Positions 1 to 34,927 of a DNA stretch of 34,927 nucleotides are shown in pieces. The stretch is from the IMG/VR virus record IMGVR_UViG_3300035564_000072, positions 1 through 34,927 of that record, one strand, 5' to 3'. This DNA comes from a virus. The position numbers and the translations under genes are program-made. The notes under the pieces are model-generated. The model did no database searches. It worked only from the letters and a program-made list of their open reading frames with translations, and was not told where the DNA came from. The first letter of the stretch is position 1. Each line of letters starts with the position of its first letter.

Positions 1-83
1 AAGAAGTATCAATGATCGATGAAGGATCGATGAAGGATGATGATGACAAAATTCATAAAGCTCCAACGAAGCGGCGTCAATAG
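1..83 (+). CDS. 3' end of a small ORF running in from the window edge
   Basis: Frame 3-83 is open from the window edge to a TAG at 81-83 and encodes an acidic then basic tail (SMKDDDDK, then KAPTKRRQ). An 11-base direct repeat (GATCGATGAAG, twice between 15 and 35) lies inside it. If the window is circular, this is the C-terminal half of the ORF that starts at 34843 and runs off the right edge, giving one 55-residue protein. In a linear reading it is only the tail of an unknown gene. Function unknown. Confidence 0.4.
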   Translation, partial: EVSMIDEGSMKDDDDKIHKAPTKRRQ

Positions 84-102
84 TTATTACATCCATAAGG
101 CT

Positions 103-123
103 GAATAATCGTTACCGTGACCA
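103..123 (+). promoter_or_regulatory. 21-base leader element, copy 1
   Basis: An exact 21-base sequence with the core TAATCGTTACCGTGACCA occurs here and again at 34805-34825. In both places it ends 17 bases before the ATG of the next gene (141 and 34843), with a purine-rich ribosome binding site in between. The constant spacing suggests a shared promoter or 5'-leader signal. Its AATAAT could be a -10 box, but I see no good -35. Confidence 0.45.
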
Positions 124-140
124 TTCCTGAAAGGAAAACT

Positions 141-869
141 ATGGTTGAAATGACTTTCTCTCAAGCAATGTCCGAAACCGTCAAAGAAGCTAAATCTCGC
201 AACCGCCGATGTTATCTATACAAAAGCAAATCTCAGGGTTTCCTTGTTTCAGTCCGGTACTGGAATGATTGGCTATTTCAAGCATATCCAGGCGGCAGGC
301 AACAACTGTCGGTTCGTGGAGCGGAGTACATGACAAAGGAGTCGAAAATGGAATATAGCATTGCTCATCAAAAAGACCCAAATCTTGATCCCGAACATGA
401 TGTATTTCCTTGGAATGATCCCGTAGCCCCAAACTGGGACGGAAAATCTGGCGATCGCACAGCCGGCAGCCTGCGCAGGTGCCCTTATTGTGGCTCAATG
501 CACCCCGCCGACGTGGCTGCTGCAATTCGAGCTGGAGCGAAGGGCGAATGGGCTGACCAGAAATACGGCTGGCCGCACAAGGCGTATTTCACGGACGTCC
601 CCAATCCACACGCGGGGATGTTGGAATCCAGGGCGTCTGCAAATTTTCAGCCTAAGCCGGACTGGATAAAGGTTGGTGAGCGCGAATGGAGAGAACCCGG
701 TGAGCCGGCACCCAAAACAACAGACGGAAAATTCTATACTGTTCACCTACAGGACGCCACCCCGGAGGATCGGGCCAACATCGAAGCGCACCTAGGACTA
801 ACCTTTACGTTCCACGACAACGGAAAAGTTGAGTGGCATCCTGTCCCGCCCGAAGTGAAAGGATACTGA
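141..869 (+). CDS. Hypothetical phage protein with CxxC motif, possible two-part fusion
   Basis: 242 residues from ATG 141, preceded by GAAAGGAAAAC; a GTG at 117 is in frame but lies inside the 21-base leader repeat. I do not recognise the family. A second ideal ribosome site (AAAGGAG, 335-341) precedes an in-frame ATG at 348, so residues 1-69 may have been a separate gene now fused, or a 173-residue shorter product may be made. The second part carries RRCPYCGSMHP, a zinc-binding-like motif, then a region rich in W, H and P. The C-terminus ends in PVPPEVKGY, and its coding sequence is partly repeated at 1849-1875. The next gene starts 1 base downstream. Confidence 0.6.
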   Translation: MVEMTFSQAMSETVKEAKSRNRRCYLYKSKSQGFLVSVRYWNDWLFQAYPGGRQQLSVRGAEYMTKESKMEYSIAHQKDPNLDPEHDVFPWNDPVAPNWDGKSGDRTAGSLRRCPYCGSMHPADVAAAIRAGAKGEWADQKYGWPHKAYFTDVPNPHAGMLESRASANFQPKPDWIKVGEREWREPGEPAPKTTDGKFYTVHLQDATPEDRANIEAHLGLTFTFHDNGKVEWHPVPPEVKGY

Positions 870-874
870 GATGA
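848..874 (+). repeat. Direct repeat flanking the first repeat-protein cassette, left copy
   Basis: GCCCGAAGTGAAAGGAT followed by actGAGATGA matches 1849-1875 at 25 of 27 bases. Each copy ends at the start codon of the next gene (871 and 1872) and contains its ribosome binding site GAAAGGAT. The two copies bound a cassette of about 1.0 kb. Confidence 0.75.
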
Positions 875-1593
875 CGAAAAAGCAGATCGTGCACAATTTT
901 GGCGACGGACGCGGAGAGATACTGGCCCATCAACACATCAACCCGGACGGGTCTATCGGCGGTTGGGTAGCCAATTCCGTTGAAATATCCGCCGAAGCAA
1001 AAGTATTCATCGGCAAGAAAGTCGTCTTTTCTGGATATTGGAAAACTTATATCCGGGGCGGCGACTTCTGGGGCGGCACCTTCCGGGGCGGCGACTTCTG
1101 GGGCGGCACCTTCCGGGGCGGCGACTTCCGGGGCGGCGACTTCCGGGGCGGCACCTTCCGGGGCGGCGACTTCTGGGGCGGCACCTTCCGGGGCGGCGAC
1201 TTCTGGGGCGGCACCTTCCGGGGCGGCGACTTCTGGGGCGGCGACTTCTGGGGCGGCACCTTCCGGGGCGGCGACTTCCGGGGCGGCACCTTCCTGGGCG
1301 GCACCTTCCGGGGCGGCACCTTCCGGGGCGGCGAAATAAAAACCAACCGAGATTTCTCGGTATTCGCCTGTTTTGGAAGCCGGAACGACTTTCTAACTGT
1401 CCAATTCGAGAAAGACGGCCCGCTGTTCACGACTGGATGTCAGACCCGCATCACCCTGAAGGAATTTACCGACCGGGTTGAGAAAACCCACGGAAAGAAT
1501 ACCTGCGGCCTGGAATACCGCATCCTGATCAAGACCGTCAAGGACCTGTGGAAAATTCGCAAGGCCGAATTGTTCCCGGAGACGAAGAAATGA
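871..1593 (+). CDS. Pentapeptide-repeat (beta-solenoid) protein
   Basis: 240 residues. Residues 1-61 look like a solenoid cap with a [19 protein letters not shown]-like stretch. Residues 62-151 are 18 perfect pentads of the form [R/W/L]-G-G-[D/T]-F. Phe sits at the centre of each pentad with small Gly two before it, as in the pentapeptide-repeat Rfr fold, so 18 pentads predict about 4.5 coils. The variable outward residues are only D/T and R/W. A non-repetitive C-terminal domain of about 90 residues follows. Pentapeptide proteins such as Qnr and MfpA mimic DNA and bind gyrase, but nothing here shows the target. The stop overlaps the ATG of the winged-helix gene at 1590, as in the pair at 30381/31454. 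Confidence 0.75.
1054..1323 (+). repeat. 15-base tandem repeat, 18 units
   Basis: GGCGGCGACTTC and GGCGGCACCTTC alternate, joined by CGG, TGG or once CTG. The units encode the pentads of the 871-1593 protein. All changes are substitutions that keep the 15-base period. Several shadow reading frames stay open across it because of the repeat. Confidence 0.95.
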
Positions 1594-1859
1594 CCTCCCC
1601 CATCTACGACCGTCTTATGTCCGAAGTTGACGACGACCTGGAGCGCCAGGTACTCCACGTCCTGCTGACCCATACCGGAGAGCGCGCCAGCCGTCAGGCC
1701 CTTGTATCGGCAGTATTCGACATCGCTGTCGACCCCTACGTCCGTGTCTACAACGGTGGAGGGAAACGCGCCGGGAAGGTCTTGAGCGGGAAAGTCAATG
1801 CAAGTTGTGGCGCAGTCACAACGCGGCCCTGGCCAATATGCGCCCTGTGCCCGAAGTGA
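1590..1859 (+). pseudogene. Broken paralogue of the winged-helix gene at 31454
   Basis: The start [19 protein letters not shown] matches MTSPVYDRLLSEIDDDLER of the intact 141-residue gene at 31454, and similarity continues to about residue 48 (VSAVFDIAV versus IRSIFNVYV). The intact gene then has the recognition helix and wing (about residues 55-85). Here these are missing and the frame runs to a poor C-terminus ending CALCPK at 1859. In another frame the same DNA encodes an Arg/Glu-rich helical tail ending ALANMRPVPEVKG with a stop at 1866. This looks like an internal deletion that removed the DNA-binding core and shifted the frame. A short functional product cannot be excluded. Confidence 0.6.
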
Positions 1860-1875
1860 AAGGATGATGAGATGA
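1849..1875 (+). repeat. Direct repeat flanking the first repeat-protein cassette, right copy
   Basis: Matches 848-874 at 25 of 27 bases and provides the ribosome binding site and start of the gene at 1872. Confidence 0.75.
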
Positions 1876-2051
1876 GCAAGAATGAACGCGAAACAATAAC
1901 AATCTCGTTTGTTGGCTCAAAGAAATTCAAACAACTCCTGGTGGATAAGATCCATGATCTCTTGACCAGTGAAGACATTTTTGAAGAAGTCGCAAAACCA
2001 GGTTGTGGATTCACTTTTGAAACCTCGGTCCGTCCGAGCGAGGAAGGATGA
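1872..2051 (+). CDS. Small hypothetical protein, 59 aa
   Basis: ATG at 1872 with GAAAGGAT upstream; begins MSKNERETITISFVGSKKF and ends at a TGA (2049-2051) that overlaps the ATG cluster of the next gene. Alternating polar/hydrophobic residues, one Cys, no membrane segment. No family recognised. Its tight fit between the direct repeat and the ASCH gene supports it as a real gene. Confidence 0.55.
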   Translation: MSKNERETITISFVGSKKFKQLLVDKIHDLLTSEDIFEEVAKPGCGFTFETSVRPSEEG

Positions 2052-2053
2052 TG

Positions 2054-2482
2054 ATGAAAACCCTGACCCTTACTCAACCCTGGGCGACGCTAGTCGCCAT
2101 CGGAGCGAAGAAGATCGAGACTCGCTCATGGTCCACGAACTACCGCGGGCCACTGGCAATTCATGCGGCGAAGGGCTTCTCGACATGGGCGAAAGAAGAA
2201 TGTTGGGACGTGGATTTTTGTGTTCCGCTCAATAACGCCGGATATAAAATTTTCGACATGGATACCGGGGCGACCGACCTGCCTCTCGGCGCGGTGATTG
2301 CTACATGCGAGTTGGTGGATGTGATCCGTATCTATGCCGATACTGATATTCCCGGAAAGCCTGAGTTGATGTTCGGTGATTACACAGTAGGGCGCTACAT
2401 GTGGAAACTGGAGAACGTAGTGTGCCTGCCCGAACCTATCCCGGCAAAGGGTTCACTCGGCCTTTGGGAATGGTCTCGGTAA
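2054..2482 (+). CDS. ASCH-domain protein
   Basis: About 142 residues. MKTLTLTQPWATLVAIGAKK followed by IETRSWSTNYRGPLAIHAAK is the classic start of an ASCH domain, a PUA-like RNA/nucleotide-binding fold. The central ATCELVDV and C-terminal SLGLWEW are also typical. ASCH proteins are thought to bind RNA or modified bases, and some hydrolyse N4-acetylcytidine; the activity here is unknown. Three consecutive ATGs (2048, 2051, 2054) are possible starts. I chose 2054 because AGGAAGG at 2041-2047 gives proper spacing only there. Frequent in phage accessory regions. Confidence 0.85.
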   Translation: MKTLTLTQPWATLVAIGAKKIETRSWSTNYRGPLAIHAAKGFSTWAKEECWDVDFCVPLNNAGYKIFDMDTGATDLPLGAVIATCELVDVIRIYADTDIPGKPELMFGDYTVGRYMWKLENVVCLPEPIPAKGSLGLWEWSR

Positions 2483-2503
2483 GGGTAATTACGAAAGGAA
2501 ACC

Positions 2504-2875
2504 ATGAAACAGGTCCCTATAAACATCAAGGTGAAGTTCGCCGGCGAAACATTCCGTACTAAGAAAGATCGCAGCGGTATGAAATTTGCCCTGTCTGCTG
2601 GGATTGCATTCTGCGGCCATACGGTCATATTGAGCATTGGAGCGATCGGAGCGTTTTGTCTGGCCAGTTTCATGCAACCCGTGAAGATCGGATCCGGCTG
2701 GTCAAACCCGTGCGCCTTCGCCTGCCGGCTCATCGGCCTGGTGATGTTTCTTCTGGCTTTGGTGTCATTTTTCTATGCTGTGTGGGGTCTGCTGGCCGGC
2801 AGTTGGCGTGCAGTATGGGATGAATACGTTGACCAATGCCGGAGACTCGATGAGCGGAATACAGGCATTAGGTGA
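2504..2875 (+). CDS. Two-helix membrane protein
   Basis: 123 residues after GAAAGGAAACC. A polar N-terminus of about 27 residues rich in Lys/Arg is followed by a hydrophobic segment near residues 28-54 and a second at about 73-100. The C-terminus is charged and would be cytoplasmic. No family recognised. It precedes another tiny membrane protein and may act with it at the inner membrane, which is inference from adjacency only. Confidence 0.6.
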   Translation: MKQVPINIKVKFAGETFRTKKDRSGMKFALSAGIAFCGHTVILSIGAIGAFCLASFMQPVKIGSGWSNPCAFACRLIGLVMFLLALVSFFYAVWGLLAGSWRAVWDEYVDQCRRLDERNTGIR

Positions 2876-2881
2876 TGACCA

Positions 2882-3085
2882 ATGGGTTGCTATGAGATCA
2901 TCGGCACGGGGGCAGGTATGGCGATTGCGTGGTTGCTGGTCATGACAACGCCAATCTCGTCGCCCTGGTCTGGCCGGTTCGCACTTTTGGCGATCTTCGC
3001 CACGCTCCTGTTCGTCAAAGCCTGCAAGCCCGGAAACGGGGCGCTGGCCCCGAAGGGCAATCGAAGAAAGAATGATAAAAGGTAA
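2882..3085 (+). CDS. Small membrane protein, 67 aa
   Basis: Hydrophobic segments at about residues 8-25 (GTGAGMAIAWLLVMTTPI) and 32-46, then a basic tail (KGNRRKNDKR). It starts 6 bases after the previous stop, and the next gene starts 3 bases after its own stop, consistent with one operon. No family recognised. Confidence 0.5.
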   Translation: MGCYEIIGTGAGMAIAWLLVMTTPISSPWSGRFALLAIFATLLFVKACKPGNGALAPKGNRRKNDKR

Positions 3086-3088
3086 CCA

Positions 3089-3742
3089 ATGGAAAAAGAG
3101 ACTGAACTAGCCGCCGTTGTGGTTGCGTGGTTGATCGAACAAAACTGGACGGTTTATCAAGAAGTCCAGTTCCAAAACCGGGGCGGCGTGGCCGATATCG
3201 TTGCCGTGCGCAATGGGATCGTCTGGATTATCGAATGCAAAACCCGATATTGCTTCGATGTGCTCTTACAAGCCTCGGAATGGCCCGTGCATTACCGATC
3301 GGTTGCCGTCCCCTGGGCACGCGATGGAAGAGATTACCGGGTAGCCAAAGATTACTACCAGGTAGGTGTATTGGAAGTCAATCGAGACCATGTGCAGGAA
3401 GTGATTCGCCCGAAAGCTTTTATCAAGAATCACCAGACGGTCAAAAAATACCTGGCGCAGCTCACCGAATTACACAAAACTTTCGCTTTGGCCGGCTCGA
3501 AGGGCGGCCAACACCTGACACCTTACAAACAGACCATGATGGACGTGCGTCGGTTCATCGAGAAACATCCTGGATGCACAGCTAAAGACCTGTTCGACGA
3601 ATATGGCGAAATGCACTATTCGTCTCCCGCATCTTTCAAGGGGAACATCGTCAAGGCTTTAGCGGATTTTGAGCCGTGGTGCCGGGTAGACTATTCGACC
3701 AAACCTTGCCGGTTATTCATCAAGGAACAGGAGCCTGCATGA
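3089..3742 (+). CDS. PD-(D/E)XK nuclease-like protein with C-terminal winged helix
   Basis: 217 residues. The N-terminal half shows a nuclease-fold core: GGVADIVAVRNG, then VWIIECK, with Asp and Glu-x-Lys in the places of the D...ExK catalytic motif of PD-(D/E)XK enzymes. Residues from about 145 (PYKQTMMDVRRFIEKHP, then TAKDLFDEYG) look like a winged-helix DNA-binding domain. It may be a resolvase-like or repair nuclease; the substrate cannot be read from sequence. Its TGA overlaps the ATG of the next gene (ATGA). Confidence 0.55.
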   Translation: MEKETELAAVVVAWLIEQNWTVYQEVQFQNRGGVADIVAVRNGIVWIIECKTRYCFDVLLQASEWPVHYRSVAVPWARDGRDYRVAKDYYQVGVLEVNRDHVQEVIRPKAFIKNHQTVKKYLAQLTELHKTFALAGSKGGQHLTPYKQTMMDVRRFIEKHPGCTAKDLFDEYGEMHYSSPASFKGNIVKALADFEPWCRVDYSTKPCRLFIKEQEPA

Positions 3743-4386
3743 CCTACGAACCCAAACTCTCTCACGCCATCTTCGTCCTGCTCCTGGGCGCGGCCCTGAT
3801 CATCTCCGGCACGCTCTGGCGCAATGTCGCCGCCTTTGCCCTGTTGGTTGCGGGCGCAACTTGCTGGGCGCTCGTGCTGCTCGTCTGCGTCCTGCTTGTC
3901 ATCGGCGAACGCCGGAAATATATCGACGCCGTGTCAATGCAGGTCCGGGAGTTGCGCCAAATGGACCCGGAACAGTGGAACGCTCTCGGCCTGATCCATT
4001 TGCCTTATCTCAACATTGTTTGGACCGGAGAGACTTCGGTCATATGGGAGGGCGTGGTCCCGATGGAGTATTTCGATCATTTCATGAGAACCTCCAACGA
4101 TGCGCAGATCTCTCCGGAGCGGGGCTGGAACTCAACCGAGTACCCGGCCCGGATATGGACGCAGATCTATGGCCGGCTTCTACAGCTCGGCTTCATCGTC
4201 CCGGACAGCGCCGCCGGCAATCATTCCTACCGCTGGCAGCCTGGAGCGGTCGCAGAGCTGTGGGCACGCTACCTAACGCCGCACCTGATGGAGCTTTCCC
4301 CCTCCCCCACCGCAGAAAGCGCCCTGTTCGACTCCAGGAATGGCCCAGAGACGCAAATCGGCGGTACGGAAAGGATTATGCCGTGA
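3739..4386 (+). CDS. Membrane protein with cytoplasmic winged-helix-like domain
   Basis: 215 residues from ATG 3739, which overlaps the previous stop. Two hydrophobic helices (about 9-27 and 31-56) are followed by a soluble domain of about 155 residues. That domain ends in a helix-strand pattern (WTQIYGRLLQLGFIVPD, then SYRWQPGAVAELW) resembling a winged helix. The next gene, also membrane plus HTH, starts at a GTG overlapping this stop. The pair could tether DNA or a regulator to the membrane. This is inference; no family is recognised. Confidence 0.5.
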   Translation: MTYEPKLSHAIFVLLLGAALIISGTLWRNVAAFALLVAGATCWALVLLVCVLLVIGERRKYIDAVSMQVRELRQMDPEQWNALGLIHLPYLNIVWTGETSVIWEGVVPMEYFDHFMRTSNDAQISPERGWNSTEYPARIWTQIYGRLLQLGFIVPDSAAGNHSYRWQPGAVAELWARYLTPHLMELSPSPTAESALFDSRNGPETQIGGTERIMP

Positions 4387-4973
4387 AAAAGTTCAATCCC
4401 CTGACACTGCCCTACATGGCCGCCATCGCCCAGGCGCTCCAATTTGCCCACGCCGGCTACGTCTACATCGGTTGGATCGGGGCGATCATCGGGACGGCGG
4501 TCGGCGTGACCGTCTCCTTCTCGGTCGCCACGGCGGCTTCCCGGATCTCGGACATCTCCCAGAAGCGGAAAGCGCTTGGGTACGTCTCGCTGATCACACT
4601 CCTGCTCATTTCGCCCGCCATGATAGCACCGGCCGCCTGGCTCTCATTCGGTTCGATCCCGGTCCCGTGGGCCCGGATCCTGGCGGCGGTCGTCTGGGCG
4701 GCAGCTCCGGACCTTGCGATCGTATTGTCGGGTGCCATTGCCGGCAAGTCCCTGGTGCAGTCCGACAAGCCGGCCGCAGTTGTCACCGTCAAGGCAAAAC
4801 CTGCCCGCAAGATGGCTGTCAACCACGTCAGCAAGGCCGAGCTTGTCGCTTACTTGCAGGACAATCCGGGAGCAACCAACGCAGCAGTTGCCCGGCATTT
4901 CGATGTATCCCGGCAGGCAATTGCCAGCCGGAGAGAATCCATATTGGAAGAGATTGCGGAAGGGAAAAACTGA
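4383..4973 (+). CDS. Polytopic membrane protein with C-terminal HTH
   Basis: 196 residues, GTG start at 4383 overlapping the previous TGA (GTGA). Hydrophobic segments lie at about residues 24-50, 66-89 and 97-120. A basic linker follows, then a helix-turn-helix at about 150-190 (SKAELVAYLQDNPGATNAAV, then ARHFDVSRQAIASRR). An HTH behind three membrane helices is unusual for a phage protein and suggests membrane-linked DNA binding. The overlap with 3739-4386 suggests the two are made together. Confidence 0.55.
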   Translation: MKKFNPLTLPYMAAIAQALQFAHAGYVYIGWIGAIIGTAVGVTVSFSVATAASRISDISQKRKALGYVSLITLLLISPAMIAPAAWLSFGSIPVPWARILAAVVWAAAPDLAIVLSGAIAGKSLVQSDKPAAVVTVKAKPARKMAVNHVSKAELVAYLQDNPGATNAAVARHFDVSRQAIASRRESILEEIAEGKN

Positions 4974-5248
4974 TGAGCGCACTTGATGAGCAAGTAGCTT
5001 GGCACGACGAGACGTGTTGGTGCGAAATGGCAAAGGACTACCGCTCCGAGAAATGCACCTGCGGACAGCGCGAAGCCGCCGCCGAACTAGCCCACCTGCG
5101 CGCGAAACTGGAAGCCTGCAAAACCGCCGTGCTGTGTGTCCTGGCCGACGCCGAGCACAAAGGCTACACCACGGCCGATACGCTCAATCTGTGCCAGGAG
5201 GCCGCCCGTGCCGCGCTGGACCTACCCCCGGAAAGTGAGACGAAATGA
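4973..5248 (+). CDS. Small Cys-rich hypothetical protein
   Basis: 91 residues. The N-terminus carries DETCWCEMAKDY and EKCTCGQRE, a four-Cys cluster that could bind zinc. A helical, coiled-coil-like region (AAAELAHLRAKLEACKT) follows. The start overlaps the previous stop by one base (TGATG) and the stop overlaps the next ATG. No family recognised. Confidence 0.55.
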   Translation: MSALDEQVAWHDETCWCEMAKDYRSEKCTCGQREAAAELAHLRAKLEACKTAVLCVLADAEHKGYTTADTLNLCQEAARAALDLPPESETK

Positions 5249-5553
5249 GTGATATTGAGTACGAAAAAATGAAGGCAAGAAAAGACGCGTTGGTCAAGGA
5301 AGAGGAAAATCGATTTATTATTCTTGGCTATAACGCCGGGCTTGAGTGGGCAGCGGGCTGGATTACCGGGGCATTGAGCGGCTATCCTGATAATCTTGTC
5401 GAATGGGCAAAAGCCCAAGCAATGACCCTTCGGGCGGCCAAAAAAGATATCCCGCAAGAGAATTTCTTCGATGCCGTTAGAAATGACCCAACGATGTCAC
5501 AGGAAATGAAAGACTATTGGCTGGCTCAAGAGCCGAAAGAGCCGAAGCCATGA
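5245..5553 (+). CDS. Hypothetical protein, 102 aa
   Basis: Soluble and mostly helical, with a charged N-terminus (EYEKMKARKDALVKEEENR) and C-terminal EPKEPKP. ATGA overlaps at both ends support translation within the 3739-6713 operon. The motif YNAGLEWAAGW is loosely echoed in the next gene (YNAGKVDHAEAA), but I cannot assign a family. Confidence 0.5.
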   Translation: MSDIEYEKMKARKDALVKEEENRFIILGYNAGLEWAAGWITGALSGYPDNLVEWAKAQAMTLRAAKKDIPQENFFDAVRNDPTMSQEMKDYWLAQEPKEPKP

Positions 5554-5885
5554 GCGCACTGGACGAACTGCAAAAGAAATACGACGCCGGTACCCTCGAC
5601 GATGTGGAGTTGGCTATCTGGTGGTTTGCCGGATTTGATAAATCATATAACGCCGGGAAAGTCGATCACGCAGAAGCGGCCGCGAAGAAATATGCCCAGC
5701 TCGTCGCCGCCGATGCAGATGCCGCGGAGCTGGCTGCTGCCTGCGAGCATATCCGGTCCGCCTGTACGTCTGATTCGTTCGTGAAGATCCAGGGAGATCT
5801 GATTGGCCAGGTCATATTTGGGGGAGCAGCTGAACACATCGATGCAGCGCTCGCGGCCCACGAAGCCAGGAAGGCGGGGAAGTGA
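5550..5885 (+). CDS. Hypothetical Ala-rich helical protein
   Basis: 111 residues starting MSALDELQKKYDAGTLD, close to the MSALDEQ start of the gene at 4973. Ala-rich, predicted nearly all helical, with two Cys near the middle (AAACEHIRSACTS). Start and stop overlap the neighbours by four bases. No function recognised. Confidence 0.5.
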   Translation: MSALDELQKKYDAGTLDDVELAIWWFAGFDKSYNAGKVDHAEAAAKKYAQLVAADADAAELAAACEHIRSACTSDSFVKIQGDLIGQVIFGGAAEHIDAALAAHEARKAGK

Positions 5886-6133
5886 ACGAACCAAGCGAAC
5901 TCCTGACCGACGAACAAGTAAGAAGGTGGAGAGTGGTTTTAGCCCTTCAATTCGGGCCTTTTGCTTACGCTCTAACTCGTTCCGAAATCCAGATGATTAG
6001 AAATAAGATACAGGCGCAATTATCGAAGGACAGTCAGGTTTTGCCTTGCACCTGTGACCCCGCCAAAAACGGAACGACCACACATACCGATGGGCGAGTA
6101 ACCTGCAACAAATGCCAAAGGGAGCGAAAATGA
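5882..6133 (+). CDS. Hypothetical protein with C-terminal Cys cluster
   Basis: 83 residues, GTG start at 5882 overlapping the previous TGA. Helical N-terminus, then PCTCDP and VTCNKCQRERK, i.e. two Cys pairs about 20 residues apart, typical of a small zinc ribbon. Its TGA overlaps the ATG at 6130. No family recognised. Confidence 0.5.
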   Translation: MNEPSELLTDEQVRRWRVVLALQFGPFAYALTRSEIQMIRNKIQAQLSKDSQVLPCTCDPAKNGTTTHTDGRVTCNKCQRERK

Positions 6134-6447
6134 CCCGCAGTAAATACAACGCCCGTAAAACCGAAGTGGACAGCCACACCTTCGACAGTCTGGCCGAGAG
6201 CCGCCGCTACAGTGAATTGAAGTTGCTGGAAAAGGCCGGCGAGATCTCCGGGCTCGAACTCCAACCCCGCTATCCTATCGTCGTGAACGGGGTCAAGGTC
6301 TGTGAGTACCGGGCAGACTTCCGCTACTTTGACCGTGGCCAGCAGGTCGTTGAAGATGTCAAGGGTTTTCGGACCGATGTCTACCAGCTCAAAAAGAAGC
6401 TGGTCAAGGCTTGCTATCTGATCGACATTATGGAGGTGACCGCATGA
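6130..6447 (+). CDS. DUF1064-type phage nuclease-fold protein
   Basis: 105 residues. I chose ATG 6130 because AGGGAG at 6119-6124 is well spaced and the start overlaps the previous stop; an upstream in-frame ATG at 6112 lacks a site. MTRSKYNARKTEVDSHTFDS, then YRADFRYFDRGQQVVEDVKG, fit the DUF1064 family, common in siphoviruses. The family is thought to have a PD-(D/E)XK-like fold with Asp in RADF and E-D-V-K as the metal site. Role in replication or packaging is not established. Confidence 0.8.
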   Translation: MTRSKYNARKTEVDSHTFDSLAESRRYSELKLLEKAGEISGLELQPRYPIVVNGVKVCEYRADFRYFDRGQQVVEDVKGFRTDVYQLKKKLVKACYLIDIMEVTA

Positions 6448-6713
6448 CCCCACCACAACCACCGAGCACGAACTCTACCCCACGTTTCTGCGCCTGCGGG
6501 GCTTTCCTGGGCGACCTGGTCACGATCGAGATGGACGGGGCGACCGTGACGATCTTGAAAGCCGGCTCGATCAACATCTACAATATCGGCAACGCCGAGT
6601 GTGGCAAATGCGGAGCGCCGATCTACCATTCGGTGAATTTGCACAAGTTGCTTCGGCTGATCCGCCTGACGGGGAGAGAGGTGAACGAGGAAGAACTCAC
6701 AAAGACGGGATAG
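6444..6713 (+). CDS. Zinc-ribbon-like hypothetical protein, last gene of the left operon
   Basis: 89 residues. PRFCACGAFLGD near residue 15 and ECGKCGAPIY near residue 54 supply two Cys pairs. The C-terminus is helical (LHKLLRLIRLTGREVNEEEL). The start overlaps the stop of the DUF1064 gene, and the stop lies 9 bases before a terminator hairpin. No function recognised. Confidence 0.55.
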   Translation: MTPPQPPSTNSTPRFCACGAFLGDLVTIEMDGATVTILKAGSINIYNIGNAECGKCGAPIYHSVNLHKLLRLIRLTGREVNEEELTKTG

Positions 6714-6721
6714 GAAGAAGT

Positions 6722-6747
6722 GACCGGCCCAAACAGGCCGGTCTTTT
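6722..6747 (+). terminator. Rho-independent terminator between convergent operons
   Basis: GACCGGCC (6722-6729) pairs with GGCCGGTC (6736-6743) around a 6-base loop, followed by TTTT. It ends the rightward operon. It lies just past the stop of the leftward gene at 6751, so its stem may also serve the late transcripts. Confidence 0.85.
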
Positions 6748-6750
6748 GTT

Positions 6751-7065
6751 CTACCAGCGCCGCGCCTGCATGAATGCGGCCCACATGTTTTGAGTGGGGG
6801 TGCCACCTGCGTATGCCTTCATCGCAGCGACAAGGGCGGGCGAGAATTCTGTCAAGAGATTTTTGAAGGTGGAAACCGAGCAATGGGACGTGGTGGTATT
6901 GGCGTTTATGGCGGACTCATAGCTCGCCAGGTCCAACTCGGGGTTTTGCTGCGAAAGTTGCTCGTTGATCTGTTCGAGTTGATCCAGACCGGCGCATATA
7001 TTATTGACCGCGTTGACGATCTGTTCTGCCGAATGGATGGCGACTGACGTTTTATCTATGGACAT
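6751..7065 (-). CDS. Hypothetical protein, last gene of the late region
   Basis: 104 residues with an ideal AGGAGG seven bases before the ATG. Helical N-terminus (HSAEQIVNAVNNICAGLDQ, then LEQINEQLSQQ) that may form a coiled coil; two Cys; Gly/Thr/Gln-rich end. Its place after the tail genes suggests a virion-associated or tail-tip role. No family recognised. Confidence 0.5.
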   Translation of the reverse strand: MSIDKTSVAIHSAEQIVNAVNNICAGLDQLEQINEQLSQQNPELDLASYESAINANTTTSHCSVSTFKNLLTEFSPALVAAMKAYAGGTPTQNMWAAFMQARRW

Positions 7066-7131
7066 GGTTACCTCCTGAAAGTGGCGGGGGAGGCATTGAT
7101 GAGAGCGTGAACCCCCTGAGAATATTAGGAA

Positions 7132-7743
7132 CTAATAAACCTTTGGATATCCCTGCTCGTACTCGAAGGTCCATTTGGGTCGATACGATGCAGTGGACGC
7201 ACTGGAAGAATAATACTCGTACAGGTCGTTCGATTCCGTGTCTGCCTTGAAAAGAAACCCATACGTGGGCAAAAGGCCATCAAACATTTGTTGTACTTCG
7301 GCGACCCCGGCATTGCTGAACTGGAATACCTTGCCCGTGTTCATCGTCTCGGCATCGCTGACGGAGACGTTTCCGGCTTCAACGGAGTTTATATCGGCAG
7401 CACCCCCGCCGCCAGCCGTACCCCAGGCATTGGTTCCGTCATATTTATTCCAGGTCGCCCCGCCTTCGGTCCAGTTGCGCAAACAACGAAACCAGCGCAC
7501 GATGCGAGTATTTAAGGAATAATCGGTCTGGAACGTCAACGTTAGACTAACGGCCGTCAGTTCTGCTCCTGCCGGTAAGCCAGTAAAGTCTGGTTTTATC
7601 AGGGTGCGCTGGCAGTTCGTCCCCGTTCCCTGTTTGCCTATGTCCAGTTTGGCATCAGTGCCAAAATTGGTATCGGGGGTATCGCCGGTAATACGGGTAT
7701 CGACGGCGGTGGTTTCATCGGGTTGGTTTATAAGAGTGGTCAT
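7132..7743 (-). CDS. DNRLRE-domain virion surface protein
   Basis: 203 residues. The pattern DTRITGDTPDTNFGTDAKLD, then RTLIKPDFTGLPAGAELTAV, then WTEGGATWNKYDG matches DNRLRE/CBM96-like beta-sandwich domains known from secreted bacterial adhesins and wall proteins. At the end of a tail module such a domain would suit binding to host surface polysaccharide or protein. The function as a receptor-binding part is inference. Confidence 0.6.
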   Translation of the reverse strand: MTTLINQPDETTAVDTRITGDTPDTNFGTDAKLDIGKQGTGTNCQRTLIKPDFTGLPAGAELTAVSLTLTFQTDYSLNTRIVRWFRCLRNWTEGGATWNKYDGTNAWGTAGGGGAADINSVEAGNVSVSDAETMNTGKVFQFSNAGVAEVQQMFDGLLPTYGFLFKADTESNDLYEYYSSSASTASYRPKWTFEYEQGYPKVY

Positions 7744-7754
7744 ATCATCCTTTA

Positions 7755-8228
7755 CTACGGCAGGGCATATACATGTGTGATGATTGCGTAGGTCACGCCG
7801 GTACCGGATACGGTCACTTCGGTGTTGATGATATTTCCGGTCGCAACATCGTCGTGAGACGTGTCGATCACGGCGGGCGTGGCTGCGGTAGACGAATCAT
7901 ATTCGCCCTGGTCGATGGTCAGGTTTGTGCTCAACATGTTGGTCGTGCCGTTCTGGATCGTGAACGTGGGAATTCCAGACGAGGACGACCCCGCAGATCC
8001 GTCCGTCCCGCAGTTCGCGGCGACCTCCACCAGGTTCATCCCGTTCAGGTACGACGCTATTCTGTATTTCGCCCGGTGGGATGTAGTAAGCGCGGCCGAG
8101 CCATTTAAGGCGAAGGTTTTTTCGCAGAAATCACGGCCTTTCAGCCACGTGAAATTGTCTTCGTGTTGGTTCATCTGTGCCGCGGTGAGCGGATCACCTA
8201 CCGCGAATGTGTGAAGGGCGAAAGCCAT
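7755..8228 (-). CDS. Phage structural protein, tail-fibre-like
   Basis: 157 residues from ATG 8228, which overlaps the TAA of the upstream gene (TAATG). The start (FAVGDPLTAAQMNQHEDNF) is like the LTAAxxN start of many tail fibre or virion beta proteins. The remainder is Thr/Ser/Gly-rich beta sequence. It may be a short fibre or appendage. A longer in-frame start at 8351 exists but would lie inside the upstream gene. Confidence 0.55.
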   Translation of the reverse strand: MAFALHTFAVGDPLTAAQMNQHEDNFTWLKGRDFCEKTFALNGSAALTTSHRAKYRIASYLNGMNLVEVAANCGTDGSAGSSSSGIPTFTIQNGTTNMLSTNLTIDQGEYDSSTAATPAVIDTSHDDVATGNIINTEVTVSGTGVTYAIITHVYALP

Positions 8229-8704
8229 TATGCACCTGCCTTTTGTTTTTCGATCTGTTTCTCGGCGAACGCCCGCAGTTCCTCGACAGTCTCGCCGTAT
8301 TGCGAAACCTGTGCCCGGCCATGCAGACCGAACAGGGCCGCCGGATACCATGAGCGAAAGTTGTTATCGTCGATCGGGCGCAGAATGTTCTCGATCTCTT
8401 CCGCTTCAGGAGGCCACGCGATCAGGTACTGCCGCCCATCGCTGATGGCTTTGGCTTCGGCGGCTTCGCGCAGTTCCCAGTCCGGCACGTCACGCCAGAT
8501 GGTTTGCTCCCCGGCGTGCAGCGTCTTGGTGGTGAATGGCTGCTTGGCGACCGCATCTAACCCAGCGCAACAGTTCCGGCAAATGAACTTGAGCGTTCCG
8601 CGCTCGACATAATTCGCCACGTGGCAGTCCGGGCACTCGACCAGCCAGCGGCCCCAATTGTAGAAAGCGTGGGCATATTTCAATTTCGGCTCATTGTTTG
8701 GCAT
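8228..8704 (-). CDS. Zinc-ribbon-containing tail-region protein
   Basis: 158 residues. CPDCHVANYVERGTLKFICR followed by NCCAG near residues 24-46 forms a CxxC...CxxC zinc-ribbon pattern. A helical domain ends in a Glu/Lys-rich helix (EELRAFAEKQIEKQKAGA). It sits between the baseplate-like gene and the fibre-like gene. The role is unknown; it could be a fibre-assembly factor. Confidence 0.5.
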   Translation of the reverse strand: MPNNEPKLKYAHAFYNWGRWLVECPDCHVANYVERGTLKFICRNCCAGLDAVAKQPFTTKTLHAGEQTIWRDVPDWELREAAEAKAISDGRQYLIAWPPEAEEIENILRPIDDNNFRSWYPAALFGLHGRAQVSQYGETVEELRAFAEKQIEKQKAGA

Positions 8705-8714
8705 ATCGTTATCC

Positions 8715-10250
8715 TTAGAACGTCAACGGATCGGCTCCATTTAGAAGGCTGTAGGTGTTGGACGGACCAGATAGGCGAAACGGGGATGTGCCCGAGGCGG
8801 GTTCGAGATTACCGTAGGTCACTTTCAAGATCCCGCCCGGTTGTATCTCCCATTTGACCGAACCGATAAAGTACAGGCCGGAGATCCCGGTCACTGGCTC
8901 GATGATCTGGATGCAGGAACCGACATCGCAGTTGACCGCGTAACCCATGAAGGCATTGCTCTTGTTGGCGATGTAGGATACCGCCTCGATGAAATACATC
9001 GGATTTTTGCGCTCCGCCTTGATCGCATCGGCGAAATCCTGCGCCATGTTCTTGCTGTCCTGCCAGATCAGGTCGTACCGATACGGATGGCGGTTGTAGG
9101 CGGCTTTTGATGCCGCATCGACCGAATTGGCCTCGACCGGGTTGTAGTCATAGATGCCCTTGCCGCGCAGGTAGAACCCGGCCAACAGATAGCCTGTGCT
9201 GGTGTGGGTGCTGGTGGCAACCACGGAGGCCGAGTTTCCGCCCCAAGTAATGGTAAAAGTGATCTTCGAGTTCAGGTCACTACCCGAACCCGACACAGAC
9301 GAAAAATTGAAATTCACTCCGGCAACAGGTGGGTCTTCCTGCGAGCCGTCCACCATACTGGTGCGTCGCCCGGCCCCGCTTGGGTCGGTGTAGGACAAAA
9401 TGAACGCCGGGTTGACACCGGGACGAATGGTGATCTCGTTGTTGGCGGTCGCCAGGTGTTGCAGTGAACCATCCACCGTCACCGGATGCGAGACGGTCGT
9501 GATGTCATTGAGGATGTAATCGAGGGCGCGGCGGGGGGTGAGTTCCACCATTGTTCCGTTGAACACGGCGGCCACGGTCGCCATTGAGCGGGTCTGGCGG
9601 GTCTGATAGTTATAGGTTTCGCCGTCCGTGCCATCGCCGGTCAGGAAACCGTAGCTTTTGTCGGTCTGGTGAAGTTTCTGCAGAACGTTGATGGTGGCGT
9701 CGTACTCATCCCGCACCCCGAACAGGAGCCGGGAATACGTCTCGATCCCGGTGGCCAGGCTGGTATGCTGCGGAGCGATAGTCATGCCGGCCAGTACGGT
9801 GGCGATGGCCTGGTCGATGCGCTTGCCGGTCTGGACGGGCACCTGTTGCATGGTGTTTGCGGCCAGGTCATCGAAATAATCTACGCAGGTCACCGGAGTT
9901 GTGCGTGGGCCGTATATTCCCGGCGATGGGGGAGCGGTCTGCACCTTGCTGCGTAGTTGGTATTTATCCACCCCGCCAAACGAGAGTTTCAGGCGGAACA
10001 ACGCCCCGAGATCGAACCCGGCGCGACAGCTGGCGTGACCAGGTGAGTAGTAACCGACCACGTGGCCCGAATTGCCTATATCGTTTTTCAGGGTGAATTG
10101 CAGGGTTCCGGTGGAGGCCATCCGGTCATCGGGCAGGTTGCCTGTATAGCCGTGTTCAGCCGTGACCCCTTCCGCCGCGTGAAGATCGGGCTTCACAGAA
10201 GTCCAGGAGCCGCCTAAATATCCCTGCAAGTCATAACTGAGATCGGTCAT
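8715..10250 (-). CDS. Large tail/baseplate protein
   Basis: 511 residues, directly after the tape measure gene, where distal-tail, baseplate hub or Tal-like proteins are usual. N-terminal beta-rich part (YDLQGYLGGSWTSVKP) followed by YGPRTTPVTCVDYFDDLA, as in baseplate proteins that set up a coordinate domain. The middle holds an inserted beta-sandwich-like region (about residues 290-350), and the C-terminus has GLYFIGSVKWEIQPGG, typical of minor tail proteins. Exact homologue not recognised. Confidence 0.6.
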   Translation of the reverse strand: MTDLSYDLQGYLGGSWTSVKPDLHAAEGVTAEHGYTGNLPDDRMASTGTLQFTLKNDIGNSGHVVGYYSPGHASCRAGFDLGALFRLKLSFGGVDKYQLRSKVQTAPPSPGIYGPRTTPVTCVDYFDDLAANTMQQVPVQTGKRIDQAIATVLAGMTIAPQHTSLATGIETYSRLLFGVRDEYDATINVLQKLHQTDKSYGFLTGDGTDGETYNYQTRQTRSMATVAAVFNGTMVELTPRRALDYILNDITTVSHPVTVDGSLQHLATANNEITIRPGVNPAFILSYTDPSGAGRRTSMVDGSQEDPPVAGVNFNFSSVSGSGSDLNSKITFTITWGGNSASVVATSTHTSTGYLLAGFYLRGKGIYDYNPVEANSVDAASKAAYNRHPYRYDLIWQDSKNMAQDFADAIKAERKNPMYFIEAVSYIANKSNAFMGYAVNCDVGSCIQIIEPVTGISGLYFIGSVKWEIQPGGILKVTYGNLEPASGTSPFRLSGPSNTYSLLNGADPLTF

Positions 10251-10255
10251 TCGCT

Positions 10256-10284
10256 GCTACTTTTGTCTCGAAAAGTCGTATAAT
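10256..10284 (+). promoter_or_regulatory. Promoter for the + strand secreted peptide
   Basis: A perfect -10 box TATAAT (10279-10284) lies 21 bases before ATG 10306 in the short gap of the - strand operon. The -35 is weak (GCTACT at 17-base spacing; TTTTGTC closer in). GGAAGG at 10291-10296 gives the ribosome binding site. Confidence 0.6.
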
Positions 10285-10305
10285 AGAGTAGGAAGGTAGG
10301 TGGAT

Positions 10306-10473
10306 ATGAAAATCAGACTGTTCTTGCTTGCCATGCTCGTGACCTTGTTTTTGTCGTTCTCTGCTCGTCCAGTGGCGGCGATGTCCTATAAATGCACTTG
10401 GACAATGACCGGTTATGGACCTGTATGCGTTCCGGTTGCTCCGGCCGTTCCCACACCTCCCGGACCTCGATAG
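10306..10473 (+). CDS. Secreted small peptide, moron-like
   Basis: 55 residues on the + strand inside the - strand tail operon. MKIRLFLLAMLVTLFLSFSA then RPVAA is a textbook signal peptide (basic n-region, long hydrophobic h-region, cleavage likely after PVAA). The mature part, about 30 residues, has two Cys (YKCTWTM, GPVCVPV) that could form a disulfide and a Pro-rich tail (APAVPTPPGPR). Stop TAG is at 10471-10473, two bases from the stop of the convergent tape measure gene. An own promoter and opposite direction are features of phage morons expressed independently of late genes. Function unknown; a cell-surface or exclusion role is a guess. Confidence 0.65.
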   Translation: MKIRLFLLAMLVTLFLSFSARPVAAMSYKCTWTMTGYGPVCVPVAPAVPTPPGPR

Positions 10474-10475
10474 AT

Positions 10476-12668
10476 TTACTGCCGTAGTACCTTCGCCAAC
10501 TTGCCAACAAGGGAAGCGTCGCGGGCCACTAGTTCCCGGCGCAAACCTCTTATCTCATACAGCAGGGCCGCCGCATCATTGGCGGCCTTTTGCGTTCCTT
10601 GTTGCGTCGCCTGAGTGGTTTGTTTTCCGCTCTGGCTGATTTGTTCTGCGGCTTTCGTCACGGCCGTTGTGGACGAGGCGGTGGATTCCTGCGCCTGTGC
10701 GACGGACTGAACGGCAGTTTGAATTGCCTGAGAAACGGACGTGACCTGCCCGGAAGAGGAAGAGCCAGGAGACGAACTTTCTTTGCTCCCGTTTCCGCTA
10801 CTACTACTGGGAGGAGCTGACATCGGAACGGCTGACGGAACGGGAATGCCACCGCTTCCGGGCTTGGAAACGGCTACAGCGGTCGGTACAGAACTGCCCG
10901 ACGACACCGGCACCCAATGTCCACCCGCCCAGAACCCGCCCCCGTCCAGCCTGTGCGCCCCGTCCAGCATCCCGGCGCGTTTCATCTGATCCGCCTGCGC
11001 GTGGGGGATGACGTGATTCCCAATGATGACTTCGGCGGTATTAGACCAGCCCGTAGGACCTTCACCGACGATGACGGGCCGGCCAGCGGCGTTCGCCATG
11101 TCGCCGCCCGTTGCGCCGGTATATACCCCGCTGGGTTTCTGTCCTTTGCTACCATTGTTCCAATACGCTTTCCATGCCGCATTAATGTCGCTTTGTGACT
11201 GCACCGTTGAATAAATAGCGCTGTGGTTGGTTGGGTCGTAACCTATTACCTTAGGCGTGTTGGCTTGCGACGCAACGTAATCACTTGCGGTGGTTTGGCC
11301 GGTTACAGCATTGCCACCATTCCAACTACCCCCGCCAGACCAACCACCCATCTCCTGCGACCACATCTGGATCACGATCTGTTTCGTGATGGGTTTGTTG
11401 CCCCACTCCTGCATCGCCACATCGAAATTGTGCAGGTGGACTATCATGTCAATTTGCGTTTGGTCTAATATCCCGAACGCCATTCCCACGGCAATGGTAC
11501 GGTCGTCGGTTTGCCCAAGCGTTTTGACCAGATCCAAATACACCCCGTTCATGTCCGACACATAACCAACCTGTTTATCAAGAGACGCGTTCAGTTGATC
11601 GGCTCCAATGATTTGGGATTGATTGGTATATCCAGCCGTATCCGCGGTCATCGCCTCGGCGACTTGGACCTGTTTCAATAAATTCAGCCGTTCCTCGTCT
11701 ATGGTATTCCCGGTAATGCGTAAATGATTGCCCTGTTGTAGATTTTCGTTGAATATGGTCATCACGCCTGTTTCGGAGACGGTCAAATCCAATCCTGCCG
11801 CGCGGGCACGCGTCTGCAAGGTAATAAGATCGGTCTCGTCTTGTAGGCTATTGATGTACCATTTACGGGCACTGGATACCTGTTGAGACGATACAAACTC
11901 TGCCGCTTTGGCCTTGTTCATATCAGCCCAGGCGTTTTTCAATTTTATGGTTTGGCCGGTATAGGTCTCAAGTTGCGCTTCCGCCTGTCCGCCATAGCGC
12001 CTATTGAGTTCATCCAGCACCATAGCAAGAGCCTTGCCGGAATCGCCCGCCTTGACCATATCGGAAAAATTAGCCTTGAGTGCTGCCGAGAATCCCCACG
12101 AGCGCGGGATAACGCCCGTCTCAAGCGCGCGTCCGATACTGTCGGCGGTGTCGGCGACGTTCCCGCCCACCTGCGTCATATTGACCGCAACCTTCATCAC
12201 TTTATCGAGACTGTCCGCGCCGATATTGCCGAACTTCAGTAGGGTGTTATAACCCTGCACCAGTTGGGTATCGTCGAACACGGAGATTTTTTCCAGCGCG
12301 CCTACCGCTATATCTATTTTCCCAGCGGAGATTTCCGATTCTCTCCCCATTGATTTTATAGAGGCTTCGAGTTGCACATTGGCAAGTTGCCACGCGGCCG
12401 CCTCGGTTACACCGAGTTTGATTGTGTCCGTGACAAATTTGATCGCGGCTGCACCTACCGCGGCGGCAGACGTAAGACCAACCATCCCTAAAACGGCGCT
12501 TTTCATCCCTCCGGCAAAGTTGGTGAGGGTTTTGTTTCCGGTTTCGGCCGTTTGGGAAAATTTGGACGTGCTTTTTTCGGCTTTGGCTAAACTAGAATCA
12601 ACCTGGTTCAATACCTCCAGGTTTTTTCCTAACGCTTCCACCACGAACTGGACATCACCGTCGCCCAT
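10476..12668 (-). CDS. Tail tape measure protein
   Basis: 730 residues. Charged coiled-coil N-terminus, hydrophobic segment at about 53-80 (SAVLGMVGLTSAAAVGAAA), then a long helical region with repeated A/Q/S composition and a Gly/Ser-rich centre. The C-terminus is again helical (AVTKAAEQISQSGKQTTQAT). This and its place right after the chaperone pair are diagnostic. At about 0.15 nm per residue the tail would be near 110 nm, a siphovirus tail. It starts one base into the TAA of the upstream frameshift extension. Confidence 0.9.
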   Translation of the reverse strand: MGDGDVQFVVEALGKNLEVLNQVDSSLAKAEKSTSKFSQTAETGNKTLTNFAGGMKSAVLGMVGLTSAAAVGAAAIKFVTDTIKLGVTEAAAWQLANVQLEASIKSMGRESEISAGKIDIAVGALEKISVFDDTQLVQGYNTLLKFGNIGADSLDKVMKVAVNMTQVGGNVADTADSIGRALETGVIPRSWGFSAALKANFSDMVKAGDSGKALAMVLDELNRRYGGQAEAQLETYTGQTIKLKNAWADMNKAKAAEFVSSQQVSSARKWYINSLQDETDLITLQTRARAAGLDLTVSETGVMTIFNENLQQGNHLRITGNTIDEERLNLLKQVQVAEAMTADTAGYTNQSQIIGADQLNASLDKQVGYVSDMNGVYLDLVKTLGQTDDRTIAVGMAFGILDQTQIDMIVHLHNFDVAMQEWGNKPITKQIVIQMWSQEMGGWSGGGSWNGGNAVTGQTTASDYVASQANTPKVIGYDPTNHSAIYSTVQSQSDINAAWKAYWNNGSKGQKPSGVYTGATGGDMANAAGRPVIVGEGPTGWSNTAEVIIGNHVIPHAQADQMKRAGMLDGAHRLDGGGFWAGGHWVPVSSGSSVPTAVAVSKPGSGGIPVPSAVPMSAPPSSSSGNGSKESSSPGSSSSGQVTSVSQAIQTAVQSVAQAQESTASSTTAVTKAAEQISQSGKQTTQATQQGTQKAANDAAALLYEIRGLRRELVARDASLVGKLAKVLRQ

Positions 12669-12982
12669 TATTCACCTTCCAGACCAAGCCAGGGTTGATC
12701 TTCGGCCCATGCGTTATATTCTTCGTGCGCGTTCGCCAGCATCTTGGAAGCTTCGGGGTTATCTGTGGCCCATTCGGCCATATTCTCGGCGTGCTGGCGA
12801 GACCGATAGGCGGTATAGATATTGCGCGCCATGTTACAGTCCCGGATCAGGCCCGGCGGCATGACGCGCAATCCTAAAATCGCCTCTACTCCATATTGGC
12901 CGATCTCATCGGCTATCCTGAGTTCGGCGGGCCTTTCCCGGATCTCGCCTATGCAGTAGGCGTAGACTCGGGCAACAACACG
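12668..12982 (-). CDS. Frameshift extension of the tail assembly chaperone (GT-like)
   Basis: A 104-residue reading frame (RVVARVYAY... to ...WLGLEGE) is entered by a -1 shift at C CCA AAC (12988-12982 read leftward). It has no good start of its own. The fusion with residues 1-151 of the upstream ORF would be 255 residues. Gene order (tail tube, G, GT, tape measure) and -1 shifting match lambda gpG/gpGT and many siphoviruses, where the long form chaperones the tape measure. A longer frame back to 13192 is out-of-frame overlap and not a separate gene. Confidence 0.75.
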   Translation of the reverse strand, partial: RVVARVYAYCIGEIRERPAELRIADEIGQYGVEAILGLRVMPPGLIRDCNMARNIYTAYRSRQHAENMAEWATDNPEASKMLANAHEEYNAWAEDQPWLGLEGE

Positions 12983-13434
12983 TTTGGGTCGCCGCTGTTC
13001 CCTTTCATGACCTTGCCTATCTCGGTCATGAGCTTCCCGACCAACTGGTGTACGGGTTGCATAGGTGTTCCGGGGAATGTATCGATGGTCACGCCTTCGG
13101 GGATGCCGGCCACGGACCACATTGCCACGCAGCCAAGCACAAGGGGCAGCATGGTGACGAACACCTGCGATTCGTCTTTCTGGATGCGGCAACGCGGGCG
13201 CTTATCCGATTCGGAGCAGGTCAAAATGTGGGAATCAAGGGCAGTGGACAGTTCGCGCCGTTTCTTGTCGGGCAACTTGGCAGCCAGTTCCATGACCATC
13301 GCAAATGCTTCGGGGCAGAACTGCACGCCACACGAGCGCTCCGCTTCGGCATACCGTTCTATTTGCAGAAACGGGATGGGTTCTTTCAACTCAACCGACC
13401 CGACAAAGGGCGGGAAATTCACGTCGATCTTCAC
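12949..13434 (-). CDS. Tail assembly chaperone (G-like)
   Basis: 161 residues, located between the tail tube and tape measure genes. The C-terminal part carries the slippery site; without shifting, the protein ends ESTPTA at a TAG (12949-12951). The sequence is mixed alpha/beta with two short Cys-containing stretches. The name rests on position and on the frameshift signal, since chaperone sequences diverge strongly. Confidence 0.7.
   Translation of the reverse strand: MKIDVNFPPFVGSVELKEPIPFLQIERYAEAERSCGVQFCPEAFAMVMELAAKLPDKKRRELSTALDSHILTCSESDKRPRCRIQKDESQVFVTMLPLVLGCVAMWSVAGIPEGVTIDTFPGTPMQPVHQLVGKLMTEIGKVMKGNSGDPNVLLPESTPTA
12982..12988 (-). promoter_or_regulatory. Programmed -1 ribosomal frameshift site
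   Basis: On the - strand the heptamer is C CCA AAC, in the upstream frame (codons CCA AAC), exactly the X XXY YYZ pattern. The zero-frame stop follows 30 bases later and the -1 frame is open for 104 codons. A 6-bp hairpin (CGCCTA/TAGGCG, 12946-12962) lies 19 bases downstream, further than the usual 5-9, so its role as stimulator is uncertain. Confidence 0.75.
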
Positions 13435-13453
13435 GGTTCCCTAAACTTTCTGC

Positions 13454-13954
13454 TTATGAAGCGGTGATCGCGGCGGTGCCCCAGATGGGGTCAACTGTCC
13501 GGGACGGATGCAGGTTGATGTTGGCTGAATAGGTCATGGCGACCGGATCGGCCGTATAGTTGCTCACGAAACAAACGTTGATGCCGCCAAAGACCGGATC
13601 GCCGGCGGTCCAATATTGCTGCATACCCAGATAGACGCCGAACGACAGTGGAGTCGTGAGTACCCCGGACAGGGGCACCAGAACGGTATGCGACCCGGAC
13701 AGCGCCGGAACCGCACCTGTTCCACTGGCGGCGACGGCTGCGGAATTCGAGAGCGGTCCGCCGATGGTCAACTTGACGGAGCCCTGGCCGAGCAGGAAGG
13801 ATTTGAGCGCCTCCTGCAGGGCGGATACGTCCACTTCATCGTTGGTGATGCCGACGCCGCCGATCGTGTTGACGGGCAGGTCGCGCATGGCGGTTCCGTC
13901 GTCCAGTTGGAATTTGAAGAATTTGCCTACGGTACGTCCTACATAGTTGGTCAT
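13454..13954 (-). CDS. Tail tube-like protein
   Basis: 166 residues, Gly/Ser/Thr/Val-rich beta protein typical of a tail tube subunit, starting MTNYVGRTVGKFFKFQ. It precedes the chaperone genes, as major tail proteins do. Another beta-rich protein (13970-14758) precedes it, so which of the two is the tube is not settled; this smaller one may instead be a tail or head accessory. Confidence 0.6.
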   Translation of the reverse strand: MTNYVGRTVGKFFKFQLDDGTAMRDLPVNTIGGVGITNDEVDVSALQEALKSFLLGQGSVKLTIGGPLSNSAAVAASGTGAVPALSGSHTVLVPLSGVLTTPLSFGVYLGMQQYWTAGDPVFGGINVCFVSNYTADPVAMTYSANINLHPSRTVDPIWGTAAITAS

Positions 13955-13969
13955 GTCGATCTCCTTGTT

Positions 13970-14758
13970 TTACGGAATGAAATTGCGAACGAAGGCCAGG
14001 GCGAACGTGACCGAAGTCGCGGTCCCGAGTGCCAATTGCCAGCGGATAAATTGTTTTACGGCGGCGGTCTTTGCCAGGGCAACCACGCCGTAGGTCGGGA
14101 CAGCCACGCCCCCGGACCCACAGTTGATCGAGCCGCTCGAAAGCAGGTCGCCGAATGACCCATCCGAGTTGACGGAAGCGTCCTGGACTTTCAGGGTGGC
14201 TGTGATGTTGCCCGCTCCGACAGCATCGAAGACCTGGTAGACCATGTAGCCACCCAAAGCGGTTGCGGCTAACTGGTCGATCCCGGTGGCAGTGTTGGCG
14301 GCGGTGCGGGCCGCTTTGGCATGGGCCAGCACCCCCCAGGGGGTTTCGTAGTTGATCAGCACAGACGTTCCATGTACGCCGCCGAACGGAATGGTGGCCG
14401 TGTTGGGCGTCTCGGTCGGACCAACCTGATAGCCGGTCTGGTTGAACTGTCCGCAGAACGCGATGTCTCCGGCCACGGGCGGGACGAGTTGCCCCATTGC
14501 GATCAACAAGGTCCGCATGGAGGGTGTCTGTTCGAGCGCATGGATGCCGGTCAGGGCAGTATTGTCGAAGATCGAATTGATCGTACCGGGCGAGATGGTG
14601 CATGCGCCCAGCCAGACGCCTTTCAACGCTGCGTTTAGTGGATTATCTTCGCCTTCGTCGAACGTGGTAGCCAGGGGACCGAACGAACGGGCATGGCCCG
14701 AAATATCGTATCCGTTGGCGTAGATACGGGAATTCTTTAGCAGTGGTACGCCGTTCAT
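13970..14758 (-). CDS. Major tail protein candidate
   Basis: 262 residues. The start (LLKNSRIYANGYDISGHARS) and the middle (GDIAFCGQFN, then NYETPWGVLAHAKAA) resemble tail tube proteins with an ANGYDxS start. C-terminal beta strands (TYGVVALAKTAAVKQFIRWQ). It follows the connector/terminator genes. Its first bases overlap the stop of the 60-residue gene at 14755. A family name is given at moderate certainty. Confidence 0.6.
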   Translation of the reverse strand: MNGVPLLKNSRIYANGYDISGHARSFGPLATTFDEGEDNPLNAALKGVWLGACTISPGTINSIFDNTALTGIHALEQTPSMRTLLIAMGQLVPPVAGDIAFCGQFNQTGYQVGPTETPNTATIPFGGVHGTSVLINYETPWGVLAHAKAARTAANTATGIDQLAATALGGYMVYQVFDAVGAGNITATLKVQDASVNSDGSFGDLLSSGSINCGSGGVAVPTYGVVALAKTAAVKQFIRWQLALGTATSVTFALAFVRNFIP

Positions 14759-14937
14759 TTCTTCACCGCCTTTTTGGGCTTCTCGTCTTCAACAGCAATG
14801 GCCCAGTCTTTTTCGATCCAGTCGGCGGCCTTTGCGTCGGGTGCATCGAACACGATCCCGGCCTGGATCTCGATGGTTTCCGTCCGCCCGTCCGCCCGAT
14901 AGGTATCAATAATGGGATGTGTGGTTTTTATATTCAT
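14755..14937 (-). CDS. Small head-tail joining region protein, 60 aa
   Basis: Starts at 14937 after GGAGGCCTG; the ATG overlaps the TGA of the gene upstream. Residues fold as a short beta motif (TETIEIQAGIVFDAPDAKAA) with a lysine-rich end (EKPKKAVKK). A similar Lys-rich ending occurs in the 16378-16641 protein, which suggests related small proteins. No function recognised. Confidence 0.5.
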   Translation of the reverse strand: MNIKTTHPIIDTYRADGRTETIEIQAGIVFDAPDAKAADWIEKDWAIAVEDEKPKKAVKK

Positions 14938-15389
14938 CAGGCCTCCAGGAATTGCATGATGTCGATGCTGATCTCGCAACCCAGGAACCAGTTGCCTTTC
15001 GGATCCTGGACGGGGCCGATTTTTGCGACGCGGGGCTTTCCGTTGTCCATCGCCCCGGCCAGGCTGGTGCTTTTCGCGAACGCGGCCAGGATCAGGGTCA
15101 CCTTCTGAAGCAGGCCGCTGTATGAGCTGAACAATCCGCCCAGACCCCCGGCAATCGCGCAGTGGTAGTAACGATAGTTCAGGGTATAGCGCAACGTGTT
15201 CCACTGGCTACTCGATTCGTCTGCCACGATCCCAAGCCCGGTTATATAATCCTCCGGACGTGGGCATAGCGTTTTAGGTGACATTCTCATCGAGTCGGTG
15301 ACCTGATCAATGTCCTTGATGGTTACACCTGAGACCGATAGTTTGCTGATGCTATCGGCAACGGTGGCAAGGTCAACGGTTGTGGTCAT
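14937..15389 (-). CDS. Neck or tail-terminator candidate
   Basis: 150 residues, alpha/beta. Position (after the head-tail connector, before the tail tube) is that of the tail terminator or head completion proteins of siphoviruses. Contains YTLNYRYYHCAIAG and a C-terminal GNWFLGCEISIDIMQFLEA. The name rests on order, not on a recognised motif. Confidence 0.45.
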   Translation of the reverse strand: MTTTVDLATVADSISKLSVSGVTIKDIDQVTDSMRMSPKTLCPRPEDYITGLGIVADESSSQWNTLRYTLNYRYYHCAIAGGLGGLFSSYSGLLQKVTLILAAFAKSTSLAGAMDNGKPRVAKIGPVQDPKGNWFLGCEISIDIMQFLEA

Positions 15390-16009
15390 AGGGGAGACCT
15401 GTAGAAATCAAATATTTTTACGGCACGTGCCGGTACATCCTGCGGCCGAATGGTCACACCGCCGGCAGTTATGGTGACATTCCCGGCTCCGCTGGCCTGG
15501 CCTTCACGCCCGCCGTATACGTTCAAGGAAATCTCTTCGCAGATCTCCTTGATGTCGGCAGGAACCGCCGGGAAACCGAATTTACCGGTCACCCGCACGC
15601 CCCGACGCCAGGTCGGGAAGAACAAGGTACGCTGCGGGGCAAGCCAGATGGATGTATAGGGCCACGCAACCATGCCGGCCGGCGGGTTGGTCGGTTCCAG
15701 CTCGTAATCCGCCGATGACATGGCGACATACGAACGCACTCCGGCCCAGTCCACCTCAACCAACGTCGGGGCAGCCGACAGATCGTCGATCTTGACACAT
15801 TCAGGCGTCTCGGCGGAGTAATAGGCGATGGTATCGGTCGCATCTTTCCAGAACCTGCGCCCCGTAGCCAGGTCGATATGGCGGGAGACAGCCTCGATAA
15901 TGGTCTCGATGACCGCATCGTCAGCCGTATCGGTCGCGGCGGTCTCGCCGCGCACGGTCTCAAACGCCTTGAAATCCGCCAGAGTTGCGTACCCGTTCGT
16001 GATGGTCAT
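15386..16009 (-). CDS. Head-tail connector protein (gp6-like)
   Basis: 207 residues. NGYATLADFKAFETVRG, then DAVIETIIEAVSRHIDLATG, then RRFW is the usual start of gp6-like connectors: a helical bundle with a conserved sequence before R-F/Y. A central beta region and C-terminal EICEEISLNVYGGREGQASG fit. Connectors form a ring under the portal. The ATGA overlap with the downstream gene indicates coupling. Confidence 0.7.
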   Translation of the reverse strand: MTITNGYATLADFKAFETVRGETAATDTADDAVIETIIEAVSRHIDLATGRRFWKDATDTIAYYSAETPECVKIDDLSAAPTLVEVDWAGVRSYVAMSSADYELEPTNPPAGMVAWPYTSIWLAPQRTLFFPTWRRGVRVTGKFGFPAVPADIKEICEEISLNVYGGREGQASGAGNVTITAGGVTIRPQDVPARAVKIFDFYRSPL

Positions 16010-16381
16010 CTATTCCTCGTAGTACACAATGACCGCTCCGGTCAGGGTGTTCCCGCCGGATGCAATGACTACTTTGGGAGCGCCGTTCAGAATGGGCAGG
16101 GCACGATCTCCGCCCGCCGTGCCGGTCAGGGCCGCACCATCGGCAACGGCATGCACCAGGTCACGTGGATAAAACCATGTATTCGCTGTTCCGGCGCTGG
16201 TTTTGGTCAGGAGCGGTTTCGATGACCCGGACTCACACGTCACGGTCACGGTTGCGCCGGTGTCCAGCGTCCCAGGGCGGTACTCGATGGCGTACAGTTT
16301 CCCGATAATGGTTCGGCCGGTCGCAGAGGCCGCTCCACCCGAATTGGTGGTCACGGGAAGGTTCTGCAATTTCATGGTCAT
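16010..16381 (-). CDS. Small head-region beta protein
   Basis: 123 residues of Gly/Thr/Ala-rich beta sequence (IIGKLYAIEYRPGTLDTGAT, then VTVTCES). Such short proteins lie between capsid and connector genes in many siphoviruses and may be decoration or stabilising proteins. The start overlaps the stop of the gene upstream. No family recognised. Confidence 0.45.
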   Translation of the reverse strand: MTMKLQNLPVTTNSGGAASATGRTIIGKLYAIEYRPGTLDTGATVTVTCESGSSKPLLTKTSAGTANTWFYPRDLVHAVADGAALTGTAGGDRALPILNGAPKVVIASGGNTLTGAVIVYYEE

Positions 16382-16641
16382 TTCCTGCCTGCCTTTTTCT
16401 TGGGTGCGGGCGCTTCGTCGGTCGGTTCGGCCTGGACTACAGGATCCAGGACAACTTCAGAGACAACTTCGGAGACAGTTTCGGGAGCAGCGACAACCGG
16501 TAGGGCTTCGTCGGTCGGTTCGGCCTTGCGATGTTGCAGGAGATAATTCCCGAGATCATCACCGATCTCGACCACCTGGCCGGGAACGAACATGCCGGTT
16601 ATTTCGTGGCCCTGAAAATACTCACGCATCTTTAGTTTCAT
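16378..16641 (-). CDS. Small acidic/basic hypothetical protein
   Basis: 87 residues from ATG 16641 (site GGAAGGA). An SH3-like N-terminal part (GHEITGMFVPGQVVEIGDDL) is followed by a Glu/Val/Pro-rich linker with a repeated AEPTDEA and a basic end (APKKKAGRK). It resembles small head-tail joining accessory proteins but is not assignable. Frames upstream of 16641 belong to the preceding gene. Confidence 0.45.
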   Translation of the reverse strand: MKLKMREYFQGHEITGMFVPGQVVEIGDDLGNYLLQHRKAEPTDEALPVVAAPETVSEVVSEVVLDPVVQAEPTDEAPAPKKKAGRK

Positions 16642-16840
16642 GGTCGTTTCCTTCCACAACTTCCACAGATTGAGCACCGATGGCGCTTTTCAATTCATCC
16701 AGGGTGACAGACGGTTCCAATTGTTCATCAAGCGCCCGAATATAGCCTTGCAGGAAATAGATGTCTGCTTCGGCCTGTTTGAGTTTGGCGGTAGCCTCCT
16801 CGCGCTTGGCGAGGAGGCTTTTTCGGGTTTGCTCGTCCAT
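16622..16840 (-). CDS. Small coiled-coil protein, 72 aa
   Basis: Starts at 16840 (MDEQTRKSLLAKREEATAKL) and overlaps the TAA of the gene upstream. Heptad-like pattern through LKQAEADIYFLQGYIRALDE suggests a coiled coil. The stop overlaps the next start by 20 bases. Function unknown; possibly head accessory. Confidence 0.5.
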   Translation of the reverse strand: MDEQTRKSLLAKREEATAKLKQAEADIYFLQGYIRALDEQLEPSVTLDELKSAIGAQSVEVVEGNDHETKDA

Positions 16841-17490
16841 TACGAACCGCCGCCGCGATTGGTCTTGGTGGTGGTGCACATGATGTAGAAATCCGTGCCA
16901 TCGGACAGGACGCATTTGATGCTGTGCGTCATGGCGTCCGTGACATGGGTGGCAACCAGTGTGCTGTTGGTTGCGGTGGGCAGGTTGAGCAGTTTGTTGA
17001 TGCGGACCGCCCCGGTATCCGTCACGCGCATAAAAGCGGCCGTGGCGGGCATGGTGTTTCCGGTGGCAACATTACTGTCCAACTGGACGGCGGAAAGCGT
17101 GCCGCCCAACGTGCGGGTATCGGCTGCGGCCTCCAGGGTGGCCCGGATGGCATTGCCGGCGCCGGAGATCGCCATCGAGGCGTCGATACTCAGGGAGGCA
17201 TGCAGACCGTTCAGGGTCCCGCCGGTCGCGGCTGCGGCATTGGCGGCGAACGCATAGGCGCGCACCGCTTCGCCGCCACCTGCGCCGTATTGGTGCAGGC
17301 GGGCATACAGAACACGAGCGTCCTTGCCGGAGGCGGCATCGGAGCGAGCACGGATGTCAATTACCTGCGCAGCGCCAGCACCCAGCTTGAAAAGTTGGGT
17401 CAGGGCGGCGCCAGAACCCTTGCCGACACCTAAAATCTTGGTGTCCGGGTCGGGGCGTATACTGTGGGGAATCAGGGAGACAAGAGCCAT
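16840..17490 (-). CDS. Head accessory/decoration candidate
   Basis: 216 residues, first gene after the major capsid protein. Ala/Gly/Thr-rich with alternating strands and helices (GGTLNGLHASLSIDASMAIS, then NAIRATLEAA). Its position and composition suit a capsid decoration, head fibre or capsid-stabilising protein. A hairpin lies between it and the capsid gene and may lower its expression. Confidence 0.5.
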   Translation of the reverse strand: MALVSLIPHSIRPDPDTKILGVGKGSGAALTQLFKLGAGAAQVIDIRARSDAASGKDARVLYARLHQYGAGGGEAVRAYAFAANAAAATGGTLNGLHASLSIDASMAISGAGNAIRATLEAAADTRTLGGTLSAVQLDSNVATGNTMPATAAFMRVTDTGAVRINKLLNLPTATNSTLVATHVTDAMTHSIKCVLSDGTDFYIMCTTTKTNRGGGS

Positions 17491-17521
17491 TTCGTTTTAC
17501 TCCTATTGGTTGGTTTCTACG

Positions 17522-17547
17522 AGTGGGGCGGTGTTACCCGCCCCACT
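17522..17547 (-). terminator. Strong hairpin after the capsid gene
   Basis: A 10-bp perfect stem (AGTGGGGCGG / CCGCCCCACT) with a 6-base loop lies 20 bases after the stop of the major capsid gene. There is no U-run, so it is more likely a partial terminator or an RNA-stabilising or processing element than a full stop. It would favour capsid mRNA over downstream genes. Confidence 0.55.
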
Positions 17548-17567
17548 ACCTCGATATTTCGGACCGA

Positions 17568-19127
17568 TTAGCACCCGACGTAGTAGCTGATCGCGGACGC
17601 TTCGGTATCCCGGTAGGTCAGGCCCAGGCGTGCCCAGGCGACGATCTCCCAGGCATCGGCGTTGGCGATGCGGGTGGTTTCCATCGTCATCTGGCGTTTG
17701 TAGCCGAATTTCCACTGGTCCCAGCGAACACCCAGGATGGAGCCGTAGGCGTTGTTTGCAACGGTGGTCTGATCGACCTTGCCGGCGCTGTTGGCCTTGC
17801 GGGCGGTGGACTTGTAATGCATGAACCATGACGGCAAGATCTCGACGCCATAGGCACGTTTCAGGAAACCGTTTTCGATGGTCGCGGCGCTGTTGACATC
17901 GCGGGTCTTGGCTTCGGGCAGGTTCATCGCTGCGAACCAGACGTTCGGATCGACGATGAAGGAAACCTTCGCCAGATCGGCAGCGGCCAGGCCGGCGGTG
18001 CCCATCAGTTGCAGGGTAGCCATGAAATCTTCGATGACAAACCCACCGGCAGCGCTGCGGCTATTGGCTGTATTGGTCACGAGGGCCAGTTTGCGCAGGC
18101 CGTCCAGCATCAGGAACAGGGAGCCGGCGGTCACTGCGGCCGAGTTACCCACATCGTTGACGTTGGTGTAGGCGGTCGTGGTGGTATCGCCGTCGATCAC
18201 GGCATGTTCGAGTTGCTCGCCGCCCGAGATTTCCATCTGCTTGCGCAACTGCGGGGCGAAGGAGATCAACGCATCTTCGGTCATTTCGCCGGTGTAGATC
18301 ACCCGAGCGCCCATTTTCTTGATGCTCAAGGTTTTCTGTGCGGGGGTGGTCACCTGTGAAGCAGCCACGGTCGCGGCCGGGACCTTCAGGGTGCCGTCGC
18401 TGGACGAGGCTTCGGCTGCGGTGTACCAGGTCGGGTCGGTGCCTTCGATCGGGAATGCTTCGGCGGGGAAACCATCCGGGATGACCACGGACGGGATCTT
18501 GCCGACGATGGCCTGGCTGGCACGGATAACGCCCCACAGTTCGCGGGCGTAGGCGGTGCCGGTCCAATAGGCACCGTCGGTTGTTCCACCGGTGTACATC
18601 GGATCGGTGGCAGCCTTCACGGCGTCAATGGTCGGCTCCAGGCCGCAGGCCTTCATTGCGCCCAGGGAGTAGGACGGAGCGAGTTCGGGCTGGCCGAAGT
18701 CGCGTTTGTCTTCGATGATCTTGATCGCCAGGGCCTTCATGGCCGAAGGGGAAGCCACGCCCTTGTTCGAGGAGTTGAGGATGTTGATCGCCAGCGAGAG
18801 TTCGCCGGGGGTCAGGTTGTCGAACTTCCAGGTATCGCCGAATTTGGCAAGGAACGGCGCACCTTCGCCACCGGGCAGGCGGCGCATTTCGGCCTTTGCG
18901 GCGGAAACCTGTTTGTCCACCTCGGCCTTGATGGCGGAATCCTGTGCTTTCTTCTCTTCGGCATCGGCCTTCTCGACCTGCTCCAGAGCGGTGATCTGAG
19001 CTTCGAGTTTGACGGCGTCGGCGGTCAACTTCTCCAATTCCTTCGCTTCCTCGTCGGTCAGATCGGCCTTGACGGCAAGCACCTTCAGGCGCTTGCGCAG
19101 TTGCTTGAGTTGTTCTTTGGGATCCAT
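17568..19127 (-). CDS. Major capsid protein (HK97 fold)
   Basis: 519 residues. The first roughly 90 residues form an acidic/basic coiled coil (PKEQLKQLRKRLKVLAVKAD...) like the delta/scaffold domain of HK97 capsid proteins, normally removed by the protease. The remainder has the pattern SSDGTLKVPAATV, TLSIKKMGARVIYTGEMTED and QLRKQMEISGGEQLEHAVID of HK97-like capsids. The next gene upstream is the protease, as expected. Cleavage near residue 90-110 is inferred. Confidence 0.9.
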   Translation of the reverse strand: MDPKEQLKQLRKRLKVLAVKADLTDEEAKELEKLTADAVKLEAQITALEQVEKADAEEKKAQDSAIKAEVDKQVSAAKAEMRRLPGGEGAPFLAKFGDTWKFDNLTPGELSLAINILNSSNKGVASPSAMKALAIKIIEDKRDFGQPELAPSYSLGAMKACGLEPTIDAVKAATDPMYTGGTTDGAYWTGTAYARELWGVIRASQAIVGKIPSVVIPDGFPAEAFPIEGTDPTWYTAAEASSSDGTLKVPAATVAASQVTTPAQKTLSIKKMGARVIYTGEMTEDALISFAPQLRKQMEISGGEQLEHAVIDGDTTTTAYTNVNDVGNSAAVTAGSLFLMLDGLRKLALVTNTANSRSAAGGFVIEDFMATLQLMGTAGLAAADLAKVSFIVDPNVWFAAMNLPEAKTRDVNSAATIENGFLKRAYGVEILPSWFMHYKSTARKANSAGKVDQTTVANNAYGSILGVRWDQWKFGYKRQMTMETTRIANADAWEIVAWARLGLTYRDTEASAISYYVGC

Positions 19128-19138
19128 GATATTTCTCC

Positions 19139-20206
19139 TTATTGATCCAGGGTAAAAGCAATGATCTTGGCCCTGCGTTGCAAGGCCCGTTTAGCCGCCG
19201 TGCTCTTTGCCGCTTCGCCTGCGGTCTCGGGGTCGTGCGGATTATCGACAATTTCGGGGAGTGTCATGCCGGCTGCGTCATAAATGGCCTTCATGGCCGG
19301 CAGGGCGTAAGCATTACGATTGGCAGGGCGCAGGTTGCCGCCTGCCATGTCCCACAGAGACACTTCTGCGATCGGCCAAACCGATATCCGGCCTGGCTGG
19401 GTTTTGTCATAGTGGACATTCTTACCGCCGATCTCCAGGCGGGCCAGGTGATCGATCGAACCGGACGATACGGCAGCAATGCCATTTTTGACTGCCTGCA
19501 TAACGAGTTTCGCTTCGTTGATGGCCTTGTCCAGGATTACCCGGATGTGCCAGCCGTCTGCCTTTTTTTCGAGCGAGCCGTCCTTGGCCTTGCCGATCAC
19601 AATCGGCGTACTCTCGAAGCCAGTCGCGCCCTGTTTGACCGAGTGTTGGTAAATGATGGCCGGGGACTTGAACGCCTGGGGCATGGTGTCTGTTTCGGCG
19701 TCGAAGTACTGGCCGTCCGAATCTTTGCTGTCGAATGGAACCGCCAAAACGTCCAATTCCCAATCCCCAACCGCCTTGATGGCATAGGAGAAGTTCGCCT
19801 TTGCGGCCGGGACCCAATCGGTTTTCTCTTCGACCTTTTCCCAGGTGCTTTTATCGGCGAACGCAATCGTGCCATCGGCGGCAGTGGTATAGGAAACCTT
19901 GTAGTTGAACTGGCCCAGTTCGACGATAACGTAATCGGGATAGACTTCTTCGACATACCCGCCACTCATCGGAACGGGTTGAGCCATTTCCTGTGGGAAT
20001 TGTGCATTGAAGGCGTGATAGACGGCATCCAGTTGGTCGCGCAGGGATTCGGCCTTGCCAGCCATGCCCTTGCTGTGCTGCTTGAACATGCTCAAACAGA
20101 TCGCGGCCGCCTGCTTGTTATGCGCGGCAGTCCCATCTTTCATGACGATGGGGATACAGCGAGCAACAAAATCGTCCTTGGTTTCTCCAGAGTTCGGCTT
20201 GGGCAT
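19139..20206 (-). CDS. Prohead protease, with N-terminal extension
   Basis: 355 residues, longer than simple HK97 proteases. Residues 1-50 (FVARCIPIVMKDGTAAHNKQ) are a separate N-terminal piece seen in some phage proteases or portal-linked proteins. Residues about 140-300 hold the protease fold: FDSKDSDGQYFDAETD, SPAIIYQHSVKQG with the likely catalytic His near 188, and GIAAVSSGSIDH with the likely Ser near 247-250. The start follows AAGGAG. Cuts the capsid delta domain and itself. Confidence 0.8.
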   Translation of the reverse strand: MPKPNSGETKDDFVARCIPIVMKDGTAAHNKQAAAICLSMFKQHSKGMAGKAESLRDQLDAVYHAFNAQFPQEMAQPVPMSGGYVEEVYPDYVIVELGQFNYKVSYTTAADGTIAFADKSTWEKVEEKTDWVPAAKANFSYAIKAVGDWELDVLAVPFDSKDSDGQYFDAETDTMPQAFKSPAIIYQHSVKQGATGFESTPIVIGKAKDGSLEKKADGWHIRVILDKAINEAKLVMQAVKNGIAAVSSGSIDHLARLEIGGKNVHYDKTQPGRISVWPIAEVSLWDMAGGNLRPANRNAYALPAMKAIYDAAGMTLPEIVDNPHDPETAGEAAKSTAAKRALQRRAKIIAFTLDQ

Positions 20207-20227
20207 ATCAACTCCTTAACAACGTAA

Positions 20228-20310
20228 AGCGGGAAGATCGTCGAAGATAAAAATTCTTCGATTGACCTTCCCGCTGTTTGTGCTTATCTTGCACTCCTGC
20301 GGGGCGCAGG
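20228..20310 (-). promoter_or_regulatory. Hairpin-rich leader before the protease gene
   Basis: In the transcript of the late promoter at 20334-20364 three hairpins follow: CCTGCG/CGCAGG (20296-20310), GTGC/GCAC (20280-20294), and a long one AGCGGGAAG...CTTCCCGCT (20228-20275) with inner TCGAAGA/TCTTCGA. The last is followed by UUUACGUUGUU. It may be an attenuator or a 5'-stabiliser of capsid mRNA. Confidence 0.55.
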
Positions 20311-20333
20311 TGGGGCTATTCAGTTGTGATCAG

Positions 20334-20364
20334 ATTATAGCACGAAAATGTCATGAATTGTCAG
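20334..20364 (-). promoter_or_regulatory. Late promoter P2 before protease and capsid genes
   Basis: On the - strand CGTGCTATAAT gives an extended -10 (TGCTATAAT; TATAAT at 20334-20339). CTGACA at 20359-20364 is a fair -35, but spacing is 19. The 20-base region 20325-20344 matches the promoter at 26913-26932 at 18 of 20 positions. Confidence 0.65.
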
Positions 20365-20858
20365 GATTTACCGAATTCTCGCAACCATTCTTTGATCGCT
20401 GCGTTTGCATGTCGGATCGCCCCGGCCATGTTGGAGGAAACGATCTCGCCAACCCAACGCCAGCCGACCAGCCCGAGTTGTCGCGCTTGCCCGGCCAGCG
20501 GCTTTCCATAGGCGAACGGGGCGGCTTTGTTATTGTTAGCAAGCGTCCATTTCGTGTCACTGGTCTCTTTCAACTCCCAGGCGTTCGCCAGATCATGAGT
20601 GCGATTATCCTGGCCTGGATGGATCTCGCCGCGCGCCTTTGCCGCAAAGAACCAATGCTGTTGACGTGGGCTTGAGAACGGCTCGCCATAGGCACGTGTG
20701 TGGGAAACGGTCCGGTAAGGCGGCTCGTGGCGCAGGCCGTGCGATGTGTCTCCAAGCAGATATTCGGCTATGGCATTGCCCGCCACCTTGACGACTTCCC
20801 GTAGGCGGTCGATGCGTGCCCTTGTTTCGGGGATACCCGAACTGGTTATTTTGAGCAT
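20361..20858 (-). CDS. Neck or virion morphogenesis protein candidate
   Basis: 165 residues. Helical N-terminus (ETRARIDRLREVVKVAGNAI) followed by a mixed region with many aromatic and His residues. Such proteins (HK97 gp10-like or morphogenesis proteins) often follow the minor head protein. The start is adjacent to the stop of the minor head gene. The -35 of the next promoter overlaps its stop. Confidence 0.4.
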   Translation of the reverse strand: MLKITSSGIPETRARIDRLREVVKVAGNAIAEYLLGDTSHGLRHEPPYRTVSHTRAYGEPFSSPRQQHWFFAAKARGEIHPGQDNRTHDLANAWELKETSDTKWTLANNNKAAPFAYGKPLAGQARQLGLVGWRWVGEIVSSNMAGAIRHANAAIKEWLREFGKS

Positions 20859-21590
20859 TTATATTCCCTGGCTGGCCGCGATATCCAGCAACCGGGTCAG
20901 CACATTCGGAGAGCGGCGGGCGGTCGTGCCAACCCGCCGGCAGCCACATTTGTAGCCCTTGCAGAGTAGCATCTTATTGGGCGGGTTCTGTGGGTGAAAA
21001 CCAGCCTGGTCCCACTCGGTCACATAGGCCACCAACCCGTTGAGAGCGTTGCAGGTCGGGCAGTGTTCCGTGTCGCCCTTGATCCAGATCTCTTTGGCGA
21101 ACGGCTCGGCGGTGGCGTGGATGGCCTGGTTTTTGACATCCAGCCAGCGGTTAGCCCACATGTCCAGCCTGGCCCGGATGGCCGGCAGCGCACTCTCGAC
21201 CGGCTTGACGCTCAGGACAGTTTGGGCGATCCAATAGCCCAGATCGGGCAAGAAGTTCATCTCGCTGGATATGGCCTGATCGAGCAGCGCCTGCCATTCC
21301 GGCGTCATATCGTCGTGGGTCAGGCTGTTATCGGCCATGCCTTCGAACCATGCTTCGGTAAGGTAGGTCCGGATGGCCGATGCAAAATCACGTGTCCATT
21401 GATCAGATGAGTAATTGCCTGAGCCGTTGGAAATGTAGCGGGCGAACCGGGTTGTGTAGTTGTAGATGGCCGTCTGGAACGAGAACTGCGATTTCATCCC
21501 GGCGGCCTTGATCGCCGCATCCAGGGACGACGTATCGATCCCTTCCGCCAGCAGCCAACCCAGCCAGGAGACGACCAGTTCACGCAGCAT
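20859..21590 (-). CDS. Phage minor head protein (MuF/SPP1 gp7-like)
   Basis: 243 residues, starting within the end of the portal gene. Helical body with WLDVKNQAIHATAEPFAKEI and C-terminal EHCPTCNALNGLVAYVTEW then LLCKGYKCGCRRVG, a zinc-like Cys set typical of phage minor head proteins. It is normally present in a few copies inside the head near the portal and needed for DNA ejection or head assembly. Confidence 0.8.
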   Translation of the reverse strand: MLRELVVSWLGWLLAEGIDTSSLDAAIKAAGMKSQFSFQTAIYNYTTRFARYISNGSGNYSSDQWTRDFASAIRTYLTEAWFEGMADNSLTHDDMTPEWQALLDQAISSEMNFLPDLGYWIAQTVLSVKPVESALPAIRARLDMWANRWLDVKNQAIHATAEPFAKEIWIKGDTEHCPTCNALNGLVAYVTEWDQAGFHPQNPPNKMLLCKGYKCGCRRVGTTARRSPNVLTRLLDIAASQGI

Positions 21591-23136
21591 TGGTCAACGC
21601 CTCCAGCGCCGCCCGCACTTCGGCAACCACGTCGTCGGCCGTCTTATGGACCGGGCGGATCATCTCACGCGCCTGGTCGAACGTGGCTTGGCCGGATTTC
21701 ACCGCTTCGTACACGTCGGCGGGAATATCGAGATTGTGCCAGGTAACAAGTTTTTTCGCCTTAATACATTTCTCAGCCCATCTGTCCAGCTCTACCAACG
21801 CCTTGACAGGCAGTTCGGCGGGCGGTTCGGGCTGGGTATCGCCGCCCAGGTCCGGAACAGAGACCGGCTGAAGCGGAGAACCCGGGAGCGGCTTGACGGG
21901 CGCATTCTCGGGCGGCGTCTGGAGCAAGATGCGCTCGGGAGCGATCTGGATCGGGAGCATGTTGTCCCGTTCGTCGCCGATCGGTTTGTCGTGATACCAC
22001 TCGGCGCGGATCTCCTCGATGGTATGTGTCTCGCTGTATTGCTTGATCTCGGATAGTTCGAGCACGCGGTCAGTCACACGTGGGTCGTCGAAGCTCCAGG
22101 ACTGGTTGTCGCCATAGACAGGCAGGATCTGGGACGTGATCTTTTCCTGGATGGTCGCCAGCATCGGATAAACGCCGTATTCCATCAGTGTAGCGCGGCC
22201 GGTTTTAGAGTTGGCTTCTGTGGCGTTCACGTCCAGGATGGAGGCTGCGCCAGGCGCCAGCACGCCCATGATCTCGTTGCGATTTTCCTTGCGGGATGCC
22301 AGGAATTCCATGTCTTTCTGCGAGACAGAATTCTGCAACCACTGTACACCGCCCTGGCCGACGCCGCGCAACATCATCAGGTTGCGCTTTTCCGCTGCGT
22401 CCATCGAGTTCTTCTTGATATCATCCCAGATGTCATCGGCCGGATAAGCCTCGAAGGCCAGGATGCCGGGCAGCCTCCCATTGTTCTTTTTGAATAGTTT
22501 GGTATTCCACTCCTGCATTCCCAAATCGCCTTGCGAGATCAGGGCAATGGATTCGGTGGCGGACAGGCCCAGGTAGCGGCTGAACGGATTGAAGCGGCGA
22601 AAATGGCATATCTCCCACGTTTCCAGCGGGACCTTGTTTCCGTTGCCTGGGTCGTAGGAATAGCCGCGCAGATATAGATTTTTGTCGGGAATGGGTTGGA
22701 TCATGTGCGATGGGATCAGCCATAATTCGTCCGGCTTCGCCGTTTCGTTGGACCGGTTGAGCCACCAGTAGGCGTTCCCGGTCAGTTTCCACATGGCGGC
22801 CGAGCCATACAGGAACTCGATGCGGCTGTCCAGTGGATTGGGATGCGACAGGAGCTGTGTGAATTCGTGCCCGTCGATCTCTTTTTCGCTGGTGTCTTCT
22901 ACATGACCTCCAACCAGAGAAACGGCCTGCGCCACCAGGTCCACGGCGGTCAACACCCAGGACAGGCGGCGATACAGGTCCGCTTGATTGGCGTATACCG
23001 ATGGATCGGGCAGGCTGAACGCTTCCGCCTCGGCAGTCGCGCCCATCCAGCGAGGCATGTTTTGCACGATCGCCGCCTTGAGCGCTTCGAGTTCGCGTGC
23101 GTGTTCCTTTTTGGTCATCAATCCGAAAATAGCCAT
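21580..23136 (-). CDS. Portal protein (HK97 family)
   Basis: 518 residues. LSWVLTAVDLVAQAVSLVGG, FTQLLSHPNPLDSRIEFLYG and GNAYWWLNRS then PDELWLIPSHMIQPIPD are standard portal signatures, followed by EICHFRRFNPFSRYLGLSAT. The C-terminus has a Pro/Glu-rich segment and a helical tail. It forms the 12-mer ring through which DNA is packaged. A typical length for the family. Confidence 0.92.
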   Translation of the reverse strand: MAIFGLMTKKEHARELEALKAAIVQNMPRWMGATAEAEAFSLPDPSVYANQADLYRRLSWVLTAVDLVAQAVSLVGGHVEDTSEKEIDGHEFTQLLSHPNPLDSRIEFLYGSAAMWKLTGNAYWWLNRSNETAKPDELWLIPSHMIQPIPDKNLYLRGYSYDPGNGNKVPLETWEICHFRRFNPFSRYLGLSATESIALISQGDLGMQEWNTKLFKKNNGRLPGILAFEAYPADDIWDDIKKNSMDAAEKRNLMMLRGVGQGGVQWLQNSVSQKDMEFLASRKENRNEIMGVLAPGAASILDVNATEANSKTGRATLMEYGVYPMLATIQEKITSQILPVYGDNQSWSFDDPRVTDRVLELSEIKQYSETHTIEEIRAEWYHDKPIGDERDNMLPIQIAPERILLQTPPENAPVKPLPGSPLQPVSVPDLGGDTQPEPPAELPVKALVELDRWAEKCIKAKKLVTWHNLDIPADVYEAVKSGQATFDQAREMIRPVHKTADDVVAEVRAALEALTNAA

Positions 23137-23148
23137 AGTGTCACGCTC

Positions 23149-24441
23149 CTATACAGAATCCACCATCTTGCGGGGGTCGATGTTCGCCATGTCGTCCTCG
23201 TAGGCGTAGCGCGTCCCGTCTATGAAATGGTTATATGCGTCAACCGGTTCATCAAGTGTGTTCCCGGCCCGGTCTTCTTTCCGGTGGTATTGCTGGAACT
23301 CATTGCGGGCGTTGATACACTTCGTGTCAATGATGATGGTTTGCTGTTGCATCCACTGGATACCGAATGCCACAGAATCCTTACCCTTTTTCGCTCCAAC
23401 GATGTTTATCCCATTCTGTTGCAGCTCTGCAATGCTCTTGGGTTCGGCACTATCGCCCACAACATGCTCGGTCCCGGTACAAATGCGTTCGTGCGTCTGT
23501 TCGTCTTCGCGGTATTTGCCGATCTTTTCCCTGATGCGCAGCGCCAGGATGTCGTTGGTCAGACCGGTCTCGTATAGTTCATCGTAGATATAAATCGTCT
23601 TATGATTGCGGTCGTAGTGCGAGACGCTCAGCGCGGCCGGATTGGAACCGAAGCCAAAATCCAACCCGTTGCGGTGGTTGGTGAACTGATCGCGCATGCC
23701 CGACAGGTCGCGCACACTCCAATTCGTGAAGATAACATTGCCCAGGACGCCCCACTTTCCCAGGGTGTACACGTCGTAGAAGTATTTATCCTTTTCGTTT
23801 TCAAGGTCGCTGATGTCGTCGGGCGTGAGGAAACGATTATCTTTATAGGTCGTCTTGAGAATGGACAGGCGGTCATCGTGATATTCGGCCTGTTCGTCGG
23901 CCCAGCCGACATTCGCAAACCAGCGCTTATAGATCCAGTGCAGTTGCAGGATGGGGTTGAAGGATAGGGTAAAGGTTTTCTTGACGTTCCTACTTCCGCC
24001 GCGCTGGCGTTTGTAGAGCTGGACGATGGTTTTTTCGTCCGTCTCGGTTGCTTCTTCGACCCGCACATCGGTAAACACGCCTTTGGCCGGACGCAGGCTC
24101 TTGAGTTTCTCTACATCGTCCAGGCCGGCGAAGACGATCTGGTATCCATTCGAGCACGTGACCGTCCCATCGGTTTTGTTGATCGAGAATAGTTCGGATA
24201 GGCCCCACTCGGTAATGACGGTCTTGATCTCCTGCACAACGGACCCGCGCAGGGTATTCCCGGTCTGACGGCAAACGAGAATGTTGCGTCCGCCTTGCAT
24301 GACCCGGATCACGTCGCGCTGCGCCAGAAAGACCGACTTGCCCGACGAGGAGCCGCCAAAGAATATCTGGGTGCGCGCTGTGCAGTCCAGATAGGGCAGG
24401 TAGACCGAGTTGAATACTTCCTCGTGGATCTCAACTTCCAT
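23149..24441 (-). CDS. terL: Terminase large subunit
   Basis: 430 residues. Walker A FGGSSSGKS (about 28-36), Walker B with catalytic Glu in GVFTDVRVEEATE (about 121-133), and nuclease residues in LDFGFGSNPAALSVS (about 250-264), GDSAEPKSIAEL and NHFIDGTRYA. These match the PBSX/Terminase_3 type. Motor ATPase and headful or cos nuclease for packaging. Overlaps the small subunit gene by 11 bases. Confidence 0.93.
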   Translation of the reverse strand: MEVEIHEEVFNSVYLPYLDCTARTQIFFGGSSSGKSVFLAQRDVIRVMQGGRNILVCRQTGNTLRGSVVQEIKTVITEWGLSELFSINKTDGTVTCSNGYQIVFAGLDDVEKLKSLRPAKGVFTDVRVEEATETDEKTIVQLYKRQRGGSRNVKKTFTLSFNPILQLHWIYKRWFANVGWADEQAEYHDDRLSILKTTYKDNRFLTPDDISDLENEKDKYFYDVYTLGKWGVLGNVIFTNWSVRDLSGMRDQFTNHRNGLDFGFGSNPAALSVSHYDRNHKTIYIYDELYETGLTNDILALRIREKIGKYREDEQTHERICTGTEHVVGDSAEPKSIAELQQNGINIVGAKKGKDSVAFGIQWMQQQTIIIDTKCINARNEFQQYHRKEDRAGNTLDEPVDAYNHFIDGTRYAYEDDMANIDPRKMVDSV

Positions 24442-25003
24442 CGTCGGTATCCTTTACCAGCTTGACGGTGATCTTCGTGTCGTTCAGGTTCAGGTTTACC
24501 TGATCGGTTAGTAACTTATGGTGCCGAGCCAGGAGAGCAAGCGCCGCTTGAGCATCGTAGAGTTCCACTTCAACCCACTCGTCTTCCCATTCCTCGGCGG
24601 TCTTCCCGTGGCCTTCCGTCCGCCGCGTGCGCTTGGTTTTGATCTTCTTGATCAGGTGCAGGTGTTTTTTGGCTTCGGGATCGTTGAAATTGAAAAAGAC
24701 GGCCCCGTCATTTTTGATCACGATAAACGAGTATTGGGTAGCCCTGGCCTGGTCTGCCAGGCGGGCAAGAACCTCGTCGGCGCCCATCGCCCGCTCTTTC
24801 ATCCGCTCGTTGACCCGCTCCAGAATCTGAGGGTTTCTGAGGGCGTTATATCCACTGGATGCGGCAGACACGCGAGACTTGCATTTCGGGTGCGAAGCCA
24901 TATAAGCCTCGGTCGCGTTCCAACACACCAGGTATTCATCCACGAAAAGTTCTTGCTGGTTGGTTAGTTTCCGCTTTGGCTTATCTTTTTTGGTTTCTGC
25001 CAT
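24431..25003 (-). CDS. terS: Terminase small subunit
   Basis: 190 residues from ATG 25003. KKDKPKRKLTNQQELFVDEY, then WNATEAYMASHP and NALRNPQILERVNERMKER is the terminase small subunit (Terminase_2) helix-turn-helix pattern that recognises the packaging site. The middle (TQYSFIVIKNDGAVFF) and acidic C-terminus are usual. Longer starts to 25081 lack homology and a ribosome site. Next to the large subunit. Confidence 0.85.
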   Translation of the reverse strand: MAETKKDKPKRKLTNQQELFVDEYLVCWNATEAYMASHPKCKSRVSAASSGYNALRNPQILERVNERMKERAMGADEVLARLADQARATQYSFIVIKNDGAVFFNFNDPEAKKHLHLIKKIKTKRTRRTEGHGKTAEEWEDEWVEVELYDAQAALALLARHHKLLTDQVNLNLNDTKITVKLVKDTDDGS

Positions 25004-25013
25004 TTGGTACTTC

Positions 25014-25877
25014 TTATGCCGGCACCTTACCGGTCCCGCCACACATCGGGCAGGGCTTCGTCGCCGGGGTGGATTGCACAACTGTCCCTTTCAATCCATC
25101 GATGAATTCCTGCCGGAAGACCGACACGTCCAGGGCCATGTTCTGATTGAGGGCGTTTTCCGATCCGGGCAGGATACAGGCGTCCCCGGTGAACTGGTGA
25201 CCCACGATCATCTGCGGAACCATCGCCGCCTGCGCAGCGGACAGGATGATGTCATAATTCGGCAACCACTGCGCCTTGAGTTGTTCCCATGTCATCTTGG
25301 TCGCCGTGGCGGGTTGTCGACCGTAGTGGGACGGCCATTGCAGGTACTTCGAAATCCACTTATCCATTTGGTTGTTCGTGTAGGACGCAATGAAATTCTT
25401 GTTGCAGTACAACCCGATGGGCAGGTCGGGAATGTTCCCGGCCAGGGTCGCCATATATTTCTCGTTGTGCCAGGAAATGTTGGCCGCCGAAGCACGCGGG
25501 ACGGTCGAAACCGAGACGGTCTTTTGATGTGCCCGCCAGTTGTTATAAGCGCTCCAGTTTGTCCACCATTGTTCCTGATCGCCAAAGATCGCCTTGACGG
25601 GCAGGCCTTCGACGAGCAGTGTTTCCGCCGCCCAATCGGCTTGACCGACCGGGTCCAAAATGATGTCATCCCACAAATACGCCATAAGCAACAGTCCGCT
25701 CTTGGCGACCGCCTGGGCATGCTGACGGGATTTTTTGGATAGGACCGGTTTGGGTCCGCTTCGATCCTGATAAAACCCTACGATCACGGACTGGACGCCC
25801 CCGTCAATAAACTTCTGGGTATCCAGGTGGTCGACCCAATCGCTTACGTCTACAACCAATGGACCGGTGATTTTCAT
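25014..25877 (-). CDS. Endolysin, GH25-like lysozyme with DnaJ-type Cys tail
   Basis: 287 residues. VVDVSDWVDHLD, YLWDDI and IFGDQEQWW, with a further WPSHYG and VGHQFTGD, follow the strand order and acidic residues of GH25 muramidases (D-x-E centre), so it likely cuts peptidoglycan. The C-terminus adds KPCPMCGGTGKVPA, a CxxCxGxG motif like half of the DnaJ zinc module, unusual on a lysozyme. No signal peptide, so export probably relies on the holin upstream. Confidence 0.7.
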   Translation of the reverse strand: MKITGPLVVDVSDWVDHLDTQKFIDGGVQSVIVGFYQDRSGPKPVLSKKSRQHAQAVAKSGLLLMAYLWDDIILDPVGQADWAAETLLVEGLPVKAIFGDQEQWWTNWSAYNNWRAHQKTVSVSTVPRASAANISWHNEKYMATLAGNIPDLPIGLYCNKNFIASYTNNQMDKWISKYLQWPSHYGRQPATATKMTWEQLKAQWLPNYDIILSAAQAAMVPQMIVGHQFTGDACILPGSENALNQNMALDVSVFRQEFIDGLKGTVVQSTPATKPCPMCGGTGKVPA

Positions 25878-26047
25878 TTCGGCTCCAATCTCAATTGTTT
25901 GCTTTCCTTCGGGATGCGGATCCTGCCGGCCAATTTCAGCGTCACGTAATCTATGCCCAGATAGAGCATCGGGTTGCGATCTGGCCGCTCCCGTTTCTCC
26001 CGCTTCTTGAAAACGATATTTCGTCGCTTGTAGGTTTTGCGGGTCAT
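25874..26047 (-). CDS. Small basic protein, 57 aa
   Basis: Starts at ATG 26047 and ends in a TGA overlapping the endolysin ATG, a 4-base overlap. Very basic N-terminal half (KTYKRRN, FKKREKRERPD) then NPMLYLGIDYVTLKLAGRIR. No family recognised. It fills the gap in the lysis cassette and could assist lysis. Confidence 0.55.
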   Translation of the reverse strand: MTRKTYKRRNIVFKKREKRERPDRNPMLYLGIDYVTLKLAGRIRIPKESKQLRLEPK

Positions 26048-26346
26048 TTATTCCATCCCGGCAGCACCAACCCGAACAGGCCCGCCACTGAACGAAGTAT
26101 CCCGAACGTTGACATGGCGTCCAGCGCCAGGAACAATGTCAGGGATACCAGGATGGTCTGAACGGGTTTTCGCACGAGTAAATTCAGGAAGGATGGGAAT
26201 TTCTTCAGTTCGCGGATCTCATTGAGCAGTCCAATATTGGCGCTGTCCAACTCTTTGTCTCCGCGCATATCCGTCTCGTACTGATCCATGAACTCATCAA
26301 ACCGCTTGGTGAGCGCCACGATCGCGTCGCGTTCGTCTTTGGTCAT
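26044..26346 (-). CDS. Single-pass membrane protein of the lysis cassette
   Basis: 100 residues from ATG 26346 (GAGG five bases before). Acidic, helical soluble N-terminal part (TKDERDAIVALTKRFDEFMD), then a membrane segment near residues 66-90 (PVQTILVSLTLFLALDAMST). Could be an accessory holin, antiholin or spanin-like protein. Longer in-frame starts up to 26481 overlap the holin gene and lack a site. Confidence 0.55.
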   Translation of the reverse strand: MTKDERDAIVALTKRFDEFMDQYETDMRGDKELDSANIGLLNEIRELKKFPSFLNLLVRKPVQTILVSLTLFLALDAMSTFGILRSVAGLFGLVLPGWNK

Positions 26347-26443
26347 ATTGGCCTCGATGGGGAAAGCCGCGCCCCACCAGTCCGACGCTGCCTTAATAGG
26401 TCTGAGTGTTATGGACGGCGCAGGGCGCGGCTGACCGACTGTA

Positions 26444-26812
26444 TTATTTGGTTTGACCGACTGGACGAATGGCCGCACCAATGGAGCCGACGCTGAAGGC
26501 GGCGACCAAAGCCTGTATCATGTCCTCGTTCAGGGGGAAGGTGGGGACAAACGCTTTTAGAAAAATAAAGGCCAGGCTGACCAGGAGTGACCAGAAGCGC
26601 AGGGAGCCAAAGATCGCGGCGTAGATGGGCCCGGGTTGCAGGGATTCGGCTGCGATAAACGCCACGATCGCAATGACCACGTTGATAACGGCCGTCTGGT
26701 CGATCTTTGCGGCGACCGCCGGCACATAGGTGGTCAAGACAACAAAAACAATGGCCAGGACGACTGCCCAGAAGCGGGGCGATTTCAGGGTTTCAAGCAG
26801 GTCAATTTTCAT
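26444..26812 (-). CDS. Holin-like membrane protein
   Basis: 122 residues from ATG 26812 with a GGAG site. Three or four hydrophobic segments at about 13-34, 40-60, 71-91 and 100-118 (FWAVVLAIVFVVLTTYVPAV first), short loops and a charged start. First gene of the late operon, followed by the endolysin three genes later. A holin is the most likely role; no family signature is clear. Longer starts reach into the terminator hairpin and are rejected. Confidence 0.6.
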   Translation of the reverse strand: MKIDLLETLKSPRFWAVVLAIVFVVLTTYVPAVAAKIDQTAVINVVIAIVAFIAAESLQPGPIYAAIFGSLRFWSLLVSLAFIFLKAFVPTFPLNEDMIQALVAAFSVGSIGAAIRPVGQTK

Positions 26813-26841
26813 AAAATGCTCCTTTCGAGCAGAAAACAAAA

Positions 26842-26878
26842 AACCCGGACACGATCTCGCGAGAGATGTGTCCGGGTT
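26842..26878 (-). terminator. Leader terminator before the late operon
   Basis: On the - strand AACCCGGACAC...GTGTCCGGGTT with inner ATCTC/GAGAT forms a very stable hairpin. It is followed by TTTTTTGTTTT, a full intrinsic terminator. It lies between the promoter at 26913-26932 and the first late gene, so late expression needs read-through or antitermination. Confidence 0.85.
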
Positions 26879-26912
26879 GGCGGGCCGGGATGGCCTATTT
26901 GGTTGTTGCAAA

Positions 26913-26932
26913 TGTAATCACATTATAGCACG
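26913..26932 (-). promoter_or_regulatory. Late promoter P1
   Basis: On the - strand CGTGCTATAAT, an extended -10 (TATAAT at 26922-26927), followed by TGATTACA. The -35 is weak (T-rich, GCGTTT). It matches P2 (20325-20344) at 18 of 20 positions. The transcript would start near 26915 and meet the terminator at about +37. Confidence 0.65.
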
Positions 26933-26965
26933 CCCAAAAGGAAAAAACGCCCTATCATTTAGTGA

Positions 26966-27106
26966 TTAGAAATCCAAGAGATATTGATCGCTCTGCGAAA
27001 CGCTCCCCCCCTGCCCCCCGCTCACTCCCATTAGTTCCCCTAATTTATTCTGTGATAAATTCCGCTCCTTCAAGACGCGGCTAACGATCTGTTCGATGGT
27101 TTCCAT
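26966..27106 (-). CDS. Short XRE-like HTH ORF with G-tract
   Basis: 46 residues, starting METIEQIVSRVLKERNLSQN and KLGELMGVS, which is the first half of an XRE-type HTH. It then runs into a Gly/Gln stretch encoded by G6-C-A-G7 (27000-27016) and ends at 26966. A shift of one base after the G-tract gives a continuation ERFAERSISLGF, so the G-tract may turn a longer repressor on or off, or the gene is decayed. No strong ribosome site. Lies divergent from the early HTH gene, where a repressor is expected. Confidence 0.4.
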   Translation of the reverse strand: METIEQIVSRVLKERNLSQNKLGELMGVSGGQGGSVSQSDQYLLDF

Positions 27107-27161
27107 GTCAATATTCTGCCATATGAACTATTAGATTACACGATTGATGTGTTAGATTTCC

Positions 27162-27190
27162 TTGACAAATTAGCTAAGTGGTATTATTAT
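27162..27190 (+). promoter_or_regulatory. Early rightward promoter
   Basis: TTGACA (27162-27167), 17-base spacer, TATTAT (27185-27190), a near-consensus sigma-70 promoter for the HTH gene at 27235 and the early operon. Confidence 0.85.
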
Positions 27191-27199
27191 CTCGTCACT

Positions 27200-27215
27200 G
27201 TTAGATGTCTCTAAC
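27200..27215 (+). promoter_or_regulatory. Operator-like inverted repeat
   Basis: GTTAGA-TGTC-TCTAAC, a perfect 6-base inverted repeat just after the early -10 box. Related half-sites (TTAGAT at 27131-27136 and 27152-27157) flank the promoter, consistent with binding of the HTH protein(s) encoded on either side. Confidence 0.65.
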
Positions 27216-27234
27216 GCTCTGAAAGGAACACCGA

Positions 27235-27528
27235 ATGACCGAAACCAATCCCGTACTTGAAACATTGAAAGAAATCGTTCGCGATGCCGGCAGCCAGAAA
27301 AGGGTTGCCGAAGAACTGGGTATTTCCGCCCCCTACTTGCACGACATCCTGGAAGGCAAGCGCGACGTTTCCGATAATATCGCCCGCAAGCTTGGCTTCC
27401 TGCGAGCTCCCACCCAATGGGTCCCCATCAAAAACAATACCGGTCTGGCCGTATCTGCCGATGGAATAATCCACGGCGACCAGATCGGCGAAGCGCTGGC
27501 CCGGCTTGATGCTAGAAACCAGGGCTGA
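27235..27528 (+). CDS. HTH transcription regulator (Cro/YdaS-like)
   Basis: 97 residues with GAAAGGAAC before ATG 27235. The HTH is at about 20-50: SQKRVAEELGISAPYLHDIL then EGKRDVSDNIARKL. A C-terminal part of about 40 residues is unassigned. First gene of the early operon with an operator-like palindrome just upstream, so self-control and control of the early/late decision are likely (inference). Confidence 0.75.
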   Translation: MTETNPVLETLKEIVRDAGSQKRVAEELGISAPYLHDILEGKRDVSDNIARKLGFLRAPTQWVPIKNNTGLAVSADGIIHGDQIGEALARLDARNQG

Positions 27529-27529
27529 C

Positions 27530-27628
27530 ATGCAACCCACCGTAAACCACACTCGCATCATTCTCCGGGCGATCATCGCCTGGAAAATCCGCACCGGCCA
27601 GATCATAGCCCCCGCAAAGGCAGCATAA
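27530..27628 (+). CDS. Very small ORF, 32 aa
   Basis: ATG one base after the previous stop, TAA at 27626-27628. Sequence has an amphipathic basic helix (HTRIILRAIIAWKIRTGQII). Only weak ribosome site (CAGGGC). Real status uncertain, but it fills the gap between two neighbours precisely. Confidence 0.35.
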   Translation: MQPTVNHTRIILRAIIAWKIRTGQIIAPAKAA

Positions 27629-27630
27629 CC

Positions 27631-27795
27631 ATGTCTCGCATCCCGCTTTCCCGACAAGAACGTGCCGATTTGCTCTATGAGCGCCTGCTCAATGCCTATG
27701 CCAACAACCCGGATTCTCCGGCGGTCAAGACTGCCCGGAAGGCCTGGCAAAAGGCGCTGGACGAATATCGGCAGGAAAAGAAAGCGAGCAACTGA
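27631..27795 (+). CDS. Small helical protein, 54 aa
   Basis: Starts MSRIPLSRQERADLLYERLL and continues as charged helix to EYRQEKKASN; the TGA overlaps the next ATG (TGATG). Mostly helical, no membrane segment, no Cys. No family recognised. Confidence 0.5.
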   Translation: MSRIPLSRQERADLLYERLLNAYANNPDSPAVKTARKAWQKALDEYRQEKKASN

Positions 27796-27995
27796 TGTAC
27801 CTGTCATCCCTACGCCTTGACCTGATCCACGAGTGTCACGAAGCGGAAATCCGCCTGGCAAAACTCGATCCCAATGGTTGGGACTGGTGCAACGCCCATT
27901 CAGCCGAATACCCGAACATTGCCGACTGGAAAAAGGCGCTGGACGCCCAAATCGAGTTGGTGGCGAACGAGCAGAACGTCTGTGTAGTTTCATAG
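27795..27995 (+). CDS. Small hypothetical protein, 66 aa
   Basis: Soluble, with Trp/His/Cys-rich centre (ECHEAEIRLAKLDPNGWDWC then NAHSAEYPNIADWKKAL). Overlaps the previous stop by one base. No family recognised. Confidence 0.5.
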   Translation: MYLSSLRLDLIHECHEAEIRLAKLDPNGWDWCNAHSAEYPNIADWKKALDAQIELVANEQNVCVVS

Positions 27996-28024
27996 TCACA
28001 GGATAGCACACAGGACAGCTCCCC

Positions 28025-28453
28025 ATGCTTCCCGCCAATTTTCCCCCATATCCCCCCGTCACATTGATCGCCCTGATGTTCGCCGTCTCGTTCGTTTTCG
28101 GCCTGGGCTACAACTGGTTTTTCCGGTGGGCGAAGATCCCGGTCGAATGGGCGGTGGTGATCGGAACGATGGCGACGATTGCAATTCTCTACGGCTTCTT
28201 CTGGTCGAACGAACTCCGGGGCGAGCAGTGGGTGCTCCTGATGCTCATCGCCTTTGCCGGCTCCGGCTCCCCGATGGCGATCGGCACGATCAAGGTCCGC
28301 AATGCCAGCCATAAGCGCAAGACGATCACGGGCGCAGCCGCCCGGATGCGGGATGAAGCGGTCATGGACCTGACCGTCCTGGCCGGGAAGATCGACAAAG
28401 CTGAGCACGTCCGGAATTTGTACCAGATCATCGGAACGTTGAACGCACTTTAG
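28025..28453 (+). CDS. Membrane protein, 142 aa
   Basis: Three hydrophobic segments at about 11-32, 40-60 and 68-84 (VTLIALMFAVSFVFGLGYNW first), then a helical basic region (ASHKRKTITGAAARMRDEAV) and a soluble end. Function unknown. Could act in superinfection exclusion, as early phage membrane proteins do, but this is only context. Its stop opens the long non-coding stretch. Confidence 0.55.
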   Translation: MLPANFPPYPPVTLIALMFAVSFVFGLGYNWFFRWAKIPVEWAVVIGTMATIAILYGFFWSNELRGEQWVLLMLIAFAGSGSPMAIGTIKVRNASHKRKTITGAAARMRDEAVMDLTVLAGKIDKAEHVRNLYQIIGTLNAL

Positions 28454-28459
28454 AACCTT

Positions 28460-29070
28460 ACAACTTGATTCCCTTATTGTGGGCGTGTAATTCCGAGGCG
28501 GAGTGTCGGGACTTGACCAGCGAGAAGCCCCCTAGACAGACTGAAGCGCTGGACCGGATCGCCCCTAATTGTACAAGCCTGCGCCGTGTCGAGCATAACC
28601 ATTCGGACGAATACCCAGGTGCTCACTGGAACCGAGCGGCGCAGGCACCCTAAGCAATTCGCGGACCACAAGCATCGGATCGGAAATGTGTGTCGTCCGC
28701 TGATTGTGACCGGGCTAAATCTACGGCAGGAGTTGTCCTCTCCAAGCCTCTGGCCCGGTCAAGTCGAATGAGTCTGGTTGCCCCCCTCAACCAGGTCAGA
28801 TTATCGGTAGCGCCCGGGTGGGTTACCCCTCCTTTCCCGCCCGGGCCCCTGGGGAAGCCAGCAACTTGGGAAGAGTTGCCGAAAGTCCAGATAACCAATT
28901 CCTGCCGAACGGAACGTTCCGTCTGAGCATCGGCAAACAGTGAGGCCCTGGGACGTAGGAAAAGACGCCAACGAAACCGTACCGAAACGCAGCGCAGTTG
29001 CGTGGCAGCCGGAGAGACGGCATTCTTTCTCCTCTCGAAGCCCCCGGTCGGTTCAGGCCGGGGGCGAAGG
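28460..29070 (+). ncRNA. Large structured RNA candidate
   Basis: About 600 bases without a convincing gene but with many consecutive stem-loops: 28517-22/28547-52; 28577-86/28637-46 (10 bp, GCCTGCGCCG, with inner GAGCA/TGCTC and ATTC/GAAT); 28661-66/28695-700; 28708-15/28753-60 (GACCGGGC); 28774-80/28788-94; 28812-18/28840-46 (GCCCGGG); 28849-52/28858-61; 28861-66/28874-79; 28903-08/28930-35 with inner ACGGAA/TTCCGT; 28987-91/28999-29003; 29041-47/29058-64. Linkers contain GGAA and GAAA. Size and phage location recall GOLLD and ROOL RNAs, but I cannot match their consensus from memory. Strand inferred from flanking genes. Confidence 0.5.
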
Positions 29071-29078
29071 AAAACGAA

Positions 29079-29150
29079 ATGATCGAAGCACTTGCCCTAC
29101 TCATCATGTTTGGCCTGATCTTGATCGCAATCAAGATACTTGGCCTGTAA
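29079..29150 (+). CDS. 23-residue hydrophobic peptide
   Basis: ATG 29079 with GAAGGAAAAC before it, TAA at 29148-29150. Sequence: MIEALALLIMFGLI followed by LIAIKILGL, one membrane helix with a single Lys near the end. It resembles type I toxin or small membrane peptides. It is placed between the structured RNA and a terminator. Short length leaves chance possible. Confidence 0.4.
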   Translation: MIEALALLIMFGLILIAIKILGL

Positions 29151-29179
29151 AACGCAAAGGCCCCGCCGATGCGGGACCT

Positions 29180-29218
29180 GGCTGAGATTACTTGGAAGGC
29201 AGTCTCAGCCCCCATTTT
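29180..29218 (+). terminator. Terminator after the RNA/peptide unit
   Basis: GGCTGAGA (29180-29187) pairs with TCTCAGCC (29203-29210), followed by CCCATTTT. A small stem CCCGC/GCGGG lies just before it. It would end the transcript carrying the structured RNA. Confidence 0.65.
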
Positions 29219-29236
29219 AGCACAAATTGGAGGCTT

Positions 29237-29770
29237 ATGGACACTCAAAAAACTGTAACACGAATTGATCTCGAACGCTGCGGCTCCGGAATTTTCCTGC
29301 GCCAATGGTTCGAAGGCTGGCACGATGACGGCTCAACTCCCCCCGACAGCGACGAATATATCCCGGACCAGACGGTCTCGGCAGCGCTTGCAAAATACGA
29401 GCGCCAGGGATTTACCTGCGAGATGGCCAATGGTCAACTCGGTCGGGCGCTCCGGGGAGAGATAACCCGGATCGATTTCATCCAACTGGCCGATGGCTGG
29501 CATATCCGCAAATATCCCTATGGCTGGACCGCCAAGACGCACCCGATCTCGGAAACGATCTGCCCTACCGCCGAAGACGGAATTCTCTGGTGCGAAGCCC
29601 ATCGCTGGACGGTACGAAGATGGCCGGGAGGCGCACGAGCATTCAAGGGCCAGCCCCGCCCCATCCATGACAAGGCCACCATCCAGTATTTGCGCCGGCA
29701 GGTCGAGAACAATCGACGCGACGGCAAAGCCGATCCCCGCCACAACTACGATCTCGCATTCGACTTTTAG
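29237..29770 (+). CDS. Hypothetical protein, 177 aa
   Basis: ATG 29237 after GGAGG. Begins MDTQKTVTRIDLERCGSGIF; Trp-rich (FEGWHDDG, DGWHIRKYPYGWTAKTHP, HRWTVRRWPGG) with a basic C-terminus (RRQVENNRRDGKADPRHNYD). Soluble, possibly nucleic-acid binding. No family recognised. The longer frame from 29192 includes the terminator region. Confidence 0.5.
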   Translation: MDTQKTVTRIDLERCGSGIFLRQWFEGWHDDGSTPPDSDEYIPDQTVSAALAKYERQGFTCEMANGQLGRALRGEITRIDFIQLADGWHIRKYPYGWTAKTHPISETICPTAEDGILWCEAHRWTVRRWPGGARAFKGQPRPIHDKATIQYLRRQVENNRRDGKADPRHNYDLAFDF

Positions 29771-29778
29771 GTGATCCC

Positions 29779-30384
29779 ATGAACAACGAACAAGAACTTC
29801 TTACCCAACTGACCCGCATCGCCGACGCCCTAGAGCGCCTGGCTTCCAACGACAAAGCGGTTTCGCCGAACATCGTGCGACCGATCGAAGAATTTCGCTC
29901 TTTCGACTGGGCCGGCCATCAGATCGAAGTGGTCAAGAGCGACAACGACGGCCCGACCCACGTGTCCTACAACGGCACGGTTTTTACCCGCCGCAGCCCG
30001 GTCAACAAATTCGAGCCGGCCATCTGGTACAGCGCTTCAGCCGGCAAGGACGAAGACGGGAACGTCCTGTATATCAAGTTGATCACCTTCCGGACCATTG
30101 GCGACGCCGATCCATTGCCGCCCAAGGCGATTGGCAAGACCAATTCCGGATCCGCTCCAAGACCTGCTCAGCCTGCCCCGAAATCTGCCACTCCCCAAAC
30201 TCCCGCCGCTTTGAAATTCAGCGACCCCAAGATCGTCGTGATTTTCGCCAAGGAATGGGGCGGCACGGCTTCCGAAGCGGCCCAAACCTTATTCGCCCTG
30301 CATAAAGACGGACGATTGCCCGACACACTGAGCGAAGCCCAGGCTCGGGAGTTCGCCCAGGGATTTAAGGAGAAAATAGCATGA
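29779..30384 (+). CDS. Hypothetical early protein, possible DNA-binding accessory
   Basis: 201 residues. Short coiled coil (ELLTQLTRIADALERLAS), a beta-rich middle (WAGHQIEVVKSDNDGPTHVS, then NGTVFTRRSPVNKFEPAIWY), a Pro/Ala/Gln linker (APRPAQPAPKSATPQTP) and a helical end. This is a layout seen in some phage replication accessory proteins, but I do not recognise the family. Its stop overlaps the start of the repeat protein (ATGA). Confidence 0.4.
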   Translation: MNNEQELLTQLTRIADALERLASNDKAVSPNIVRPIEEFRSFDWAGHQIEVVKSDNDGPTHVSYNGTVFTRRSPVNKFEPAIWYSASAGKDEDGNVLYIKLITFRTIGDADPLPPKAIGKTNSGSAPRPAQPAPKSATPQTPAALKFSDPKIVVIFAKEWGGTASEAAQTLFALHKDGRLPDTLSEAQAREFAQGFKEKIA

Positions 30385-31457
30385 CTAAAATAATCGTTAC
30401 CTCTCAAAAAGAATTTGACGACGCCCTCCGGGCGGAAGCCGACGAGATTGAGATCCGTGGAGATTTCTCGGGCATTATCAAATATTCCCCATACCTTTAT
30501 GTCGCGGAGAACAGCCAGCCGCACGTCGAGGCCAGGGAGAACAGCCAGCCGCACGTCGTGGCCAGGGAGAACAGCCAGCCGCACGTCGTGGCCTGGGAGA
30601 ACAGCCAGCCGCACGTCGAGGCCAGGGAGAACAGCCAGCCGCACGTCGTGGCCTGGGAGAACAGCCAGCCGCACGTCGTGGCCTGGGCGAACAGCCAGCC
30701 GCACGTCGTGGCCTGGGAGAACAGCCAGCCGCACGTCGAGGCCAGGGCGAACAGCCAGCCGCACGTCGAGGCCTGGGAGAACAGCCAGCCGCACGTCGTG
30801 GCCTGGGAGAACAGCCAGCCGCACGTCGAGGCCTGGGCGAACAGCCAGCCGCACGTCGTGGCCTGGGAGAACAGCCAGCCGCACGTCGAGGCCAGGGCGA
30901 ACAGCCAGCCGCACGTCGTGGCCTGGGAGAACAGCCAGCCGCACGTCGAGGCCAGGGGCAATATCATGTTACGCCTTACAGGGAAAATTTCCGCAATCGC
31001 CACTGACACCTGCATGGTCTATTTGCACAACGGAGCGGTCTGTAAAGGCGGCCTACAGTCGATCGCCAAGCCGATCATAACCGCATCGGACTGGTTGGAG
31101 TTCTATGGCGTCCCAATTAAACGCGGAATTGCCATACTCTACAAAGCAGTTGACGAGGATTTCAGTACCGACAGAGCCCGCGCAAGGAATATTTCGTACA
31201 AGCCCGGTGATACACCGGCCGCTCCAGATTGGGACCCGATTCCTGAATGCGGCGGTGGATTGCACTTCTGCCCGGAGCCGGGCGCTACCCTGCAATTCAA
31301 CAGCGATCCAAAACATTTCGTTGCCTGCCCAGTGAAGGTTTCCGAGATCGTCGTCCATGAAAACGCAGAGTATCCGACGAAGGTCAAGGCTCCCCGGGTT
31401 TACAAACCATGCTACGAAGTGGACCGATATGGCAACCCAATCGAGGCGAAGAAATGA
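30381..31457 (+). CDS. Decapeptide-repeat beta-solenoid protein with DUF7666-like end
   Basis: 358 residues. Residues 43-192 are 15 exact-length decads [E/A]-N-S-Q-P-H-V-[E/V]-A-[R/W], where only three positions vary and each in a two-way manner. Small and hydrophobic residues (S, V, A) would face inward in a parallel beta-solenoid. A linker follows, then from residue about 253 a domain (LYKAVDEDF, then ECGGGLHFCPEPGATLQF, ACPVKVSEIVV) like DUF7666, found in phage proteins. The stop overlaps the winged-helix gene at 31454, as in the 871/1590 pair. Function unknown. Confidence 0.65.
   Translation: MTKIIVTSQKEFDDALRAEADEIEIRGDFSGIIKYSPYLYVAENSQPHVEARENSQPHVVARENSQPHVVAWENSQPHVEARENSQPHVVAWENSQPHVVAWANSQPHVVAWENSQPHVEARANSQPHVEAWENSQPHVVAWENSQPHVEAWANSQPHVVAWENSQPHVEARANSQPHVVAWENSQPHVEARGNIMLRLTGKISAIATDTCMVYLHNGAVCKGGLQSIAKPIITASDWLEFYGVPIKRGIAILYKAVDEDFSTDRARARNISYKPGDTPAAPDWDPIPECGGGLHFCPEPGATLQFNSDPKHFVACPVKVSEIVVHENAEYPTKVKAPRVYKPCYEVDRYGNPIEAKK
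30507..30956 (+). repeat. 30-base tandem repeat, 15 units
   Basis: Unit GAGAACAGCCAGCCGCACGT plus CGAGGCCAGG, no spacers. Changes only at GAG/GCG, GAG/GTG and AGG/TGG, all of them non-synonymous; no synonymous change is seen across the array. It keeps several shadow frames open on both strands. Confidence 0.97.
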
Positions 31458-31879
31458 CATCCCCCGTCTACGACCGTCTCCTATCCGAGATCGACGACGA
31501 TCTTGAGCGCAAGGTACTCACGGTCCTGCTGAACCAAGCCGGCCAGCGCATCAGTCGCCAGGGTCTGATCAGATCCATATTCAACGTTTATGTCGCCCCC
31601 GACAAGCTGGCTGCCTCGACCGAAGATCGCCAGATCCGGGAATGTATCGACCGGTTGCGGGAGCAAGACTGGCCCATCCTGTCATCCTCCAGCCAGGCCG
31701 GCTATGTGCTTGAGTACAACGAGACAGCGGTCTACAAATTCGCCGCCGAACAGCAAAGCCGGTCCGAACACGCCCGCGAAACTGCCCGTCACGCCTATGC
31801 GTCGATCGGCAAGGCCAGGGCCATCCAGGAAGCCGTCAGGACGCAGACGGTAGTCACCCAAGAAAGGTTGATCCCATGA
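31454..31879 (+). CDS. Winged-helix-like protein
   Basis: 141 residues from ATG 31454. TSPVYDRLLSEIDDDLERKV, then a helix-turn-helix (ISRQGLIRSIFNVYV) and DRQIRECIDRLREQDWPILS then AGYVLEY, the recognition helix and wing seen in small phage winged-helix proteins. A long helical tail follows. A broken copy lies at 1590. Probably a DNA-binding regulator; target unknown. Confidence 0.65.
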   Translation: MTSPVYDRLLSEIDDDLERKVLTVLLNQAGQRISRQGLIRSIFNVYVAPDKLAASTEDRQIRECIDRLREQDWPILSSSSQAGYVLEYNETAVYKFAAEQQSRSEHARETARHAYASIGKARAIQEAVRTQTVVTQERLIP

Positions 31880-32085
31880 AACCAGACTATTGCTACACCG
31901 TTCTACCCGATGGGCGTGTCCGATTGGTCAACAACTATAACGGGCAGGTGCTCACAATCACCCGTGCCCAGGTCGTTCGAACCCTGGCCATGTCCGATCT
32001 CGCTCCGGATTTGAAAAAGAAATACGTCGGGGCCCTGGCCGCGCTGGATCGTGCCGACCGGGAAAGCCAACGGGTGACGCCATGA
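31876..32085 (+). CDS. Small hypothetical protein, 69 aa
   Basis: ATGA overlap with the gene before and after. Beta start (YCYTVLPDGRVRLVNNYNG) and helical end (LKKKYVGALAALDRADRESQ). No family recognised. Confidence 0.5.
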   Translation: MKPDYCYTVLPDGRVRLVNNYNGQVLTITRAQVVRTLAMSDLAPDLKKKYVGALAALDRADRESQRVTP

Positions 32086-32294
32086 CCATGCCGCCCAGAT
32101 TGGTTCAACACACCATCCGCCACACGATGACCTTCGAAGGCCAACTCCTGGATACCGACGCACTTGTCCAGGAGCATGTTCCCGCCGGCGCAATCGTCGA
32201 TTATTCCCGCATCTGGACCGAGAACGACGGCGTAGACCATTTTTATCTTGTCTGGAAAGAAACTGACCAGCCCGCGGAGCAGACCAATGGCTAA
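32082..32294 (+). CDS. Small hypothetical protein, 70 aa
   Basis: Overlaps the previous stop (ATGA) and the next gene by 8 bases. Acidic beta/alpha sequence (MTFEGQLLDTDALVQEHVPA, then HFYLVWKETD). No family recognised. Confidence 0.5.
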   Translation: MTMPPRLVQHTIRHTMTFEGQLLDTDALVQEHVPAGAIVDYSRIWTENDGVDHFYLVWKETDQPAEQTNG

Positions 32295-33153
32295 GAAACA
32301 TTGGATTTACATCAAGCGCGGGCTCTCTGAAGACCCAAAACACCGGGCCCAGATGGGCGAATGTGTCTGGCTCTACATGCACATCATTGATCGGGCCGAT
32401 TGGGAAACCGGGATCGCCTACGACTGGAAAGACAGTCAGGAAGCCGCCGAGATGGGAATGCCGGTGGATACCCTGTGCCGGCAGCGCCAGAAGTTGGACG
32501 AAATGCGCTATGTCCACTGCGAACAGAAACAGCATGGTCAGGATATCTATATTTACGAGTGGCGCAACCCACGGGAATATGACACCGAAGTCAAAAACCC
32601 CCGCTCTCAGGGTAGTCACGAACAACCACCCTCGACTGTTCAGGGTGATAACCAGGGTAGTAACCAGGGTAGTAACCAGGTTACCCTACAGGTGGAGACT
32701 CCTACATCCAGTTCAGAATCAATATCAATGTCAGTTAAGCACACCGCCCCCGATTTTTCGACAATGGAACCCATCGAAGCCATGAAAGTCCCGGAACTGC
32801 GGCTCTTCCGGGACGCCACCGGTTTCTTTCCGGGGCGTTTACTCTACGAGATGGTTTACGTGGCCATCCACGACAAACGGATCTCCGGGGAGCAACTCAA
32901 GACCGCCTATTCCGCCTGGCTGGCCCGTGGGTACAACGCAAAATCGCTGGACTGGCTGGAATGGTGCGATAGGGGGGTCCCTGCCCGATCCTTTGGGCGC
33001 TCTTCTGCTCCCGCCGGGCCCGCCAGCATTATTCCTGATGCGGAAACAACCCGCCAGATGTTGGCCGAGAAGGAAATCAAGGCGGTCCCGCCGCCGCCCG
33101 AATTCGGAAGAGCGATCAAGCGCCTGTCCGAGAAATTGGCAGTAAAGGATTGA
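32287..33153 (+). CDS. Replication initiator/replisome organizer
   Basis: 288 residues from ATG 32287 (GGAG site). N-terminal winged helix: HWIYIKRGLSEDPKHRAQMG, then WLYMHIIDRADWETGIAYDW and VDTLCRQRQKLDEMRYVHCE, as in phage replication initiators that bind the origin. A Gln/Ser/Asn linker (QGDNQGSNQGSNQ) is encoded by iteron-like DNA. The C-terminal domain (LRLFRDATGFFPGRLLYEMV, then WLARGYNAKSLDWLEW) resembles the DnaD-like or helicase-loading part. Probably opens the origin within its own gene, as lambda O does (inference). Confidence 0.7.
   Translation: MAKKHWIYIKRGLSEDPKHRAQMGECVWLYMHIIDRADWETGIAYDWKDSQEAAEMGMPVDTLCRQRQKLDEMRYVHCEQKQHGQDIYIYEWRNPREYDTEVKNPRSQGSHEQPPSTVQGDNQGSNQGSNQVTLQVETPTSSSESISMSVKHTAPDFSTMEPIEAMKVPELRLFRDATGFFPGRLLYEMVYVAIHDKRISGEQLKTAYSAWLARGYNAKSLDWLEWCDRGVPARSFGRSSAPAGPASIIPDAETTRQMLAEKEIKAVPPPPEFGRAIKRLSEKLAVKD
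32608..32687 (+). repeat. Iteron-like repeats, candidate replication origin
   Basis: CAGGGTAGTAAC and close variants at 32608 (CAGGGTAGTCAC), 32641 (CAGGGTGATAAC), 32653, 32665 and a partial at 32677 ending GTTACCC. The four from 32641 are contiguous with a 12-base period. CACCCT (32627-32632) forms an inverted copy. They lie inside the initiator gene, as in lambdoid origins. Confidence 0.6.
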
Positions 33154-33154
33154 T

Positions 33155-33436
33155 ATGAGTGACCAAATTTGTCCAAAATGTCTCAAACCGTTACAGGCCT
33201 GCGATTGCACGCCGCAGTCGATTGGCCTTGTCACAGCCGGCCTTTTCCCGAGCATCGACGCCCTGGGCAATTACCACCAAGCCGTCCTATTGCGCCTGGA
33301 GGCGGAGCGGGGCTCCGACCCCGCCGCCTACGATCGGGCCGCGGACGCCCTGCTCGCCGCCGGGATGCCGAATTCCGCCGCCGCCTGCCGGGAGCGAGCC
33401 GGGCACTATCGGAAGATGCAGGAGCAGCAGGCGTGA
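33155..33436 (+). CDS. Small zinc-finger-like protein
   Basis: 93 residues. N-terminus QICPKCLKPLQACDC gives four Cys in a zinc knuckle, followed by a helical Ala-rich body (DRAADALLAAGMPNSAAACR). Starts one base after the initiator stop. No family recognised. Confidence 0.55.
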   Translation: MSDQICPKCLKPLQACDCTPQSIGLVTAGLFPSIDALGNYHQAVLLRLEAERGSDPAAYDRAADALLAAGMPNSAAACRERAGHYRKMQEQQA

Positions 33437-33738
33437 AAAGCGGCCGGCAGTCCAAATCCCACGCAACCCCGCTCAAGAACAGGTTTCGCCGCGGCGATGT
33501 CGTGAAACTGAAAAAGGACGGGACCGTTCACGTTATTGCGTGGGTTGAGAAAGACGGAAGCATGAAATTTGAAGATTTTGGAACCGCCCAACGCGGAGAA
33601 GTTATGTGGGTATCTCAAAAACGAGTGTTTTGCTTTTTGTCACGAGCCACAAAGAATCCCTACGGCAAGCTCGTGGCAGACGAAGACATGATGCCCCCGC
33701 TTCGCGAAGAAAAAGTAATTCAGGATAGTCTTTTTTGA
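33433..33738 (+). CDS. Hypothetical SH3-like protein, GTG start
   Basis: 101 residues, GTG 33433 overlapping the previous TGA (GTGA), with AGGAG upstream. Basic start (KSGRQSKSHATPLKNRFRRG) then beta-rich DVVKLKKDGTVHVIAWVEKD and a charged end. Possibly a KOW/SH3-type small domain; function unknown. Confidence 0.5.
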   Translation: MKSGRQSKSHATPLKNRFRRGDVVKLKKDGTVHVIAWVEKDGSMKFEDFGTAQRGEVMWVSQKRVFCFLSRATKNPYGKLVADEDMMPPLREEKVIQDSLF

Positions 33739-33750
33739 AAGGATCACCCT

Positions 33751-34215
33751 ATGAAAAACGGACTTTTGACCAGAGAAGATATCCCCACTCTTGAAGCCAA
33801 TAAAACCACCGACGCAGCTATTGCCCTCAACGTGATGGGTTGGACGCTCGGCGAATTCTACGACTCCGTTGGACGGCTGGACTGGAAAAAACCAGACGGT
33901 TCGCTATGCAGCATGGGCGCTTTGCCCGATTTTAGCTCTGACATCGCGGCCGCGTTTCTGGTGGTGGAGAAGATGGCGGAGTATGAGCATGCGATTTGTC
34001 GAGGAGAACCCACCAAAGAATTGCACAAAGACTCAAACTTCCTAACCCTGACGGATACCGGAGAAGATTGGGCCGCAACCTTCGGGTGTGTTTTTTTAGA
34101 TGACGAATGGTTTGAGCCGGGCAACAATAATTGGCCCCTTGTGGCACACGCCCCCGCCGCCCCCCTTGCAATTTGTCGTGCCGCATTCCTTGTAATCATG
34201 GAGACATCCCTATGA
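33751..34215 (+). CDS. Phage ABA sandwich domain protein
   Basis: 154 residues. PDFSSDIAAAFLVVEKMAEY and the C-terminal APLAICRAAFLVIME are the two signature parts of the phage ABA sandwich domain, small phage proteins of unknown role. GAAAGGATC precedes the ATG. The TGA overlaps the next ATG. Confidence 0.7.
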   Translation: MKNGLLTREDIPTLEANKTTDAAIALNVMGWTLGEFYDSVGRLDWKKPDGSLCSMGALPDFSSDIAAAFLVVEKMAEYEHAICRGEPTKELHKDSNFLTLTDTGEDWAATFGCVFLDDEWFEPGNNNWPLVAHAPAAPLAICRAAFLVIMETSL

Positions 34216-34796
34216 CCACTACCATCACTTCCTCCGTTTCTCTCGCCACCCTGGACGCCCTCGAAACTCTCCCGGCGTCCCCGAAGCAGATCCCGGCCAC
34301 GGCCACGCTCGCCGAGCTGGAAGCGATCCGGGCTGGCTGGATCGAACAGGCTAAGGTCGAGCAGATCCCGGAGAAGATATTCGAGATCGGGTTTTACCTG
34401 GGCGGGCCGATGAAATTCCTGGTACATCGCTCCAGTGGCCTTTATCGCAGTTGGCATGATGCTGACGGGCGTATCGAAATCGTTGCCTGTCAGACGATCA
34501 AGGGTCGGAATGTGCCGGCGTTTGCCTGGAATATCGTTCGATCGGTCTACGCAGCCGTGGACGATAACACGGTCCTGGCCTGGGCATGGTCCTACACCGG
34601 TCAGGACGAAAACGCCCCCGATATGCCGGCGGACGCAGTAGCGACGCCAGGTCTGTACATCCCCGGCGAATGGACCGCCCGGGCACTGGCGCTTTCCCCG
34701 AAAGCCGAGAAAACCCGCATCGGCATTGCGCAGGTTTCGACCGTGGCGAAGCGGGACGAGTTGGCCGGGAAGTTGCTGGTCGGGAAGTCCATTTAG
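34212..34796 (+). CDS. Hypothetical protein, 194 aa
   Basis: ATG 34212 overlaps the previous stop. Thr/Ser/Ala-rich start (TTTITSSVSLATLDALETLP) followed by helix and beta parts (EIGFYLGGPMKFLVHRSSGL, then SWHDADGRIE). No family recognised. Last complete early gene before the repeated leader element. Confidence 0.5.
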   Translation: MTTTITSSVSLATLDALETLPASPKQIPATATLAELEAIRAGWIEQAKVEQIPEKIFEIGFYLGGPMKFLVHRSSGLYRSWHDADGRIEIVACQTIKGRNVPAFAWNIVRSVYAAVDDNTVLAWAWSYTGQDENAPDMPADAVATPGLYIPGEWTARALALSPKAEKTRIGIAQVSTVAKRDELAGKLLVGKSI

Positions 34797-34804
34797 TCTT
34801 GCGG

Positions 34805-34825
34805 GAATAATCGTTACCGTGACCA
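34805..34825 (+). promoter_or_regulatory. 21-base leader element, copy 2
   Basis: Exact copy of 103-123, ending 17 bases before ATG 34843, with AAAGAGAG as ribosome site between. Confidence 0.45.
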
Positions 34826-34842
34826 AACGAAAGAGAGTGAAT

Positions 34843-34927
34843 ATGTCTAAATGTCAGAACTCAGCTTTTTACCGCTTTACATGGCCGGGCCAAAATGAAA
34901 GTTTTATCTGCACCGAGCACGTGAATA
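34843..34927 (+). CDS. Small Cys/His protein, cut by the window end
   Basis: Starts MSKCQNSAFYRFTWPGQNES then FICTEHVN and runs off the edge. C-x(18)-C-x(2)-H is zinc-site-like, and the start resembles small Cys/His phage proteins. If base 1 follows base 34927 the frame continues to a stop at 81-83, giving 55 residues. Homologues would show whether the join is right. Confidence 0.5.
   Translation, partial: MSKCQNSAFYRFTWPGQNESFICTEHVN

Follow-up and report, generated by a model that had tools for sequence, protein, structure and literature searches.

A recurrent hairpin with a CCCCCCU loop in a structured non-coding region of an uncultured phage genome

The IMG/VR virus record IMGVR_UViG_3300035564_000072 (34,927 nucleotides, all of which were analysed and are referred to here as the window) contains a stretch of some 600 nucleotides in which no gene is apparent, and this raises the question of whether it encodes a functional RNA and, if so, of what kind. 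The original prediction was that the stretch is packed with stem-loops and is possibly a new large phage RNA, similar in size and setting to GOLLD and ROOL. The observation is partly confirmed and the interpretation is partly supported by the analyses described here, which draw attention to one hairpin near the middle of the region.

Genome context, coding potential and folding

The open reading frames of this 34.9-kb record place the structural genes leftwards (from about 26.9 down to 6.7 kb), while the remainder run rightwards from about 27.2 kb; the region lies about 1.3 kb into the rightward block (Table 1). We infer that this is the early block because there is a repressor-like helix-turn-helix ORF at its start and it has a replication-type position. 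The promoter scan that listed the site at 27162 gave three matches, compared with 1.8 expected by chance in the scanned stretch. Several other genes have recognizable features. One example is the leftward ORF at 26966–27106, which has a repressor-like helix-turn-helix start, is only 46 codons long and is perhaps truncated. Others are a gene product with a DdrB-like domain (29779–30384; Pfam PF12747) and repeat proteins at 871–1593 and 30381–31457 with 10-residue units, one of which is ENSQPHVVAW. A pattern scan of viral_contigs for the protein encoded at 28025–28453 gave no match. The tiny ORF at 29079–29150 resembles small membrane toxins, and could be a toxin gene preceded by a long, structured leader.

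Table 1. Features in and near the non-coding region (positions in the window)
Feature	Coordinates	Strand	Remarks
Promoter-like site TTGACA-17-TATTAT	27162..27190	+	Nearest found upstream, ahead of the rightward early genes; consensus match only
142-aa hydrophobic protein, no family	28025..28453	+	ORF list; family and pattern searches
Non-coding structured region	28454..29078	+	No coding signal; z -2.4; no Rfam match
Local hairpin GCGGAC/GUCCGC	28661..28700	+	Pair probability 1.0; no homologue
10-bp hairpin GACCGGGCUA/UGGCCCGGUC, directly 5′ of the C6U hairpin	28708..28760	+	Pair probability 0.96; within 28705–28850
C6U hairpin UGA-g-UCUGGUUG / loop CCCCCCU (28781–28787) / CAACCAGG-UCA	28769..28798	+	Recurrent, covarying; 8-bp stem pair probability 0.96
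11-bp GC-rich hairpin GCCCGGGUGGG/CCCGCCCGGGC, directly 3′ of the C6U hairpin	28812..28846	+	Pair probability 1.0
10-bp GC-rich hairpin preceding the tiny ORF's ribosome-binding site	29040..29065	+	Pair probability 0.99
Tiny ORF MIEALALLIMFGLILIAIKILGL, 23 aa, hydrophobic	29079..29150	+	ORF list
Two more hairpins ahead of the next gene	29158..29210	+	Folding
177-aa protein	29237..29770	+	Only one relative found, in G019 (viral_contigs; 45% identity)

The region does lie, as proposed, between the stop codon of the 142-aa hydrophobic ORF and the 23-aa ORF, and the claimed absence of coding also holds, as no frame of 28454–29078 scores as coding with either an in-sample codon model or a second model trained on ten other genes of the window. 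The GC content by codon phase is flat (0.58/0.59/0.59) compared to that in the genes (0.59/0.43/0.72). The longest run without coding signal anywhere in the window spans 421 bases (120-nt windows centred on 28411–28831), the runner-up being 241 bases, and there is an additional such run at 28901–29061. There is no Rfam match to the region at gathering level, and a permissive search (E up to 10) returned background only. It is the permissive searches that carry the no-match claim, because the gathering mode missed a tRNA-Met in a related phage locus (L071:5165–5236) that scores 54.4 bits against a cut-off of 29 in permissive mode and is also found by ARAGORN. No tRNA or tmRNA signature is present in the window, in agreement with the original prediction, and the tmRNA, RNase P and group I and II intron covariance models are unmatched. 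The region is non-coding and structured, and matched no known class.

Folding of the 625 nt is more stable than that of dinucleotide shuffles on the plus strand (z -2.4) but not on the minus strand (z -0.7; 100 shuffles each), and in a separate run none of 20 shuffles was as low. The excess is moderate and unevenly distributed. On the plus strand the z values are +0.25 for 28454–28753, -1.5 for 28754–29078, -2.5 for 28570–28659 and -2.0 for 28690–28989, and the strongest piece is 28705–28850 (z -4.03, 0/200 shuffles), an interval picked after the helices had been seen. Such an excess is not unique in the genome, as three of 29 spaced 625-nt control windows on the same strand have z values of -2.45 or lower (28801, which overlaps the region, -4.0; 16701, -3.7; and 26601, -2.45). 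With 120-nt windows the region is unexceptional (best z -2.3). The lowest of all 349 such windows on the plus strand is just downstream at 29101–29220 (z -6.4), and holds a hairpin inside the tiny ORF together with the two hairpins ahead of gene 29237.

The helices are dense, as noted originally: sixteen of at least 4 bp have a mean pair probability above 0.5 inside 28454–29078, this being a raw count. Five exceed 0.9 (28661/28700, 28708/28760, 28773/28795, 28812/28846 and 29040/29065). Long-range inverted repeats of 11–15 nt are near chance by a hand estimate. Positions 28723 and 29017 hold the two copies of a direct repeat of 44 nt (70% identity). The terminator that was thought to follow the region does not stand up, since the hairpin at 29040–29065 is followed by GAAGGAAAACGAAATG, which is a ribosome-binding site without a U tract, and the terminator scan listed no plus-strand terminator there.

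The uneven folding bears on a simple alternative, in which everything outside the C6U hairpin is an ordinary early-operon spacer, perhaps a decayed gene, with helices of the sort expected in GC-rich sequence. The unremarkable first 300 nt, the three control windows that fold as well or better, the ordinary 120-nt windows and the lack of a homologue all fit with this. However, the strand difference and the folding of the core around the hairpin do not, and this is the longest non-coding stretch in the window, where 600 nt of spacer would be unusual for a phage. We regard it as a credible, if unlikely, account of the flanking sequence.

The question of homologues has a divided answer: none was found for the whole 600 nt, and a single hairpin has relatives. 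Comparison by blastn with GenBank phages and plasmids, 59 terminase-relative loci and 21 related records gave nothing beyond this hairpin, and a second query against phages produced a sole match with an E-value of 8.0, inside a gene. Only three of the 21 related records gave any match at E values up to 10, the best being 17 identical nucleotides (28776–28792) that occur twice in record G019 (E 0.0086). As no whole-region homologue was found, 28454–29078 is not established as one large RNA.

Distribution and covariation of the C6U hairpin

The shared hairpin has a CCCCCCU loop closed by UUG/CAA, and fits a motif that we refer to as C6U, in which CCCCCCU is closed by UG/CA on a stem. Three scans of viral_contigs (IMG/VR) were used to survey it, and we sorted the matches by ORF length, promoter and stem. 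The first (GGTTGCCCCCCTCAACC) gave ten stretches, of which six are non-coding (L072, L073, L074, L079, L080 and L081) and four are in ORFs. The second (TTGCCCCCCTCAA, 3′ of TATWWT) gave 29, with 17 in the class, ten in long ORFs and two unclear (L087 and L097), and the third (ACTTGCCCCCCTCAAGC) gave 14, with 13 in the class and one in an ORF. After merging three duplicate pairs the motif is present in 21 contigs besides the window, 22 in all, some of which are kin (e.g. L117–L119 are 81–96% alike over stretches). Two copies are in tandem in G034, G040, G041 and G043, and G032 and G039 have two copies apart. We note that several of the contigs (G032, G036, G039, G041 and G043) are from IMG/VR sample 3300044712, as is G006, one of the terminase relatives of the window. 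The conservation of the loop is in part by construction, since 13 inner nucleotides were set by the scan patterns; the second pattern also included the -10 box, whereas none included the -35 box. The free evidence for the motif therefore comes from the outer stem, the terminators and the -35 box.

With the hairpin model, the motif was absent from the nine viral records with a related terminase that were searched (G002, G006, G007, G008, G010, G012, G014, G017 and G018), from the two terminase-relative genomes G045 and G046, and from the further terminase-relative loci L030 and L033, which were included in a model search covering 37 sources; nor is it in L062 and L063, which contain relatives of 29779–30384. 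Among 81 loci the exact 11-nt core occurs only in L001, the G019 loci and the matches of the GGTTGCCCCCCTCAACC scan. A match in phiBT1 was dropped, as it is partial and the loop differs. No publication describing this hairpin was found in the literature searched, most subscription papers being outside its scope.

Of all the helices predicted, only the C6U stem (28769–28798) was borne out by covariation, and in its relatives the stem covaries strongly. We assembled two alignments. The first, A1, has 20 hairpins and leaves out L072 (the same as L073), L104 (the same as L085), the ORF matches and the unclear L087 and L097. In A1, 77.9% of cells are paired compared to 58.1% in shuffled alignments, there are 67 double changes compared to 35.2, and the score is 0.495 compared to 0.187, with none of 500 shuffles reaching any of these values; all six slid versions of the alignment are lower for all three. 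The second, A2, has 21 hairpins and leaves out the window, G019 and G042, plus L073, L079, L080 and L081, which were found with a 17-nt pattern derived from the window; 84.0% of its cells are paired and it has 78 double changes versus 30.8 (0/500). These cells are not independent events, given the close kinship of several contigs. One further measure, which counts the pairs showing any double change, is not in excess, being 11 in A1 versus 10.2 (reached by 167/500 shuffles and by one slid version), with the A2 count reached by 253/500 shuffles. The covariance model derived from A2 recovers the hairpin of the window with 24.8 bits (E 7e-4) and, within 111,584 bases, also all four copies in G019 and the copy in G042, with one other weak match (13.8 bits). 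Because the scans fixed the inner 13 nt, this search is to be read as a test of class membership and not as unbiased support for loop conservation.

Copies in long regions and stand-alone copies

The hairpins are found in two types of setting. In the first, which includes the window, they are within long regions without large ORFs. One example is G019, which was reached through its 45% identical relative of the 29237–29770 protein, and has a region of about 1.27 kb (L071:4322–5597) without convincing large ORFs, flanked by a sigma-factor gene and a 246-aa ORF without a family; a search for relatives of the sigma factor returned only itself. The 11-nt core TGCCCCCCTCA occurs four times within 500 nt in this region, each time as a hairpin loop on a different stem, and the region also contains a tRNA-Met (L071:5165–5237), one short ORF and a weak tRNA-like stretch (L071:5416–5511). 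A second example is G042 (L120; L122 is 99.95% identical), in which one C6U hairpin is in a long region lacking large ORFs. Between G042 and the first G019 hairpin, 66 nt align at 74% (E 2e-6), and a weaker match (E 0.014) is between short ORFs adjoining the hairpins. The short ORFs L071:4640–4747 and L120:7284–7406 are similar, and both have TVARK and KNREF. By eye, hairpins whose 7-nt loops resemble T-loops (UUCGAGC, UCCGAAC, UUCGAAC) can be seen close to the C6U hairpins of G019 and G042, at L071:4441–4455, L071:4800–4816 and L120:7001–7014.

The window shares only the hairpin with these two regions. Outside of it, a masked alignment with G019 is marginal (7/200 shuffles as good), and the unmasked alignment is no better than chance (80/200). 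By eye, the last feature of each of the three regions, ahead of the next gene start, is a long hairpin rich in GC. Folding in the long regions is variable: the L120 stretch (z -0.08) and the first G019 hairpin (z 0.01) fold no better than shuffles, and the C6U hairpin is missing from the lowest-energy fold of the L120 stretch, while two other G019 stretches have z values of -2.4 and -4.3.

The long regions are where the proposed kinship with GOLLD and ROOL can be judged. In that reading each region would be a single large RNA of the nanocage-forming kind, with the C6U hairpin as one kissing-loop arm, and the size, the phage setting and the dense hairpins are in its favour. The available part of PMC12286853 describes GOLLD and ROOL as often near tRNA genes, and a tRNA-Met is included in the G019 region, whereas the window has no tRNA. 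However, the permissive searches found no match to the GOLLD, ROOL and OLE covariance models in either the window or the G019 region, so that membership of GOLLD or ROOL is not upheld, there is no homologue of the whole region, and the motif is mostly found alone before a nearby terminator. We consider a single large RNA of this type to be quite improbable.

In the second setting the hairpin stands alone. Twenty of 25 stand-alone copies have a sigma70-like promoter match, TTGA(C/T)-spacer-T(A/G)NNNT, upstream, and the same number have a terminator-like site within 320 nt; the scan for both was crude, was made without a shuffled control, and tandem copies share one terminator. As the promoter-like sites are 5′ and the U-tract terminators are 3′ of the hairpin, the strand with the C6U loop (plus in the window) would be the one transcribed. 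Ten stand-alone RNAs were aligned from hairpin to terminator and each has one C6U hairpin; their consensus has the C6U hairpin at the 5′ end plus the terminator, with 14 of 27 pairs changed on both sides. The RNA folds have z values of -8.2 (L119), -5.5 (L088) and -4.4 (L081). Judged by their sequence, the stand-alone copies look like small-RNA genes, and permissive Rfam searches of five of the loci found nothing at or above gathering score (best IS128, E 1). The window copy has no promoter-like site nearby and does not have the stand-alone form with its own promoter and terminator.

This layout would also suit a signal acting in cis, in which the hairpin in the nascent transcript could modify RNA polymerase or recruit a phage protein so that terminators are passed, with the stand-alone copies being leaders of late or lysis operons. 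Such leaders would resemble the lambda pR′–tR′ leader. The hairpin starts about 10–20 nt from the -10 box in the stand-alone copies, there is a strong terminator between it and the next same-strand genes in L117, L118, L119, L121 and G034, and the window hairpin is placed in the early block. In L088 a terminase gene is downstream on the same strand with small hydrophobic ORFs between, and L096 and L098 are alike by eye. However, in eight of the 25 copies the first ORF called downstream (by crude calls) has the opposite orientation, which would leave little to antiterminate, and in the window some 1.6 kb, including genes, separates the hairpin from the promoter-like site. Compared by description with the available parts of PMC9378689 and PMC6606751, the likeness to HK022 put, lambda boxB and the pR′ leader is that of a phage RNA element soon after a promoter, followed in part of the C6U contigs by a terminator and same-strand genes, whereas some have no downstream same-strand gene. 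A cis signal by analogy with these systems, the main competitor of the trans-pairing reading given below, is plausible, and on balance we doubt it.

A further possibility is that the hairpins act as DNA, either as protein-binding palindromes or as single-stranded replication or recombination sites, and a factor that binds single strands could equally well make use of hairpins that recur with the same loop. The promoter-like site and U-tract terminator flanking most of the stand-alone copies point instead to a transcript, and we think a DNA role very improbable.

A possible trans-acting pairing loop

Either a pairing seed or a protein target would be expected to look like this, with the loop constant and the stem free to change. 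The explanation that we prefer, and give an even chance of being correct, is that the region is part of an early-operon RNA displaying the C6U loop, most likely for pairing in trans with G-rich RNA. Trans pairing is favoured by analogy with 6C RNA and GsrN, for which pairing of C-rich loops with mRNA has been reported. Positions 28454–29078 would then be a folded untranslated stretch of the rightward transcript, presumably made together with the early operon, whose middle displays a module that other uncultured phages appear to encode as stand-alone small RNAs with a promoter, a 5′ C6U hairpin, a variable middle and a terminator. The RNA would most likely be a regulator acting in trans, with the unpaired loop as the seed for pairing to G-rich stretches in other RNAs, its partner probably being RNA rather than protein, and the remaining 590 nt or so may provide a scaffold, take part in processing or comprise several units.

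The resemblance to cellular small RNAs is in the loop. 6C RNA has two hairpins with C-rich loops, whereas there is one C6U hairpin in the window and in each aligned stand-alone RNA, and the C6U RNAs are phage-borne. What could be consulted of PMC9569102 describes 6C RNA as a small non-coding RNA of Actinobacteria whose C-rich hairpin loops, like that of the C6U RNAs in composition, are reported to bind mRNAs. Permissive searches with the 6C covariance model gave no match in the window, the G019 region, two L108 copies and five stand-alone loci; in gathering mode it was also empty for 13 loci including L071, where that mode missed the tRNA. Set side by side by description, GsrN of Caulobacter is similar in having a C-rich 5′ loop, for which the pairing partner is a G-tract within the leader of an mRNA, and differs in being cellular, with BLASTn matches limited to Caulobacteraceae (PMC5869019, as far as its text was available).

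Complements of the loop are rare upstream of called phage genes, as judged from 572 such regions (GAGGGG 0, GGGGGC 0, AGGGGG 3 and GGGGGG 5), and there is no enrichment in this test, for which the reversed-motif control is biased in that some reversed motifs contain GGAG. Because the phages' own upstream regions hold so few, targets, if any, are to be sought in the host. From its sequence the C6U hairpin looks like an unnamed phage small-RNA family, without an Rfam match in the permissive searches made. More tentatively, and with somewhat greater doubt than confidence, we propose that this family is spread over many uncultured phages and is built in one to four copies into long early transcripts (as in the window, G019 and G042) that may regulate multiple RNAs of the host or of rival phages in a polyvalent manner, or else represent a new RNA-only modifier of RNA polymerase.

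Compensatory rewriting of the stem around a constant loop in 22 contigs, not all of them distantly related, argues strongly for a working RNA part, and gives an orphan non-coding stretch a functional element that can be tested. To our knowledge few phage-encoded small RNAs have been described outside model hosts. The covariance model and the promoter and terminator layout provide a handle for finding both hosts and targets. No copy was found among 199 cell genomes in the phylum of G046 or 199 in that of G045, in searches with stricter filters and no known positive genome, a setting in which a blank result is uninformative. For two C6U contigs, the portal and terminase proteins match phages of many hosts at less than 60% identity. 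We also note that L081:4039–4056 has an 18-nt match to a tmRNA 3′ end (E 0.00048, below gathering score), which is perhaps a phage attachment site and as such would point to a host.
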